Assembly: GCA_001464065.1 (NCBI GenBank)
Contig: LNDN01000065.1
Location: forward strand, 1-64,000
Source of the DNA: Acidobacteria bacterium Ga0077522
Lineage (GTDB): Bacteria > Acidobacteriota > Vicinamibacteria > Vicinamibacterales > Vicinamibacteraceae
Direction of reading: 5' to 3'
Length of the DNA stretch: 64,000 nucleotides
Under the pieces are notes generated by a model. The model saw nothing but the letters and a program-made list of their open reading frames with translations, did no database searches and was not told the origin of the DNA. Shown here piece by piece: positions 1 through 64,000 of the stretch (within the stretch, counting starts at the first letter, position 1; each line of letters opens with the position of its first letter). A program made the position numbers and the translations under genes.

Positions 1-36
1 CCTGTGTAAGTTGGGGGGCACGCGTCTGATGGAAAA

Positions 37-63
37 CACTGCAGCGCCGGCGGCGCTGCAGTG
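37..63. repeat. Perfect 12-bp inverted repeat with 3-nt loop
   Basis: Two perfectly complementary 12-base arms, CACTGCAGCGCC and its complement, flank a GGC loop. Four A residues lie just before it at 33-36, so on the minus strand this is a GC-rich hairpin followed by TTTT, which fits an intrinsic terminator reading leftward. The nearest gene on its right is on the plus strand, so the hairpin does not obviously close a known transcript. The rest of 1-246 holds no gene I can support. Confidence 0.6.
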
Positions 64-246
64 AGGCACTCGCCGAATCGCTCGGATTTCCGGGCAAAAC
101 CACGCGCTGCGCGGACATGACGTACGGATGAGATTCGGCCCGCGTCTTGCTCCTGCAGGGGGCGGCGCCCATGGGGGGCGCTCCCGGTCCCCAGCGTGTA
201 CGGACACATCCCGAGTCGCGAGACATCGCCCGCCTGCGTCCCCGAC

Positions 247-2226
247 ATGTGCGTCGCACGTGTCACGGTCTTCCTCCTCGCCCTCATCGGTCTCTTCGGC
301 GCCGTGGCGCCTGCGTTCGGCCAGGCAGCCACGCGCCTGTCGTGGGATCCCCCCGCCGGCGGCATCGCCGCCTCCTATGTCGTGCAGTGGGGGCCCGCCC
401 CTGGTGAGTACCTCGGGTCGGCGATCGTCCCGGCCGGCGACACGTCGTTCGAGGCTCGCGGCCTCCGCCCCGGCCTGCGCTACTACTTCGCGGTGCGCGC
501 CATCGATGCCGAGGGCCACTACAGTGGTTTCTCCAACGAGGTCGTGGTCGTGGCGGCGCCCGCCGATGCCCGCGGGAGCGGCGCTGGCGCGCCCGCGGCG
601 ACATCGTGGCCCGACGTGCTCCTCGAGGTGCGATCCGAGGGCACCGGCGAGGGGACCGTGGCGACGTCGCCATCGCCGACCGAGCCGTGCGGCCCCTCCT
701 GCGCGGTGTCGCTCCCGGGCGGGACGCGCGTGACGCTCGTGGCCACCGCGACGGCCGGCAGTCGCTTCGCGGGATGGCAGGGGGCGGGCTGCGAGAGCGA
801 CGCCACGTGCATGTTCCGGCTCGGCGAGCCGACGATGGTCGTGGCGAGGTTCGAGCGTGACGCGTCGCCATCGCCGTCGACGGAGCGCTACCTGGCCGAA
901 GGCGCGGTGAGCGGCTTCTTCGATACCCGGATCGCACTGGCCAACCCGGGGGCCGTGCCGGCCACGGCCTCGTTGCAGTTCCTGCGCGGAGACGGTGGCG
1001 TCGTGGTCCACGAGGCGACGCTGCCGCCACTCTCGAGCACCCATGTCGACGCCGCCAGCGTCCCCGGGCTCTCGGGACAGGCCTTCGCCACGGTGGTCGC
1101 CAGCAACACGCCCCTCGTCGTCGATCGCACCATGTCGTGGCGTGGGGCCAACGGATTCGCGTACGGTGCGCATGCCGAGACCAGCGTCGCGGGGCCCGCC
1201 CCCCGCTGGTACCTGGCCGAGGGCGCGACGCACGCGGGCTTCGACCTGTTCTACCTGCTGCAGAATCCCAACGACTTCGTGGTGCGTGCGCGCATCCGCT
1301 ACCTGCGCCCCGTCGGCGCGCCCCTCGAGAAGGTCTACACCCTGCCGGCCCGGAGCCGCACCAGCGTGTGGGTCGACAAGGAGCTGATCGGCACGCCCGC
1401 CGCGCGGCTGTTGGCCAACACGGAGGTGTCGGCGGTCGTCGATGCCCTCGATGGTGCCGGCATCGTGGTCGAACGCGCGATGTACGACACGCGTCGCGGG
1501 GTGACGTTCGAAGCGGGACACGAGAGTGCGGGCATCACGAGTCCCGCCGAGCGCTGGTACTTCGCGGAAGGGGCCACGGGGCCCTACTTCGATCTCTTCC
1601 TGTTGATTGCCAATCCGGGCACGACCCGGGCCGACGTGCGCGTGACGTACCTGCTGCCCAACGGACGGCGCGTCGTGCGGTCGCATCAGGTGGGACCGGC
1701 GCAGCGCTACACGATCTGGGTCGACCAGGAAGGCGACCTCCTGGCCGATACCGCCGTTTCTGCCATCGTCGAAACCACCAACGGTGTCCCCGTCGTGGCC
1801 GAGCGTTCGATGTGGTGGCCAGGGGACTCGACGACCTGGCGCGAAGCCCACAATTCGCCGGGCGCGACGGCCGTCGGCACCCGATGGGCCGTCGCGGACG
1901 GTGACGTCCAGCAGGGGCGTCTCGGTCGGTCCACGTATCTGCTCGTGGCCAACGTGTCGAGTCGTGTCGCGCGCGTCCGCGTCACCCTGCTCTTTCGCGC
2001 CGGCGTGCCGGCGATGGTCCGCGAGTTTCTGGTCACCGGGGGCAGCCGTTTCGGCATCAGCGTGGGCGACGACTTCCCGGAAGCGGTGGGCCAGCAGTTC
2101 GGCGCCTTGATCGAGAGCGTGGGCGAGAACCCGGCCTCGATCGTCGTGGAGCGTGCCATGTACGCCGACGCGCCCGGCCAGCCGTGGGCGAGCGGCACGA
2201 ACCTGCTCGCCACCCGTCTGCCGTAG
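247..2226 (+). CDS. Secreted FN3/InlB-repeat protein with four C-terminal ~110-residue repeats
   Basis: A 659-residue exported protein. The start at 247 is chosen because it places a hydrophobic signal peptide (VTVFLLALIGLFGAVAPAFG) at the N-terminus; an upstream ATG at 196 would add 17 residues before it. After the signal come a fibronectin type III domain (about 27-105), a divergent InlB B-repeat with paired cysteines (about 125-205), then four tandem units of roughly 110 residues. Units begin with variants of RWYLAEGATG and carry FDLFLLIANP, VWVD and VVERAMY signatures. The same four units end the next gene, so the two are partial paralogues. No catalytic motif is seen. A surface adhesive or structural role is inferred from the domains only. 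Confidence 0.75.
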   Translation: MCVARVTVFLLALIGLFGAVAPAFGQAATRLSWDPPAGGIAASYVVQWGPAPGEYLGSAIVPAGDTSFEARGLRPGLRYYFAVRAIDAEGHYSGFSNEVVVVAAPADARGSGAGAPAATSWPDVLLEVRSEGTGEGTVATSPSPTEPCGPSCAVSLPGGTRVTLVATATAGSRFAGWQGAGCESDATCMFRLGEPTMVVARFERDASPSPSTERYLAEGAVSGFFDTRIALANPGAVPATASLQFLRGDGGVVVHEATLPPLSSTHVDAASVPGLSGQAFATVVASNTPLVVDRTMSWRGANGFAYGAHAETSVAGPAPRWYLAEGATHAGFDLFYLLQNPNDFVVRARIRYLRPVGAPLEKVYTLPARSRTSVWVDKELIGTPAARLLANTEVSAVVDALDGAGIVVERAMYDTRRGVTFEAGHESAGITSPAERWYFAEGATGPYFDLFLLIANPGTTRADVRVTYLLPNGRRVVRSHQVGPAQRYTIWVDQEGDLLADTAVSAIVETTNGVPVVAERSMWWPGDSTTWREAHNSPGATAVGTRWAVADGDVQQGRLGRSTYLLVANVSSRVARVRVTLLFRAGVPAMVREFLVTGGSRFGISVGDDFPEAVGQQFGALIESVGENPASIVVERAMYADAPGQPWASGTNLLATRLP

Positions 2227-2330
2227 CGGGTCGGCGGTACGGTTCGTGCTTCAGTCCCAGCGACCCTGTGCAGAGGCTCGGAGCGGATGACACTTGTGTC
2301 ATTCATCCACGGGAGTTGTCGGGAGCCGAG

Positions 2331-5300
2331 ATGCGGACAGTCCGAGGACGATGGGCGCCGATGGTGGTGGGCGTGGCAGTGGCGCTCGGGCTGTCGGCCG
2401 TCGCCCAGGGCCCGCCCCCGACGACGCCGTATCCCATCCTGTTCGTCACCCAGGTGCCGGTACCGGCCGACTTCACGACCATCGGCGCGGTGTTCGGCAA
2501 TCACCGGGCCCAGCTCGACTCGGTGGCGCGGGGCGGCGATCTGTGGATTCGCGATCCCGACGGGGGCCTGCGCAATCTGACGGCCGCGGCCGGGTACGGC
2601 ACGACGGGATTCCAGGGGGCGACCGCCATCGCCGTACGCGAACCGAGCGTCCACTGGAGCGGCGCCCGCGCCGTCTTCAGCATGGTCGTCGGCGGCACCG
2701 ACCAGCGTTACCAGACGCAGGCCTGGCGCTGGCAGCTGTACGAGATCACCGGGCTCGGTCCGTCCGAGATGCCGGTGATCACCAAGGTGCCCAACCAGCC
2801 CACCGGATACAACAACGTCAGTCCGACGTACGGCACCGACGACCGCATCCTGTTCACGTCGGACCGGCCGCGTGGGGGCGAATCGCATCTCTACCCGCAG
2901 CTCGACGAGTACGAAGAGGCGCCGGTGGTGAGCGGCATCTGGAGCCTCGAGCCGGCGAGCGGTGATCTGTTCCTCGTGCAGCACTCGCCGTCGGGATCGT
3001 TCTCGCCACAGGTGGACAGCTTCGGACGCGTCATCTACATCCGCTGGGATCACCTGCAGCGCGACCAGCAGGCAGACGCCGACTCGCGGGCCAGCACGTT
3101 CCACGGCACCTACGGCACCTTCAACTACGCCGATGAATCGGCTGGGGCCGCCCGCCTGACGTCGCGCGCCGAGGTCTTTCCCGAGCCGCGAAGCACGCGG
3201 ACCGACCTGCTGGCCGGCACCAACCTCGTCGGCCACACCTTCAACGACTTCTTCCCGTGGATGGTGGATGAGGATGGCAGCGGCGAGGAGACGCTGAACC
3301 ATGTCGGTCGGCACGAGTTCCTCGGCTACTTCGACGTCAGCCTGGACGACGATCCGAACCTGACCTATCACCACTCGCAGTCGCCGCGCGTCAACCCGAA
3401 CACGATCAACGGCTTCATCCAGGTCAGGGAATCGCCGTTCTCGCCGGGCACCTACTTCGGGGTCGACGCGCCGGAGTTCTCGACGCACGCCAGCGGGCAG
3501 ATCATCAGCACGTACGGCCCTCCGGGCTTCAACCCGGATCAGATGACGATCACGTACGTCACCCATCGCGACACGAGCACCTACACCGAGACGCCGTCGC
3601 CGAATCACTCGGGCCTCTACCGCAATCCCTTGCCGTTGTCGGACGGCCGCCTGGCAGCGGTGCACACCCGCGAAACGCGTCGTGACACCAACACCGGCAG
3701 CACCGCGAGTCCGGGGTCGCGGTACGACTTCCGGCTGAGGCTGCTCGAGCCGGCCAATGGCGTTCACGTCCCCGGGCTGACACTGACGCCCGGCATCAGC
3801 AAGAGCGTCACCTACTGGAATCCCGACGTGCTGGTGGCGTACTCGGGCCCGCTGTGGGAACTCGATCCGGTGGAGGTGCGGCCGCGTGCGCGTCCGTCGC
3901 GGCGCGTCAGCGCCCTGCCGCCGCAGGAGGCACAGATCCTCGCCGAGCAGGGCATCAGCGAGGGCCGGCTGGAGGCGTGGCTCGAGGCCAACGATCTTGC
4001 GCTGATCGTGAGTCACGACGTCACCGCGCGCGACCACAGCGACCGTCAGCAGCCGTTCAACCTGCGCGTCGCGGGCGGCGGCGTGCAGACCGTCGGGGCG
4101 CCGGGCAAGGTGTATGACGTGGCCTTCCTGCAGATCTTCCAGGCAGACCAGATTCGCGGCATCGGCGGCACCACGAGTCCGAGGCCTGGTCGTCGAGTCC
4201 TGCCGCAGGTCCTGCACGACCCACGGGCCCGCAACCCGCTGCTGCCTGGAGCCCCCGCCGGCAGTGTCGCGATCGCGCCGGATGGATCGGTGGCAGCCTT
4301 CGTGCCGGCGCGGCGCGCCTTGTCGTGGCAGCTCACCGATCCGGCCGGTGTGCCCGTCGTCCGCGAGCGGCTGTGGGTCACGATGCGGCCCGGCGAAGTG
4401 CGTGTCTGCGCCGCCTGCCACGGCGCCAACACCACGGACCAGGCTGGCCGCCCCGAGCCCGCCAACGCGCCGCAGGCGCTGCGGCAGTTGCTCACGTACT
4501 GGGTGCAGCACGTCGAGGGCGGAGGCGCGGCCTCCCCGGTGGCGCTGACGGTCGCGCGCACGGGCCGCGGCAGCGGCACCGTCGTCAGCTCGCCCGGTGG
4601 GGTGTCCTGCGGCAGCACCTGCGTGACGTCGGTCGCTCCCGGCACCACCGTCACGCTCGCCGCGACGCCGGGCAGCGGCAGCCGCTTCACGGGCTGGGCC
4701 GGCGGTGGCTGCAGCGGCGTCGGGACCTGCACGGTGACCGTCTCCGCGCCGTTGACGGTGACCGCCACGTTCACGACGGATGTGGCGGCGCCCACCAGCT
4801 TCACCCGGTATCTGGCCGAGGGCGTGGCCAGTGACTTCTTCGACACGCGCGTCGTGCTGGCCAACCCCGGCGCCCTCGCCGCCAGCACCACGGTGGAGTT
4901 CCTGCGCGAGGACGGTGTCGTGGTGCCGCTGGCGCTGACGGTGCCACCGCTGGCGACGCGCACCATCGAGGCGGGCGGCGTTGCCGGCCTGCCGACCCAT
5001 GCCTTCGGCGCCGTCGTCCGATCGGATGTGCCGCTGGCCGTCGACCGGACCGTGGTGTGGCACGACGCGCGGGGCATCGCCTATGGCGCCCACGCCGAAA
5101 CCAGCGTGGCCGGGCCGGCGCCGCGGTGGTATCTGGCCGAAGGGGCCACGCACAGCGGCTTCGATCTGTTCTACCTCTTGCAGAATCCTTCGACGATCGA
5201 CGTGCCCGTCCGCGTGCGCTACCTGCGCCCCGTCGGTCCGCCGCTCGAGAAGACCTACACGCTCGCGCCGCTCAGCCGCACGAACATCTGGGTGGACCAC

Positions 5301-6146
5301 GAGGTCTTCGGCGCCTCGGCCGACCGTGCGCTGGCGTCCACCGACGTGTCGGCCGTCATCGAGACCACCGACGGGAGCGGGGTCATCGTCGAGCGGGCGA
5401 TGTACTACACGCCGCGCGGGGTGACCTTCCAGGCCGGACACGAGAGCGCTGGGGTCACGACCCCGTCCACGCACTGGTATCTCGCCGAGGGGGCGACCGG
5501 ACCGTTCTTCGATCTCTTCCTCCTCATCGCCAACCCGGCCGACCAGCCCGCCGACGTGACCGTCAGCTATCTGCTGCCGGATGGCTCGCAGGTGCGACAC
5601 GCGCATACCGTCGGGCCGCTGCAGCGGTTCACCATCTGGGTGGATCAGGCAGATCCGCGGTTGGTCAGCACTGCCGTGTCGATGGTGGTGACGTCCAGCA
5701 ATGGCGTGCCGGTCGTGGTGGAACGGTCGATGTGGTGGCCTGGCGACAGTGCGACGTGGACCGAGTCGCACAACGCTCCGGGCGCCACCGAGACCGGGAC
5801 GGCCTGGGCGGTGGCTGACGGCGAGGTGAGCGGCCCGCCCTTCAATCGCGCGACGTACCTGCTCGTGGCCAACCCGGGCGACACGTCCGCCGCCGTCAAG
5901 GTCACGCTGCTGTTCGACGATGGGGCACCGGTGGTGTCGCGGACGTTCGTCGTCCTGCCCAACAGCCGCTTTGGCGTCAGCGTGCGCGACGAGTTCCCGG
6001 AGGCCCTGGGCAAACGCTTCGGCGCGCTGGTCGAGAGTCTCGGCGTCGCGGCCGCGCCGATCGTCGTCGAGCGTGCGATGTATGGCGATGCCGGGGCCGA
6101 GGTCTGGGCCGTCGGCACGAACGTGCTGGCGACCCGGTTGCGGTGA
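2331..6146 (+). CDS. Secreted beta-propeller protein with CxxCH haem motif, InlB repeat and shared C-terminal repeats
   Basis: A 1271-residue exported protein. The ATG at 2331 follows GGGAG at 2321 and gives a signal peptide (VVGVAVALGLSAVAQG). Residues about 30-720 begin PILFVTQVPVP and resemble the TolB-like propeller found in hydrazine-synthase-alpha-like proteins; this is family resemblance judged by eye, and does not imply anammox. CAACH at residues 693-697 is a single c-type haem attachment motif. An InlB B-repeat with cysteines follows, then four ~110-residue units like those of the preceding gene. The gap between the two genes is 104 nt. The likely location is the outer surface or periplasm, and a redox role is possible through the haem. 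The substrate is unknown. Confidence 0.7.
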   Translation: MRTVRGRWAPMVVGVAVALGLSAVAQGPPPTTPYPILFVTQVPVPADFTTIGAVFGNHRAQLDSVARGGDLWIRDPDGGLRNLTAAAGYGTTGFQGATAIAVREPSVHWSGARAVFSMVVGGTDQRYQTQAWRWQLYEITGLGPSEMPVITKVPNQPTGYNNVSPTYGTDDRILFTSDRPRGGESHLYPQLDEYEEAPVVSGIWSLEPASGDLFLVQHSPSGSFSPQVDSFGRVIYIRWDHLQRDQQADADSRASTFHGTYGTFNYADESAGAARLTSRAEVFPEPRSTRTDLLAGTNLVGHTFNDFFPWMVDEDGSGEETLNHVGRHEFLGYFDVSLDDDPNLTYHHSQSPRVNPNTINGFIQVRESPFSPGTYFGVDAPEFSTHASGQIISTYGPPGFNPDQMTITYVTHRDTSTYTETPSPNHSGLYRNPLPLSDGRLAAVHTRETRRDTNTGSTASPGSRYDFRLRLLEPANGVHVPGLTLTPGISKSVTYWNPDVLVAYSGPLWELDPVEVRPRARPSRRVSALPPQEAQILAEQGISEGRLEAWLEANDLALIVSHDVTARDHSDRQQPFNLRVAGGGVQTVGAPGKVYDVAFLQIFQADQIRGIGGTTSPRPGRRVLPQVLHDPRARNPLLPGAPAGSVAIAPDGSVAAFVPARRALSWQLTDPAGVPVVRERLWVTMRPGEVRVCAACHGANTTDQAGRPEPANAPQALRQLLTYWVQHVEGGGAASPVALTVARTGRGSGTVVSSPGGVSCGSTCVTSVAPGTTVTLAATPGSGSRFTGWAGGGCSGVGTCTVTVSAPLTVTATFTTDVAAPTSFTRYLAEGVASDFFDTRVVLANPGALAASTTVEFLREDGVVVPLALTVPPLATRTIEAGGVAGLPTHAFGAVVRSDVPLAVDRTVVWHDARGIAYGAHAETSVAGPAPRWYLAEGATHSGFDLFYLLQNPSTIDVPVRVRYLRPVGPPLEKTYTLAPLSRTNIWVDHEVFGASADRALASTDVSAVIETTDGSGVIVERAMYYTPRGVTFQAGHESAGVTTPSTHWYLAEGATGPFFDLFLLIANPADQPADVTVSYLLPDGSQVRHAHTVGPLQRFTIWVDQADPRLVSTAVSMVVTSSNGVPVVVERSMWWPGDSATWTESHNAPGATETGTAWAVADGEVSGPPFNRATYLLVANPGDTSAAVKVTLLFDDGAPVVSRTFVVLPNSRFGVSVRDEFPEALGKRFGALVESLGVAAAPIVVERAMYGDAGAEVWAVGTNVLATRLR

Positions 6147-6174
6147 GCCGCACGCCTGGTGCCACACTACGAGG

Positions 6175-8190
6175 GTGATCGGGCGCGCACGGGCATGGTT
6201 CCTCGGGCAGGACCGCAGCATTCGTCTGGCCGTCCTGGCCGGCGCCGTGCTGGGCGTGCTGGTCACCGGCTGGGTGTGGAAGCAGACCTGGGCCGTCCAC
6301 AAGCTGACGCGTGGGGTCGGCGACACGTGGTTCCACACGGCTGACGGCAAGCGCTGGTTCCGCCTCGACGAGCAGCGACAGGATGTGCCCCTGGCGCGGA
6401 TCACGCCGCACCTGCAGCAGGCCTTCGTCGCTGTCGAGGACCACCGGTTCTACATCCACCCGGGCATCGATCCCATCGGCTTGAGTCGTGCCGTCTATCG
6501 CAATCTCGCGACCGGACGCCGGGAGGGTGCGAGCACCATCACGCAACAGCTGGCCCGCACGCTCTTTCTGTCGAACCGCAAGAGCTACACGCGCAAGCTG
6601 CGAGAAGCCGTCATCTCGGTGCAGATGGAACTGCAACTCACCAAGGCGCAGATTCTCGAGCTGTACCTCAACCGCATCTACCTGAGTGCCGGGGTGTATG
6701 GCGTCGAGCCGATGGCGCGTCGCGTCTTCGGCAAGCCGGCCGCCTCGCTGTCGCTGGCCGAGAGTGCCTTCATCGCCGGGCTGGCGCGGGCACCGGCGAC
6801 GCTGTCGCCCTGGTCCAACTTCGACGGCGCAGTGCAGCGCAGTCATGTGGTGCTGGCGCGGATGCGCGAGGCCGGTTTCATCACTGCCGACGACGAGCGG
6901 GCCGCACGGCGGGTGCGTCTGCGTGTGCGGCCCTACCGTCCCACGAGCACGGCGTCGGATGCGTACGCCCGCGCCTACGTGAGGCAGGCGTTCCGCGACA
7001 CGCTGGGGGGCGATCATCCGCCCGAGTGGCGCGTCGACACGACGATCGTGCCGGGCCTGCAGGAGGCCGCCGATCGCGTCGTCCGCGAGGGGCTCGGACG
7101 ATTCGGCAAGCCGGACCTGCAGGCGGCGCTCGTGGCGATGGATCCGGCCACGGGCGACGTGCTCGCGCTGGTGGGTGGGCGCGACCCGGCGGCGTTTCCG
7201 TTCAACCGCGCCACGCGCAGCCGTCGCCAGCCGGGATCGGCCTTCAAGCCGCTGCTCTTTGCCGCGGCGCTGGAGCAGGGGTTCTCGCCGGTCAGTGTCC
7301 TCGACGGCCTGGACGCGATTGCCCCGCAGGGCGCCGACGAGTGGGCGCCCGAGAACGCCAGCGGCAAGAGGCCGCCGTCGCTGACGTTGCGGGCGGCGTT
7401 GGTGGAATCCAACAATCGCGCGGCCACGCTGTTGCAGCAACGCGTCGGTACGCGCCGCGTGCTGCGCGTGGCCAGCGACGCCGGTCTGCACGACCTGCCC
7501 AACGTGCCGTCCCTGTCGCTCGGCACCGGTCTGGTCACGCCGCTGGAACTCACGACGGCGTTCGCGATGTTCCCCAATGGCGGGAGATCGGTGCGCCCGC
7601 GCGCCATTCTGCGCATCCTCGACGACGATGGCGCCGTGGCGTTCAGCAACCCCATCGTCCGCGAGAACGTGATCGCTCCCGAGGTCGCGTTCCAGATGGT
7701 CAGCATGCTCCAGGATGTCGTCGACCGGGGCACGGCCTCGCAGGCGCGGCGGATGGGGGTGCGCTTCCCGGTTGGCGGCAAGACGGGGACGACCGACGAC
7801 TTCAAGGACGCCTGGTTCGTCGGGTTCTCGCCCACGCTCGTCGTCGGCGTCTGGGTCGGGTTCGATCAGCCGGCGACCATCGGGCGCGAGGCCTACGGGT
7901 CCCGCTACGCGCTGCCGATCTGGTCGGACTTCATGCGCCGTGCCGCGCGCCTCCGACCACCCGGTGCGTTCGAGCGCCCGGCCGGGCTGCGCGACGAGAC
8001 CCTGTGCCGCATCTCCTACAAGCGTCCCGTGTCGGGCTGCCCGACGTACACCGAGTACCTCAAGCGTGGCGACGTCGCGCCAGACGCGCTCTGCCCGCTG
8101 CATCGCGGCACCCTGCGGCAGCGGCTGGCCCGCACGCTCGACGGCTGGACCGACGAGCTCGCCAGGAAGATCCGCGGTCTGTTCAGATAG
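6175..8190 (+). CDS. Class A penicillin-binding protein (PBP1A/1C-like)
   Basis: A bifunctional peptidoglycan synthase of 671 residues, anchored by one N-terminal membrane segment (about residues 14-33). The GT51 transglycosylase domain carries the catalytic glutamate at E88 in VEDHRFYIHPGID and the GASTITQQLARTLF motif. The transpeptidase domain has the acylated serine in SAFK (S355), SNN (S412) and KTGTT (K536). The start is a GTG at 6175, preceded closely by GAGG; the reading frame is open further upstream, but only this start yields a membrane anchor near the N-terminus. The C-terminus has three cysteines. Product: cross-linked glycan in the periplasm. Confidence 0.9.
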   Translation: MIGRARAWFLGQDRSIRLAVLAGAVLGVLVTGWVWKQTWAVHKLTRGVGDTWFHTADGKRWFRLDEQRQDVPLARITPHLQQAFVAVEDHRFYIHPGIDPIGLSRAVYRNLATGRREGASTITQQLARTLFLSNRKSYTRKLREAVISVQMELQLTKAQILELYLNRIYLSAGVYGVEPMARRVFGKPAASLSLAESAFIAGLARAPATLSPWSNFDGAVQRSHVVLARMREAGFITADDERAARRVRLRVRPYRPTSTASDAYARAYVRQAFRDTLGGDHPPEWRVDTTIVPGLQEAADRVVREGLGRFGKPDLQAALVAMDPATGDVLALVGGRDPAAFPFNRATRSRRQPGSAFKPLLFAAALEQGFSPVSVLDGLDAIAPQGADEWAPENASGKRPPSLTLRAALVESNNRAATLLQQRVGTRRVLRVASDAGLHDLPNVPSLSLGTGLVTPLELTTAFAMFPNGGRSVRPRAILRILDDDGAVAFSNPIVRENVIAPEVAFQMVSMLQDVVDRGTASQARRMGVRFPVGGKTGTTDDFKDAWFVGFSPTLVVGVWVGFDQPATIGREAYGSRYALPIWSDFMRRAARLRPPGAFERPAGLRDETLCRISYKRPVSGCPTYTEYLKRGDVAPDALCPLHRGTLRQRLARTLDGWTDELARKIRGLFR

Positions 8191-8202
8191 GCAGCTGAAC
8201 AG
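8179..8202 (+). terminator. Inverted repeat overlapping the PBP stop codon
   Basis: CTGTTCAG at 8179-8186 pairs perfectly with CTGAACAG at 8195-8202 over an 8-nt loop that includes the stop codon. No T-run follows, so it would be a weak or factor-dependent terminator, or an mRNA 3' stabiliser. Confidence 0.35.
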
Positions 8203-8332
8203 CAAGCCCTCGCTTACGGAAGTGCTCGCCGCACGGCTGGCATGCTTCTTCCTTTACTCCTGACAGGCAGACGCGGTTCGCGTGCGATTCCGCGCGTGGC
8301 CGATACAGACAGCCGTACAGGAGACGTAGCAC

Positions 8333-9064
8333 ATGGCGACACACAGAACGATTCCGGGAGCGCACCTCTCCACCGCGGATGCAGGCGCGACGCCCCAGGA
8401 CCGCAAGGATGCGACCGGCGATCTCGGCACCGAGTTGCCGGGCAGCACGGGGATCGGCAGCGGTCTGGGTGCCGAGACGAGCGGTTTTGGCGCCGTCGAC
8501 AGCCTGGCCACGCCCCCGGCGGCCGACGATCGCGAGCCGTTCGCCGCTGGTGATGCCGGCCGCCAGTACCCTCGCGCCGTCGGTGTGCTGGACCAGGTGA
8601 AGCAACAGGCGTCGACCCGCGTCAACGAACAGAAGGTGCGTGCCGCGGCCGGGCTGGGCTCGATGGCTTCCGCCATCCGTCAGGCCAGTGACCACCTGCG
8701 CTCGGAGAATCAGACGCTTGCAGCGTACGCAGACAGGGCGGTGGACCAGATCGAAGGCTTCGCCGATCGCATGCGGGACACCGATCCCGCCGAGATGATG
8801 CGCGACGTCGAGCAGTTCGCCCGTCGCAACCCGGCGGCCTTCGTGGGCGGCGCGTTCCTGCTCGGCATGGGCCTCGCACGCTTCCTCAAGAGCTCGGGTT
8901 CGGCGGAGCACGGTCGGGATGGCGAGCGTTCGCATCGCCACTCGGGCTTCGGCGCACGTCCCGACGGCGTCGGGCCCATCGTGGCCGGCGCCCGCGCGAG
9001 GGCCGAGTCCTCGTCGCAGCCGAGCACGGTGCCGTCGACGCCCGCACCCGGCGTCACGAGCTGA
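8333..9064 (+). CDS. Hypothetical membrane-associated protein, first gene of a DUF3618-type trio
   Basis: A 243-residue protein with a low-complexity polar N-terminus (about 1-85), a helical middle (about 85-150, LDQVKQQASTRVNEQ onward) and one hydrophobic hairpin-like segment NPAAFVGGAFLLGMGLARF near residue 170, followed by a charged tail. This layout is typical of proteins encoded next to YqjE/holin-X and DUF3618 proteins. A good ribosome binding site (CAGGAGACG) lies about 8 nt before the ATG. The next gene follows after 24 nt. No enzymatic motif is visible; a role in envelope stress or membrane organisation is inferred from neighbours. Confidence 0.65.
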   Translation: MATHRTIPGAHLSTADAGATPQDRKDATGDLGTELPGSTGIGSGLGAETSGFGAVDSLATPPAADDREPFAAGDAGRQYPRAVGVLDQVKQQASTRVNEQKVRAAAGLGSMASAIRQASDHLRSENQTLAAYADRAVDQIEGFADRMRDTDPAEMMRDVEQFARRNPAAFVGGAFLLGMGLARFLKSSGSAEHGRDGERSHRHSGFGARPDGVGPIVAGARARAESSSQPSTVPSTPAPGVTS

Positions 9065-9088
9065 CGCGCGCTGACAAGGAGACTCGTC

Positions 9089-9484
9089 ATGGAAGCACCT
9101 CGCTCGGAGCGCTCGCTCGGCGACCTGTTCGCCGATCTGTCCGGACAGACATCGCTGCTGATCCGCCATGAAGTGCAGCTGGCCAGAACGGAGCTGTCGC
9201 AGAAGGCGGCCGAAGCCGGCCGGGCTGGCGCCCTCATCGGTGCCGGTGGCGTCATCGCCAACGCGGCCCTGCTGGCCCTCACGGCGGCGATCGTGCTGCT
9301 GCTGGTGCGCGTGGGCCTCGACGCATGGGCGGCCGCCGGACTGACCGGCGTGCTGCTGGCCGGCGTGGGCGGTGTGCTCCTGCGGAATGGCATGCGCACG
9401 CTGCGCCGGCCGATGGCGCCGGTGGAGACCATCGATTCGATCAAGGAGACCGCACAGTGGCTGAAGAACGAAACCAGGTCGTGA
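9089..9484 (+). CDS. Phage-holin-superfamily III / YqjE-like membrane protein
   Basis: 131 residues: an amphipathic N-terminal region (RSLGDLFADLSGQTSLLIRHE), two adjacent transmembrane helices (about 47-72 and 79-99), and a short positively charged tail. The pattern, with QLARTELSQKA before the first helix, matches the holin-X (DUF1469/YqjE) family of small inner-membrane proteins. AAGGAG sits a few bases before the ATG. The 3' end overlaps the next gene by 28 nt, which suggests translational coupling. In other bacteria such genes are co-located with DUF3618 and YqjD-type proteins; the precise function is not established. Confidence 0.75.
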   Translation: MEAPRSERSLGDLFADLSGQTSLLIRHEVQLARTELSQKAAEAGRAGALIGAGGVIANAALLALTAAIVLLLVRVGLDAWAAAGLTGVLLAGVGGVLLRNGMRTLRRPMAPVETIDSIKETAQWLKNETRS

Positions 9485-10638
9485 TCCCAGGCACGTCGCC
9501 CCTCGCCCCGGACCTGCCGGTGCTCACGCCGCTGCACGCGCGGGAGATCGACGATGTGGACGTGCCGGCGACGGTGGAGACGACGGGGCTCGGCACGGGG
9601 CCCGTCACCGCGCCAGGCAGCGATGACCCGGAGGCGATTCGGGAACGGATCGAGCGCACCCGGGAGGACATGAGCCAGACGATCAACGAGTTGCAGCAGC
9701 GCCTGAGCCCGCAGCATCTGGCGCAGCAGGCGCGGGACTCGATGCGAGAGGCGGCCGTGGGACGCGTCCACGAGTTCGTCGGCGCGGCCGGCGAGACGGC
9801 GACCGATGTGGCGCGCCGCGCCCAGGTGGCGGCGGCGCCGGTGATCGATCAAGTCCGCGAGCATCCACTGCCCATCGCCCTGGCGGGCGCGGGCGCGGGG
9901 CTCGCATGGTGGTTGGCGCGCCGCTCGACGAGCCGGCGCAGCTGGAGCGAGAACGACATGGACCAGTGGGATGACGACATGACCGGGACCCGTGACTACG
10001 CGTCCCTCGACCTTCGTGGCAACGAGCAGGGGCGCACGGAGCGCGGCGCCGACGGCGGCTGGCTGCGTCAGGTGATGGACAGCCCGTTGCCGGCCTCGCT
10101 GGCGGCTGCGGGCATCGGCTATCTGATCTGGAGCCGTCGCGCGTCGCTGTCGGGGCACGGCGCAGACGTCGACCGCGACTTCTACGACGACGACCTGGAC
10201 GACGGCCCATCGGCGACGGCTCGCGTCAGCGACGCCGCCCGCGATCTGCGGCGCCAGGCCGGCGAGAAGGCCGGTGAGCTCGGCGAACAGGTCGGCGATA
10301 CCGTGCGGTCGGTGCAGGCGCGTGCGGGTGAGATGTCGCGGCAGGTGTCACGCCGCCTGCAGTCGGCGGGGACCCAGACCTCGTCCCAGTTCGAGCGCTG
10401 GATGCAGGACAATCCGCTCGCGGTCGGCGTGGCGGCCATGGCGGCCGGCGCGTGCGTCGGCCTGAGCGTGCCGACGACCCACACGGAGAATCAGGTCCTG
10501 GGGGCGTCGCGCGACGCGCTGATGGACCGCGCCAGCGACTCGGCGTCCCAGCTGAAGGCCCAGGTGCGCGACAAGGTGCAGGCGGTGGCCAAGGACATCT
10601 CGGGGGCGATGGCCGAGGCCCCGGCGCCGGGCGTCTGA
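9457..10638 (+). CDS. DUF3618-domain protein with several membrane/helical segments
   Basis: 393 residues from a GTG at 9457, chosen because AAGGAG ends 9 nt upstream; a later GTG at 9481 is possible. The DUF3618 signature IRERIERTREDMSQTINELQ occupies about residues 55-75. Three short hydrophobic patches follow at about residues 147, 215 and 330 (PIALAGAGAGLAWWLARR, LPASLAAAGIGYLIW, NPLAVGVAAMAAGACVGL), each beginning after a DxP or NPL turn. Long charged helices between them (ARDLRRQAGEKAGELGEQVG) resemble LEA/apolipoprotein-like amphipathic repeats. It overlaps the YqjE-like gene. Likely bound to the inner membrane; function unknown. Confidence 0.7.
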   Translation: MAEERNQVVIPGTSPLAPDLPVLTPLHAREIDDVDVPATVETTGLGTGPVTAPGSDDPEAIRERIERTREDMSQTINELQQRLSPQHLAQQARDSMREAAVGRVHEFVGAAGETATDVARRAQVAAAPVIDQVREHPLPIALAGAGAGLAWWLARRSTSRRSWSENDMDQWDDDMTGTRDYASLDLRGNEQGRTERGADGGWLRQVMDSPLPASLAAAGIGYLIWSRRASLSGHGADVDRDFYDDDLDDGPSATARVSDAARDLRRQAGEKAGELGEQVGDTVRSVQARAGEMSRQVSRRLQSAGTQTSSQFERWMQDNPLAVGVAAMAAGACVGLSVPTTHTENQVLGASRDALMDRASDSASQLKAQVRDKVQAVAKDISGAMAEAPAPGV

Positions 10639-10648
10639 GGCCGGTCGC

Positions 10649-10966
10649 TCAGGAAAGCATCCCCTGACCTATCGCGTCGCCATCCGGTGACGTGATGATC
10701 AGGGGGAGCCGGCGACCATCGTCGATGACGAGGACGAGGTCCTCGCGGTGTTCGCTGTACCAGTGGAACAGGTCGGCGAGCCGTGCGCGCAACTGCACTC
10801 GGGCCAGGAACGGGCCGCCGCCAGGCGGCAGGGGCTGGCCCGGCCCCGGCGCCAGCAGGGTGAGGGTGTAGCCCACCTCGACCGGGCTGGCGCGCCCGGG
10901 AGCCTCGATGTGGCCCAGGCCGTCCATCGTGGCGAGCAGATCATCCTGCGGAGTGTCGTTGCGCAC
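10649..10966 (-). CDS. Hypothetical protein, 105 residues
   Basis: The start is a GTG at 10966 with no convincing ribosome binding site; an ATG 14 codons later is the alternative. The reading frame extends far upstream, but only this part has normal-looking composition: hydrophobic strands (VGYTLTLLAPG, FLARVQLRARLADLFHWY, EDLVLVIDDGRRLPLIITS) suggest a small alpha/beta fold. It converges on the DUF3618 gene with a 10-nt gap and lies downstream of the 67-residue gene on the same strand. I do not recognise the family. Confidence 0.45.
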   Translation of the reverse strand: MRNDTPQDDLLATMDGLGHIEAPGRASPVEVGYTLTLLAPGPGQPLPPGGGPFLARVQLRARLADLFHWYSEHREDLVLVIDDGRRLPLIITSPDGDAIGQGMLS

Positions 10967-11034
10967 GGGTACGCCGCGGTCCTGCGGGGGCAGGCGCCGC
11001 TGCGTCAGTGTACGGCACTCGGGGGCGGTGCCCG

Positions 11035-11238
11035 TCAGTCGTCGTCCAGCAACACCCAGCCAGTCGGCCGGCACATCCAGACCTTGCCGCGGGCCGGCAC
11101 GAAGGTGCGGCCGATGAGCCGGGCCTCGGCGATCGACGCGAGAGACTCGCACATCGGCCGGCCGGTGGCGTCTTCGACACGCCACCCGTGTGTCGTATCT
11201 CGCAACACGATGTCGCGATGGGAGAGTCTCGGCAGCAT
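11035..11238 (-). CDS. Hypothetical protein, 67 residues
   Basis: A short reading frame beginning MLPRLSHRDI and ending WMCRPTGWVLLDDD. The pattern of WRVEDATGRPM and RTFVPARGKVWM suggests a small all-beta domain, but no family is recognised. No clear ribosome binding site was found; the frame is open upstream. It lies on the same strand as the 105-residue gene 68 nt further on, so the two could be co-transcribed. It is divergent from the DUF4397 gene. Confidence 0.4.
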   Translation of the reverse strand: MLPRLSHRDIVLRDTTHGWRVEDATGRPMCESLASIAEARLIGRTFVPARGKVWMCRPTGWVLLDDD

Positions 11239-11430
11239 GGGGTGCAGCGTTGCCACGTTGCTTCTTGGACGATCCGTCGCGCGATTTGGTGCCCATCCAT
11301 TCTGCGAGACCCACCTGCCCTTGGGAGAGCCGGATCCTGACCGGCGGACGCTGAGTCCTTTTTTCCAGAGTCGCTCGTTTCGACATGGCCGTGCGAGGGC
11401 CACGGGCGACCTCCCAAGGAGGGAAGACTC

Positions 11431-12165
11431 ATGATGCAGAAGATGCAGGGGCTGTTCGTCGCAACCGGGGTGCTGCTGGCCGTGACGGCCGGACAGGTGA
11501 CCGCGCAGACCCAACCGGCGCGCGTGGTCGTGGTGCATGGCATTCCCGGAGGCGCCGTCGGCGCGGCCGCGGACCTGCCTGTCGATGTCTCCGTGAATGG
11601 CGCGTGTGCGCTGCCCGGGTTCCGCTACAAGCAGGTCGTCGGCCCCCTGGCCCTGCCGGCCGGCACCATCCGCGTCGCCATCCACCCGGCCAATCCCTCG
11701 GCCCCCTGCGGTCTGCCGGCGATCATCGGCCCGGCCACCATCACGCTGAACGCCAACGAAGATGCCGCGATCATCGCGCACCTGACCGCGGGTGGCATGC
11801 CGACGGCCAGCAAGTACACGGTCGATCTGGCGCCGACCGTGAACAACAAGTCCCGCGTGCACGTGTTCCACACCGCCGCGGCCCCCGCGGTCGATGTCTA
11901 CCTGGGCGCAGAGTTCAACGTCCTCGGGCAGACGGCGTTCCTGTTGCGGCAGTTCGTGAACAACGAGAAGGCCGTCGTCCCCGCGCCGGCGGGTGAGTGG
12001 CGTCTCGCGGTGACCGTGGCCGGCAGCGCGACCCCCGTCATCGGTCCCGCCCACGTCAACATCGGACAGAACGCGGCGTACCTGTTCTTCGTCGTCGGCG
12101 CACCGGGCAGCAACACGCTCGACGTCATCGTGAAGGCCTACACCAACATCACACCGGGGCAGTAG
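11431..12165 (+). CDS. Secreted DUF4397-domain protein
   Basis: 244 residues, with a start at a double ATG preceded by a strong AAGGAGGGAAG site. The signal peptide (GLFVATGVLLAVTAGQVTAQ) ends near residue 26. Two tandem units follow, each with the VVVVHGIPGG / VHVFHTAAAPAVDVYLG pattern typical of DUF4397, a beta-rich extracytoplasmic domain of unknown function. Two cysteines in the first unit may form a disulphide. It stands alone on the plus strand between minus-strand genes and is convergent with the CBM9-like gene (91-nt gap). Highly expressed by the look of its ribosome binding site; the role is unknown. Confidence 0.8.
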   Translation: MMQKMQGLFVATGVLLAVTAGQVTAQTQPARVVVVHGIPGGAVGAAADLPVDVSVNGACALPGFRYKQVVGPLALPAGTIRVAIHPANPSAPCGLPAIIGPATITLNANEDAAIIAHLTAGGMPTASKYTVDLAPTVNNKSRVHVFHTAAAPAVDVYLGAEFNVLGQTAFLLRQFVNNEKAVVPAPAGEWRLAVTVAGSATPVIGPAHVNIGQNAAYLFFVVGAPGSNTLDVIVKAYTNITPGQ

Positions 12166-12256
12166 CACGCTCCGACGGGCCTTCGAGACGGGGGGCCTGC
12201 GCCTGTGGCGCGGCCGTTCGCCCCTGCGTCGCGCAGACCGTGGCGGATGCGCGGCG

Positions 12257-12943
12257 TCAGCGCACCGGCGCTTCGAAGACGAGCGGCCGGAAGGCCAGCG
12301 GCGCGTGGAACGTCGGTCCCTCGGGCACCGACCATGCCGCGTAGATCGCGCCCGCCTCGGGCTGGCCAGGTCCACCCGGCCGCTTGATGCGGAACGCATT
12401 GAAGTGCCACACGGCGCCGCCCGTCACGGGCAGGCACGCCGCGACGCGCGGCGAGAGCGAGGCGAAGTCGGCGAAGGGGAGCCAGGCGATGGCGCACCAG
12501 TCGTCGCCATCGGGCGACGGGTGCACGGTCGTGCGCAGGTGCGCGAAGTCCCAGTCGAGACGCACCAGGCGCTCGGGGGCCAGCCGTTCGATGTGCAGGT
12601 CGCACACCACGTTGGTCGGACTGATCTCGAGCTCGGCGTAGTGTTCGCCCGAACAGGTCGGATCGAGGAACACCTCGACGACCTCGGTCTCCCACAGGCA
12701 GTCGTCGCGCTGTGTCCGCGTCGCCCACGGCGCGCGATCGCGCGCATCCCAGCGCACGCAGAGTCCCTCGGAGGTCCAGAGAGCCCGAAACGTCGTGGCA
12801 AAGGCCTCCGGCCCCCAGGTGACGGCCATCGCGGGCGCCCACCCCTCCATCGCGAGCAGGGCGTCGGGCGGGGCGTCGGTCCACTGCACGCGGTACACCG
12901 CCGGCTGCAGGGCCGCTTCCGGACCGCGATACATGTCCACCAT
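12257..12943 (-). CDS. Carbohydrate-binding family 9-like protein
   Basis: 228 residues starting at the ATG at 12943, 20 nt after the polyphosphate kinase stop. The sequence has the CBM9/DOMON-like pattern: TFRALWTSEGLCVRWDARD, then DDCLWETEVVEVFLDP and YAELEISPTNVVCDLHIE, then a TVHPSPDGDDWCAIAWLPF strand and a C-terminal WHFNAFRIKRPG. Proteins of this kind, lacking a signal peptide here, are often annotated as carbohydrate-binding family 9-like. The position directly downstream of ppk suggests co-transcription, but no functional link is evident. Confidence 0.7.
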   Translation of the reverse strand: MVDMYRGPEAALQPAVYRVQWTDAPPDALLAMEGWAPAMAVTWGPEAFATTFRALWTSEGLCVRWDARDRAPWATRTQRDDCLWETEVVEVFLDPTCSGEHYAELEISPTNVVCDLHIERLAPERLVRLDWDFAHLRTTVHPSPDGDDWCAIAWLPFADFASLSPRVAACLPVTGGAVWHFNAFRIKRPGGPGQPEAGAIYAAWSVPEGPTFHAPLAFRPLVFEAPVR

Positions 12944-12963
12944 GAGGCCGTGTGTCCTTGCGC

Positions 12964-15132
12964 TCAGAGCGCCGTCGAGGAGAGCACCGAGTAGACGTCG
13001 AGCAGGCGCTTGTGCGCGTTGACCGGGTCGGCACCGGCCGCGTGCGCCACCGGCACGTACGACCCGTCGGTGCGGAGCACGCGGGCGCGGTCGGTATCGG
13101 CCAGCAACGTGTCCAGCACCACATCGCGCAGGTGGGCGCGGAGGTCGGGCTGGTGCACCGGACAGAGCACCTCGACCCGGCGGTCCAGGTTGCGTTCCAT
13201 CAGGTCCGCGCTGCCGATGTACACCTCGGGGTCGCCGCCGTTCTCGAAGTAGTAGAGCCGGGAATGCTCGAGGAACCGGCCGACGATCGACCGCACCGTG
13301 ATGGTCTCGGAGATGCCGGGAATGCCCGGGCGCAGGCAGCACACGCCGCGCACGATCAGGTCGGCGCGCACGCCGCGCTGGCTGGCGCGATAGAGATTGC
13401 GGATCATGCCGGGATCGGCGACGGCATTCAGCTTGAAGATCAGCCGGGCCGGTCGGCCGGCCGCATGATGCTCGCACTCGCGATCGATGAGCGCCTTGAG
13501 CTGGCTGCGCAGACACACCGGGGCCACCAGCAGCTGGTCGTACGACCGTCGGCTCGAGTATCCCGTGAGGTAGTTGAAGACCTCGGAGATGTCGTCGACG
13601 ATCGCCGCGTCCGAGGTGAAGAGCCCGAGGTCGGTGTAGACCTGCGCGGTCGCCCGGTTGTAGTTGCCGGTGCCGACATGGGCATAGCGGCGAATGCCGT
13701 CCTGCTCCTTGCGCACGATCAGGCACAGCTTGCAGTGGGTCTTCAGACTGACGACCCCGTAGACGACGTGGATGCCGGCGGCCTCCATGCGCGTCGCCCA
13801 CGCGATGTTGTTGCGCTCGTCGAACCGCGCCTTGAGTTCCACCAGCACGGCGACCTGCTTGCCCTGTTCGGCGGCCGTCACCAGCATGTCGACCAGCGGC
13901 GAGTTGGCGCCGATCCGGTACAGGGTCATCTTGATGGCGATGACCTGCGGATCCTCGATGGCGGCGCGCAGGAACTGCTCGACGGAGGAGAACGAATCGA
14001 ACGGGTGGTGGACCAGCACGTCCTCTTCACGGAGGTCGTCGAAGATCTCCGTGTAGCCCGACCAGATCGTGCGCGGAGAGAACGGCGCGTCCTTCAGGTG
14101 CGGCAGGTGCAGCCGCGTCAGCTGGTGCCAGTCGTCCCAGTCCATCCGCTCGCGCGTGCGCAGGACGATGTCGTCGTCGATCTCGAAGTTCTCGACGAGG
14201 ATGTTCAGGACGCGGCGCGGCATCGCCTCCTCGACCTCGAGCAGGCACAGCGCGCCGTAGCGCAACTGCTTGAGGCTGCGGTCGACGGTCTCGAGCAGGT
14301 CGTCGGCCTCGTCCTCCTGGATCACCATGTCGGTGTCGCGGATGATCCGGAACAGGTGCGCCGACTGCAGGTCCGTGCCCGGGAACAGCTGGTCCAGGTT
14401 GGCGCGGACGATGTCTTCGAGGAAGGCGAAGGTCACACCGGCCTGCGGCGCCAGTTCGGCCGGGATCGGCACGAAGCGGTCCAGCGTGGCGGGAATCTTG
14501 ACGCGCGCGAACTTGGTGCGCCCGCTGTGGCGCACGACGACGGCGAAGTTCCGACTGAGATTGGAGATGTACGGAAACGGATGGCCCGGGTCGAAGGCCA
14601 GCGGCGTCAGCACGGGCAGCACGTCGCTGCGGAAGTAGCGGGCCAGATGTGCCGCGATCTCCTCGGTGTACTCCTCGGGCTCGAGGATGTGCACGCCCTG
14701 GTCGACCAGGGCCGGGCGCAACTGCTCGCGCCAGCAGCGCTGCAGCGAGGCCATCATCTCGGTGGAGCGGGCCCGCGTCGCGGCCAGTTGCTGTTCGGTG
14801 TTCAGCCCATCCGGGCTGACGTCCTCGATGCCGGCGCGGTACTTCTTCAGGAGCGTGGCGACACGCACCATGAAGAACTCGTCGAGATTGGTGGCGACGA
14901 TGGCGAGGAACTTGATGCGCTCGAGCAGCGGGTGCGCCGGGTCGAGCGCCTGATCGAGCACGCGCTGGTTGAACTCAAGCCAGCTCAGCTCGCGATTGAT
15001 GTAGAGCGCCGGATGCTCGAGGTTGGCCGGGTCACACTGCGACCAGTCCGTGCGAGCCACGGGCAGGCGGATGCGACGTTTGGCCCCGCGTCCACGTGCC
15101 GGGCGACCCTTCGTAGGAGATGTGGCGTTCAT
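12964..15132 (-). CDS. ppk: Polyphosphate kinase 1
   Basis: Reversibly transfers the terminal phosphate of ATP to a polyphosphate chain. 722 residues, close to the usual ~690-720. The N-terminal motif INRELSWLEFNQRVLDQA opens the PPK_N domain. Two phospholipase-D-like catalytic domains follow: YAHVGTGNYNRATAQVYTD contains the histidine (about H485) expected to be autophosphorylated, and the C-terminal domain has PGIPGISETITVRSIVGRFL and SADLMERNLDRR. The ATG at 15132 is preferred; a TTG at 15171 would add 13 residues. A basic stretch (RPARGRGAKRRIRLP) precedes the conserved domain. The gene is divergent from the FliK-like gene. Confidence 0.95.
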   Translation of the reverse strand: MNATSPTKGRPARGRGAKRRIRLPVARTDWSQCDPANLEHPALYINRELSWLEFNQRVLDQALDPAHPLLERIKFLAIVATNLDEFFMVRVATLLKKYRAGIEDVSPDGLNTEQQLAATRARSTEMMASLQRCWREQLRPALVDQGVHILEPEEYTEEIAAHLARYFRSDVLPVLTPLAFDPGHPFPYISNLSRNFAVVVRHSGRTKFARVKIPATLDRFVPIPAELAPQAGVTFAFLEDIVRANLDQLFPGTDLQSAHLFRIIRDTDMVIQEDEADDLLETVDRSLKQLRYGALCLLEVEEAMPRRVLNILVENFEIDDDIVLRTRERMDWDDWHQLTRLHLPHLKDAPFSPRTIWSGYTEIFDDLREEDVLVHHPFDSFSSVEQFLRAAIEDPQVIAIKMTLYRIGANSPLVDMLVTAAEQGKQVAVLVELKARFDERNNIAWATRMEAAGIHVVYGVVSLKTHCKLCLIVRKEQDGIRRYAHVGTGNYNRATAQVYTDLGLFTSDAAIVDDISEVFNYLTGYSSRRSYDQLLVAPVCLRSQLKALIDRECEHHAAGRPARLIFKLNAVADPGMIRNLYRASQRGVRADLIVRGVCCLRPGIPGISETITVRSIVGRFLEHSRLYYFENGGDPEVYIGSADLMERNLDRRVEVLCPVHQPDLRAHLRDVVLDTLLADTDRARVLRTDGSYVPVAHAAGADPVNAHKRLLDVYSVLSSTAL

Positions 15133-15200
15133 GGCGCTCGCGTCGCGACCGATAGAGGGCGATGATAGCAAAGCGCTGACACGGCTCTCCGGCCGCGCCC

Positions 15201-16382
15201 ATGCAGATCACCCTTCTCCCGCCGCTGTTGCCCTCCGAGGGCGTCACGTCGGTCCAGAGTGGACACCAGGCCTTCACGCCCGGCACCCGCATTCTGGCCA
15301 CCGTCCTCGGCACCGGGCTGGAAGGCGGCACGATGCTGTCCTTCGCCGGACGCCACGTGCCGACGGGCGGCGCGCTGCCGTATCCGCCCGGAACCACCCT
15401 GCGTCTGGAAGTCGTCGAGGGCGGGCCGCAGCCCCTGCTGCGTCTGGTGGCTGCCGAGGCGGCCGCAGTCGCGCCGCCAGCCCCGCCGACCCCGCCAGTC
15501 CCGTCCGGGCCGCCCGTCTCCGCCGTCACCTATGGACTGGCCGCGGCGGTGATGGCCGCACAGACCGCCCCCGACGTGCGGCAGGCGTCGCTGGCCCTCG
15601 CCCGATGGCTGCCCGCCCTCGTGGCCGGCGGGCTCCTGACGCCGCGCCAGGCCGAGACGCTCCTGAAGGCGCTCGGGCCCGTGCAGGTCGGCGCCGCATC
15701 GTCGACCCCGGCTGACGGCGTGCCGGCGGGGGCGGTGGTGGCCCGCGCCCTCTCGGAGCGGGTGGCCGACGGCGGCCTGCTGCTCGAACGACGACTCGCC
15801 GACGTGCTGCGGCAGGCCCGGCCCGATGCCACGGCGGTGGCCACGCGCGATGTGCGGGCGCAACTGGCGGTGGTGGCCCATCTGCTGGACCACGCCACCG
15901 GCATGGCCGAGGCCCGGACGGCGGTGACCGGCCTGCAGGATGCGCTGCTGGCGGAGCAGGCGCGGGCGGCCGCGCATCTGGCACGGGACGGGGTCGTGGA
16001 CGTGCGCATCCCCCTGCAGGTGCAGGGCCAGGACGCGGAGATGCGCCTGCGCATGCGCATCGCGCGGGACGCGCCCGATGCGTCCGGCGACGACCCGGCG
16101 CCGTGGCGGCAGGTCCGGCTGGATCTCGCGCTCGATGGGCTCGGGCACGTGCAGGTCCGGCTCGGGGTGGTGGCGTCGCAGGTGCGCGTGGAGTTCTTCG
16201 TCGAGCACGCGGGGACGGCTGACCTGATCGAAGCCGGTCTGGCCGATCTCGGCGGGGCGCTCGAGGGAGTGGGCTTCGCCCAGGTGCTGTCCCGCGTGGT
16301 TGTGGACCCCGTGACGGCCTGCGCGCCAGACGACCTGCCCGAGCTCCCCCCGCAGCGCGCCATCCTGGACATCCGCGCATGA
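15201..16382 (+). CDS. FliK-like flagellar hook-length control C-terminal domain protein
   Basis: 393 residues. The N-terminal half (about 1-130) has a small beta domain (TPGTRILATVLGTGLEGGTMLSF) and a Pro/Ala linker. The C-terminal part (about 260-370, VVDVRIPLQVQGQDAEMRLRM, then LDLALDGLGHVQVRLGVVASQVRVEFFVE) matches the Flg_hook domain found in FliK. There are no other flagellar genes in the window. The stop overlaps the next start by 4 nt, and the partner is a FhlB-like protein. This pair has the same composition as Bacillus subtilis ylqG-ylqH. Whether it acts in type III export or has an independent role cannot be told from sequence. Confidence 0.75.
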   Translation: MQITLLPPLLPSEGVTSVQSGHQAFTPGTRILATVLGTGLEGGTMLSFAGRHVPTGGALPYPPGTTLRLEVVEGGPQPLLRLVAAEAAAVAPPAPPTPPVPSGPPVSAVTYGLAAAVMAAQTAPDVRQASLALARWLPALVAGGLLTPRQAETLLKALGPVQVGAASSTPADGVPAGAVVARALSERVADGGLLLERRLADVLRQARPDATAVATRDVRAQLAVVAHLLDHATGMAEARTAVTGLQDALLAEQARAAAHLARDGVVDVRIPLQVQGQDAEMRLRMRIARDAPDASGDDPAPWRQVRLDLALDGLGHVQVRLGVVASQVRVEFFVEHAGTADLIEAGLADLGGALEGVGFAQVLSRVVVDPVTACAPDDLPELPPQRAILDIRA

Positions 16383-16672
16383 CCAGCGATCCGCTCCAGC
16401 CGCGTCGCCGGGCCGCCGCCCTGCGCTACGCCCCCGGCGAGATGGCGGCGCCGGAGGTGACGGCGACCGGAGAAGGGGCCATCGCGGAGCGCATCATCGC
16501 CCTGGCGCGCGAGCATGGCATCCCGATCCACGAAAGTCCGGACCTCGTCCGGTTGTTGACGCAACTGCCGCCTGACACGGCGATTCCCGTCGAGCTCTAT
16601 CGCGCGGTGGCGGAGGTGATCGCCTTTCTCTTGCGGACGGCTGAGGCCGGCGCGCCGCGCCCGAGGGGGTAG
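16379..16672 (+). CDS. FhlB-like (FlhB C-terminal cytoplasmic domain) protein
   Basis: 97 residues corresponding to the cytoplasmic C-terminal domain of FlhB/EscU export-switch proteins: AAALRYAPGEMAAPEVTATG, IAERIIALAREHGIPIHESPDLVRLL and IPVELYRAVAEVIAFLL. The autocleavage NPTH motif of full FlhB is absent, as is the membrane part, as expected for FhlB-type homologues. The ATG overlaps the stop of the FliK-like gene (ATGA), so the two are translationally coupled. Known FhlB proteins can substitute partly for the FlhB C-domain; here no export apparatus is visible nearby. Confidence 0.8.
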   Translation: MTSDPLQPRRRAAALRYAPGEMAAPEVTATGEGAIAERIIALAREHGIPIHESPDLVRLLTQLPPDTAIPVELYRAVAEVIAFLLRTAEAGAPRPRG

Positions 16673-16688
16673 CCCCGGGACTCCAACG

Positions 16689-16723
16689 AAAAAGGGCGGC
16701 GCGGAATCGCTTCCGCGTCGCCC
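16689..16723 (-). terminator. Intrinsic terminator of the DUF2911 gene
   Basis: A 13-base stem (GGGCGGCGCGGAA against TTCCGCGTCGCCC, one mismatch) with a 4-nt loop; on the minus strand it is followed directly by TTTTT at 16693-16689. It lies 35 nt beyond the DUF2911 stop and also separates that gene from the convergent FhlB-like gene. Confidence 0.85.
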
Positions 16724-16757
16724 TCGTCTCGGCGTCCGCCCGTGTCCGGGCGAGACG

Positions 16758-17297
16758 TTACTTGGCGCTGATCGCGACGGCCTGCTTCATCGTGCCCCAG
16801 TGAATCTCGAGGTTCGAGCCGACCACGGCGATGGTCAACTGCTCGGCCGGGGACGCGAGCGTGCCGGCGGTCATCGGCGTGCGGCCGAGGTCCTGCGCCT
16901 CGCTGTACTGCGTGCCCCACTGACCGGTCTGCTTGTTGACGATCAACTGCCACGGCGAGCCGGGCAGCGTGTAGAGCGTGTAGGTGCCCGCCGGCACCGC
17001 GACCGTGCCGATCTGCAGGGCCTTGTCGGTCTTGAGCGTGGTGGCCTCGTCGGCCCCCGTGCGGTAGACCTTGCCGGCCGGGGCCAGCGTGTCGATGCTG
17101 CGGCCCTTCATGTACGGGCGGCCGTAGATGATGGTGACGGTGGCGGCCCCCACCTTGTACTCGACGGTCTCATGAGGGCTGCCGCCCTTGCCAGGCGTGG
17201 TCGAGACGACCTTCTGCGCGAGCGCGGCGGCCGGCAGGGCGAGGGAAGCAGTGGCGACGACGAGCATCGCCGTCAGGGTCAGAAGCGCACGACGCAT
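16758..17297 (-). CDS. Secreted DUF2911-family protein
   Basis: 179 residues, starting at the ATG at 17297, which has a strong GGAGGAATTC site. The signal peptide (LTLTAMLVVATASLALPAAALA) is clear. The mature protein has TVTIIYGRPYMKGRSI, GKVYRTGADEATTLKTDKAL and VPAGTYTLYTLPG, the usual marks of DUF2911, a periplasmic or secreted beta-rich family of unknown function common in Acidobacteria and Bacteroidetes. It is a monocistronic gene ended by an intrinsic terminator. Confidence 0.85.
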   Translation of the reverse strand: MRRALLTLTAMLVVATASLALPAAALAQKVVSTTPGKGGSPHETVEYKVGAATVTIIYGRPYMKGRSIDTLAPAGKVYRTGADEATTLKTDKALQIGTVAVPAGTYTLYTLPGSPWQLIVNKQTGQWGTQYSEAQDLGRTPMTAGTLASPAEQLTIAVVGSNLEIHWGTMKQAVAISAK

Positions 17298-17394
17298 GTG
17301 AATTCCTCCAGAACGAATTCTCCGTAGCGCTCGGCACCGCTGGTGCCGCTGCACTATACACACAGATCCGCCGGCGCGGGTGACGCCCCGGCGT

Positions 17395-18303
17395 CTAGAG
17401 GATCCGGAGCCCGAGGGCAGACGCGGCGAGCTCGGCGGCGAGGACGGCGGTCGTGTTCTGGAGATCCAGGACGGGGTTGACCTCGACCAGATCCAGCGCG
17501 ATGACCCGATGGGCGTCCGCGAGGATCTCCATGGCCATGTGCGCCTCCCGATAGTTCAGACCGCCGCGCACAGGGGTGCCGACACCCGGGGCGATGGAGG
17601 GATCGCAGACGTCGAGGTCGAACGAGACGTGGATGCCGGCGGTATCGCGACCGGCGATGGCGATGGCCTGCTCGATCACTGCCGCCGCGCCCTGGCGATC
17701 GATGTCCTTCATCGTGAACACGTGTACGCCGGACGCGCGGACCGCGTCCCGCTCCCGGTCGTCCAGGTTGCGGATCCCGACCAGGACGGTGTGTTCGGGC
17801 CGCACCTTCGGGGAGGTGCCGCCGATGCCGGCCAGCTCGTGTGGCGCGTGGCCGAGGAGGGCGGCCAACGGCATGCCGTGGACGTTGCCCGAGATGGTCG
17901 TCTCGGGCGTGTTCATGTCGGCGTGCGCGTCGACCCAGATCAACCCGAGCGGCCGCCCCTGGCGGGCCGCGAAGGTGGCCGACGCCGCGACCGATCCGGC
18001 CCCCAGACTGTGGTCGCCGCCGATGACGATGGGGAAGGCGCCGGCGGTGTGGCTGTCGAGCGCCTCGAGATAGAGCGCCGCGCAGACCTCCTGGATCTCC
18101 TGGATGTAGCGCCGGGTCGGGTCCCCGGGGGACCGCGTTTCCGGCGTCGGCGTCGGGATGTCGCCGCGGTCGTGGACCCGGTGTCCCAGCGCCGTCAGGC
18201 GCTCGCCGATGCCCGCGATCCGCACGGCCGACGGGCCCATGTCGACGCCGCGTCGACCCCCGCCGAGGTCGAGCGGCACGCCAATCAGGTGGATGTCGGC
18301 CAT
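17395..18303 (-). CDS. rocF: Arginase
   Basis: Hydrolyses arginine to ornithine and urea with two Mn ions. 302 residues, typical of arginases. The metal ligands are all present: GGDHS, DAHADMN and SFDLDVCDP with the following GVGTPVRGGL. The N-terminal HLIGVPLDLGGGRRGVDMGPSAVR pattern supports arginase rather than agmatinase, though substrate assignment from sequence alone is not certain. It follows the O-methyltransferase gene on the same strand after 7 nt, so they are probably co-transcribed. Confidence 0.85.
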   Translation of the reverse strand: MADIHLIGVPLDLGGGRRGVDMGPSAVRIAGIGERLTALGHRVHDRGDIPTPTPETRSPGDPTRRYIQEIQEVCAALYLEALDSHTAGAFPIVIGGDHSLGAGSVAASATFAARQGRPLGLIWVDAHADMNTPETTISGNVHGMPLAALLGHAPHELAGIGGTSPKVRPEHTVLVGIRNLDDRERDAVRASGVHVFTMKDIDRQGAAAVIEQAIAIAGRDTAGIHVSFDLDVCDPSIAPGVGTPVRGGLNYREAHMAMEILADAHRVIALDLVEVNPVLDLQNTTAVLAAELAASALGLRIL

Positions 18304-18310
18304 GGGCGGG

Positions 18311-19027
18311 CTATCGCTTGACGCTGATGGACACGCCTTCGCCACTCGGGGCCACGACGGCGGTCAGGAGGTCGGCGCGGGTGTTCACCGTGGTCAGGAA
18401 GTCCTGCATGTCCGCCCCCTTGTTGATGACGTTGTGGGCGAGGATCAGCCCGCCGCGCCTGACGCGGGGGAAGGTCATGTCGAAGTACTTCTGGTAGTCG
18501 GGCTTCCAGGCGTCGATGAAGACGAAGTCGAAGTCCCCGGGTTCGGCGGGCACGGCCTTGAAGGCATCGCCGGCCACGACCGTGACGACATCGCCGAGCC
18601 CGGCGGCGGCGATGTTGGCCTTCAGTTCCTCGGCCCGGACCGGGTCGTACTCGATGGTCGTCAACCTGCCACCGGTTTCACGCAGCCCGAGGCCGAGCCA
18701 GATGGCGGAATAGCCACTCGCACCGCCGATTTCGATGGCCTTCTGCGTCCGGTTCATCACGACGAGCAGGCGCAGGAAGCGGCCGTCCTCTTCCGAGATG
18801 GCCAGCTGCCCTGTGTCGGCCTCGCGAATCTTCGTCAGCAACTGCTGCAACGCCGGCGTCAGCGCCGGCAACGCCGCGAGTTCGTCCGCGGTCCGGATGG
18901 CCGTCGTGGCAGGGGCGGCGGGTGCGGCGGCCGGGGCCGCGGGCCCCGAGGGCGTGCCACAGCCGAGAGAGACGAGCGCACTGCAGGTGAGGGCAGCAGG
19001 GAGGAGGCGGAAGCGCAAGGCGTTCAT
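18311..19027 (-). CDS. O-methyltransferase with lipoprotein signal peptide
   Basis: 238 residues. The C-terminal ~180 residues are a class I SAM-dependent O-methyltransferase of the CCoAOMT/COMT type: KAIEIGGASGYSAIWLGLGL (SAM loop), TTIEYDP, FDFVFIDAWKPDY (metal-binding acidic residues) and GLILAHNVI. Unusually, the N-terminus looks like a lipoprotein signal (LLPAALTCSALVSLGC, then an Ala/Pro-rich linker), implying export. SAM is a cytoplasmic cofactor, so either the signal is not used or the enzyme has a changed role. It is the first gene of a pair with arginase. Confidence 0.8.
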   Translation of the reverse strand: MNALRFRLLPAALTCSALVSLGCGTPSGPAAPAAAPAAPATTAIRTADELAALPALTPALQQLLTKIREADTGQLAISEEDGRFLRLLVVMNRTQKAIEIGGASGYSAIWLGLGLRETGGRLTTIEYDPVRAEELKANIAAAGLGDVVTVVAGDAFKAVPAEPGDFDFVFIDAWKPDYQKYFDMTFPRVRRGGLILAHNVINKGADMQDFLTTVNTRADLLTAVVAPSGEGVSISVKR

Positions 19028-19053
19028 GCGCCGTGAATTCTACCCCTCGTGCG

Positions 19054-20439
19054 TCACGCGGTGTGCCAGCGCCGCAGCAGGCCCTGCATCGCCCCGCGGG
19101 CGTCGCTGATCACGTCGGGGATGCCGACGGCCCGGAAGCCGCTGCCGCAGACGGCCACGGGCGGCAGCGCCGCCATTGCGGTTTCGATCTGCGCCACGCG
19201 GTCGGCATGGCCCACCTCGTGTTGGGGGCTCATGCCCGTCCAGCGCACCACCCGTGTCAGTACCGGGTCGCCACTGATGCCGAAGCGGCGGGTCCAGCTG
19301 GCGTGCGCGAGGGCGACCAGGTCCTCGTCGGTCCGGGCAAGCACGGCCTCGTCGAACGCGCCGCCGAAGAACCCGCGCAGGAGCGTGGTCCCGCCCGGCG
19401 CGCGGCCGTTCCACTTGCTGCTCAGCCAGCTGGTGGCGAGCAATGGCTCCCGCCCGGGTTCGGGCGTCGAGACGTAGCCGCTGCCCCGCATCGGCCGCGC
19501 AATCTGCTGGTCGCGATACGCCGCCAGTACGCCAGCGCTGGAGACATAGCGGATCCCCGCCGCCAGGTCGGCGGCCACCGGCAGCACGGGGCGCAGCCAC
19601 CCGGCCACGACCGGCGCCGGCGCGGCGAGCAGGAGCAGGTCGGCCACGAGCGTGTGTCCGGCACGGGTGCGGACCTGCCAGCCGGCGCCATCGGCGGCCA
19701 GCGCGTCGGCGCCATCGCCGAGGTGCAGGGTGCCGGCCGGGAGGGCGGCCGCGAGCGCGTCGACCAGCGTGGCCATCCCCCGCGGGAAGCTCCGGAAGGC
19801 GCCGCCGGCCACGGCGCGCGCGGCCTGTCGCCGCAGGGCGAGCAGCACGCTGCCGCCCCGGCGTTCGACGGCCACCAGCTGCGGCAGGACCGCGGCCGCC
19901 GACAGCCGGTTCAGGTCACCCGCGTGGATCCCGCCCAGCAGGGGCTGGGCGATGCGGTCTGCGGCCTCGGCGCCGAAGCGCCGCCGGAAGAAGGCGCCGG
20001 CGCTCTCGTCGCCGCCTGACCGCCGGCGAGGGATGAGCGGCTCGAGCGCCACGCGGACCTTGCCGGCGGGTGACAGGAGGGTCGAGGCGAGGAACGGTCC
20101 GGGCCTCGTGGCGATGCCGAAGGCCCCGCCCTCCGGCAGGGCATGCAAGGTGTCCTGCCGCAGGACCCATGCGCCGCGTGGAGGCTTCATGCCGATCAGG
20201 TCGCCGTCGATGCCGAGTTCACGGCACAACCCGATCGCGCCGGGTTTGCTGATCAGGAAGGAGTCGGGGCCGGCATCCAGCACGTACGGGTCGAGGATGT
20301 CGGTGCGGATGACGCCGCCCGCCCGGTCCTGGGCCTCGACGACGGTCACCGGCAGGCCGTGCCGGTGGCACTCCCACGCGGCGGCCAGGCCGGCGATGCC
20401 GCCGCCCAGCACGAGCACGCGCGGGGCGGTCGTGCTCAT
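19054..20439 (-). CDS. hemG: Protoporphyrinogen/coproporphyrinogen oxidase (HemY/HemG type)
   Basis: An FAD-dependent oxidase of late haem synthesis, 461 residues. The N-terminal Rossmann motif is GGGIAGLAAAWECHRHGLPVTVVEA, followed by GAGGVIRT-like DRAGGVIRTD. The C-terminal FAD contact is CGSGFRAVGIPDVISDARGA. The ATG at 20439 overlaps the hemE stop (ATGA), and the two act in the same pathway. Whether it oxidises protoporphyrinogen IX or coproporphyrinogen III cannot be told without comparison; no hemH lies in the window to help decide. Confidence 0.85.
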   Translation of the reverse strand: MSTTAPRVLVLGGGIAGLAAAWECHRHGLPVTVVEAQDRAGGVIRTDILDPYVLDAGPDSFLISKPGAIGLCRELGIDGDLIGMKPPRGAWVLRQDTLHALPEGGAFGIATRPGPFLASTLLSPAGKVRVALEPLIPRRRSGGDESAGAFFRRRFGAEAADRIAQPLLGGIHAGDLNRLSAAAVLPQLVAVERRGGSVLLALRRQAARAVAGGAFRSFPRGMATLVDALAAALPAGTLHLGDGADALAADGAGWQVRTRAGHTLVADLLLLAAPAPVVAGWLRPVLPVAADLAAGIRYVSSAGVLAAYRDQQIARPMRGSGYVSTPEPGREPLLATSWLSSKWNGRAPGGTTLLRGFFGGAFDEAVLARTDEDLVALAHASWTRRFGISGDPVLTRVVRWTGMSPQHEVGHADRVAQIETAMAALPPVAVCGSGFRAVGIPDVISDARGAMQGLLRRWHTA

Positions 20440-21482
20440 CGCTGACGCGTGGCGGTGAGGGCGTGTACCAATCGAGCGACGCGCTGGACGACGTCGGGTG
20501 ACGTCATGGGCAGGACGCCATGGCCCAGATTGAAGATGTGCCCCGGCCGGCCGCCGGCGCGCGACACGATGTCCTCGACGGCGGTGCGGATGCGCGACCA
20601 CGGTCCGAGGAGCAACGTGGGGTCGAGATTGCCCTGGATCCCGCGTTCGGGACCGATGAGCTGCCAGGCGCGATCGAGGGGCGTGCGCCAGTCGGCCCCG
20701 ACGACCGCGCTACCGGCCGTGGCCATGTCCTCGAGGAGCATCGCGGTGCCGACGCCGAAGTGGATCGAGGGCACGTCGAGGTCGGCGATCGCCTCGAAGA
20801 CGCGCCGCGTGTGGGGCAGGGCGAATTCCCGGTAGTCGGCGGGGCCCAGCTGGCCGACCCAGGAGTCGAAGACCTGCACGGCGTCCACGCCAGCCGCCAC
20901 CTGCGCGCGCAGATAGGCGCCGGCCATGTCGGCGAGGCGTCCGCAGAGGGTGTGCCAGGCCTCGGGCTCGGTGTACATCATGGCCTTGGTGCGGGCGAAG
21001 TCCTTGGAGGGGCCGCCTTCGATGCAGTAGGAGGCGAGGGTGAAGGGGGCGCCCACGAAGCCGATCAGGGGGACGTCGAGCCGCGGCTTCAGCTGCCGAA
21101 TCGTGTCCAGGACATAGCCGAGGGCGAAGGCCGGGTCGATGGGGTGGAGGCGGTCGATGTCCGCGGCCGAGCGGATGGGGTCGTCGAACTGGGGGCCCTC
21201 GCCCTTCACGAAGTCGAAGGTGAGCCCCATGGGCTCGAGCGGGAGGAGCAGGTCGGAGAAGAGAATGGCGGCATCGATCTCCATCGCCTCGACCGGCTGG
21301 AGGGTCACCTGGGCCGCCAGATCAGGGGTCTTGCAGAGTTCCAACATGCCGTATTGCTGGCGCAAAGCCCGGTATTCGGGCATGTATCGTCCCGCCTGGC
21401 GCATGAACCAGACGGGGGTGGCGTCGACGGGCTGGCGCCGGCAGGCGCGAAGGAATCGGTCGTTCACGGTAGAGAAGGGCAC
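20436..21482 (-). CDS. hemE: Uroporphyrinogen decarboxylase
   Basis: Decarboxylates the four acetate groups of uroporphyrinogen III to give coproporphyrinogen III. 348 residues, normal length. Signature motifs: PVWFMRQAGRYMPEYR at about 23-38, the substrate-contacting AILFSDLLLPLEPMGL, and GFVGAPFTLASYCIEGG. The start is a GTG at 21482; a second GTG five codons in (VNDRFLRA) is equally possible, because many family members begin NDRFL. It forms an overlapping pair with the downstream oxidase gene, and is divergent from the nuclease-like gene. Confidence 0.93.
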   Translation of the reverse strand: MPFSTVNDRFLRACRRQPVDATPVWFMRQAGRYMPEYRALRQQYGMLELCKTPDLAAQVTLQPVEAMEIDAAILFSDLLLPLEPMGLTFDFVKGEGPQFDDPIRSAADIDRLHPIDPAFALGYVLDTIRQLKPRLDVPLIGFVGAPFTLASYCIEGGPSKDFARTKAMMYTEPEAWHTLCGRLADMAGAYLRAQVAAGVDAVQVFDSWVGQLGPADYREFALPHTRRVFEAIADLDVPSIHFGVGTAMLLEDMATAGSAVVGADWRTPLDRAWQLIGPERGIQGNLDPTLLLGPWSRIRTAVEDIVSRAGGRPGHIFNLGHGVLPMTSPDVVQRVARLVHALTATRQR

Positions 21483-21655
21483 CTAAGTGGCTTGAAAACA
21501 GGGCGTTAGGGTTTCCGGACGGCCTGTGGCAGAATAAGGCCCGCCGCGCGAGACGCGCTGGCAAGTGGTTACGCATCCATGCTAGCATTGCGCGTTTGCC
21601 GTCGCGTGGCAGGCGCGGGGCAGGCCGGCGCTCGTCGAGGGGCCGCGGAGGCTGT

Positions 21656-23296
21656 GTGGCGATTCTCATCCGTCCGGTACGCGAACAATTCGAGCACGAC
21701 CGGGTCATCCGGGCGTTGGAACTCGCGCTAGGCGAGCGATTCGCCGTCGAGGTCAACGTCGGGGATGAACGGAAGGTGCCCATCAAGACCGGCACCGGCC
21801 AGGCCTATCCCGATCTCATCCTTTCGACCCTGGACCCGGCGCGCAAACCGGTGGCCATCGTCGAGGTCGAGACCGGTGAGTCGGTCAACAATCTCGAAGC
21901 GATGTACCAGTGGGTCCTGTTTGCCAAGGCCCGCGCGCAGTTCCGACTCTACGTGCCGGTGGCGGGCGTGGACGCCGCTCGGCGTCTTTGCACCCAGCAC
22001 TCCATCGCCGCGGCCGAAATTTGGTCGTATGCCTCCCTCGGCGGCGACCAGATTCGCCTGGAGCGAGTCTTTCGGGACCCCGCCCTCCCCAACGACACCA
22101 GTACCCCCTCGGCCGAACCGCTGGTCGACATCGTGTCGATTCGGACGAGGCGGGCCAGTGACATCGAGGCGGCCGTCGAGTCGGCCATCCAGAACCCGCG
22201 TCGCGACGACAGTCCGGTCGACAGCCGCCGGGCGATTGCCGAGGCCGCCGCGGCCGCCGCTGCCGAACCGCTGCGCCTGCCGCCGCTGAAGCCGAAGGCG
22301 GGCAAGGCCAAGGCGACCAAGACCGCCGCCAGGGTGGCGCCGCTCCGGCCGACCACCCCGGTGCCGTTCGTGCCCAACGCCACCGCCACCGCCGCAGCGG
22401 TCGCGGCCGTCAAGGCGGCAGCTGCGGCCAAGGCTGCCGCGGCCCGACCCGTGACCGTCGACGTGGCCCCTCCGCCGGTCGTCGTGCCGGAGCCGGTCGC
22501 GCCGGTGGCGACGCCCGCGCCGGCACCGACGCCCAAAGCCGACACCGCCAGCCCGCCCGCGGCCCGCCCGGCCCCGGCCGCCAAGTCCGCGGGGGCCAAG
22601 GTCGAGCGCAAGACTCAAGGGGCCGTCGCGCCGCCGCCAGCGAAGACGGCCGCACCCGCGAAGGCCGCCGTCCCGCCCGCCAAGGCCGCCAAGCCGGTCG
22701 TGGCCCCCAAGGCCGCGCCCGCCCCGAAGCCGGTCACCGCCAAGGCGCCCGCAGCCAAGGCGAGCTCTGGCGCCAGGGCCGTCTCGTCGAAGCCGGCCCC
22801 AGCGAAGCCTGCCCGGGGCGTCGCGGCCAAGCCCGCGACCACCAAGGGCGGCGCCGCCAAGGCGGCCCCAGGCAAGACGGCCCCACGGGCGACCAAGGCG
22901 CCCGCGCCTCGTGCCGTCGCGTCGGCGCGCCAGGCCAGTCCTGCGCGCGGAGGCGCCAAGAGCAAGCCCGCCACGCCGGCGGCCAGGCCCGCGGCGAAGG
23001 CGACACCGGCACGTCCGGCCGGGAAGGCGGCCAAGTCGGCGCCCCCGGCGCGCCCGGCCCGCTCGGCTGCCAAGGCCGCGCCGCGCACGGCGTCCAAGAA
23101 CGGTCCGACCCGCAGCGCCACCGCCGCCCGCGCGGCCAAGGCGCCTGTCCGCGCTGCCAAGGCGACGCGTACTGCGGCGGTGGCCAAGGGCGCGCGTCCA
23201 TCGACCAGTCGCGCGACGGCCGGCCGGACGCCGGCGAAGGCGTCGGCCCATCGTGCGACCGCCCGTCCCTCGGCCGCCAAGCCGAAGCGGAAGTAG
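21656..23296 (+). CDS. Nuclease-like N-terminal domain fused to a histone H1-like Lys/Ala/Pro tail
   Basis: 546 residues from a GTG with GGAG 6 nt upstream. Residues about 1-150 form an alpha/beta domain whose order YPDLILSTLD ... VAIVEVETGES ... EAMYQWVLF recalls the PD-(D/E)xK fold: a D after a strand, then ExE and a helix with a Gln. This assignment is inference; the canonical lysine is replaced by threonine or is absent. From about residue 200 the protein is almost entirely Ala, Lys, Pro, Arg and Ser in AAKPA-like units, the composition of histone H1-like DNA-binding tails. It begins a possible three-gene operon. It could act on DNA; no function is established. Confidence 0.55.
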   Translation: MAILIRPVREQFEHDRVIRALELALGERFAVEVNVGDERKVPIKTGTGQAYPDLILSTLDPARKPVAIVEVETGESVNNLEAMYQWVLFAKARAQFRLYVPVAGVDAARRLCTQHSIAAAEIWSYASLGGDQIRLERVFRDPALPNDTSTPSAEPLVDIVSIRTRRASDIEAAVESAIQNPRRDDSPVDSRRAIAEAAAAAAAEPLRLPPLKPKAGKAKATKTAARVAPLRPTTPVPFVPNATATAAAVAAVKAAAAAKAAAARPVTVDVAPPPVVVPEPVAPVATPAPAPTPKADTASPPAARPAPAAKSAGAKVERKTQGAVAPPPAKTAAPAKAAVPPAKAAKPVVAPKAAPAPKPVTAKAPAAKASSGARAVSSKPAPAKPARGVAAKPATTKGGAAKAAPGKTAPRATKAPAPRAVASARQASPARGGAKSKPATPAARPAAKATPARPAGKAAKSAPPARPARSAAKAAPRTASKNGPTRSATAARAAKAPVRAAKATRTAAVAKGARPSTSRATAGRTPAKASAHRATARPSAAKPKRK

Positions 23297-23311
23297 GGAC
23301 GAGGAGCGCCG

Positions 23312-23779
23312 GTGCCGCTGATCCGCCTGGCCCGGGACAAGCGCGGGCTCGACACCCTCTATCTCCTGCACCACCGACCGGACGGGCGCGGCGAGCCGCG
23401 CCTGCGCGTCATCTACTTCTGCGCCGCCGCGCAAGGCCTCGACTTCGGCCGACAGGCGCTGGATCCGCAGACGCAACGCGCGCTCGAGCAACGCTATCCG
23501 GACGTCGCCTTCGACTGGCAGGCCCTGCTCAAGGAGATCGAGCAGCGACGCCTCCCGCCGCAGGTCGAACCGCAGGCGCGCCGGTCGCGGCCGGCCACCA
23601 AGACCGAGCGACGGCCTCCGCCGTCTGAAGCACCGGCAGAGAAGACCGCCGGAGCCAGCAAACGGAAGCGGCGACGTGGGGGAAGCGGGCAGTCCAGCCC
23701 GTCCGCTCGCGCGAACTCCGGCACGGCAGATTCCGCATCGGTGTCGCCTCCGGTCGCGGTGCCTCCTATAATCGAATGA
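23312..23779 (+). CDS. Hypothetical protein with basic C-terminal tail
   Basis: 155 residues from a GTG preceded by GAGGAG. The N-terminal ~80 residues are compact (LARDKRGLDTLYLLHHR, PRLRVIYFCAAAQGLDFG, YPDVAFDWQALLKEIEQRR) and resemble small hypothetical proteins of Acidobacteria with an ARDKRGLDTLYLLHH opening. The C-terminal half is disordered and rich in Lys/Arg/Ser (SKRKRRRGG). It starts 15 nt after the H1-tailed gene and its stop overlaps the next start (ATGA). No family function is known to me. Confidence 0.6.
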   Translation: MPLIRLARDKRGLDTLYLLHHRPDGRGEPRLRVIYFCAAAQGLDFGRQALDPQTQRALEQRYPDVAFDWQALLKEIEQRRLPPQVEPQARRSRPATKTERRPPPSEAPAEKTAGASKRKRRRGGSGQSSPSARANSGTADSASVSPPVAVPPIIE

Positions 23780-25050
23780 TGCCTGTACGTCTGAGCCGAC
23801 TCGGATTGCGCGCCGCAGCGGTCCTGCTCGGCGTGGCCACACTCCCCGCGCAGCAGCAACCGGCCCCGCCGGCGCCCGCTGGTCCGCAGGACCCGTCCCG
23901 TCCCGACTTCGCGGTGACGACCAGCCTGGTCAGCACCGACGTGATCCCGCGCGATGGCGCCGGGCAGTTCCTCGCCGACCTCAAGAAGGAAGACTTCATC
24001 GTCAACGAGGACGGCGTCGAGCAGATGGTCGCCTCGCTCACGCTGGTGCACGGCGGGCGCTACTTCAACCTCGCCGCGCCGCCGCCGGCGCCGGTCGAGG
24101 AGGGGATGGTGCTGCCGCCGCCCCGTCCGGTCAACGACGCCGCCGGGCGCATCTTCCTGCTGTTCGTCGACGACCTGCACCTCGACTTCCGCAACACGCC
24201 GCGCATCCGCGACCTGTTCAAGAAGATCTCGACCGAGCTGATTCACGACGGCGACATGTTCGGCATCGTCTCCACCGGGCCGTCGTCCATCTCGGTGGAC
24301 CTCACGTACGACCGCAAGCGGCTCGACGAGTCGATCAAGAAGATCAGCGGCAGCGGCCTCAAGCCCAAGGACATCCTGGAGCAGCCCAACGGGCAGCAGG
24401 GCAACCAGGAACTGCGCTATCGCGCGCACGTCGCCTTCAGTACCGCGTTCGACCTGATGCGCGAACTGGAGAAGGTGCAGAACCGCCGCAAGGCGCTGAT
24501 CTACGTCACCAACGGGTACGACTTCGACCCGTTCCCGCAGGGGCGCCTGCAGCGCGACGCGCTGTACGGCTACAACCAGACGGGGATGGACCCTCGTGAC
24601 CCCGCGGCCGTCACCAATCGCCAGGGGCAGCAGTTCGCCGACGCCGACCTGGCGCGCGAACTGGCGGACCTGACCCGCGCGGCCAATCGCGCCAACGCCA
24701 CCATCTACACCATCGACCCGCGCGGCCTCGTCGGCGGCGCCGAGATGGACGACGAGGTGGACATGGTCGAGTGGAACAACCACGTGCGCAAGACGCAGGA
24801 CAGCATGCGCGTCCTGGCCGAGGAGACCGGCGGGACGGCGGTCATCAACCAGAACGACTTCGCGAAGGCGCTCAAGAAGATCGACGCCGAGACCAGCGAC
24901 TACTACGTGCTCGGCTACTACTCGAGCAACCCCGATCCGACGCGCAAGCGGCGGCAGATCGAGGTCAAGGTGAAGAAGCCCGGGGTGCAGGTGTGGGCGC
25001 GCAAGGGCTACGCGCTCAAGACCCCGAAGGACGACGAGAAGTCGAAGTAG
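23776..25050 (+). CDS. VWFA-related Acidobacterial domain protein, secreted
   Basis: 424 residues with an N-terminal signal peptide (LRAAAVLLGVATLPAQ) and a Pro/Ala linker. The body shows the VWFA-related domain found in many copies in Acidobacteria: VSTDVIPRDGAGQFLADLKKEDF, FLLFVDDLHLDFRNTPRIRD, KALIYVTNGYDFDPF and the closing DYYVLGYYSSNPD ... VKVKKPGVQVWARKGY. The canonical MIDAS DxSxS is not obvious. The start overlaps the previous stop, so it belongs to the same operon. Its extracytoplasmic ligand is unknown. Confidence 0.85.
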   Translation: MMPVRLSRLGLRAAAVLLGVATLPAQQQPAPPAPAGPQDPSRPDFAVTTSLVSTDVIPRDGAGQFLADLKKEDFIVNEDGVEQMVASLTLVHGGRYFNLAAPPPAPVEEGMVLPPPRPVNDAAGRIFLLFVDDLHLDFRNTPRIRDLFKKISTELIHDGDMFGIVSTGPSSISVDLTYDRKRLDESIKKISGSGLKPKDILEQPNGQQGNQELRYRAHVAFSTAFDLMRELEKVQNRRKALIYVTNGYDFDPFPQGRLQRDALYGYNQTGMDPRDPAAVTNRQGQQFADADLARELADLTRAANRANATIYTIDPRGLVGGAEMDDEVDMVEWNNHVRKTQDSMRVLAEETGGTAVINQNDFAKALKKIDAETSDYYVLGYYSSNPDPTRKRRQIEVKVKKPGVQVWARKGYALKTPKDDEKSK

Positions 25051-25053
25051 GGA

Positions 25054-25076
25054 GGGACCGCTCGCGGAGCGGTCCC
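25054..25076. terminator. Perfect 10-bp hairpin between convergent genes
   Basis: GGGACCGCTC and its complement flank a GCG loop, 4 nt after the VWFA gene and 18 nt beyond the lysC stop on the other strand. It has no T-run but is symmetrical, so it may end transcription from both sides. It could also be a REP-like element, since its CTC-N3-GAG core resembles the elements at 51416, 59818 and 62980. Confidence 0.5.
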
Positions 25077-25093
25077 CGGGATGGTCTGCCGCT

Positions 25094-26436
<1,343 letters not shown>

Positions 26437-26440
<4 letters not shown>

Positions 26441-27693
26441 GCGCGATCCCCTGCGACGCCGGCGAGCGTGCCCGCGAGGTAGGCATCGACGTCGTCCAGC
26501 GAACGCGTGATGGGAATGGCCTTCGCCACGCGCGTGGTCATGATGTCGGCGGTCTTGTAGCCATTGCCGGTGACGCACACGACGATGGATTCGTCGCGCG
26601 GGATGCGTCCCTGGGCGATGAGCTTGCGGGTCACGGCGATGGTGGTGCCGCCGGCCGGTTCCGTGAAGATGCCTTCGGTGTCGGCCAGCAGGTTGATGCC
26701 GTCGAGGATCTCGGCGTCCGCCACCATCTCTCCCCAGCCGCCTGACTCGCGCAGCACCTCGAGCACCTGGAAGCCGTCGGCCGGGTTGCCGATGGCGATC
26801 GACTTGGCGATCGTCTGGGGCTTGACCGGGTCGGGGTAGTCGAGGCCCTGATGCAGGGCGCGGACGACCGGCGCCGAGCCTTCGGCCTGCGCCCCGTACA
26901 TGCGGGGCAGGTCACCGTCCGCGAGGCCCAGCTGCTTCAGTTCGCGGAAGCCGCGGAAGATGCGGGGCAGCAGGGTGCCGCCGGCCACCGGCGAGACCAC
27001 GTGCTTCGGGAACTGCCAGCCGAGCTGCTCGACGATCTCGAACCCCATCGTCTTGGCGCCTTCTGCGTAGTAGCTGCGCAGGTTGATGTTGGCAAAGCCC
27101 CAGCCGTGCTTGTCGGCCACCTGTGAGCACAGGCGGTTGACGTCGTCGTAGTTGCCGCGCACGGCAAGCAGCGTCGGGTGGTAGATGGCCGAGCCGAGCA
27201 CCTTGTAGGGCTCGAGGTCGTCGGGAATGAAGACGAAGCAGCGCAGCCCGAGGCGAGCGGCGTGGGCGGCGACGCTGTTGCCGAGATTGCCGGTCGAGGC
27301 GCAGGCAAAGGTCGTGAAGCCGAGCTCCACGGCGCGGGTCGCCGCCACCGACACCACGCGGTCCTTGTAGGAGAGCGTCGGGTGGTTGACACCATCGTCC
27401 TTGATATACAGCTCGCGGACGCCGAGCCGCTCGGCCAGCCGCGGCGCCGGCACCAGGGGCGTGAAGCCGGAGCCGAACCCGGTCAGGGGCTCGCCGGTGA
27501 TCGGCAGGAGTTCGCGATAGCGCCAGATGTTGCGCGGGCGCGAGGCGATGTTCTCGCGCGTGAAGGTGGTGGCGGCCTTCTCGTAGTCGTACACCGGCTC
27601 GAGAGGGCCGAAGCACTGGTCACAGACGTAGGTGGCTTCCGCGGGGAACGCGGTGTGGCACACGTGACATTGCAGACCGAGCAGTGTGGACAC
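26437..27693 (-). CDS. thrC: Threonine synthase
   Basis: Converts O-phosphohomoserine to threonine with PLP. 418 residues from a GTG at 27693, chosen because AAGGA lies 9 nt before it; a TTG at 27702 has the site too close. The N-terminus has a four-cysteine zinc-ribbon-like pattern (CHVC, CDQC). The PLP lysine is in LSYKDRVV, the phosphate loop in STGNLGNSVAA. The C-terminal part includes FTEPAGGTTIAVTRKLI. Translationally coupled to lysC downstream and 12 nt after thrB. Confidence 0.92.
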
Positions 27694-27705
27694 GTTTGGC
27701 AATCC

Positions 27706-28638
27706 TTACCCGTGGGACACGGCCAGGGGACTCGCCGTGACCGGTTGGTGCACGTCGAGCACCCTGATGACGACGTCGGGGTCGATCGTCGCGTAGAGGC
27801 CGCGCAGGGCGGCGACGACGGGACCGGGGTCGCCCGACACGCAGACGGCGACCGAGGGCCCGGCACCCGACAGAAAGGCACCCAGCATGCCCGGAGCCTC
27901 GAGCGCGAGGACCTCGGCAAGGCCGGGCACGAGTGGCAGGCGATAGGGCTGGTGCAGCCGATCGGCGAAGGCTTCGCGCAGCAGGTCGAAACGCCCCTGG
28001 GCAAGCGCCTGCAGCAGGAGCGCGGTCCGCTGCACGTTGTGGATGGCGTCGTGCCGCGACACCTGGGCCGGCAGCACGGCGCGCGCGGTCCTGGTCGGCA
28101 GAGCCAGGCCGGGCGTGGCGACCACGAGCCGGACGCCGTCGGGCCAGGGCGCCGCGACCACGCAGACGTGCCCGCGCGCGTCGACGCAGCCGGCGACGAG
28201 GCCGCCGAGCGTGGCGGCCGTCACGTTGTCGGGATGTCCTTCGATGGCCGTGAGGACGTCGATGATCAGCGCGTCCGTCACGCCGTCGACGACGAAGGCC
28301 GCGAGGCGGCCCCCGGCGACGAGCGCGGCGGCGCTGCTGCCGAGCCCGGCGCAGGGAGGAATGTCGCAGGTCACCGTGACGTCGAGCGAGCGGCCCTCGC
28401 CGGCCGCGGTCCCGAGGGCCTGCGTCACGGCGCGGAATCCCGTGACGATGAGGTTGTCCCCCGGCGGGACGGTCCCGGCGAACCGGCAGCGCAGATCGCC
28501 GAGTCCGTCGTCGACGATGCTCGTGACGTCGGCGCGCAGGTACAGACCGAGCGCGAGGCCGAGTGCATCGAAGCCCGGGCCCAGATTCGACGTCGAGGCC
28601 GGGACGACGACGCTGCCGAGGGGACGCGCGACGCTCAT
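27706..28638 (-). CDS. thrB: Homoserine kinase
   Basis: A GHMP-family kinase that phosphorylates homoserine. 310 residues, normal for the family. The ATP-binding motif is IPPCAGLGSSAAALVAGG (about 103-120); the substrate motif VPASTSNLGPGFDALGLAL is near the N-terminus, and the C-terminal GAFLSGAGPSVAVCV is the third GHMP motif. The ATG overlaps the hom stop (ATGA). Confidence 0.93.
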   Translation of the reverse strand: MSVARPLGSVVVPASTSNLGPGFDALGLALGLYLRADVTSIVDDGLGDLRCRFAGTVPPGDNLIVTGFRAVTQALGTAAGEGRSLDVTVTCDIPPCAGLGSSAAALVAGGRLAAFVVDGVTDALIIDVLTAIEGHPDNVTAATLGGLVAGCVDARGHVCVVAAPWPDGVRLVVATPGLALPTRTARAVLPAQVSRHDAIHNVQRTALLLQALAQGRFDLLREAFADRLHQPYRLPLVPGLAEVLALEAPGMLGAFLSGAGPSVAVCVSGDPGPVVAALRGLYATIDPDVVIRVLDVHQPVTASPLAVSHG

Positions 28639-29885
28639 GCGAGAACCGGCAGGCAGAGCGGCGGCGTGACGTGGAAGGGCAGCGTCGCGATCTCGGCGAG
28701 CGCCTGGCCCATGGCGGCCGTCGAACACGCTTCGAGCGTGATCACGAACGGCAGACGGTCCTTCGTGCCGCCCGGTTCCTGCAGGACCGCGTCGATGTTG
28801 ATCGCATGCGCCGAGAAGATCGACGCCAGGCTCGCGATGATCCCGGGACGGTCGTGCACCACGAGGCGCAGGTAGTACGGCGCCATCTGCAGGTTGGTGA
28901 CCGAGGACGGCGCGGTCGTGTTCGGCCAGGCCGCGGGGGCACCGCCCGCGCGGCGAGCGATCGCCAGCAGATCGGACACCACCGCGACGGCGGTGGGGAA
29001 GCCGCCGGCGCCGTAGCCTGCGAACGTGGTCTCCCGCCCGTAGGCGCCCCCGGCGACGATGAGGTTCTGGCTGCCGATGACGCGCGCGAGCGGCGAGGTG
29101 AGCGGCACCAGCGCCGGCCCGACGCGCGCTTCCACCTGACCGTCGGCGGCCGACACCCGCGACACTTGCCGGATGGTGGCCTGCAGCCGCCGCGCGTACA
29201 CGAAGTCGTCGTCGCTGATCGTGCGGATGCTCTCGCACGGGACGTCGGCCGGGGCCAGGTCGAGGCCGAGGCCGACCCGCGCCAGGATGCACAGTTTGGC
29301 GCGCGCGTCGTAGCCCTCGAGGTCGTCGGTGGGATCGGCTTCGGCGAAGCCGGCCGCCTGCGCTTCCTGCAGCGCGACATCGAAGGCCAGCCCGGCCGAT
29401 TCCATCCGCGTCAGGATGTAGTTGCAGGTGCCGTTGAGGATGCCCGAGACGCTGGTCAGGCGATCGCCCGCAATGCCTTCACGGAGCCCGCGCACCACGG
29501 GGATGCCGCCACCGACGGCGGCCTCGAACAGCAGATCGACGCCGCGCTCGGCGGCGCGCCCCAGCAGCGCCTGGCCGTGGGTGGCGATCAGCTGCTTGTT
29601 GGCGGTGACCACGGGGCGCCCGGCGTCGATCGCGCGTTCGTGCCAGGTGCGGGCGGGATCCAGTCCGCCGACGACCTCGACGATCACGTCCACATCGGCC
29701 TCGAGCACGTCGTCGATGCGATCGGTCCAGGTGACCGCGTCCGGCACCCACGCGACACGCTTGCGGGCGACGTCGCGATTGAAGATGTGCGAGAGCGTCA
29801 GCAGGCCATCGCTGCGCTCGACGATCAGGCGGGCCACGGCCTGACCCACCGTGCCGAAGCCGAGCAGTCCTACGGTCAATGCCAT
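28635..29885 (-). CDS. hom: Homoserine dehydrogenase with ACT domain
   Basis: Reduces aspartate semialdehyde to homoserine. 416 residues: NAD(P)-binding VGLLGFGTVGQAVARLI, the catalytic region ILNGTCNYILTRME and EAQAAGFAEADPTDDLEGYDA, and a C-terminal ACT domain (about 340-416, LRLVVHDRPGIIASLASIF) for threonine feedback. The ATG at 29885 begins the conserved domain; an in-frame ATG at 30053 would add an unconserved 56-residue extension through a terminator-like hairpin and is unlikely to be the start. First gene of the hom-thrB-thrC-lysC operon. Confidence 0.93.
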   Translation of the reverse strand: MALTVGLLGFGTVGQAVARLIVERSDGLLTLSHIFNRDVARKRVAWVPDAVTWTDRIDDVLEADVDVIVEVVGGLDPARTWHERAIDAGRPVVTANKQLIATHGQALLGRAAERGVDLLFEAAVGGGIPVVRGLREGIAGDRLTSVSGILNGTCNYILTRMESAGLAFDVALQEAQAAGFAEADPTDDLEGYDARAKLCILARVGLGLDLAPADVPCESIRTISDDDFVYARRLQATIRQVSRVSAADGQVEARVGPALVPLTSPLARVIGSQNLIVAGGAYGRETTFAGYGAGGFPTAVAVVSDLLAIARRAGGAPAAWPNTTAPSSVTNLQMAPYYLRLVVHDRPGIIASLASIFSAHAINIDAVLQEPGGTKDRLPFVITLEACSTAAMGQALAEIATLPFHVTPPLCLPVLA

Positions 29886-29968
29886 CACGGGAATTCTACA
29901 TGCGATGTGGATATGCGCATGAGTGGATGGACAAGCTATGACAGGAGTCCGCGGCGCCGTGGCCCGAC

Positions 29969-30003
29969 AAAAAGGGGCCGGACGGGTGCGAGTCGTCCAG
30001 CCC
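29969..30003 (-). terminator. Intrinsic terminator or attenuator between the LysR gene and hom
   Basis: On the minus strand a 10-bp stem (GGGCTGGACG with CGTCCGGCCC, one G-U pair) and 9-nt loop is followed by CTTTTTG. It lies 144 nt after the LysR stop and 84 nt before the hom start. It may simply end the LysR transcript, or control read-through into the threonine operon. A short frame from an ATG at 30053 runs through it and holds five Thr codons within 23 residues. The rest of 29886-30146 shows no gene. Confidence 0.7.
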
Positions 30004-30146
30004 AAGGAGGGACGTGCGTACTGGCTTGTGATGCGGCATGTGGCAGAGCACATGCTGCGCGCACACTACTGCTGATGCGGCCGCCGGTGGAAATAGAATG
30101 ATGTTATCGAATGAGCGGGCGCGCCTTATGGGCGCACGAGCCGAGG

Positions 30147-31088
30147 TCAGGCGTGGACGTCGGGGCCGATGCGGTCGCGGCCAGGCGGCGGGATGACCCG
30201 CAGCCGCGGCTTGACGCGATCGAAGGACGCCAGCACTTCCTGGACCGCGCGCGGCACGCGGTTGGCGCGCACGTAGACCCACCCGGTCTCGCGAATCAGG
30301 GTCTGCCCGGTGATGCGGGCGCAGAAGAACTGGCCGGACGCCACCTCGCGGGCCACGCTCTGATACGAGATGATCGACAGCCCCAACCCGGCCCGCACCA
30401 GGGCCTTGATGATCTCGACGTTCTCGGTCTCGGTGACGATCTGCGGGACGATCTGGTTGCGCAGGAAGAACTCGTCGACGACCCGGCGCGTGTTCGACCC
30501 GGTCTCGAACAGCACGAACGGCTGGTCGCGGAGGTCGGCCGGCGTCACCCGGGCCTTGCTGGCCAGCGGGTGGTTGGGCGACGACACCACGAGCAACTCT
30601 TCCTGCAGGGCCGGCACGGTGACCAGGTCGGGGTCGCTGATCGGCAGTGTCAGGAGGGCGACGTCGGCCGTGCCCGAGCGCAGACCCGCCAGGCACTTGT
30701 CGGTGGCGCCCGCCGTGATCTTGATCTCGGCGTCGGGATGATGCTTGCGGAAGTCGCGGAGCAGGGCAGGGAAGACGTACAGGCTGACCGTCATGCCGCC
30801 CGCCAGCCGGACCGGGCCGATCAGGGACGCCTGCGTGTCGGTGATCCTGGCGACGGTGTCCTTCAGGTCCAGGAAGACCCGGTGGCTCAGTTGCAGCAGG
30901 GCCTCGCCCGCCGGGGTGATGCGGATGCGGCGGCCGATCCGGAGGAAGACGGCCTCGTTGAGTTCTTCCTCGAGCAGCAGGACCTGCCGACTGATCGCCG
31001 ACTGCGAGACGTTGAGCTTCTCGCCGGCGGCGGTGAAGGAGCCGGTCTCGGCAATGGCCCGGATGATTTCGAGTTGGCGAAGGTCCAT
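30147..31088 (-). CDS. LysR-family transcriptional regulator
   Basis: 313 residues. The N-terminal winged helix-turn-helix is MDLRQLEIIRAIAETGSFTA then AAGEKLNVSQSAISRQVLLLE. The effector-binding domain (about 90-295) is of the periplasmic-binding type, with VRLAGGMTVSLYVFPALLRDF and ALVRAGLGLSIISYQSV. The target and inducer are not evident; adjacent same-strand genes are the threonine operon downstream, behind a terminator, and a small unknown gene upstream. No divergent partner lies next to it, which is unusual for this family. Confidence 0.9.
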   Translation of the reverse strand: MDLRQLEIIRAIAETGSFTAAGEKLNVSQSAISRQVLLLEEELNEAVFLRIGRRIRITPAGEALLQLSHRVFLDLKDTVARITDTQASLIGPVRLAGGMTVSLYVFPALLRDFRKHHPDAEIKITAGATDKCLAGLRSGTADVALLTLPISDPDLVTVPALQEELLVVSSPNHPLASKARVTPADLRDQPFVLFETGSNTRRVVDEFFLRNQIVPQIVTETENVEIIKALVRAGLGLSIISYQSVAREVASGQFFCARITGQTLIRETGWVYVRANRVPRAVQEVLASFDRVKPRLRVIPPPGRDRIGPDVHA

Positions 31089-31145
31089 GCCTCGGGCGCG
31101 ATGACGCGACCGGAGCGTACCACGGCGGGCCCTGGCGGACCGGCC

Positions 31146-31379
31146 CTAGCGAACGGCGGCGCGGTAGGCGGCGGCCGGCAGCGGTGCCGGCGACGGGGCG
31201 ATCGGACCGCGGCGACGACGCGCCATCATGGCGTGGTTGCGGCGGTGACTCGCATCGCCGCACGTCACGGCCTTCTCTTCCACGTAGGTGACCACGCTGA
31301 TGGTGCCGGCATCCCGATAGTGTCCGACCACACAGCCGCAGCCCAGCGTCTCGAACCCCAGCAATTTCACGATGCTCAT
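31146..31379 (-). CDS. Small hypothetical protein, 77 residues
   Basis: Starts at the ATG at 31379 with AAGGGGCAGGG upstream. The first ~45 residues (SIVKLLGFETLGCGCVVGHY, then ISVVTYVEEKAVTCGDASHR) look like a compact beta domain with three cysteines and a histidine that could bind metal. The rest is basic (RRNHAMMARRRRG) and Ala/Pro-rich. No family is recognised. It precedes the LysR gene by 57 nt on the same strand. Confidence 0.6.
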   Translation of the reverse strand: MSIVKLLGFETLGCGCVVGHYRDAGTISVVTYVEEKAVTCGDASHRRNHAMMARRRRGPIAPSPAPLPAAAYRAAVR

Positions 31380-31660
31380 GACCCTGCCCCTTGTCGTCCC
31401 GGCCCCGTTGCCCTGATGCGCGCGGCATCCGATTCTTAAGCATGAACCGTGCCGATGTCGTGGTGGCTGCCGGTTCGCCATCAACTCGCTGCAAAAGCGG
31501 CCACTTCCCGGCAGCATGCCAGTCCTGAGTGGCGGAATGGCGACGCTCGCATGACGGCCGTGCCACGTCCGGCGGCGATAAGGTTCACGAATCCGAATGT
31601 GCCCTGCGAAAACTTGGACTGCTTGTGCTCGGATATGGCCGTCGCATATACGTTGACGCC

Positions 31661-32938
31661 GTGCATACACGACTGACGGACCTTCGACAGATCACCCTGG
31701 CGTTGATCGTCGCCTCCAGCGTCGGCGGCACGGCCGCGGCGCAGCAGGGCGCGGCCGACATCGGCCCGCGGTTGTTGCAGGCGCCGCCCGTGGCTGCCGC
31801 CGTCCGCCTCGCTGACAGCCTCGAACCCTGGGTCCTCGAGCAGCAGGTGGCTCTGTGCGAGGTGCCGGCGCCCCCGTTCGCCGAGAAGGCGCGCGCGCAG
31901 GTCTACCGGAAGGCCTTCCAGGCCCTGGGCCTCGCCAACGTACGCATCGACGCCGTCGGTAACGTCATCGGCGAGCGCCCCGGGACCGCCACCGGCCCGC
32001 ACCTCGTCTACAGCGCCCATCTCGATACCGTGTTCCCGGCCGGGACACCGGTAAAGGTCACCCGGACCGGCACGCGCCTCCGAGGCCCCGGGATTACGGA
32101 CGACTGCCGCGGTCTGGCCGTGCTGCTCGGCGTGGTCCGCGCCCTGCGGGACGCGAGGGTCGCCACGCCCGGGCGCATCACGTTCGTCGGCACGGTGGGG
32201 GAGGAGGGGCTGGGCGACCTGCGCGGCGTCAAGCACCTGTTCGGGCCGCAGGGCCTGGCCGGCATCGACCGGTTCGTCTCCATCGACGGCGCCGGGCTGG
32301 AGATCACCAACGGCGGCGTCGGCAGCAAACGGTACCGCGTCACCTTCAAGGGGCCGGGCGGGCACAGCTACGGGGCGTTCGGGCTGCCCAATCCCCTGCA
32401 TGCCATGGGGCGCGCCATCGCCGCCATCGGCGCCCTCGAGGTGCCGACCACCCCGAAGACGACCTTCAACGTCGGGCGGGTCGGCGGGGGGACCTCGGTC
32501 AACTCCATCCCGTTCGAGGGCTGGATGGAGGTGGACCTGCGGTCCGAGGAGGCGGCGTCGCTGGCCGAACTCGACGCACGCGTCCGCAAGGCCATCGACG
32601 CGGCGGTGACGGCCGAGAACGCTCGCTGGCGGCACTCCGCCAAGGTGTCGGCGGAGGTGCGCCTGGTGGGAGACCGACCGGCTGGCCGGACTCCCGACAC
32701 GTCCGACATCGTCCGGGCCGCGGGCTCGGTCCTGAGCGCCCTCCGACAGCGCGTCGTCCTGGACACGTCGTCCACCGACGCCAACGTGCCCATGGCTCGT
32801 GGGGTGCCGGCCATCACCATCGGCGGCGGGGGCACGGGCGAAGGCGCGCATTCCCTCGACGAATCGTTCGACACGGCCGGAGCGGTGGAGGGGCTGCGCC
32901 AGGCCATCCTGCTGGGCGTGGCGCTCGCGCAGCCCTGA
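31661..32938 (+). CDS. M20-family metallopeptidase, exported
   Basis: 425 residues from a GTG at 31661, chosen because it gives a signal peptide (LTDLRQITLALIVASSVGGTAAA); the ribosome binding site is weak. Zinc-binding motifs of M20/PepT-like enzymes are intact: SAHLDTVFP (H and D), GITDDCRGLAVLL (bridging D), GTVGEEGLGDLRG (catalytic E and ligand E), SIDGAG, and GAHSLDESFD (last H). The dimerisation domain lies at about 230-340 (GPGGHSYGAFG). It probably cleaves di- or tripeptides outside the cytoplasm. The 281-nt region upstream (31380-31660) shows no gene. Confidence 0.85.
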   Translation: MHTRLTDLRQITLALIVASSVGGTAAAQQGAADIGPRLLQAPPVAAAVRLADSLEPWVLEQQVALCEVPAPPFAEKARAQVYRKAFQALGLANVRIDAVGNVIGERPGTATGPHLVYSAHLDTVFPAGTPVKVTRTGTRLRGPGITDDCRGLAVLLGVVRALRDARVATPGRITFVGTVGEEGLGDLRGVKHLFGPQGLAGIDRFVSIDGAGLEITNGGVGSKRYRVTFKGPGGHSYGAFGLPNPLHAMGRAIAAIGALEVPTTPKTTFNVGRVGGGTSVNSIPFEGWMEVDLRSEEAASLAELDARVRKAIDAAVTAENARWRHSAKVSAEVRLVGDRPAGRTPDTSDIVRAAGSVLSALRQRVVLDTSSTDANVPMARGVPAITIGGGGTGEGAHSLDESFDTAGAVEGLRQAILLGVALAQP

Positions 32939-33122
32939 GGCGCGGGAGCCCCGGGCGGGACCGTTTCGGGGCCATCCGGGCAGGCGGCGGGACACCGCGG
33001 GCGAGCGGCATGGATTTCGCGTGCGATCCGTGCAAGTGGTTGCAGCAACGACACCTGTAAAGCAATCTGCTAGACTGACGATGTTCCTGACAGAGGCCCC
33101 CGCTCTACCAAGGACTTCCTTG

Positions 33123-34238
33123 ATGCTCCAGCTCGCCGGACTCCGATCGCTTCGTGCGGTCCTTCTGCTTGGTTTCTCGCTCGCCCTCGTCGGCGGGCCG
33201 GTCCTGGCCGAGGCCGCCGCTCCCCGCTCCCAGGGCAAAGCGGCGACCACGGCTGCGCAGAAGAAGAAGCCGACACGCTCGTCGACCCGCCGTGCGACCA
33301 CGACGCGGCGCTCGGCGGCCACGCGTGCCCGGACGACCCGCTATTCCGCCTCGAAGTCCCGGCAGCGCCGCCTCGCCATGGCGCGCGCCCGTCAACTCGC
33401 CTACGCCCGGCAACTCGCCGTCATCCAGACGCCGCAGTTCAAGACCGGCGCCGACGGCCAGCTCATCCCTGACGTGCGTGCGGGGGCCGCGATCATCTAC
33501 AACCCGGCGACGCACGAGGTGTTGTACGAGAGCAACGCCCAGACGCCGCGCTCGATTGCCAGCATCACGAAGGTGATGACGGCCGTGGCCTTCCTCGAGA
33601 ACGAGGTCGACCTGACGCGCGAGGTCACGATTCATCCCGATGACCTGCGCGGGGCCTCCACCACCTATCTCCGCCGCCACGACCGCGCCACCATCCAGCA
33701 GCTGCTGCACCTGCTGCTGATCGGGTCGGACAACGTCGCGGCCCGCACGCTGGCCCGTGCCTCCCTCTACGGCCCGCTGGGGTTCGTCGAGCGGATGAAC
33801 CAGAAGGCCGCCGAACTGGGCCTGTCCAACACGCGCTACTTCGATCCGTCGGGGTTGTACGCCGACAACATGTCGTCGGCCTTCGACATGGCGCGCCTGA
33901 TTTCCTTTGCCGCCGGCGATGAGCGCATCGCCTCGATCATGCGGATGAAGGACTACACGTTCACGGCGCCGACCCGCACCGTGACGCTGCACAACACCAA
34001 CCACCTCGTCGGCAGCGACGTCGACGTGCGCGGCGGCAAGACCGGATTCATCTCGAAGTCGGGCTACTGCCTCGCGACCCTGTTGCGCCTGCCGCAGGGC
34101 GACCAGGTGGCGGTCGTGGTCCTCGGCGCCAAGAGCAATCCGGCCCGGTTCTGGGAGACGCGTCATCTCGTCAACTGGCTCGCTCGCAAGACCCCCGGTC
34201 TGCTGGCCACCCAGACGCCGGACCAACAGCAGGACTAG
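33123..34238 (+). CDS. D-alanyl-D-alanine carboxypeptidase (DacA type)
   Basis: Removes the terminal D-Ala of peptidoglycan stems. 371 residues. The ATG at 33123 has AAGGA 8 nt upstream; an ATG at 33081 lacks one. Signal peptide: AVLLLGFSLALVGGPVLAEA. The active-site motifs are SITK (S147, K150), SDN (S202) and KTG (K306). Between the signal and the catalytic domain is a ~70-residue Lys/Arg/Thr-rich segment (KKKPTRSSTRRATTTRRSAA) that could bind anionic cell-wall polymers. The C-terminal ~30 residues are short for the family and lack a clear membrane anchor. Confidence 0.9.
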   Translation: MLQLAGLRSLRAVLLLGFSLALVGGPVLAEAAAPRSQGKAATTAAQKKKPTRSSTRRATTTRRSAATRARTTRYSASKSRQRRLAMARARQLAYARQLAVIQTPQFKTGADGQLIPDVRAGAAIIYNPATHEVLYESNAQTPRSIASITKVMTAVAFLENEVDLTREVTIHPDDLRGASTTYLRRHDRATIQQLLHLLLIGSDNVAARTLARASLYGPLGFVERMNQKAAELGLSNTRYFDPSGLYADNMSSAFDMARLISFAAGDERIASIMRMKDYTFTAPTRTVTLHNTNHLVGSDVDVRGGKTGFISKSGYCLATLLRLPQGDQVAVVVLGAKSNPARFWETRHLVNWLARKTPGLLATQTPDQQQD

Positions 34239-34249
34239 TCCCCCCGCCT

Positions 34250-34272
34250 GCCGGGCCGGACCGCGGCCCGGC
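34250..34272 (+). terminator. Hairpin after the DacA gene
   Basis: GCCGGGCC pairs perfectly with GGCCCGGC over a 7-nt loop, 11 nt past the stop. It lacks a T-run. The following sequence up to 34435 holds no gene. Confidence 0.4.
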
Positions 34273-34435
34273 GCTGCCTGATTCACGTCCTCACGTCGGC
34301 GGTGCTGCCTGTGCACGACGGGGGCGGACGCCAGCACCACCGCAGATGCCCGCCGGCACACCCGGCCGGGCGTCGCACCGGTGCGTTACACTCGATCAGC
34401 GCCTCTCGTGCTGGTCCTCGAGGCGCCCCAGTTCC

Positions 34436-36451
34436 ATGGCCAAATCACCCCGTCCTCGCAAGACTCCCCCCGCCGACCCGACACCCGCTGTGCCCCCGAC
34501 CGACCCGGTCGCCCCTGCACAAGACACCCCCGCGACGCCGGATCCCGTCGAGCCACGCCCGGTCGAGCCCCCGGCCGCGGCGGACGCGTCCGCGCGTCCA
34601 GTCCCCCGCGCACGGGGCCGTGCCGCGACGCGCACGCCCGCCGTGTCGGCAGGCTCGACGGGGAAGGGGACGGCACAGCCACGCGCCGCACGCCCGGCGA
34701 CCACCAAGGCGGTCGCGAAGAAGACGGTCGGGGCCCGCAAGGTCACCAAGGCGCCTGCCGCGCCAAAGGCGGCCGAGCCGGCGACGCCCAAGGCGCCCGC
34801 CGCGCCCAAGCCCGCGGCCGCACCTCGGGTGCGCAAGGCGCGCACCCTGGCCGAGGCCGTGCAGGCGGTGGCCGCCGCGCCAGTCGCGTCAGACGCGGCG
34901 CCGACAGCCGTGCCCGAGGCGCCGGCGTCCGGTGCGGTGGTCGACGTGTCGTCGGTCTACGGTCCGCACGGACGTCCGCTGCGGATCCTCATGGTGGCGA
35001 GTGAGGCCGTGCCGTTTGCCAAGACGGGCGGGTTGGCCGACGTGGTGGCGGCGCTGCCCAAGGCGCTTGGTGCCCTCGGCCACGAGGTCACCGTGGTCAT
35101 TCCGCGCTATCGGGGCATTCCCGTCGCGAGCACGCCGACCACCAGTTACCCGGTGTCGATGGGCGGTCATGCCTACCAGGCCGACGTCTTCGTGCAGGAG
35201 ACGAGCCCGGGCGTTCGGGTGGCGCTGATCGATCACCCGGCGTTCTTCGACCGCGATGCGCTGTACGGGCTCGGCAGTCACGACTACGAAGACAACCCGC
35301 GCCGATTCGGGTTCCTGTGTCTGGCGGCCCTCGAGTTCGCCCGGCTCGAAGGCGTGCCCGTCGATGTCGTGCACGCGCACGACTGGCAGGGGGGACTCGC
35401 CCCGGTGTACGTGAAGACCCGGTACGCCACCGACCCGGTGCTCGGCGGTGCAGCGACGATCTTCACCATCCACAACATCGCCTATCAGGGCCAGTGCTCG
35501 TCCGACTGGCTGCCACAGCTGGGGCTCGGCTGGGACCTGTTCACGTCCGAGGGGCTGGAGTTCTGGCTCCACGCCAGCCTGCTCAAGGGCGGCATCATGT
35601 TCGCGGACCTGGTCACGACCGTCAGCCCGCGCTACGCCGTGGAACTGATGACCCCGGAGTTCTCCTTCGGCTTCGAAGGCATCCTGCGGCATCGGTCGGC
35701 CCATCTGGTGGGCATCCTGAACGGCATCGACGCCGAGGTCTGGGATCCGGCCACCGATCGCCATCTCCCGCGGCCGTACCGCCTCGACGACATGTCGGGC
35801 AAGCTCGACGCCAAGCGCGTGCTGCTCGAGACCTATGGGTTGCCCGGCGCGGACGAGCTGGCCAGACGCCCCGTGATCGCCATGATTTCGCGCATGGTGG
35901 ACCAGAAGGGGCTCGACCTGATTGCCGCGGTGGCCGAACAGCTGCCGCATCTCGGCGCCGCCTTCGTCGTGCTCGGCACCGGCGAGCCCTGGTACGAAGA
36001 GATGTGGCGGTCGCTGGCCCGGCGCTATCCCGACCGGGTGGGCGTGCGTGTCGGGTTCGACGAGCCGCTGTCGCACGTCATCGAGGCTGGCGCCGACCTG
36101 TTCATGATGCCGTCACGCTTCGAGCCATGCGGCCTCAACCAGATGTACAGCCTGAGGTATGGCACACTGCCTGTAGTGCGTGCGACGGGTGGTCTGGACG
36201 ACACGGTGCAGAACTACGACCCGGCGAGTGGCGCCGGCAACGGGTTCAAGTTCTATGACGCGAGCGGCGAAGCCCTGCTGGGGACGCTGCGCTGGGCGTT
36301 GCACGTCTATCACAATGAGCCCGAACGCTGGCGGCAGCTGCAGCGCGCGGGCATGGCCCTGGATTTCTCCTGGAGCGCTTCGGCGCGTGCGTACCTGGAC
36401 GCCTATGGTCGGGCGCGGACGCACGTGGCCGATCGACAGGCGACCGCCTAG
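34436..36451 (+). CDS. glgA: Glycogen/starch synthase with long low-complexity N-terminal extension
   Basis: Transfers glucose from ADP-glucose to a growing alpha-1,4-glucan. 671 residues; the enzyme core (about 185-665) opens with ILMVASEAVPFAKTGGLADV containing the KTGGL nucleotide-binding motif, and has FTIHNIAYQG, VGILNGIDAEVWDP and the GT5 C-domain (MISRMVDQKGLDL, FMMPSRFEPCGLNQMYSLRYG). About 180 residues in front are Ala/Pro/Lys-rich (AVAKKTVGARKVTKAPAAPK), unlike the family. The ATG at 34436 begins MAKSPRPRK; an upstream ATG would add only 30 residues of poor composition. Confidence 0.92.
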   Translation: MAKSPRPRKTPPADPTPAVPPTDPVAPAQDTPATPDPVEPRPVEPPAAADASARPVPRARGRAATRTPAVSAGSTGKGTAQPRAARPATTKAVAKKTVGARKVTKAPAAPKAAEPATPKAPAAPKPAAAPRVRKARTLAEAVQAVAAAPVASDAAPTAVPEAPASGAVVDVSSVYGPHGRPLRILMVASEAVPFAKTGGLADVVAALPKALGALGHEVTVVIPRYRGIPVASTPTTSYPVSMGGHAYQADVFVQETSPGVRVALIDHPAFFDRDALYGLGSHDYEDNPRRFGFLCLAALEFARLEGVPVDVVHAHDWQGGLAPVYVKTRYATDPVLGGAATIFTIHNIAYQGQCSSDWLPQLGLGWDLFTSEGLEFWLHASLLKGGIMFADLVTTVSPRYAVELMTPEFSFGFEGILRHRSAHLVGILNGIDAEVWDPATDRHLPRPYRLDDMSGKLDAKRVLLETYGLPGADELARRPVIAMISRMVDQKGLDLIAAVAEQLPHLGAAFVVLGTGEPWYEEMWRSLARRYPDRVGVRVGFDEPLSHVIEAGADLFMMPSRFEPCGLNQMYSLRYGTLPVVRATGGLDDTVQNYDPASGAGNGFKFYDASGEALLGTLRWALHVYHNEPERWRQLQRAGMALDFSWSASARAYLDAYGRARTHVADRQATA

Positions 36452-36478
36452 GGTCCGGACGAGCGAGAGGACGACGAG

Positions 36479-36808
36479 ATGGCTTCCGAGAAAGTGCACA
36501 CCCTCACCGACGGCAACTTCACGCAAGTGATCGGTGCGACGCCCCACCCCGTGCTGGTCGATTTCTGGGCCGAGTGGTGCGGCCCGTGCCGCATGCTGGC
36601 GCCCACCATCGAGGCGCTTGCCGACGAGCTCGAGGGCAAGGCCGTCATCGCCAAGCTCGACGTGGACGAGAACCCCAACGTGCCGGGCACCTATGGCATC
36701 CGCTCGATTCCCGCCCTGCTGGTCTTCAAGGGCGGGCAGCTCGTCGACCAGACCATCGGCGTCCAGTCCAAGGACGCGCTGAAGAAGCTGCTCGAACGCC
36801 ACATGTAA
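36479..36808 (+). CDS. trxA: Thioredoxin
   Basis: 109 residues, a standard thioredoxin: FWAEWCGPCRMLAPTIEALA with the WCGPC active site and the cis-proline in RSIPALLVF. Reduces disulphides in cytoplasmic proteins. GAGAGGACG precedes the ATG. Directly followed by thioredoxin reductase, so the redox pair is encoded together. Confidence 0.95.
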   Translation: MASEKVHTLTDGNFTQVIGATPHPVLVDFWAEWCGPCRMLAPTIEALADELEGKAVIAKLDVDENPNVPGTYGIRSIPALLVFKGGQLVDQTIGVQSKDALKKLLERHM

Positions 36809-36812
36809 GGAC

Positions 36813-36834
36813 TGGCTCACCAGCGCGTGAGCCA
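36813..36834 (+). terminator. Hairpin between trxA and trxB
   Basis: TGGCTCAC pairs perfectly with GTGAGCCA over a 6-nt loop. No T-run follows. It could attenuate or stabilise the trxA transcript relative to trxB. Confidence 0.4.
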
Positions 36835-36862
36835 CGATTCGGTCGAGGTAACGAGGCGCGTG

Positions 36863-37852
36863 ATGAGTGACGACTTGCGCAATGTGGTGATCATCGGGTC
36901 CGGTCCGGCCGGCCTCACGGCGGCGCTGTACACGGCGCGCGCCAACCTGCAGCCGCTCGTCATCGAGGGGCTGCAGCCCGGCGGGCAGTTGACCATCACC
37001 ACGATGGTCGAGAACTGGCCGGGGCACCGCGACGGCGTCATGGGCCCGCAGCTCATGACCGACATGCGGGCGCAGGCCGAGCACTTCGGCACGGAGTTCC
37101 TGTCGGGGTTGGTGGAGCGGGTGGACTTCTCGTCCCGCCCGTTCACGCTGACCCTCGACGGGGGCCGCGTCATCCGGGCCAGGACCGTGGTGGTGGCCAC
37201 CGGGGCGTCCGCCAAGCTGCTGGGGCTGCCGTCGGAGATGCAGTTGATGGGCCGAGGCGTCAGCACCTGCGCGACCTGCGACGGCTTCTTCTTCCGCAAT
37301 CGCCCCGTCGCCATCGTCGGCGGCGGCGACACCGCCCTCGAGGAAGCGATCTACCTGTCGAAGCTGGCCTCGCACGTCACCGTGATCCACCGGCGCGACA
37401 CGCTGCGGGCGTCGAAGATCATGCAGGACAAGGCGCTGGCCAACCCGAAGATCTCGTTCCGCTGGAACACGGCGGTCGACGAGATTCTCGCCGACGAGCG
37501 CGGCGACGTGAACAGCGCTCGCCTGCGCAACCTGCAGACCGGCGAGATCGACGTGCTGGCGGTGGACGGCGTCTTCGTCGCCATCGGGCACACGCCGAAC
37601 ACCGGCCTGTTCAAGGGCGTCCTCGACATGGACGAGGGCGGCTATCTCGTCACGACCGGCACCCGGACCAACATCCCCGGGGTGTTCGCCGCGGGCGACG
37701 TGCAGGATCAGGTCTACCGGCAGGCCATCACGTCGGCTGGCACGGGGTGCATGGCGGCCATGGACGCCGAACGGTGGCTGGAACTCGGCGACGCGGAATT
37801 CCATCACAGCGAGCCGCCGGCCTCGGTTGTCGTGGCCACGCTCCAGGCGTAG
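36863..37852 (+). CDS. trxB: Thioredoxin reductase
   Basis: A flavoprotein of 329 residues that reduces thioredoxin with NADPH. FAD motif IIGSGPAGLTAALYTARA, redox-active CATC in STCATCDGFFF, NADPH motif VGGGDTALEEAIYLSK, and the C-terminal GVFAAGDVQDQVYRQAITSAGTG. The ATG at 36863 is immediately preceded by an in-frame GTG. It follows trxA after 54 nt. Confidence 0.95.
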   Translation: MSDDLRNVVIIGSGPAGLTAALYTARANLQPLVIEGLQPGGQLTITTMVENWPGHRDGVMGPQLMTDMRAQAEHFGTEFLSGLVERVDFSSRPFTLTLDGGRVIRARTVVVATGASAKLLGLPSEMQLMGRGVSTCATCDGFFFRNRPVAIVGGGDTALEEAIYLSKLASHVTVIHRRDTLRASKIMQDKALANPKISFRWNTAVDEILADERGDVNSARLRNLQTGEIDVLAVDGVFVAIGHTPNTGLFKGVLDMDEGGYLVTTGTRTNIPGVFAAGDVQDQVYRQAITSAGTGCMAAMDAERWLELGDAEFHHSEPPASVVVATLQA

Positions 37853-37874
37853 CCGTCGGACGTCGTCCGACGGC
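37852..37874. terminator. Perfect 10-bp hairpin between convergent trxB and mnmA
   Basis: GCCGTCGGAC and its complement with a GTC loop begin at the last base of the trxB stop. Symmetrical, with no T-run; placed to end transcription of trxB and, from the other side, mnmA. Confidence 0.45.
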
Positions 37875-37904
37875 GAGGGACACGGCTGGACGGGTGTCCG
37901 GCCG

Positions 37905-38984
37905 CTACGCGATGGACGAACGCGCGATCCAGCCGCCGCCGAGGACCTCGTCGCCGTCATAGAACACGGCGGCCTGGCCCGGCGTGACGGCGTACTGGGG
38001 GACGTCGAACTCGACCGACGCAGCGTCGGGGCCGAGCGACAGCACGGACGCCGCCGCCGCGGGATGGCGATGGCGAATCTGCACGGCGGCGCGGATGGGC
38101 GCCTCCGGTGCCCGGCCCGAGACCCAGGTCACCTCGCGCACCGTGCACTGCCGCTCCTCGAGCGCGCTGCGCGGCCCCACCACCACCTCGCTGGCGGCCG
38201 CATCGATGGCCACGACGTAGAGCGGCACCCCGACCGACAGCCGCAGGCCCTTGCGCTGGCCCACCGTGAAGTGGTGCACCCCCTCGTGCCCGCCCAGGGC
38301 TCGCCCCTCGACATCGACGATCCGCCCCGGCGTCGGCGTCCGGGCCCCGGCCGACCGCGCCACGAACGCCGCCTGATCGCCGTCCGGCACGAAGCAGATT
38401 TCCTGGGAGTCCGGCTTGAGGGCCACCGGCAACTGCCGCGTGGACGCGTAGGCACGCACTGACGGCTTGTCCATCTCGCCGACCGGGAAGATGGCTCGCG
38501 CCAGCTGCGCCTGCGTCAGCGAGAAGAGGAAGTAGGACTGGTCCTTGCCGTGGTCGGCCCCCCGAAGCAGATGCCACTGGCCGTGGGCGTCCTGGCGCGC
38601 GCGCACGTAGTGGCCCGTCGCGAGCCGGTCGGCCTCGAGTGCCGCCACGCGATCGAGCAGCGTGACGAACTTCACCTCGCTGTTGCAGCGCGAACACGGA
38701 ATCGGCGTGCGGCCGGCGACGTACTCGTCGACGAAGGGCTGCACCACCTGGGCGTGGAAATGCGACTCGAAGTTGACGATGTAGTGGGGGATACCCAGTC
38801 GCCCGGCGACGCGTCGGGCATCGTGCAGGTCGTCGATGGTGCAGCAGGTGCCAAACGTCGCCTGGCCGTCCTGCTGGTCGTACAACTGCATCGACAGCCC
38901 GATGACGTCGTGCCCCTGATCGACGAGCAGGGCCGCGGCCACCGACGAATCGACGCCCCCCGACATGGCCACCGCGATGCGCAT
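37905..38984 (-). CDS. mnmA: tRNA-specific 2-thiouridylase
   Basis: Places sulphur on U34 of Lys, Glu and Gln tRNAs. 359 residues. PP-loop [13 protein letters not shown] for ATP, catalytic cysteines in TPIPCSRCN and [10 protein letters not shown], and the C-terminal FTVGQRKGL domain. The sulphur donor, a cysteine desulfurase, is encoded immediately upstream, with only 4 nt between them, so they form an operon. Confidence 0.95.
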
Positions 38985-38988
38985 GGCG

Positions 38989-40164
38989 TCAGGCCGGCCG
39001 TCGGTCGGTGAGCGACCGCAGGCGCGCCACGATCGGCGGCAGCGCGTCCGCGAGTGCCGCGATGTCGTCGGGGGTCGTGTGGCGACCGAGGCTGATGCGC
39101 AAGGCGTTCTGCGTTTCGTGGAGGGGCAGGCCCATCGCCTTGAGGACGTGCGACGGCTCGAGCGTGCCCGACGAGCACGCCGATCCGGTGGACACCGCGA
39201 AGCCGTCGAGATCGAGGGCGATCAGCAGGGACTCGGCCTCGATGCCCTCGAACCCGATGTTGGTGGTGTTGGGCACGCGTGGCTGGCCCGCGCCGTTCAC
39301 ATGGGTACCCGGGACGCGGGCGAGGATGGCCTGCTCGAGACTGTCGCGCAGCACCGCCTGGCGCGCGGCGTCGGTTTCCAGTCGGGCGCCCGCGAGGCGC
39401 GCCGCGACGCCGAGGCCGACGATCGCCGGGACGTTCTCGGTGCCCGCGCGTCGGCTCCGCTCCTGCTTGCCTCCGGTCATGGCCGACTGCAGACGCGTAC
39501 CCCGACGGATCCACAGCGCGCCGACGCCCTTGGGCCCATAGATTTTGTGCCCCGACAGGCTCAGCAGGTCGACATCGAGCGCGTGGACGTCGACCGGGAC
39601 CTTGCCGACGGTCTGCACGGCGTCGGTGTGGACCAGGATGCCGCGGGCGCGGGCCAGGGCCGCGCAGGCGGCGACGGGCTGCAGCGTGCCGATCTCGTTG
39701 TTGCCGTGCATGAGGCTGAGCAGGGCCGTGTCGTCGGTCAGCGCCTCGGCAATGGCCTCGGGGTGCACGACCCCCTGCGCGTCCGGCGCCACGCGGGTCA
39801 CGCGCCAGCCCCGACGTTCGAGGGCCCGCATCGTGGTCAGGACGGCTTCGTGCTCGAGGCTGCTGGTGACGAGGTGTCGGCGGCCCAGGGGTTCGAGGGC
39901 CTCGGCCGCGCCGCGAATGGCGAGGTTGTCGGCCTCCGTCCCACCGCTGGTGAAGACCACTTCGGTTGGGGCCGCGCCGATGAGCGTGGCCAGGTCCTGA
40001 CGGGCGTCGTCCAGTCGGGCCTTGGCGCGCTGGCCGAAGTGGTGCACGCTGGAGGCATTGCCGAACTCGGCGCGCATCGCGTCGGCCACGGCGTCGATCA
40101 CGGCCGGGTCGACGGGCGTGGTGGCGTTGTGGTCCAGATAGATGCGCGTGCGGACGGACCCCAC
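38989..40164 (-). CDS. Cysteine desulfurase (IscS/NifS type)
   Basis: A PLP enzyme that removes sulphur from cysteine. 391 residues from a GTG at 40164. [18 protein letters not shown] at the N-terminus, EHEAVL, and PLP lysine in [16 protein letters not shown]. The persulphide cysteine lies in [17 protein letters not shown], whose flexible loop is typical of group I (IscS/NifS) enzymes. Operon with mnmA suggests that its main job is tRNA thiolation. Divergent from the bactofilin gene. Confidence 0.93.
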
Positions 40165-40216
40165 CGCGGTAGCGTACCATCCGGCACCGCCCGTAAACCA
40201 CAGCAATTGCTCGGCC

Positions 40217-40245
40217 TAGACACGATCTGTCCCCTTGCGTATACT
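40217..40245 (+). promoter_or_regulatory. Predicted sigma70-type promoter of the bactofilin gene
   Basis: TAGACA at 40217-40222 and TATACT at 40240-40245 are separated by exactly 17 nt and lie 53 nt before the bactofilin ATG. Hexamers are close to the consensus (one mismatch each), which is rare in this GC-rich window. Predicted from sequence only. Confidence 0.6.
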
Positions 40246-40298
40246 CCGCCCGACGTGGGTCGTCGCCACCCTGCGGACCCAGTCGGGAGAAAGCCAAC

Positions 40299-40820
40299 AT
40301 GTGGAAACGCGATGACGCGCCGCGGCAGCCTGCACCCGCGCCGCCCACGACGCCGTCGGCCCCTGCCGCTCCGCCTCCGGCGGCGGTGGATGTCCCCTCG
40401 GCAGTACCCGCTCGGCCGACGCCGGGCGCTGGAGAACGAGCACCCATGAGCATGGGCAACATCGGCAAGTCGGTCATCATCAAGGGCGAGTTGAGCGGCA
40501 GCGAGGACCTGACGATCGAGGGGCAGGTCGAAGGCAAGATCGAGCTCAACAACAACGTCCTCACGATCGGCACCAATGCCAAGATCAAGGCGCAGGTGTT
40601 TGCCAAGACCGTGGTGGTGCTCGGCGAGGTGAGCGGCAACATCACCGCGTCGGAGAAGGTGGACATCCGCGACAACGGCTCGGTCGACGGCGACATCACC
40701 TCGCCGAAGGTGGCCATTGCCGAGGGGGCCCATTTCCGTGGCGCCATCGACATGAACCGCAGCGGCGGTGCCCCGAAGGCCGACCCCAAGCCGGCGGCGG
40801 CCACTCCCGTGAAGGCCTGA
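40299..40820 (+). CDS. Bactofilin-family cytoskeletal protein
   Basis: 173 residues: a ~50-residue Pro/Ala-rich N-terminus, then the bactofilin (DUF583) beta-helix (about 52-150, SVIIKGELSGSEDLTIEGQV, KAQVFAKTVVVLGEVSGN, NGSVDGDITSPKVAIAEGAHF), and a Lys/Pro/Ala tail. Bactofilins polymerise into membrane-associated filaments that position cell-shape or polysaccharide machinery. GGGAGAAAGCC lies before the ATG and a good promoter upstream. It is followed by a methyltransferase gene. Confidence 0.9.
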   Translation: MWKRDDAPRQPAPAPPTTPSAPAAPPPAAVDVPSAVPARPTPGAGERAPMSMGNIGKSVIIKGELSGSEDLTIEGQVEGKIELNNNVLTIGTNAKIKAQVFAKTVVVLGEVSGNITASEKVDIRDNGSVDGDITSPKVAIAEGAHFRGAIDMNRSGGAPKADPKPAAATPVKA

Positions 40821-40865
40821 GACTGCGCAGGCCGGGACCGCGACCAGCCTGCCCCCTGTCTTCCC

Positions 40866-41543
40866 GTGGCCGATTCCCCCGATCGTTCCCTCTCTTCGCG
40901 GCTCTTCGGCTGGGCGCGTCGTGCCGAGGGCACCGGCGAGCCGGGGCGTGATGCCGGGCCACCCGTCAGCACCAAGGTGCTGGCCAAGTTCCTTGCCGCC
41001 CTCGCGCATCGTGAGGCGCCCGTCGTGCTGGACCTCGGACCGGTCGTCGGCAGCAACGTGTCGTTCCTCGGCGAACAGCTCGGGTGCCGCCTGCGCGTCG
41101 AGGATCTCTACGCCGACATCGATCGCCTGACGCGCGAGCAGCGGCTCGACACGATGCCCGAGTTCCTGGGGCAGCGCTTCCACTACGAGCCCGAGAGCCT
41201 CGACGCCGTCCTGTGCTGGGATGTGCTGGACTATCTCGACAAGCCCGCGGCGACCGTGTTGACCCGGCAAATCGTCGAGTGGGTCAAGCCGGGCGGGGTG
41301 GTGCTCTGCTTCTTCTCGACGGTGGCCACCCCGGCGCCGGTCTACACCCGCTACGTCATCACCGACACCGACCATCTGCAGTACCGCACGTCTCCCGCGG
41401 CCCACGGCAAGCGCACGGTCTACCAGAACCGGGACATGGAGCGGCTCTTCGTCGGCCTCGGCGTGTCGGAGAGTTTCCTGCTCCTCAGCAAGACCCGTGA
41501 GGTCCTGCTGCGCAAGAAGGCCGTCGTCGCGCCGAAGGCGTGA
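40866..41543 (+). CDS. Putative SAM-dependent methyltransferase
   Basis: 225 residues from a GTG start. A Rossmann-like fold with VVLDLGPVVGSNVSFLGEQL (SAM motif I) and LDAVLCWDVLDYLDKPAATV (motif II region), then KPGGVVLCFFSTV. It resembles class I methyltransferases of the type-11 group, but the acidic residue of motif II is displaced and the target is unknown. It lies 45 nt after the bactofilin gene on the same strand. Confidence 0.7.
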   Translation: MADSPDRSLSSRLFGWARRAEGTGEPGRDAGPPVSTKVLAKFLAALAHREAPVVLDLGPVVGSNVSFLGEQLGCRLRVEDLYADIDRLTREQRLDTMPEFLGQRFHYEPESLDAVLCWDVLDYLDKPAATVLTRQIVEWVKPGGVVLCFFSTVATPAPVYTRYVITDTDHLQYRTSPAAHGKRTVYQNRDMERLFVGLGVSESFLLLSKTREVLLRKKAVVAPKA

Positions 41544-41550
41544 TCGCCCG

Positions 41551-41573
41551 GGCCGTCGGCGCGGCCGTTTGTT
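41551..41573 (+). terminator. Possible terminator after the methyltransferase
   Basis: GGCCG and CGGCC arms with a 6-nt loop, followed by GTTTGTTG. A short stem with a partial T-rich tail, so it is a weak prediction. Confidence 0.35.
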
Positions 41574-41664
41574 GTAGCATCGCCAGAGCCGGGCTGGCGG
41601 GCCCGACGCCCGCGCCCGCCGGCGTCTCGCCGCAGGACGGCGCTTCATTCCGGGTCAGGCACAC

Positions 41665-42882
41665 ATGATCGATCTTGATCTCACCGAAGAGCATCGTCTG
41701 CTCGAGCAGACGGTCCGCGAATGGGCGGCCCGCGAGGTCGCGCCGCACATCGCCGAACTCGATCGCGCACACCGGTTCGACCCGCGCATCCTGCCGCAGA
41801 TGGCCGACCTCGGCCTGCTCGGCATCTGCGTCCCCGCCGAGTACGGCGGCGCCGGGATGGACTACCTCAGCCTCGGCCTGGCCAGCGAGGAACTCGAGTA
41901 CGTCGACACGTCGCTGCGGGTCATCCTGTCGGTGCACGTCGGCCTGAACAGCCTGTCGCTGCTGGCGTGGGGCACCGAGGAGCAGAAGCGTCGCTACCTC
42001 GTACCGCAGGCCCAGGGACAGAAGATCGCCACCTTCGGGCTGACCGAACCGGCGGCCGGCAGCGATGCCCGCGGCATCCAGACGGTGGCCATCAGGAAGG
42101 GCGATCGCTACGTCCTCTCGGGCGAGAAGATGTGGATCTCGCTGGCCGACGTGGCCGATCACTTCCTGGTGATCGCCTGGAGCGATCTCGAGAAGAAGCG
42201 CGCCAAGGACCCGAGCGGCCTGAGTGCCTTCATCGTCGAACGCGCGTTCGCGGGGTTCTCGAGCGGGACGCTGACGCACAAGTGGGGCATCCTCGCGGGC
42301 AATACCGGCTTCTTCAAGATGGACGAGGTCGAGGTGCCGGCCGAGAACCTGCTCGGCCGCGAAGGCGAGGGCTTCAAGATCGCGATGTTCGCCCTCGACC
42401 AGGGCCGCTACACGGTGGCGGCCGGGGCGACCGGTCTCATCCGCGCGTGTCGCGATGCGAGCGTCCGGTACGCGCAGCAGCGTCAGACCTTCGGCGTCGA
42501 GATCGGCCAGCATCAGCTCGTCAAGGAGATGCTGGCGCGCATGGAGGCCGACTACCAGACCTCGCGGTTGCTGTGGCTCAAGGCCGGCTGGATGAAGAAC
42601 ATCGGTCGCCGCAACACACGCGAGAGCGGTCTTGCCAAGTGGATGGCGACGGTCGCCTCGGAGCGTGCCGCGGGCGATGCGGTGCAGATCCACGGCGCCA
42701 ATGGCTACTCTGACGAGTACCCGGTCGGCCGCTACTACCGCAACTGCAAGGGCGCGGTCATCTACGAGGGCACTCGCGAAATCCATGCGCTGATGCAGGC
42801 CGACTACCTGCTCGGCTACCGTACGGACAAGCCGACGCGCTGCGAACTCCCGCCATACCAGGGCCAGACCGCCGGCGCCTGA
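41665..42882 (+). CDS. Acyl-CoA dehydrogenase
   Basis: 405 residues. Typical three-domain enzyme: N-terminal helical domain (about 1-120), middle beta domain with FGLTEPAAGSDARGIQT and YVLSGEKMWIS, and C-terminal helical domain with YAQQRQTFGVEIGQHQLVKEM. The catalytic glutamate is in YEGTREIHALMQADYLLG near the end. It oxidises acyl-CoA to enoyl-CoA with FAD; YEGTREIH resembles glutaryl-CoA-like and short-chain enzymes, but the chain-length preference is not certain. It lies before the MFS gene (13 nt). Confidence 0.9.
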   Translation: MIDLDLTEEHRLLEQTVREWAAREVAPHIAELDRAHRFDPRILPQMADLGLLGICVPAEYGGAGMDYLSLGLASEELEYVDTSLRVILSVHVGLNSLSLLAWGTEEQKRRYLVPQAQGQKIATFGLTEPAAGSDARGIQTVAIRKGDRYVLSGEKMWISLADVADHFLVIAWSDLEKKRAKDPSGLSAFIVERAFAGFSSGTLTHKWGILAGNTGFFKMDEVEVPAENLLGREGEGFKIAMFALDQGRYTVAAGATGLIRACRDASVRYAQQRQTFGVEIGQHQLVKEMLARMEADYQTSRLLWLKAGWMKNIGRRNTRESGLAKWMATVASERAAGDAVQIHGANGYSDEYPVGRYYRNCKGAVIYEGTREIHALMQADYLLGYRTDKPTRCELPPYQGQTAGA

Positions 42883-42895
42883 GCCTCGGGACCCG

Positions 42896-44137
42896 GTGCC
42901 GATGGCCGGCACCGGGCCTGGTCCTGTGAATCGCAACCTGCTCGCCATCGCCGGCGCCTGCTTCATCGGCTTTGCCGGCTTCACGCTGGTGATGCCGTTC
43001 CTGCCGCTGTACTTCGTGCAGCTCGGCATGCGCGATCCGGCCGACATCGCCTTGTGGTCGGGGCTCAGTCTCGGGGTGACGCCCGGGATGACGGCGTTGT
43101 TGGCGCCGCTCTGGGGACGCGTGGCCGACCGGTACGGCAACAAGTTCCTGGTCTTGCGGTCCCTGGCCTGCTTCATCATCACGATGGTGATGATGGGCCT
43201 GGTGACACGCCCCTGGCACATCTTCGCCCTGCGTGTGCTCCAGGGGTTCTTCGCGGGCTACGGCGCCCTGGCCGTGGCGATGGCGGCGCAGGCCGCGCCG
43301 CGCGACCGCATGGCGAGCGCCATCGGGACCGTCCAGACCGCGCAGCGCCTCGGCCCGGCGCTCGGACCGGCCATCGGCGGGGTGCTGGCGGTGGCCATCG
43401 GCATCCGCGCCACCTTCTTCGTGTCGTCCCTCTTCTATCTGCTGGCGTTCGTCCTCGTGTGGCGCTGGTTCGTCGAACCAGCCCGGCTGCCGGCGCTGGA
43501 GACGCCTGACGGCGAGCCCCCGCGGCTCAGTTTCGCCAGCGGCGCCGCCTTCCAGCAGTTCGTGCTGCTGATGGGCGTGATCTTCGGATTGCAGCTGGTC
43601 GATCGCAGCTTCGGTCCGGTGTTGCCCCTGTACCTCGAACAGCTCGGCGTCGCTCGGAGCCACCTCGCCCTCGCGGCAGGCGTGCTGTTCTCGTCGGTGG
43701 CCGCCGCCGGCGCGCTGGGCAACCTCGTGACGCAGCGACTGCTGCAGCGGTGGCCGCCGCGCGCGCTGCTGCGCTGGACGGCGCTGGCCGCCGCCGCCGG
43801 CTTGCTGCCGTTCGTCGTCGGGGCGCCTGTCGTCTGGCTGGTCGTCGCCACGATCGTCTTCGGGTTTGCCATCGGCGTGGCCATGACCGCGTCGTTCACC
43901 GCCGCCGGGCATGTCATCCCGGAGCAGTCTCGGTCGACGGGCTTCGGCCTGCTGACGAGCGCGTCGCTGGTGGGGCTGTCGGTCAGTCCCATGGCCAGCG
44001 GGGTCCTGGCGCGCATCTCCATCCGCAGCGTGTTCATCGTCGGCATGATCACCCTCGCGGTGCTGTCGGCGATGGTGAGCTACGTGCTGCGCGAGCGGGT
44101 CGACCGCGCCGAGCAGCCGTCGGTGGAGGAGACGTGA
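42896..44137 (+). CDS. Major facilitator superfamily transporter
   Basis: 413 residues, about 12 hydrophobic segments. The A-like motif between helices 2 and 3, LLAPLWGRVADRYGNKFLVL, and the helix-5 GPALGPAIGGVLA pattern mark an MFS drug-efflux-like carrier (DHA1 type). The start is a GTG at 42896; an ATG lies two codons later. Substrate unknown. Its GTGA stop overlaps the next start. Confidence 0.85.
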   Translation: MPMAGTGPGPVNRNLLAIAGACFIGFAGFTLVMPFLPLYFVQLGMRDPADIALWSGLSLGVTPGMTALLAPLWGRVADRYGNKFLVLRSLACFIITMVMMGLVTRPWHIFALRVLQGFFAGYGALAVAMAAQAAPRDRMASAIGTVQTAQRLGPALGPAIGGVLAVAIGIRATFFVSSLFYLLAFVLVWRWFVEPARLPALETPDGEPPRLSFASGAAFQQFVLLMGVIFGLQLVDRSFGPVLPLYLEQLGVARSHLALAAGVLFSSVAAAGALGNLVTQRLLQRWPPRALLRWTALAAAAGLLPFVVGAPVVWLVVATIVFGFAIGVAMTASFTAAGHVIPEQSRSTGFGLLTSASLVGLSVSPMASGVLARISIRSVFIVGMITLAVLSAMVSYVLRERVDRAEQPSVEET

Positions 44138-44619
44138 GCACGACCCCGGCGCTTCGCGCGCTGCGCGCCGCCGGCGTGCCGTTCGCGTCGCACCCCTACC
44201 GCTACGAGGACCACGGCGGCACCAGGGTGTCGGCCCGGGAACTCGGCGTCGACGAACATGTCGTGATCAAGACGCTGGTCCTGCAGGCCGACGGCCGACA
44301 GCTGCTGCTGGTGCTGATGCACGGCGACCGCGAGGTGTCGCTCAAGGCGCTGGCGCGCACCCTCGACGTCAAGCGCATCGAGCCGGCGGCGGCGGCCGTG
44401 GCGCAGCGGGCCACGGGCTACCTGTTCGGTGGCACCTCACCGTTCGGCACGCGTCAGTCACTGCCGACCTATGTCGAGCGTAGCGTGCTGTCGTTGCCAC
44501 GGATTTATCTCAACGGTGGCGCCCGCGGACTGCTCGTCAGTCTGGCGCCGGACGCCCTGGTGGATGTGCTTCGGGCGGTGCCGGTGGACGTTGCGATCGG
44601 GGCCGGACCGAGGTGCTAA
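44134..44619 (+). CDS. YbaK/EbsC-type aminoacyl-tRNA deacylase
   Basis: 161 residues from a GTG start (GGAGGAGAC upstream) that overlaps the MFS stop. Family pattern: YEDHGGTRVSARELGVDEHVVIKTLVL with the catalytic lysine near K46, MHGDREVSLKALARTLDVKRI, GYLFGGTSPFGTR and LPRIYLNGGARGLLVSLAP. Similar proteins hydrolyse mischarged Cys-tRNA(Pro). The C-terminus ends shortly after the family domain. The next gene, hflX, begins 1 nt later. Confidence 0.88.
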   Translation: MSTTPALRALRAAGVPFASHPYRYEDHGGTRVSARELGVDEHVVIKTLVLQADGRQLLLVLMHGDREVSLKALARTLDVKRIEPAAAAVAQRATGYLFGGTSPFGTRQSLPTYVERSVLSLPRIYLNGGARGLLVSLAPDALVDVLRAVPVDVAIGAGPRC

Positions 44620-44620
44620 C

Positions 44621-45919
44621 ATGCCTTCGGTGACGGATTTCGAGGGACAAGACCGCAGCTCGCGCGGGCGAGAACGGGCGGCGCTCGTCGGCCTGATCAG
44701 TGGTGCGGCGCGCAAGACGCATGTCGAGGACGCGCTGGAGGAACTGGCCGGTCTGGCCGACGCCGCGGCCATCGAGCCCGTCCTGCGGTTCACCCAGGAA
44801 CGCGACCGGCCCGACCCGGCCACCCTGATCGGCTCGGGCAAGCTCGAGACGCTCAAGGCGGCGTGCGAGGAGTCGGACCTGGGCCTGGTCATCTTCGACA
44901 ACGAGCTGACGCCCGCGCAGCTGCGCAACATCGAGAAAATCCTGCAGCTGCGGGTGATCGACCGGACGCAGCTGATCCTCGACATCTTCGCCCGCCGCGC
45001 CCGGACGCGCGAAGGCAAGCTGCAGGTCGAACTGGCGCAGTTGCGCTACCTGCTGCCGCGCCTGGTCGGCGCCTCGGCGGCGTTGTCGCGCCTCGGTGGT
45101 GGCATCGGCACGAGGGGGCCTGGCGAAACCAAGCTCGAGACGGACCGCCGCCGCATCCGCCTGCGCATCGGCACGCTCACCGACGACCTCGCCGAAGTGC
45201 GTCGTCGCCGGGGGCAGCTGCGGGATCGTCGTCGCCGGTCGGAGTTGCCCGCCGTGGCGCTGGTCGGCTACACCAACGCCGGCAAGACGACGCTGTTCAA
45301 CCGCCTGACGCACGACTCGGCGGTCGCCTCCGATGCGTTGTTCGTCACGCTCGATCCGCTCACACGGGAGCTCAAGCTGCCCAACCGCCAGCACGCCGCC
45401 TTGTCGGATACCGTGGGATTCATCGACCGGCTGCCGCACACGCTGGTGGCCGCCTTCCGGGCGACGCTCGAGGAGGTCGCAGACGCGGACCTCCTGCTGC
45501 ACGTGGTCGACGCGTCGATCGACGACTACGAGCGGCACATGCAGGCGGTCGATCGCGTGCTCGGCGAGGTGGATGCCGCCGACGTGCCGACCTTGCTGGT
45601 GTTCAACAAGGCCGATCGCCTCGACGCCGGCGCCAGGGAACACCTGCGCCAGGCCTACGAAGGCTCGCTGCAGATCTCGGCCATCACCGGTGATGGCGTC
45701 GACGGCCTCGTCACCGAGATCGCCCGGGCGCTCTCGCTCGACACCCGTCGGGTCACGCTCTCGTTCGATCAGGGCCGGCAGGAGGATCGCGACGCCATCG
45801 AACGGCTCTACCGCGTGGCGCGCGTGCTGAGTCATGACGCGGACGGGGACCGGGTCAGCATCGAGGCGGAGGTTCCGCGACGATTGATGCAACGCCTGCA
45901 GGACGGGCTGGCGCTGTGA
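44621..45919 (+). CDS. hflX: GTPase HflX
   Basis: A ribosome-associated GTPase that rescues stalled or heat-damaged ribosomes. 432 residues: N-terminal domain with GLISGAARKTHVEDALEELA and PATLIGSGKLETL, a central helical hairpin (RLGGGIGTRGPGETKLETDR), and the G domain with P-loop GYTNAGKTTLFN, DTVGFIDRLP, and NKAD for guanine recognition. The C-terminal part ends in a small domain (RLMQRLQDGLAL). The start at 44621 begins MPSVTDFEGQD. Confidence 0.93.
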   Translation: MPSVTDFEGQDRSSRGRERAALVGLISGAARKTHVEDALEELAGLADAAAIEPVLRFTQERDRPDPATLIGSGKLETLKAACEESDLGLVIFDNELTPAQLRNIEKILQLRVIDRTQLILDIFARRARTREGKLQVELAQLRYLLPRLVGASAALSRLGGGIGTRGPGETKLETDRRRIRLRIGTLTDDLAEVRRRRGQLRDRRRRSELPAVALVGYTNAGKTTLFNRLTHDSAVASDALFVTLDPLTRELKLPNRQHAALSDTVGFIDRLPHTLVAAFRATLEEVADADLLLHVVDASIDDYERHMQAVDRVLGEVDAADVPTLLVFNKADRLDAGAREHLRQAYEGSLQISAITGDGVDGLVTEIARALSLDTRRVTLSFDQGRQEDRDAIERLYRVARVLSHDADGDRVSIEAEVPRRLMQRLQDGLAL

Positions 45920-47343
45920 GACGGGACGTTCGCTGCTGGACGGTTGCGGCGGCCCTGTTGCTCGGGGTGGCGGCCGGTTGCAGTCGCCCGGTGCCGCCGC
46001 CCGTCATCGTGCCTGGCGCCGACCGCTATCCCGACTACCCGAAGCCGCACCTGCCCGCCGATCTGGCCCGGCAGGACGGCGTCGCGCGGCCGCACGAACT
46101 TGCCTGGTTGCAGTTGCAGAGCGGCGATCCCAAGGGCGCCGAACGGACGCTGCGCGACCTGCTCAAGAAGACGCCCGGCGTGTATCCCTCGCAGGCGGCG
46201 CTCGGCTTCAGTCGCCTGTCGCAGGAGCAGCCTGGCGATGCCCTGCAGTGGTTCGATCGCGCGCTGGCGGTGGAGGCGGGGTTCGTGCCGGCCCTCGTCG
46301 GCCGCGGCGAAGCGCTCGTCGAGTTGGGCCGCGAGGGCGAGGCCTTCGAGACGTATCAGTCCGTCCTCGAGCGCGTGCCCGACCAGCCGGTGGCGCTGCG
46401 CCGCGTGGAAGTGTTGCGCTTCCGCGCCGTCCAGAGCGATGTCGCGGCGGCGCAGGCGGCGCTGGCCGGCAGCCGCCTCGAGGAGGCCCGCGATCATTTC
46501 GGCCGCGCGGTGAAGGCCTCGCCCGACAGCGGCTTCCTCCATCGCGACCTGGCCGACGTCGAGCGGCGCCTGGGCAACGGCGACCGCGCCCGGACGCTGA
46601 TCGACCGCGCCCTCGTCCTGGATCCCCAGGATGCGCGCGCCTACGCGATCCGGGGCGAGTTGCAGGAGGCGGCGGGGGAGACCGAGGCGGCCATGGCCGA
46701 CTACCGTCGGGCGCTCGCGCTGGACCCGGCGCTGCCGGAGCTGTCACAGCGCATCACCGACATCGAGACGGGGCTCAAGGAGGCCGCTCTGCCGGCCGAG
46801 TTCAAGGCCATCGGGACCTCGCTCCGCGTGACGCGCGGCGAGGCGGCGGCACTGCTGGCCTACAGGACGCCGTCGCTGCTGCAGGCGGCGGCGCGCGGCA
46901 CCGTGCTCATCACCGATGGGCGGCGCCACTGGGCGCAGGCGTCGATTCTGCTGGCGGCCCGGGCCGGCGCGATGGAGGTGTACCCCAACCACACCTTCCA
47001 GCCGAACGCCGGCATGACCCGCGGCGAGTTCGCCGCCGTCGTCACCCGCATGCTCAATCTGCTGGCGGCCCGGGCCCCACAGGCGGCGCAGGGCTGGAAG
47101 GACGCACGGCTGGCCTTTGCCGACGTCCGACCCGGGCACACGCAGTACCTGGCCATCTCGCGCGCCGTGGCAAGCGGGGTCATGCGTCCGCTGGAGGGGC
47201 AGACCTTCGGAATCAGTCGGCCGATGACCGGCGCCGACGCGGTGGAATCGATCGATCGCCTCGCCGGTCTGGTCGACCGCGCCCTCGTCGTGGCCGGCGC
47301 CGGCGCCCGCCCATCGCAGGGGCGCGGCGGGCGGCAGCCGTAG
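45916..47343 (+). CDS. Lipoprotein with TPR repeats and SLH-like C-terminus
   Basis: 475 residues from a GTG overlapping the hflX stop (GTGA). The signal peptide ends with a lipobox (LLGVAAGC), so the protein is probably a lipoprotein. Residues about 55-290 are TPR-like pairs of helices (ERTLRDLLKKTPGVYPSQAALG, ALQWFDRALAVEAGF, EARDHFGRAVKASPDSG, RTLIDRALVLDPQD). The C-terminus (about 340-460) shows two SLH-like units, with VYPNHTFQPNAGMTRGEFAAVVTRM. SLH modules usually bind cell wall polymers; a role in envelope assembly is inferred. Confidence 0.78.
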   Translation: MRRDVRCWTVAAALLLGVAAGCSRPVPPPVIVPGADRYPDYPKPHLPADLARQDGVARPHELAWLQLQSGDPKGAERTLRDLLKKTPGVYPSQAALGFSRLSQEQPGDALQWFDRALAVEAGFVPALVGRGEALVELGREGEAFETYQSVLERVPDQPVALRRVEVLRFRAVQSDVAAAQAALAGSRLEEARDHFGRAVKASPDSGFLHRDLADVERRLGNGDRARTLIDRALVLDPQDARAYAIRGELQEAAGETEAAMADYRRALALDPALPELSQRITDIETGLKEAALPAEFKAIGTSLRVTRGEAAALLAYRTPSLLQAAARGTVLITDGRRHWAQASILLAARAGAMEVYPNHTFQPNAGMTRGEFAAVVTRMLNLLAARAPQAAQGWKDARLAFADVRPGHTQYLAISRAVASGVMRPLEGQTFGISRPMTGADAVESIDRLAGLVDRALVVAGAGARPSQGRGGRQP

Positions 47344-47365
47344 CGGCCATGTGGGAACTGGGACC

Positions 47366-47917
47366 GTGCTGACGTTTGCCAATCAGCTGACGCTGCTCCG
47401 GATGCTGTTGATTCCGGTGTTCGCGATGCTGCTCGTCTACGGCTACCTGGGGGGCGCCTTGTGCGTCTTCGTCGTGGCGTCCCTCACCGACATGCTGGAT
47501 GGCTACTTCGCCCGTCGGTCTGGCCACCTGACGACGCTCGGGGCCTGGCTCGACCCGGTGGCCGACAAGCTGCTGCTGCTCACGATGTTCATCATCCTGA
47601 CGCTGCCGCTGCCGCACCTGACGCACCGCATTCCGCTCTGGCTGACGGTGGTGGTCTTCAGTCGCGACCTCGGCATCGTCCTGACGGTCTCGATCGTCAA
47701 CCTGGCGCTGGGGCCGCGCACGTTCTATCCGTCGATCTGGGGAAAGCTGGCCACGGCCACCTTCGCCGTCACCGGCGTCATCACGCTGCTGTTCAACTGG
47801 CTCGCCACGCCCTCGCCGGTGCCGGGGCTGTGCTTCATGGCGTCGGGCGCCATCGCCGTCTTCAGCGCGCTGCACTACCTGCTCACGGCACAGCGGCCCA
47901 AGACGACGCCGACCTAG
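47366..47917 (+). CDS. CDP-alcohol phosphatidyltransferase (PgsA-like)
   Basis: 183 residues from a GTG at 47366; an upstream GTG at 47351 is possible, but family members usually begin close to the NQLTLLR motif. The catalytic signature D-x2-DG-x2-AR-x8-G-x3-D-x3-D is intact in [19 protein letters not shown] and the following AWLDPVADK. Several transmembrane helices follow. It most likely makes phosphatidylglycerophosphate from CDP-diacylglycerol and glycerol-3-phosphate. Its 3' end overlaps the convergent epimerase gene by 4 nt. Confidence 0.85.
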
Positions 47918-48846
47918 AGCACTTTCTTCCTGAAGTACTCGATCGTCCTGGTGAGGCCGTCCTCGAGCGAGACCTTCGGCTCCCAGCCGAGCAGCGTGCG
48001 CGCCCGCGTGATGTCGGGGCGGCGGACCTTCGGGTCGTCTTCGGGCAGCGGCTTGTAGACCAGCGTCGACGTCGACCCGGTCATCCTGATGATCGTCTCG
48101 GCAATCTGCTTGATGGTGAGTTCGTGCGGGTTGCCGATGTTGACCGGGTCGTTCAGGTCCGAGTCGAGCAGACGCAGGATGCCGTCGACCAGGTCGGTCA
48201 CGTAGCAGAAGCTGCGCGTCTGCGATCCGTCGCCGAAGATGGTGACGTCCTCGTTGCGCAGGGCCTGGCTCATGAAGGCCGGCACGGATCGACCGTCGTT
48301 GACCCGCATCCGCGGACCGTACGTGTTGAAGATGCGGACGATCTTGGTGTCCACCCCGTGGTAGCGGTGGTACGCCATCGTCATGGCCTCGGCGAAGCGC
48401 TTGGCTTCGTCGTAGACGCCGCGCGGGCCGACCGGGTTGACGTTGCCCCAGTAGGTCTCCTTCTGCGGATGCTCGAGCGGATCGCCGTAGACCTCGGAGG
48501 TAGAGGCGATGACGAAGCGCGCCTTCTTCTCCTTCGCCAGGCCCAGCGCCTTGTGGGTGCCGAGCGCCCCGACCTTCAGCGTCGGGATGGGCAGCTCGAG
48601 GTAGTCGATCGGGCTGGCCGGGCTGGCCCAGTGCAGCACGGCGTCGACCGGGCCATCGATGTAGATGTAGTTGGTGACGTCGTGCTTGATGAACGTGAAG
48701 TCGCGGTTGATGAGGTGCGCGATGTTCGCCGTGTCGCCCGTCAGCAGGTTGTCGATGCCGACGACGGTGTCGCCGCGATCGAGCAGGGCTTCAGCGAGAT
48801 GGGAGCCGATGAAGCCGGCGGCTCCGGTGATGACGACACGTGGCAT
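47914..48846 (-). CDS. UDP-glucuronate decarboxylase-like epimerase (UXS)
   Basis: 310 residues, an extended SDR. NAD-binding [19 protein letters not shown], serine in [15 protein letters not shown], catalytic Tyr/Lys in [13 protein letters not shown], and [16 protein letters not shown]. The pattern [20 protein letters not shown] is typical of enzymes converting UDP-glucuronate to UDP-xylose. Its substrate would be provided by the UDP-glucose dehydrogenase encoded at 55755-57050. Last gene of the seven-gene polysaccharide operon, 7 nt after the WcaJ-like gene. Confidence 0.85.
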
Positions 48847-48853
48847 GGGGATC

Positions 48854-50296
48854 TCAGTACGCGTGCTTGTGGAAGAACCCCTTGATCACGGTCAGCCACA
48901 TGATCTTGAGGTCCAGCATGAGGGACCAGTTCTCGATGTAGTACAGGTCGTACTCGATGCGCTTCTCGATGGAGGTGTTGCCGCGCCAGCCATTGACCTG
49001 CGCCCAGCCGGTGAGACCGGCGCGGACCTTGTGGCGGAGCATGTACTGCGGAATCCGCTGCTTGAACTGGTCGACGAAGAACGGGCGTTCGGGCCGCGGC
49101 CCGACCAGCGACATGTCCCCGCGCAGGACGTTCCACAACTGGGGCAGCTCGTCGAGATTGCTGCGACGGAGGAACTGGCCAATCGGCGTGCAGCGCGGGT
49201 CGTCTTCGACGGCCCAGACCGGTCCGGAGTTGCGCTCCGCACCGTCGGCCATCGAGCGGAACTTCCACACGTAGAACGCCTTGCCGTCCAGGCCCATGCG
49301 CTCCTGGCGGAACAGGGCCGGTCCCGGCGAGGTCATCCGGATCACCAGCGTCAGGATGAGCATGGGGAGGGCCAGCACGAGCAGGCTCACCGCCGCCAGC
49401 ACGAAGTCCATCGTGCGCTTCAGCACGGCGTTGAGGCCGCGCAGGGGGACGTCGTGGATGTTGATGATCGGCAGGCCGTCGAGGTCTTCGAGGCGGGCCC
49501 GCAGCGAGATGATCTGCAGCAGGTCGGGCACGACGCGGATGTCGACGATCTCGCGGTTGGCGTTCTCGACCAGCCCGAGCATCTTGACGTGCTCCTCGAG
49601 CGGCAGCGCGATGTAGAGGTGGTCGATCTTCTCGCGCTGGAGGATCTCCGGCGTCTCGTCCAGCGTCCCGAGCAGCGGCAGGCCCCGATAGCCCAGGTGC
49701 GCCCCGCCCTCGGCCCGGTCGTCGACGAAGCCGACGACCTTGAGGCCGAGTTCCCGGTGCTCCAGGATCCGGTCCACCACCAGACGGCCGAGATCACCCG
49801 AGCCGGCGACCAGCACGCGCTTGAGGCCGATGCCGGCACGCCAGCGGCGCTCCATCCAGTCGCGGACGGCGACGCGCGTCAGGAAGGTGAGCGCGACGTT
49901 GAGGCACAGGAACAGGCCCCACACCAGCTGGCTGACCTCGAACACGCCGCGGTCCTTCAACTGGTCCGGGACGTAGTAGGTCTGCACGTAGAGCGTGCTC
50001 ACCACGCCGAGGACGACCGCCAGGACGCTGCCGACCAGGACGCCGAAGAAGTCGTCGATGCGGGAGCGGCCGCGACGCAGCCGGTAGATGCCGTGCAGAT
50101 GGAAAGCCACCGGCACGAGCACGCCGACCAGCGGGGCCAGCCAGAGGTACTGCTGGAAGGGCGGGTAGCCCTTGGTGACGGCGATGAGTCCGGAGTGGAA
50201 GCGGACCCAGTAGGCGAGCAGGAAGGCCACCACGCCCGCCGACGAGTCTGCGGCGACGTGGAGCGCCACGAACAGGCGGTTGTAGCGCCTTACCAT
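48854..50296 (-). CDS. Undecaprenyl-phosphate sugar-phosphate transferase (WcaJ/EpsE-like)
   Basis: 480 residues. It starts a lipid-linked oligosaccharide by placing a hexose-1-phosphate on undecaprenyl phosphate. The N-terminal ~130 residues hold four to five membrane helices; about 140-290 is a Rossmann-like CoA-binding-type domain ([20 protein letters not shown]). The bacterial sugar transferase core follows: [42 protein letters not shown] and [19 protein letters not shown]. The start overlaps the previous glycosyltransferase by 7 nt. Glucose is the likely first sugar; not proven. Confidence 0.9.
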
Positions 50297-51459
50297 CGCA
50301 CCGCCTCCGGGGCGGCCTGTCGCATGTCCATCACTTCGCCAATGAGTTGCAGCACGAATCGCTCGGTGGAAAACCGTTCCGCCTGCTTGCGGCAGGCGTC
50401 CGGGGACGGGGGGTGGTCCAGCACCCGCCGGATCCCGGCGGCGCAGGCCTCGATCCCCTCGCCGGTCAACGCGCCGGTGCCCCCGTCCACGATGGTCTCG
50501 GTGGCACCGCCACGTCCGAGAGCCACGACCGGGGTCCCGCAGGCCTGCGCCTCCACGGGCACCAGGCCGAAATCCTCTTCGCCGGGCAGCAGCACGAGCG
50601 CCGCCCGTCGGTACAGGTCCCGCACGTCCGCATCGGGCAAGGCGCCCAGGAACTCGACCCCGGCACCACCGAGCCGCGCCAGCGCACGCGCGTCCGGGCC
50701 CTGCCCCACGACCTTCAGCGGCACGCCAATCGACCGGCACGCCGCCACCGCCACATCCACCCGCTTGTACGGCACCAGCGCGGACACGATCAGGGCAAAG
50801 CCCTCCCGCGTCGCGTCGCCCGGCGTGAAGTAGACCGTGTCCACCGGCGGATACACCACGGCCGATCGCCGATTATAGTATCGGCCGATTCTCCGCGCAA
50901 CATACTGAGAGATCGCCACATAGCGGTCCGGCCGACTGCTCGTGCGCTGGTCCCAGCGCGCGAAGCGGTCGAGCAACGGCCGCATCACGGCCGACCGGGC
51001 CCGGCCGACCCGTTCCGGGCCGAAATAGGCATCGAACTGGTCCCAGGCGTATCGCACCGGCGTGAAGCAGTAGCAGAGGTGGCGGGTGCCCGGACGCGTC
51101 GGCACCGACTTGGCCGCGCAGTGACTGGTCGAGATGACGATCTCGGCGTCACCGACGTCGAGCCCTTCGATGGCCAGCGGGTAGAGCGGCAGCAGGTGGC
51201 GGTACAGACGGGCGATGCCCGGGACCTGCTGCAGGAACGACGTCTGCGGCCGATGCCGCTCGATGGTCGGGGAGACGCTTCCGGGGACGTGCAGCAGCGT
51301 GTGCAGCGACGCCTCCGGGAAGAGGTCGCACAGCACCTCGAGCACCCGTTCACCGCCCCGCATGCCCGTCAGCCAGTCGTGGACCAGCGCGACCTTGACC
51401 CCGGGGAGGGCCGGCGGACGCCTCGGCGAGGCGCCCCTGCCATCGGCGGCGTCGTTCAT
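50290..51459 (-). CDS. GT4-family glycosyltransferase
   Basis: 389 residues. The N-terminal half begins VALVHDWLTGMRGGERVLEVL and contains FTPVRYAWDQF, a pattern seen in WbaZ-like mannosyl/glycosyltransferases; the C-terminal half has EEDFGLVPVEAQACGTPVVALGRGG for nucleotide-sugar binding. Residues about 5-17 (ADGRGASPRRPPA) are encoded by a palindromic element at 51416-51438, outside the conserved fold. ATGA overlap with the next gene upstream. Donor and acceptor sugars unknown. Confidence 0.88.
   Translation of the reverse strand: MNDAADGRGASPRRPPALPGVKVALVHDWLTGMRGGERVLEVLCDLFPEASLHTLLHVPGSVSPTIERHRPQTSFLQQVPGIARLYRHLLPLYPLAIEGLDVGDAEIVISTSHCAAKSVPTRPGTRHLCYCFTPVRYAWDQFDAYFGPERVGRARSAVMRPLLDRFARWDQRTSSRPDRYVAISQYVARRIGRYYNRRSAVVYPPVDTVYFTPGDATREGFALIVSALVPYKRVDVAVAACRSIGVPLKVVGQGPDARALARLGGAGVEFLGALPDADVRDLYRRAALVLLPGEEDFGLVPVEAQACGTPVVALGRGGATETIVDGGTGALTGEGIEACAAGIRRVLDHPPSPDACRKQAERFSTERFVLQLIGEVMDMRQAAPEAVRW
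51416..51438 (+). repeat. REP-like palindrome, copy C
   Basis: Holds the same 18 bases, GGACGCCTCGGCGAGGCG (51416-51433), as copy B at 59821, followed by CCCCT. It lies in frame in the extreme N-terminus of the 50290-51459 glycosyltransferase (which is on the minus strand). Confidence 0.6.
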
Positions 51460-52571
51460 CGGCCCGCCGCGGTTTCGCGGTAAATCCGCAGGATCGTCTC
51501 CGTCGTCCGCGTCCAGGAATAGTGCCGGGCGCGCGCGTAGCCGCGCTCCCGCATCTGGTCGCGCAGCCCCGGGTCGAGCAGCGCACGGCGCAGGCCATGG
51601 GCGATGGCCGTCGGCTCGCGCGGGTCGACCAGGATGGCCGCGTCGCCGACCACCTCCGGCAGCGACGACACGTTGGAGGTCACCACCGGGGTGCCGCTGG
51701 CCATCGCCTCGAGCGGCGGCAGCCCGAAGCCCTCGTACAGGGACGGGAACGCGAACACCGTCGCCAGTCGATAGAGCGCCGCCAGCGTCTGGTCGCCGAC
51801 AAAGCCGAGGAAGCGCACATGCTTGTGCAGCTTGCCCCGATGGACGGCCCGGCGCAGCGTCGGGTACTTGCTGATCTCGTCGCCGATGATCAGGAGCTTG
51901 GTGTTGGCCAGCGACCCCGTCCGCACCAGGGCGAACGCCTCGATCAGTCGCTCGATGTTCTTGTGCGGCCGGATGTTGCCGACGTAGAGGACGAAGGGGT
52001 CGTGGAGCTGGAACCGCTCCTTGACGCGGGCGATGTCCTCGGCCGCCGGCATGCGGTTGAAGCGCTCGTCGATGGCGTTGTAGGCCACCGTGATCTTCTC
52101 GGGCGGGATGCGGAAGAAGCGGAGGATGTCGCGCTTGGACGCCTCCGACACCGTCAGCACGTGCGACGAGCGATGCGCGGCCGACCACATGAACGCCCGG
52201 GCGTACGCGTAGGCGAGGCGGCTCGGCAGGTACTGCGGGAACATCAGGTGGATGCAGTCGTGAATGGTGACCACCGACGGGCACGACATCATCGGCGGCA
52301 GCACGTAATGCGGTGCGTGGAAGACGTCGACCCGCTCGCGCCGCACCACTGACGGGATGGAGAACTGCTCGCGCACGGAGTAGTTGCCCGCGGTGCTGAT
52401 CACGCCGCGAATGTTCGGCCCCAGGCTGCGGGTGAACTCGAGGTCCTCCGGCCGGCTGATGAGGACGTATTCGTTGTCGCCATCGAGCTGCGCGATCTGC
52501 GTGACGATGTTGCGCACGTACGTGCCGATGCCGTAGTCGCGCAACTTCCGGATGTCGATGGCCACGCGCAT
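51456..52571 (-). CDS. GT4-family glycosyltransferase
   Basis: 371 residues. The N-terminal domain begins [20 protein letters not shown], with [14 protein letters not shown]; the C-terminal domain has [20 protein letters not shown] and [20 protein letters not shown]. Typical of polysaccharide-assembly transferases using nucleotide-activated sugars. Its stop overlaps the start of the next gene (ATGA). A 40-nt gap separates it from the preceding GT2 gene. Confidence 0.9.
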
Positions 52572-52611
52572 CGGTGGCGAGTCTACACCGGGCCCCGGGC
52601 CGGCGCCGTGC

Positions 52612-53439
52612 TCACGAACTCCGGCCCGTGATGTCGCGGGCGGCCAGGTACCAGCGCAGCAGCCGGGCCCACCGCGGGTGGTGCTTGCGGTAGAAGGCCA
52701 GCTGGCTGTCGCGGTAACGGCGGGTCGTGGCGGCCGGCGCGGTCGCGCGTGACCGGCCACGCAGATGGGTGACGACCACCTCGGGGGCGTAGAGGATGCG
52801 ATGACCCGCCGCCCGCAGGGCGGCGCAGAAGTCCACGTCCTCGCAGTACATGAAGTACCGCTCGTCGATCAGGCCGACCTGTTCGGCCGCGGCGCGACGG
52901 ACCAGCAGACAGGCGCCGCTCACCCAGTCCACGAACTGTCGCCGCTGCATCACCGCCGTGATGCGGTCCCGGATGGCGTCCGGGCCGCTGTCCAGGAGGC
53001 GCAGGCGCACCTTCTGTCGGGCCTCGCCGGCCGGCGAGATCATCGGGCCGAACGACAACTCCTGGCGCCCGGCGCCGTCCACCAGCCGGGGCCCGGCGGC
53101 TGCGGCCTCGGGGGTGGCCTCGAGCGCGGCGCACAACCCCTCGAGTTGGCCGGCCTCGACCAGCGTGTCGCTGTTCAGCAGCAGCACGAGCGTGCCGGCC
53201 GACGCGCGGATGCCGACGTTGTTGGCGGCCGCGAACCCGATGTTCTCCGGCAGGCGGATCAGATGGACGTCCGGCCATCGGTCGCCGACGGCGTCGGCGG
53301 TGCCATCGGTGGACTGGTTGTCCACGACCACGAGGTCCCACGGCCGCGCCGGGGCATGCGCGTGCACCGACGCCAGGCACGCCAGCGCATCGGCCCTGGC
53401 GTTGAAGGTCACCACGATGATCGACAGCGACGCCCTCAT
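52612..53439 (-). CDS. GT2-family glycosyltransferase (rhamnosyltransferase-like)
   Basis: 275 residues. GT-A fold: LSIIVVTFNARADALACLAS at the N-terminus, DNQSTDGTADAV, ENIGFAAANNVGIRAS, and the metal-binding DxD equivalent in LLLNSDTLVEAG. The acceptor part includes FVDWVSGACLLVRR and FMYCEDVDFCAALRA, typical of GT2 rhamnosyltransferase-like enzymes. The ATG overlaps the stop of the gene upstream (ATGA). Confidence 0.88.
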   Translation of the reverse strand: MRASLSIIVVTFNARADALACLASVHAHAPARPWDLVVVDNQSTDGTADAVGDRWPDVHLIRLPENIGFAAANNVGIRASAGTLVLLLNSDTLVEAGQLEGLCAALEATPEAAAAGPRLVDGAGRQELSFGPMISPAGEARQKVRLRLLDSGPDAIRDRITAVMQRRQFVDWVSGACLLVRRAAAEQVGLIDERYFMYCEDVDFCAALRAAGHRILYAPEVVVTHLRGRSRATAPAATTRRYRDSQLAFYRKHHPRWARLLRWYLAARDITGRSS

Positions 53440-54548
53440 CGGCGCCGCTCCGCGGCGGCCACCAGGGCGGCCCACGTCGCCCGTGCCGCATCGGCCCAGC
53501 GATAGCGGGCGACGATGGCGTCGGCGGCGGCCAGCTGTCGGTCGCGCGCCGTCGGGTCGCGCAGCAGCGTCACCATGGCGGCGGCCACGGCAGCCGCGTC
53601 GCCCAGGGGCACATGCCGCACGCCGTCGCCGTACACCTCCCGCGCGACCGGCGTGTCGAGAACCACGGTGGGCACGCGGTGTCGCATGGCCTCGAGCGGC
53701 GTGAGGCCGAATCCCTCGTACTCCGAGAGAAAGGCGAAGACGCCCGCGGCGGCGTACGCGGCCTCGAGATCGCGGTCGGGCACATAGTCCCGGAACCGCA
53801 CGGCCTCGCCCACCCCCAGGCGCTGCGCCAGCGCGGGCAGGTCGACTCGCGGCGACGTGCGGTTCTCGCCGATGACGTCGAGCCGCAGGTCGGGCACGTC
53901 GCGGCGCGCCAGGGCGACGCCCTCGAGCAGCAGCGGCAGGTGACGCCGCTCGAAGATCGACCCGACGAAGAGCACCACGGGCGCCACCGCCGTCGGCGTG
54001 GCCGGGACGGGCGGGGCGTCGAGGTAGTCGACGGCCAGCGGGATCACCTGGATGCGGTCGGCGGGCACGCGCAGGTACCGTCCGATCTCGCGCGCGGAGA
54101 AGTCGGTCAGCGTCAGCACGGTCGTGGCCCGGCGGCCGCCCAGGCGGGCCAGCCACCGCAGACGTGCGCCGTGGCGCCAGGTGTACCACTCGGGGTGGGC
54201 CGCGAAGGAGACGTCGTGCATCGCCAGCACGATCGGGACGCGCAGGAGCAGCGGGGTCGTATAGGCCGGGGAGAAGAACACATCGGGCCGGGCCGCGCGG
54301 ACCGCCCGGGCGAGATCACGCTGCTCCCAGACCGTGCCTCCCGCCCCGTCGACGACCTGCACGCGGACGCGGGCGCCCTCGCCAGGTGACGCCGCCCAGG
54401 CCTCGAGCCCGGCGCGGGGCGTGAACAGCGTTACCTCGGCCGTCGCGCACGCCGGGTCGATCTGCCATCGCCGGAGCAGCTCGCGGAGGTAGCGTCCGAC
54501 GCCGGTCGGGTGGCCGCCGAGTTCCCGGGCGTCGACGCCGAGGCGCAT
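53436..54548 (-). CDS. GT4-family glycosyltransferase
   Basis: 370 residues. It opens RLGVDARELGGHPTGVGRYL, typical of this group, and carries VVLFVGSIFERRHLPLLLEG and SEYEGFGLTPLEAMRHRVPTV in the donor-binding half. The ATG overlaps the preceding stop by one base (TGATG). Substrates cannot be assigned. Confidence 0.88.
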   Translation of the reverse strand: MRLGVDARELGGHPTGVGRYLRELLRRWQIDPACATAEVTLFTPRAGLEAWAASPGEGARVRVQVVDGAGGTVWEQRDLARAVRAARPDVFFSPAYTTPLLLRVPIVLAMHDVSFAAHPEWYTWRHGARLRWLARLGGRRATTVLTLTDFSAREIGRYLRVPADRIQVIPLAVDYLDAPPVPATPTAVAPVVLFVGSIFERRHLPLLLEGVALARRDVPDLRLDVIGENRTSPRVDLPALAQRLGVGEAVRFRDYVPDRDLEAAYAAAGVFAFLSEYEGFGLTPLEAMRHRVPTVVLDTPVAREVYGDGVRHVPLGDAAAVAAAMVTLLRDPTARDRQLAAADAIVARYRWADAARATWAALVAAAERRR

Positions 54549-55648
54549 CAGCGGGCACTCCGGCGGGCGATCGCCTGGCCATACGCCGCCCAGAGCCCGA
54601 CCGCGGAGGTCTGCCACGAGAATTGCCCGACCCGCGCCGCGCCCCTGGCCCGCATCGTCTCGAGCCGCCCCGCATCGCCCAGCAGCGACGCGATCACGGT
54701 GGCCATCGCCCGTGGATCGTCCGGATCGACGTACACCGCGGCATCGCCACCGACCTCGGGCAGCGCCCCGCGCTGCGACGCCACGACGGGCACGCCCGCA
54801 GCCATGGCTTCGACGAGCGGCAGCCCGAAGCCTTCGTCGAAGGAGGGCAGCACGAGCAGGCGGGCGCTGGCATAGAACGCCTCGCGGTCGGCCTCCTCCA
54901 GATAGCCGACGTGGCGCACGACGCCGGCCAGGGGCGGTCGCGTCAGGCGCTCGAGCAGCGGGGCGGCCGACGACGGCGCGCCGCCGGCCAGCAGCAACGG
55001 CACGCGGAGTCCGCCCTCCAGCAGACAGGTCCAGGCATCCAGCAGGCCCGCGATGTTCTTGCGGGGTTCGAGGGTGCCGACGGCGATGACCGGGCCGTCG
55101 GTCGGCACGGCCGCCCGCGGTGTCCAGTCGGGCGCGCCATTGGGGCAGGTCACGATCCGCGCCGGGTCGACGTCGAGGCGCTGGGCCACCTGGGCGCCGA
55201 CGGTCGCCGAGACGGTGACGACCAGGTCGGCCCGCCGCGCGTGATCACCCACGAGGGTCGGGTAGTCACGGCGAATCTCGGCCGCGGTGCCCTCCGGGTG
55301 ATCGAGAAAGAACAGGTCGTGAATGGTCACCACCTGGGCGGCGCGCCGCGCGGGCAGCAGGAGGGGGGTGGGGGAGTGCGCGACGTCGGTCGGGCCTGCC
55401 ATCCACTCGACCGGCGGCCACTCGAGGCGATGCCAGGCCCGGTTCAGCAGGCGCACGGGCACGCGGGCATCCCGGGTCTCGATGTCGGGCGACGGGGCGC
55501 GAAGGCGATCCTTCCAGCTGCTGGAAAAGACGGCGACGCGGTCGCCCGGGCGGGCCGTGGCCGCCAGGGCCAGGGCCGTCCGATGCACGTACTCGCCAAC
55601 GCCGGTTCGCGCGCGCAGCGCCGGTCGATAGTCGAGCAGCACCCTCAC
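54548..55648 (-). CDS. GT4-family glycosyltransferase, first gene of the operon
   Basis: 366 residues from a GTG. The sequence RVLLDYRPALRARTGVGEYV at the N-terminus, VVTIHDLFFLDHPEG, VIAVGTLEPRKNIAGLLDAW and SFDEGFGLPLVEAMAAGVPV place it in GT4. It is the promoter-proximal gene of the minus-strand operon running to 47914, and is divergent from ugd across 106 nt, where the promoters for both must lie; no clear consensus hexamers were seen. Confidence 0.88.
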   Translation of the reverse strand: MRVLLDYRPALRARTGVGEYVHRTALALAATARPGDRVAVFSSSWKDRLRAPSPDIETRDARVPVRLLNRAWHRLEWPPVEWMAGPTDVAHSPTPLLLPARRAAQVVTIHDLFFLDHPEGTAAEIRRDYPTLVGDHARRADLVVTVSATVGAQVAQRLDVDPARIVTCPNGAPDWTPRAAVPTDGPVIAVGTLEPRKNIAGLLDAWTCLLEGGLRVPLLLAGGAPSSAAPLLERLTRPPLAGVVRHVGYLEEADREAFYASARLLVLPSFDEGFGLPLVEAMAAGVPVVASQRGALPEVGGDAAVYVDPDDPRAMATVIASLLGDAGRLETMRARGAARVGQFSWQTSAVGLWAAYGQAIARRSAR

Positions 55649-55754
55649 GGCACGTATGCTAGCGTAAGGCGTTCGGCGACCCGCCGGCGTGCTGTCCGGG
55701 CACGACGGCGAGGGCAGGGGGCGCGAGGCGCCCCGCGGCCGGGAGGAGCTCGGT

Positions 55755-57050
55755 GTGAAGATTGCGGTGGTGGGGACGGGCTACGTCGGCCTCGTCGTGG
55801 GGGCGTGTTTTGCCGAGAACGGCAACGACGTCGTCTGTGTGGACTCCAACGTCGACAAGGTCAAGGGCCTCAAGCGGGGCAAGATTCCGATTTATGAGCC
55901 CGGGCTCGAAGAAGTCGTCAAGCGCAACGCGTCGGAAAAGCGCCTGAGCTTCACGACCGACCTGGCCGCGGCCGTCAAGGCGTCCACGATCATCTTCATC
56001 GCGGTGGGCACCCCCGAGGCCGAGGACGGGTCTGCCGACCTGAAGCACGTGCTCGGCGTCGCGCGCGACGTCGCCCGCGCGATGGACGGGTACAAGGTCA
56101 TCGTGGACAAGAGCACGGTGCCCGTCGGGACGTCCGAGAAGGTGCGCGAGGTCATGCGCAAGGAGACGTCGCACCCCTTCAGCGTGGTCAGCAACCCCGA
56201 GTTCCTCAAGCAGGGCGCGGCGGTGGACGACTTCCTCAAGCCGGACCGCGTCGTCATCGGCGCCGATGACGCCCGGGGCGCCCAGTTGATGACGGAGCTG
56301 TACGCGCCGTTCACCCGCACGGGCGCGCCGATCATGGTGATGGACTGCGCGAGCGCCGAGCTGTGCAAGTACGCCGCCAACGCGATGCTGGCGACGCGCA
56401 TCTCGTTCATGAACGAAGTGGCGCGGGTGTGCGAGCTCTATGGCGCCAACGTCGACCAGGTGCGGCGTGCCGTGGCCTCGGACAACCGCATCGGGCCTTC
56501 GTTCCTGTTCCCGGGCGTCGGGTACGGCGGCAGCTGCTTCCCGAAGGACGTCAAGGCGATCCTGAAGTTCTCCAGGGACAAGGGCTACGACTTCAAGATC
56601 CTCGAGGCGGTCGAGGACGTCAACGCGCAGCAGAAGAAGAAGCTGCTGCAGATGATGAAGCAGCGCCTGCGGTCGCTGAAGGGCAAGACCATCGGCGTGT
56701 GGGGCCTGGCCTTCAAGCCGCGCACCGACGACATGCGCGAGGCGCCGGCGATCACGATCATCGAGGGGCTGCTCAAGGCCGGCGCGACGGTCCAGGCCTA
56801 CGACCCCGAAGCCCACGACGCCGCCCGGCGCATCTTCGGCAACCGCATCACGTACGCCAGAACGGCCTACGACGCGCTGAAGAACGCCGATGCGCTCGCG
56901 CTGGTCACCGAGTGGAACGAGTTCCGCGAGCCGGACTTCGCCCGCATGAAGAAGCGGATGAAGGCGCCGGTGATCTTCGACGGCCGCAACATCTACAAGC
57001 CCGAAGCGATCGCGGCGCAGGGCTTCACGTACTACTCGATCGGACGCTAG
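55755..57050 (+). CDS. ugd: UDP-glucose 6-dehydrogenase
   Basis: Oxidises UDP-glucose to UDP-glucuronate in two steps with NAD. 431 residues from a GTG with GGAGG upstream. NAD-binding VKIAVVGTGYVGLVVGACFA, the substrate loop PEFLKQGAAVDDFLKPDRVV, and the catalytic cysteine in GVGYGGSCFPKDVKAI; the C-terminal domain has WGLAFKPRTDDMREAPA. The product can be consumed by the UXS-like decarboxylase of the operon across the divergent promoter region. Confidence 0.94.
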   Translation: MKIAVVGTGYVGLVVGACFAENGNDVVCVDSNVDKVKGLKRGKIPIYEPGLEEVVKRNASEKRLSFTTDLAAAVKASTIIFIAVGTPEAEDGSADLKHVLGVARDVARAMDGYKVIVDKSTVPVGTSEKVREVMRKETSHPFSVVSNPEFLKQGAAVDDFLKPDRVVIGADDARGAQLMTELYAPFTRTGAPIMVMDCASAELCKYAANAMLATRISFMNEVARVCELYGANVDQVRRAVASDNRIGPSFLFPGVGYGGSCFPKDVKAILKFSRDKGYDFKILEAVEDVNAQQKKKLLQMMKQRLRSLKGKTIGVWGLAFKPRTDDMREAPAITIIEGLLKAGATVQAYDPEAHDAARRIFGNRITYARTAYDALKNADALALVTEWNEFREPDFARMKKRMKAPVIFDGRNIYKPEAIAAQGFTYYSIGR

Positions 57051-57053
57051 CGC

Positions 57054-58064
57054 ATGGCCGTGCTCGTCAGTGGCGGGGCCGGATACATCGGCAGCCATAC
57101 GGTGAAGGCCCTGCTCGAGGCCGGTCGCCAGGTCGTCGTGCTCGACGACTTCTCGGCCGGCCACCGCGGCGCGTGTGCCGCGCTGCAGACCATCGCGGCG
57201 CCGGGCCAGCTCGCGGTCGTCGAGGCGAGCATCGCTGACACGGCGACGGTGGAGGCGACCTGCCGGCAGCATGGCATCGACGCGGCGCTGCACTTCGCGG
57301 CATGGCTGTCGGTCGGCGATTCGGTGACCGATCCCGCCGGCTACTACCGCAACAACGTGACCGGGTCGCTCGGCCTGCTCGACGGCCTCTGCCGGGCCGG
57401 GGTGACGCGGCTGATCTTCTCGTCCACCTGCGCGACGTATGGCGAGCCACAACGGGTGCCGCTCGACGAAACGCATCCGCAACAGCCCATCAACGCCTAC
57501 GGCGAGACCAAGCTCGCGGTCGAGCGGGCGCTGCCGCACTTCGAGACGGCCTACGGGCTCAGGAGCGTGGCGCTGCGGTACTTCAACGCCGCCGGTGCCG
57601 ATCCCGATGGGGTGCTGGGCGAGGATCACTCGCCGGAAATCCACATCATTCCCCGGGCCATCTTCGCGGCCCGCGGCACCGATGCCCTCAAGGTCTTCGG
57701 CGAGGACTACCCGACGCCCGACGGAACCTGCCTGCGGGACTACATCCATGTCACCGACCTCGCCGACGCGCACCTGCGGGCCCTGGTGTCCCTCGAGCAC
57801 GGCGGTCCCTCGGCCCGCTTCAACGTGGGCACCGGGACGCCGCACTCGGTCAAGGAGGTCATCGATGCCGTGGCGCGCGTCGCCGGTCGTCCGGTCGCCT
57901 ACACCGTCGCGCCGCGACGGCCGGGGGACCCCTCGAGCCTGTACGCCGCCAACGGCGCCATCCGTGCCGCCCTCGGCTGGACCCCCCGGTACGCCGATCT
58001 CGATGCCATCGTGGGGACGGCGTGGCGCTGGTTCGACGCGCACCCCAACGGCTACGGCGACTGA
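57054..58064 (+). CDS. galE: UDP-glucose 4-epimerase
   Basis: Interconverts UDP-glucose and UDP-galactose with bound NAD. 336 residues. SGGAGYIGSHTVKALLEAG, FSSTCATYGEPQRVP (serine), and catalytic Tyr/Lys in PINAYGETKLAVERAL, then RYFNAAGADPDGVLGEDH. It follows ugd after 3 nt, so they are co-transcribed and together supply activated sugars for the divergent operon. Confidence 0.93.
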   Translation: MAVLVSGGAGYIGSHTVKALLEAGRQVVVLDDFSAGHRGACAALQTIAAPGQLAVVEASIADTATVEATCRQHGIDAALHFAAWLSVGDSVTDPAGYYRNNVTGSLGLLDGLCRAGVTRLIFSSTCATYGEPQRVPLDETHPQQPINAYGETKLAVERALPHFETAYGLRSVALRYFNAAGADPDGVLGEDHSPEIHIIPRAIFAARGTDALKVFGEDYPTPDGTCLRDYIHVTDLADAHLRALVSLEHGGPSARFNVGTGTPHSVKEVIDAVARVAGRPVAYTVAPRRPGDPSSLYAANGAIRAALGWTPRYADLDAIVGTAWRWFDAHPNGYGD

Positions 58065-58083
58065 GGGCCGATAAGCCCTACGC

Positions 58084-59886
58084 GTGACTGTTCTCCTCCG
58101 GCTGCTCCGCTACGCGTCGCCGTATCGTGCCCGGCTGGTCGCCGCGTTTGCGGCGATGGTGGCGTATGCCGCCGCGTCGGCCGGCGTGGTCTACCTGATC
58201 AAGCCGATCTTCGATCAGGCCCTCGGCAGCCAGTCGCAGCTCACCACGATTGCGCTGGCCATCGTCGGCGTCTATCTCGTGAAGGGGCTGGGGGCCTATC
58301 TCTCGGCCTACCTGATGACCGACGTCGGGCAGCGCGTCGTGCGGGACATCCGCAACGAGATGTTCGGCCACGTGCTCGGGCAGTCGGCGGCGTTCTTCTC
58401 GAGGCGCTCCACCGGGCAACTGCTGTCGCGGGTCAACAACGACGTCAACCAGGTGCAGCAGGTCGTGGCGCAGACGGTGGGCGACCTCGTCCGCGAGGGC
58501 GTGACGCTCATCGGCTACATCGGGCTGCTCTTCTACCACGACGCGCGGCTCGCCCTGGTCTCGCTCACCGGCGCGCCGGTGCTCATCTATCCGCTCGTCC
58601 GACTGGGCCAGCGCGTGCGACGCCGCGGGCGCCGTTCGCAGGAACAGCTCGAGGTCCTGACGCACATCACCGCCGAAGCCTTCGGCGGCCACCGCATCGT
58701 CAAGGCGTTCGGGGCGGAGGCGCGCGAGCAGGCGCGCTTCGAAGAGGCGTCGCACCGCGTCTACCGCACCAACATGCAGGTGACCAGCACCGTCTCGGCG
58801 CTGCCGCCGCTGATGGAGTGGCTCGGCGGCATGGCCGTGGCCGCCATGATCTGGTACGGCGCCTCGCAGATCGGCCAGGGCCGGCTGACGATGGGCGAGT
58901 TCATGCTCTTCGTCACGACGCTGTTCCTGATGTACGAGCCGATCAAGCGGCTGAGCCGGGTCAACGCCACGCTGCAACAGGCCATGGCCGCCGCCCAGCG
59001 GATCTTCGAACTGCTCGATACGCACACGGAGGTCACCGACCGCCCCGGGGCCATCGAGATGCCACGTCCGCGACACGGCATCGAGTTCCGGGACGTCAGC
59101 TTCGCCTATGCCGACCGCGAGCGGCGGACCGTGCTCGACGGCGTGTCGTTCCGCGTCGACGCCGGGGAAATCATCGCCATCGTCGGTCTCAGTGGCGCCG
59201 GCAAGAGCACCCTGGTCAACCTGCTGCCGCGGTTCTACGACGTCACCGGCGGCGCCATCCTGATCGACGGCCTCGACAGTCGCGATGCCACGCTGGCCTC
59301 GCTGCGGGCCCACATCGGGCTGGTGACGCAGGAGACCGTGCTGTTCGACGACACCATCGCCCACAACATCGCGTACGGCCGTCCGGACGCCTCGCTGACC
59401 GAGGTCGAGGCGGCGGCGCGCGCGGCGCATGCGCACGAGTTCATCGCCATGCTGCCGGAGCGGTACGAGACCCGGATCGGCGAGCGCGGCGGGCGCCTGA
59501 GCGGCGGCCAGCGACAGCGCCTGGCGATCGCGCGCGCCCTGCTGAAGGACCCGCCGATCCTCGTGCTCGACGAGGCGACCTCGTCGCTCGACGCCGAGTC
59601 GGAGCGCCTCGTGCAGGACGCCCTGCAGGTGCTCATGCGGAACCGGACGTCGTTCGTCATCGCGCACCGGTTGTCCACCGTGCGCAGTGCCGACCGCATC
59701 ATCGTGCTCGAACACGGCCGCATCGTCGAAACGGGTCGTCACGACGATCTGCTCGCCCGCCCGGGCGGCGTGTACAGCCGCCTCTACGCCCTGCAGATGT
59801 TCGGCAATGGGGCGAGTGACGGACGCCTCGGCGAGGCGTCGCCCTCTTCGCGCCCCAGCCCGGCGCCGGTGTTGGAAGACCGATGA
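58084..59886 (+). CDS. MsbA-like ABC transporter (permease-ATPase fusion)
   Basis: 600 residues from a GTG. A six-helix export domain (about 1-310) is fused to an ATPase domain: Walker A GLSGAGKSTLVNLL, signature LSGGQRQRLAIARALL, Walker B ILVLDEATSSLD and switch AHRLS. It fits the lipid A/lipid-linked glycan flippase group (MsbA/PglK); there is no Wzx-like flippase in the window, so it may move the lipid-linked glycan made by the adjacent genes. The C-terminal ~25 residues (SDGRLGEASPSSRPSPAPV) are encoded partly by a REP-like palindrome. Its stop overlaps yicC (ATGA). Confidence 0.88.
   Translation: MTVLLRLLRYASPYRARLVAAFAAMVAYAAASAGVVYLIKPIFDQALGSQSQLTTIALAIVGVYLVKGLGAYLSAYLMTDVGQRVVRDIRNEMFGHVLGQSAAFFSRRSTGQLLSRVNNDVNQVQQVVAQTVGDLVREGVTLIGYIGLLFYHDARLALVSLTGAPVLIYPLVRLGQRVRRRGRRSQEQLEVLTHITAEAFGGHRIVKAFGAEAREQARFEEASHRVYRTNMQVTSTVSALPPLMEWLGGMAVAAMIWYGASQIGQGRLTMGEFMLFVTTLFLMYEPIKRLSRVNATLQQAMAAAQRIFELLDTHTEVTDRPGAIEMPRPRHGIEFRDVSFAYADRERRTVLDGVSFRVDAGEIIAIVGLSGAGKSTLVNLLPRFYDVTGGAILIDGLDSRDATLASLRAHIGLVTQETVLFDDTIAHNIAYGRPDASLTEVEAAARAAHAHEFIAMLPERYETRIGERGGRLSGGQRQRLAIARALLKDPPILVLDEATSSLDAESERLVQDALQVLMRNRTSFVIAHRLSTVRSADRIIVLEHGRIVETGRHDDLLARPGGVYSRLYALQMFGNGASDGRLGEASPSSRPSPAPVLEDR
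59818..59848 (+). repeat. REP-like palindrome, copy B
   Basis: Stem GACGCCTC / GAGGCGTC with a GGC loop at 59822-59840, inside the last codons of the MsbA-like gene. The 18 bases 59821-59838 are identical to 51416-51433, and the translated SDGRLGEAS resembles GDGRLGEPA encoded by copy A at 62980. Confidence 0.6.
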
Positions 59887-60738
59887 TGGTGTCGATGACC
59901 GGCTTTGCCGCCGCCACGAGCGAGACCGAGGATCTCGCCGTCAACGTCACGCTGCGCAGCGTGAACCACCGTCACCTCGACGTGCAGTTCCGCCTGCCGC
60001 AGTCGATTCAGGGCCTGGAGACGACGTGTCGCACGGCGATCCAGCAGCGCCTGGCTCGCGGACGGCTGGAAGTGGCGATCACCGTGCAGGAGCGGGTCGA
60101 GCCGGTCACGATGGTCGAGATCGATGAGGCCCTCCTCCAGGCCGTCGGCGATGCGGTCGGTCGCGCGCGCGACAAGGGACTGCTCGCCGGTCCGCTGCAC
60201 CCGGGCGACATCCTCCGGATCCCGCAGATCCTGAAGGTCCGGGAAGAGCGCCAGGCCGTCGATGCGGCCCGCCTCGAGCAGGTGGTGCAGGCCGTGCTCG
60301 ACGAGGCCCTTGGGGCGCTGAACGAGATGCGGCGCAAGGAGGGGCAGTTCCTGGCCATCGAACTCGAGGAACGCCGGGCGGCCCTCCTCGGGTTGGTCGA
60401 CGCGCTCGAGGAGGCCAGCCGTGCTCCAGCGGGTCGCGGAACTGCGCCTCGAGCCGCAGGTGGACGAGACCACCGTGGCCCAGGAGGTGGTCAAGTTCGT
60501 GGCGCGATCCGACATCCGGGAAGAACTGGTGCGGTTGCGCGCGCACCTCGCGCACTGGGTCGAGTTGGTCGGCGGCGACGAGCCCGTTGGCCGCAAGCTC
60601 GACTTTCTCCTGCAGGAGATGAACCGCGAGGTGAATACAATAGGGTCCAAGGCGGAGGGCGCTCGTGCCTCCGCGCTGGTCGTGACGGCCAAGGCCGAGC
60701 TCGAGAAGATGAGGGAGCAGGTCCAGAATGTCGAGTGA
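59883..60738 (+). pseudogene. yicC: YicC/YloC-family endoribonuclease, frameshifted between its two domains
   Basis: The first part (59883 to about 60419, ~179 codons) is the YicC N-domain: MVSMTGFAAATSETEDLAVN, RSVNHRHLDVQFRLPQSIQG, GRLEVAITVQERVEP. After EEAS near 60419 the frame must shift by +1 to continue as LQRVAELRLEPQVDETTVAQ, ending DFLLQEMNREVNTIGSKAEG, the DUF1732 C-domain. The N-frame alone would run on to 60839 inside gmk. By eye about seven linker residues seem missing compared with E. coli YicC, so a deletion of about 20 nt is a possible cause. A GTG at 60421 is preceded by GAGGAGG six bases upstream, so the C-domain (105 residues) may be translated separately. Homologues are endoribonucleases (E. 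coli YicC, B. subtilis YloC). Confidence 0.8.
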
Positions 60739-61372
60739 CGGCCACCCAGCCGAAGGTCAGCTGTTCGTGGTCTCCGCCCCGTCGGGGACCGGCAAGACGA
60801 CAGTGGTGGAGCGCCTGGTACAGGTGGTGCCGGAACTGACCATGTCGCGCAGCTACACGTCGCGGCAGGCCCGGGCAGGGGAGCGCGACGGGGTAGACTA
60901 TAATTTCGTGTCCCGCGCCGCGTTCGAGGCCATGGTGGCCAGGGGCGCGTTCCTCGAGCATGCCGACGTCTTCGGCAATCTCTACGGGACTGGCCGCGCC
61001 GACGCCGAGAGCCTGATGGCCTCCGGCAAGGACGTGGTGCTCGTCATCGACGTGCAGGGCGCCGGACAGGTCAGGGCGACAGGGATTTCGCTCCGGACCA
61101 TCTTCGTGTTGCCGCCCTCGTTCGACGTCCTGGAGCAGCGACTCCGGGGCCGCGGCAAGGACTCGGACGATGCCATTCGGCGCAGGCTCGACACGGCGCG
61201 TGCCGAAGTCGCGGCCTACGAAGACTACGACTACGTGGTCGTGAACGACGACCTCGATGCCTGCGTGACGGCCATGCGCAGCATCATTCTGGCCGAGCGC
61301 GTACGCCGGGAACGGATGCGACGCCACGCCGATGCGATTCTCAAGACGTTCGGCGTTCAGCCGGTCGCTTGA
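60728..61372 (+). CDS. gmk: Guanylate kinase
   Basis: Phosphorylates GMP to GDP. 214 residues: P-loop VVSAPSGTGKTTVVERLV, SRSYTSRQARAGERDGVDYN for GMP binding, and a RLDTARAEVAAYEDYDYVVV C-terminal part. It starts 11 nt before the end of the broken yicC frame, so translation is probably coupled. Standard position between yicC and rpoZ. Confidence 0.95.
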   Translation: MSSDGHPAEGQLFVVSAPSGTGKTTVVERLVQVVPELTMSRSYTSRQARAGERDGVDYNFVSRAAFEAMVARGAFLEHADVFGNLYGTGRADAESLMASGKDVVLVIDVQGAGQVRATGISLRTIFVLPPSFDVLEQRLRGRGKDSDDAIRRRLDTARAEVAAYEDYDYVVVNDDLDACVTAMRSIILAERVRRERMRRHADAILKTFGVQPVA

Positions 61373-61417
61373 CACCGGCCGGGCCCGGCATCGCCCGAGA
61401 ACACAGAGATCACCCAC

Positions 61418-61627
61418 ATGGTTGACCGCAGCACCCTTCCCAACGCCTTCGAGTTCGTCGTCGTCGCCTCCGCGCGCGCCAAGCAGCTGCTTCAAGGCTG
61501 CGTGCCCAAGGTCGAGCCGAGCGGCAAGCCGGCCCGCACCGCCCAGCGCGAAGTGATCGAGGGATTCATCCAGCCGGTGTACGACGACGAGCCGGCGATC
61601 GATCCGCAGATGCGTCCGTTCGCCTGA
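61418..61627 (+). CDS. rpoZ: RNA polymerase omega subunit
   Basis: 69 residues. NAFEFVVVASARAKQLLQGC and the conserved AQREVIEGFI match omega; it aids assembly of the beta' subunit of RNA polymerase. The position between gmk and coaBC is that of many bacteria and supports the call, since the protein is short and divergent at its C-terminus. Confidence 0.9.
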   Translation: MVDRSTLPNAFEFVVVASARAKQLLQGCVPKVEPSGKPARTAQREVIEGFIQPVYDDEPAIDPQMRPFA

Positions 61628-61657
61628 GACCTCGGACTTTCCGGCGGGAGGCGGCAT

Positions 61658-62878
61658 TTGGCCCTCGTGGCGGTTGGCGTCAGCGGCGGCATCAGCGCCT
61701 ACAAGGCGGTCGAAGTGGTGCGCCTGCTGCAGAAGGCCGGCCACCAGGTCGCCGTCGTGATGACGCGCGCCGCCACGCGCTTCGTGGGCCCGCTGACCTT
61801 CGAGGCGATCACACAGCGCCGCGTGATCACCAGCCAGTGGACGCCGGGCGCCAATGCCGACATCGAGCACATCGCGCTGGCCTCCGAAGCGGCGCTGCTG
61901 CTGGTGGCCCCGGCCACGGCCAACACCCTCGCCAAACTCGCCCACGGCTTCGGCAGTGACTTCCTGACGTCGCTGGCCCTCGCCACGCGCGCGCCGGTTC
62001 TGGTCGCGCCGGCGATGAACACCCACATGTACGACCATCCGGCGACGCAGGCCAACATGGCCACGCTGCGGGCCCGCGGCGTGCGATTCGTCGAGCCGGG
62101 CGAGGGGTATCTGGCCTGCGGGTGGGTCGGCAAGGGGCGCCTGGCCGAGCCAGACGTCATTGCGGCCGAGGCCCTGCGCATCATCGACCCGCCACGCCTC
62201 CTGCGCGGGCGACGGGTGCTCGTGACCGCCGGGCCGACCTTCGAGGACCTCGATCCCGTGCGCTATCTCGGCAACCGCTCCAGCGGCCGCATGGGTATCG
62301 CCATCGCGGCTGAAGCGGCCCAGTTGGGGGCCGACGTCACGTTGGTGCTCGGTCCGACATCGCTGGCGCCGCCCCCAGGCGTGCGGACGGTGCGGGTGCG
62401 ATCCGCCCACGACATGCACGGGGCCGTGTCCGCCGCACGGGCGACCGCCGATGCCATCGTCATGGCCGCCGCGGTGGCCGACTACACGCCCGCAGGTGGC
62501 GCGGCTGGAGACAAGGTCAAGAAGCAGGACGGCGACCTGACGGTGACGCTCGAGCGGACCGTCGACATCCTGGCCGACCTCGGTCGCTGGCGGGAGGGGC
62601 GTGCCCGTCCCGTGCTCGTCGGCTTCGCCGCCGAGACCACCGACGTGCTGGCCCATGCCGCGCGCAAGCGCGAGTCCAAGCAGGTGGACCTCATCGTCGC
62701 CAACGATGTCAGCCAGGCCGGCGCGGGATTCGAGGTCGAGACCAACATCGGCAGCTTCGTGACGGCCGAGGGCGTGCAGACCTTCCCGCTCGAGACCAAG
62801 ACCGCGCTCGCCACGCGCATCGTGGCGTTCCTTGCCGAGCGGCTGGCCGCGACGCCCGTCGCGACGGTGGCGCCATGA
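61658..62878 (+). CDS. coaBC: Bifunctional phosphopantothenoylcysteine decarboxylase/synthetase
   Basis: 406 residues from a TTG start, chosen because GGGAGG sits 6 nt upstream and the first residues ALVAVGVSGGISAYKAVEVV open the CoaC domain. CoaC: flavin-binding fold with PAMNTHMYDHPATQANMATL and GYLACGWVGKGRLAEPD. CoaB (about 185-400): VTAGPTFEDLDPVRYLGNRS then SGRMGIAIAAEA and AAVADYTPA. Makes 4'-phosphopantetheine from phosphopantothenate and cysteine, toward coenzyme A. Its stop overlaps the next ATG. Confidence 0.94.
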   Translation: MALVAVGVSGGISAYKAVEVVRLLQKAGHQVAVVMTRAATRFVGPLTFEAITQRRVITSQWTPGANADIEHIALASEAALLLVAPATANTLAKLAHGFGSDFLTSLALATRAPVLVAPAMNTHMYDHPATQANMATLRARGVRFVEPGEGYLACGWVGKGRLAEPDVIAAEALRIIDPPRLLRGRRVLVTAGPTFEDLDPVRYLGNRSSGRMGIAIAAEAAQLGADVTLVLGPTSLAPPPGVRTVRVRSAHDMHGAVSAARATADAIVMAAAVADYTPAGGAAGDKVKKQDGDLTVTLERTVDILADLGRWREGRARPVLVGFAAETTDVLAHAARKRESKQVDLIVANDVSQAGAGFEVETNIGSFVTAEGVQTFPLETKTALATRIVAFLAERLAATPVATVAP

Positions 62879-63705
62879 GCGACGATCCGCGCGCGCAGTT
62901 GCGGGCGCACCTGCAGTTCTACGCCGACCTCGGCATCACCGGGTTCAGTCGCGAGGCCGCGTGGACGGCCAGCCGGGGTGACGGCCGGCTCGGAGAGCCG
63001 GCCCTACCCATCGGAGAGTCGGCCCTACCCGACGTTCGCGGCCCTGTGGCCGTCGACCCGAGTCTTGTCGCCGTCGGCCATCAGGTCGACGGTCATGGAG
63101 GAGACGGACTGCTCGCCGATCGGTCCGCCCCAATGGCGTCATTCGATTCTCTCGACGAGCTGCGTACACACATCGGGCCGCAGTGCACGCGCTGCAAGCT
63201 GTGCACGCTCGGCCGCACCCAGGTGGTCTTCGGCGTCGGGAACCCGTCGGCCGACCTGATGTTCGTCGGCGAGGCCCCGGGCAGCGACGAGGACGTCCAG
63301 GGGATTCCCTTCGTCGGACGTGCGGGCCAGTTGCTGACGAAGATCATCGAGGCGATCGAGATGCGGCGCGAGGACGTCTACATCGCCAACGTCATCAAGT
63401 GCCGCCCGCCCGGCAACCGGAATCCCGAGCCGGATGAAGTGGCGACCTGCGAGCCCTTCCTGTTCCGCCAGATCGATCTGGTGAAGCCCCGGGTGATCGT
63501 CGCGCTCGGCAAGTTCGCCGCCCAGTCGCTGCTGCGTACCGACACGCCGATCACGAAACTGCGCGGGCAGGTGCACCCGTTCCGCGGCGCCCAGCTGGTG
63601 CCGACCTTCCATCCGGCCTATCTCCTGCGCAGTCCCGACAAGAAGCGGGAGACGTGGGAGGACATGAAGCTGGTGCGATCCCTCCTGCGAGGCGAGGAGC
63701 GCTGA
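62875..63705 (+). CDS. Family 4 uracil-DNA glycosylase with extended N-terminus
   Basis: 276 residues. It removes uracil from DNA. The catalytic region from about residue 100 has the iron-sulphur cysteines in CTRCKLCTLG (C104, C107) and at C176 and C192, motif GEAPGSDED and HPAYLLR. About 90 residues in front are variable; within them GDGRLGEPALPIGESALP is encoded by a palindrome and a 20-nt direct repeat (copy A), not by conserved protein sequence. The ATG overlaps the coaBC stop. Placement before priA suggests a repair/replication grouping. Confidence 0.92.
   Translation: MSDDPRAQLRAHLQFYADLGITGFSREAAWTASRGDGRLGEPALPIGESALPDVRGPVAVDPSLVAVGHQVDGHGGDGLLADRSAPMASFDSLDELRTHIGPQCTRCKLCTLGRTQVVFGVGNPSADLMFVGEAPGSDEDVQGIPFVGRAGQLLTKIIEAIEMRREDVYIANVIKCRPPGNRNPEPDEVATCEPFLFRQIDLVKPRVIVALGKFAAQSLLRTDTPITKLRGQVHPFRGAQLVPTFHPAYLLRSPDKKRETWEDMKLVRSLLRGEER
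62980..63030 (+). repeat. REP-like palindrome with tandem 21-bp unit, copy A
   Basis: GGCCGGCTC at 62983-62991 and GAGCCGGCC at 62995-63003 form a 9-bp stem with a GGA loop. The 20-nt unit TCGGAGAGCCGGCCCTACCC (62990-63009) is repeated with one change at 63011-63030, a 21-nt period that keeps the reading frame. The flanks GACGG and CCCT match copy B in the MsbA-like gene. Confidence 0.7.
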
Positions 63706-64000
63706 TGCGCCTGGTCCGCGTGGCCGTGCCCGTGCCCGGGCTCGGTCTGCTGACCTACCGCCTGCCCGACGGCGTCCAGGCGCCCCGGGGCACGCGCGTG
63801 GTGGTGCAGGTCGGCCCGCGCAAGGTCACCGGCCTCGTCACGCACGACAACGCGCCCCTCGACGACGAGACCCCGGCCCGCCTGCGCGACATCCTCGAGG
63901 TCCTCGACGATGTGACGTTCCTGCCCGAGGAGGTCGTCGATCTCGCGCTGTGGGTGGGCGACTACTACCTGGCCGGCCCCGGCGAGGTCATCTCCTCGGC
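63705..64000 (+). CDS. priA: Primosomal protein N' (PriA), N-terminal part
   Basis: The first 98 residues are in the window; the gene continues past the edge. VRVAVPVPGLGLLTYRLPDG and GTRVVVQVGPRKVTGLV are the N-terminal 3'-DNA-binding domain of the replication-restart helicase PriA. It starts with ATG overlapping the glycosylase stop by one base (TGATG), with GAGGAGC upstream. The helicase motifs lie outside the window, so the call rests on this domain and on the gmk-rpoZ-coaBC-priA context. Confidence 0.85.
   Translation, partial: MRLVRVAVPVPGLGLLTYRLPDGVQAPRGTRVVVQVGPRKVTGLVTHDNAPLDDETPARLRDILEVLDDVTFLPEEVVDLALWVGDYYLAGPGEVISS

Follow-up and report, generated by a model that had tools for sequence, protein, structure and literature searches.

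A Vicinamibacterales locus with a predicted PD-(D/E)xK-fold protein carrying a histone-H1-like tail, a small basic protein and a VWA-domain protein

Proteins of the PD-(D/E)xK fold, such as the PaqCI nuclease domain, NucS/EndoMS, AF1548, YaeQ, XisH and SfsA, share a core with an Asp on the second strand, a Glu on the third and an N-terminal helix bearing a conserved Glu. Natural variants of this superfamily without the motif Lys exist. The E-x-E site of BamHI presumably has the D-x16-E-x-E spacing that is also found in the protein described here. A literature search for this BamHI motif was without usable result. A second kind of relevant protein is represented by AlgP and PhaF of Pseudomonas, which have Lys/Ala/Pro-rich, acid-poor, histone-H1-like C-terminal tails; tails of such make-up are disordered and bind DNA, and that of AlgP is also required for polyphosphate granule spacing (PMC9239181). 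The N-terminal domain of AlgP is predicted to be alpha-helical and that of PhaF binds PHA granules (PMC9239181).

Features of both kinds meet in gene A of the locus analysed here. Its product has the predicted core topology and length of the PD-(D/E)xK proteins, with the Asp, the Glu and the helix Glu in the same places, and differs from them by an E-x-E motif, by fusion to an H1-like tail and by having no sequence-level match (Pfam, NCBIfam, PADLOC, PDB). It shares the tail type of AlgP and PhaF, but the N-domain is alpha/beta in the model and the tail is without a regular KPAA array. Unlike BamHI-type E-x-E endonucleases, gene A appears to be vertically inherited and is order-wide. Nor does the locus look like type II restriction-modification, as a search for the PF01555 methylase that adjoins gene C in relatives did not find it in the genome of the window or in those of its congeners. 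Gene C is an ordinary member of TIGR03436, save that its orthologue is fixed beside genes A and B. The locus represents a new lineage and a new architecture built from known folds. Literature searches on acidobacterial VWFA proteins and on genes A, B and C yielded nothing usable.

Arrangement of the locus and its occurrence in Vicinamibacterales

The window, i.e. the whole 64,000-nucleotide stretch analysed, belongs to contig 65 in a draft genome of 5.44 Mb. The features are:

20436..21482, minus strand: hemE, divergent from gene A; beyond it lie hemG, an O-methyltransferase-like gene and an arginase-like gene
21656-23296, plus strand: gene A, GTG start at 21656, stop codon 23294-23296, 546 aa
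21656..22090, plus strand: gene A N-terminal domain, residues 1-145, predicted PD-(D/E)xK-like fold (AF2 model, VIA-align matches, 80-sequence conservation)
22091..22267, plus strand: gene A linker, residues 146-204, with an Ala-rich end (seen in translation, window plus three congeners)
22268..23296, plus strand: gene A tail, Lys/Ala/Pro-rich and histone-H1-like, residues ~205-546, then the stop codon (translation, composition)
23312-23779, plus strand: gene B, 155 aa, compact N-domain (residues ~1-75) and short Arg/Lys-rich stretch
23776-25050, plus strand: gene C, 424 aa, VWA-domain protein, TIGR03436 (NCBIfam score 173.5 bits, cut-off 81.25)
25098..25128, plus strand: terminator-like stem-loop of 13 pairs, 3' of gene C and within the end of the convergent lysC (consensus match only)

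A GGAGG Shine-Dalgarno-like sequence can be read about 5 nt 5' of the GTG codon of gene A. Gene B starts 15 nt past the end of gene A and is overlapped by gene C over 4 nt. Consensus matching in the window found no terminator-like site on the plus strand within A-B-C, and genes A and B would be carried on the same message here.

The N-domain of gene A is present in 48 of 60 relatives, and the locus recurs in three congeneric genomes (gene A identity 82-93%). How far does the gene extend beyond these? In a phylum sample of 297 genomes, 30 from Vicinamibacterales and 267 from elsewhere, gene A occurs in 27/30 and gene B in 25/30 of the former, and each in 0/267 of the latter; gene A is single-copy. 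A scan of a collection with one genome per species (84,980 species) gave 103 gene A places, of which the best 80 were kept, and depends on short exact motifs, so that distant relatives elsewhere could be missed. The named relatives in that scan belong to Acidobacteria/Vicinamibacterales, barring two records titled Acidimicrobiia and Bifidobacterium breve (L105, L116). In these, gene A has ~50% identity and the usual neighbours, and they are probably mislabelled metagenome bins. Searches of phage and plasmid collections did not turn up gene A; a mobile or phage origin is therefore unsupported, and the best reading is of a chromosomal, vertically inherited gene.

Absences also occur. The near-complete genomes G050 and G057 have neither gene A nor gene B, gene B has been lost in several families that keep A and C, and in one genome, L176, genes B and C stand directly after hemE with gene A gone. 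The pair is thus not essential everywhere, and the losses of B together with the loss of A in L176 indicate that the two are separable. Draft contigs end in or soon after gene A, in or near its tail, at L108, L119, L121, L126, L150 and L177/L178, and one genome has gene A at the end of one contig and gene B at the end of another; where a neighbour seems to be missing, the cause is consequently in some cases a gap in the assembly.

Selection can be read from close pairs, where dN/dS is 0.03-0.22 for the gene A N-domain and 0.14-0.54 for its tail; the ranges are 0.03-0.32 in the gene B N-domain, 0.15-0.71 in the remainder of B and 0.05-0.42 in gene C. Gene A is under strong purifying selection, and the low ratios, with the presence of gene A in 48/60 relatives, mark A, B and C as real genes. 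Co-evolution of the three by pairwise distances gave rank correlations of 0.01-0.57 over all gene pairs, with distances that are saturated and therefore uninformative.

The order A-B-C, divergent from hemE, hemG and the O-methyltransferase-like and arginase-like genes, is kept over Vicinamibacterales, and the neighbourhood formed by the latter four is common to many relatives. Gene C follows gene A in all 53 loci with enough sequence, and 62 of 69 have gene B in between, a count that includes the window, where the long gene A tail put B beyond the distance limit. The A-B spacing is mostly 2-60 nt. hemE lies within about 1.8 kb of gene A in 28/41 loci, and the gene 3' of C varies. Some families have B and C separated by rpiB, devB or a VTT/DedA-like gene, partly on the opposite strand, so that C can stand alone transcriptionally. 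One branch has the VTT/DedA-like gene, which codes for a membrane protein, overlapping or directly adjoining the end of B (L083:7407-8021, L087:5887-6516, L120:7311-7925, L124:2344-2955). A PF01555 N6/N4 DNA methylase gene comes next after gene C in 21 of 47 loci (e.g. L083:10742-11626, minus strand). In the window a lysC-thrC-thrB-hom block separates gene C from a LysR-type regulator gene (30147-31088, minus strand), whose near kin are found directly 3' of gene C in other families.

An earlier note on this DNA had described a possible three-gene operon: a protein with a histone-like tail of '~345' residues, a small protein with a compact domain and an Arg/Lys-rich stretch that overlaps the third gene, and a secreted VWFA protein; it had also staked its reading on the three genes staying together in relatives. 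The descriptions of the products were borne out, with a tail proper of about 342 residues (~205-546), and the genes do stay together. The unrelated genes between B and C in some families show, however, that an operon of all three is not universal. Is linkage proof of a shared role? Regional synteny is generally high, and linkage alone is therefore weak proof; that between A and C is evidence of a stable locus, not of shared function.

Predicted fold and basic tail of the gene A product

The N-domain of gene A, modelled by AF2 from an alignment of 80 sequences, has a pLDDT of 91.5 and a pTM of 0.87. VIA-align places it closest to PaqCI (Z 8.9), AF1548 (8.5), NucS (8.3) and EndoMS (8.0), with YaeQ (8.0), XisH (7.5) and SfsA (7.3) further on, and the small subunit of BspD6I, NgoMIV, BsaWI, AgeI, SdaI, Bse634I, SgrAI, FokI, NotI, NucC and Hjc also in the list. 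Z values of 8-9 with 3-4 A rmsd denote fold-level likeness only, and a single Z is weak; the assignment is made because nearly all of the 50 rows listed are PD-(D/E)xK-fold proteins. We count among these YaeQ, XisH and SfsA, which we take to have the fold and whose entry titles are without the word 'nuclease'. Foldseek alone gave nothing significant for the N-domain, its best match being a tRNA-splicing endonuclease subunit (E 0.07). The domain is thus predicted to be an E-x-E variant of the PD-(D/E)xK fold with the common alpha-beta core.

Nineteen positions are invariant in the 80 sequences: R6, P7, R9, E10, Q11, E13, H14, R16, L21, N34, D53, E70, E72, S76, E81, W86, L98, P101 and E121. In the model, the first helix carries E13; D53 marks the start of strand 54-57 and E70 the end of strand 65-71, with E72 after it. 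The acidic metal-ligand pattern is present, D53 being on core strand 2 and E70 on core strand 3. The third motif position, however, is always Glu (E72) and never Lys, so the canonical E-x-K is not found. With E-x-E in its place, 'nuclease' describes the fold and not the activity. A metal-dependent nuclease activity is plausible on the modelled site; the E-x-E motif could also be catalytically dead.

The earlier note had suggested a nuclease-like protein with a PD-(D/E)xK-like fold, had named a non-nuclease fold as the outcome that would speak against it and had placed the three-gene composition outside the named systems known to it. Structure prediction of the N-domain returned the PD-(D/E)xK fold, which upholds the first part; the word 'nuclease-like' stands for the modelled fold but does not carry over to activity. 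As to named families, neither gene A nor gene B has a credible sequence-level match to any Pfam or NCBIfam family or PDB sequence, and PADLOC (gene A) and PHROGs (gene B) gave nothing above noise. Scattered weak family hits for both genes were set aside as noise, since the members disagree with one another.

Beyond the N-domain, the linker (residues 146-204) shows conservation confined to the genus, as judged from the window and three congeners. From residue 146 on, the product consists of 33% Ala, 16% Pro, 10% Lys and 8.5% Arg, with Asp+Glu below 4% and aromatics nearly nil; the tail proper (~205-546) has none of the latter. A basic tail is found behind the N-domain in every relative with a readable tail; over 41 loci the median is 83 aa, the range 42-407 and the net charge +13 to +67. 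A further 80 gene A loci show it too, a few of them truncated by contig ends. Length thus varies while composition and positive charge are kept, as is expected of a disordered polycation.

Genes B and C

Other gene B members are longer: a variable linker joins the conserved N-domain to a three-helix domain, and an Arg-rich stretch follows. The genus of the window has lost this C-terminal three-helix domain. The N-domain has the pattern RDKRGYE...LYWFR..P..VGR..LD...PD..FDW. In a model of one relative it forms a three-stranded sheet with helices, and a three-helix bundle occupies residues 129-202. Foldseek and VIA-align gave nothing convincing for this model, the matches spanning the three-helix bundle only. 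In one relative, a distant copy of the gene B N-domain opens a TPR protein of ~470 residues (L175:1157-2770, plus strand), which hints at a wider unnamed domain family.

Gene C matches TIGR03436 (acidobact_VWFA) over its full length and far over the cut-off, and its product has a Sec-like signal sequence, as judged by eye. About 19 copies over the cut-off are present in the window's genome. The gene C copies at the A-B locus form one clade against 35 paralogues (support 95/97) and are a single orthologous lineage.

Possible functions of the gene pair

What might these genes do? The reading we lean towards, tentatively, is of a tail-tethered PD-(D/E)xK-fold protein for chromosome upkeep, with B as an accessory and C not necessarily of the same function. 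The disordered H1-like tail would keep the gene A product on DNA, where the N-domain would act on or recognise DNA structure in repair, recombination or nucleoid organisation; we infer both metal-dependent cleavage by the domain and this cellular role. The gene B product might be another basic protein that binds nucleic acid and helps A without being indispensable. That of gene C would be exported, and may share the locus and probably the transcript without sharing the function; a functional tie to A and B is doubtful. A bolder version, held still more loosely, is that of an order-defining chromatin-bound nuclease, with the E-x-E domain on an H1-like tail working with the order-specific basic protein B in a DNA-maintenance module undescribed in bacteria.

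The main rival makes gene A a non-catalytic tether like AlgP and PhaF, in which a DNA- or polyphosphate-binding tail is joined to a nuclease-fold module that recruits something to the nucleoid, such as a granule or a protein complex. The replacement of E-x-K by E-x-E is consistent with this, as are the wide range of tail lengths (42-407 aa), which a tether leads one to expect, and the Lys/Pro/Ala-rich tail, similar to that of AlgP, which is disordered and binds DNA (PMC9239181). It is nevertheless unlikely: E13, D53, E70 and E72 are invariant in 80 order-wide sequences, and a dead domain would need none of them; furthermore, inspection of the window recognised no polyphosphate or PHA genes. 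A role of A and B on RNA (processing, decay or ribosome-associated) rather than DNA is quite unlikely. Basic disordered tails also bind RNA, full-length gene B members have Arg-rich ends and the tRNA-splicing endonuclease subunit is the weak top Foldseek match of A; on the other hand, the structural matches of A are mostly DNA enzymes and its tail is H1-like, not RGG-like.

Could the three genes instead form one unit that links cell surface to chromosome, with the VWA protein as a sensor or adhesion part? The constancy of C after A (53/53, against 28/41 for hemE beside A), the single orthologous clade of C at the locus and the 4-nt B/C overlap in the window point that way. But in several loci B and C are set apart by a VTT/DedA-like gene and by rpiB or devB in convergent orientation, and there C must have its own promoter; C is exported by a signal sequence and A and B are without one, and the genome has about 19 members of the C family over the cut-off. 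Such a unit seems very unlikely. A restriction or anti-phage nuclease, partnered by the N6/N4 methylase that often adjoins C, is barely credible, even with the methylase after C in 21/47 loci and with fold matches of A that are mostly restriction enzymes. In the window's genus, which has an intact A under strong purifying selection, the methylase was not found, and this leaves a restriction system for A unsupported; moreover, A is single-copy and order-wide, with no PADLOC match above noise and no occurrence found in the phage and plasmid collections.

Other candidate roles were tried. Replacement of RuvC by gene A was rejected, RuvC being present in 29/30 relatives, and a NucS-like substitution for MutS/MutL is unlikely, as MutL is over the cut-off in 29/30. 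Nor is HU missing: the genome has four HU/IHF-family genes.

Should the tail-tethered reading hold, it would give bacteria an example of an enzyme that a histone-H1-like tail anchors to chromatin, and would add a new piece to the DNA-maintenance machinery. Soils harbour Acidobacteriota widely and in abundance, and most conserved genes of unassigned function in this phylum are unstudied; genes A and B are core to a whole order and come with a testable biochemical prediction, a metal-dependent nuclease on an H1-like DNA tether. One possible study system is Luteitalea pratensis, a relative in culture that came from temperate grassland soil (PMC5900883).

An H1-like extension is also seen next to the locus. 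The aspartate kinase LysC (25094-26440, minus strand) has its own Lys/Arg/Ala-rich C-terminal tail of ~40 residues, which is kept in three congeners and is shorter in another genus of the family.
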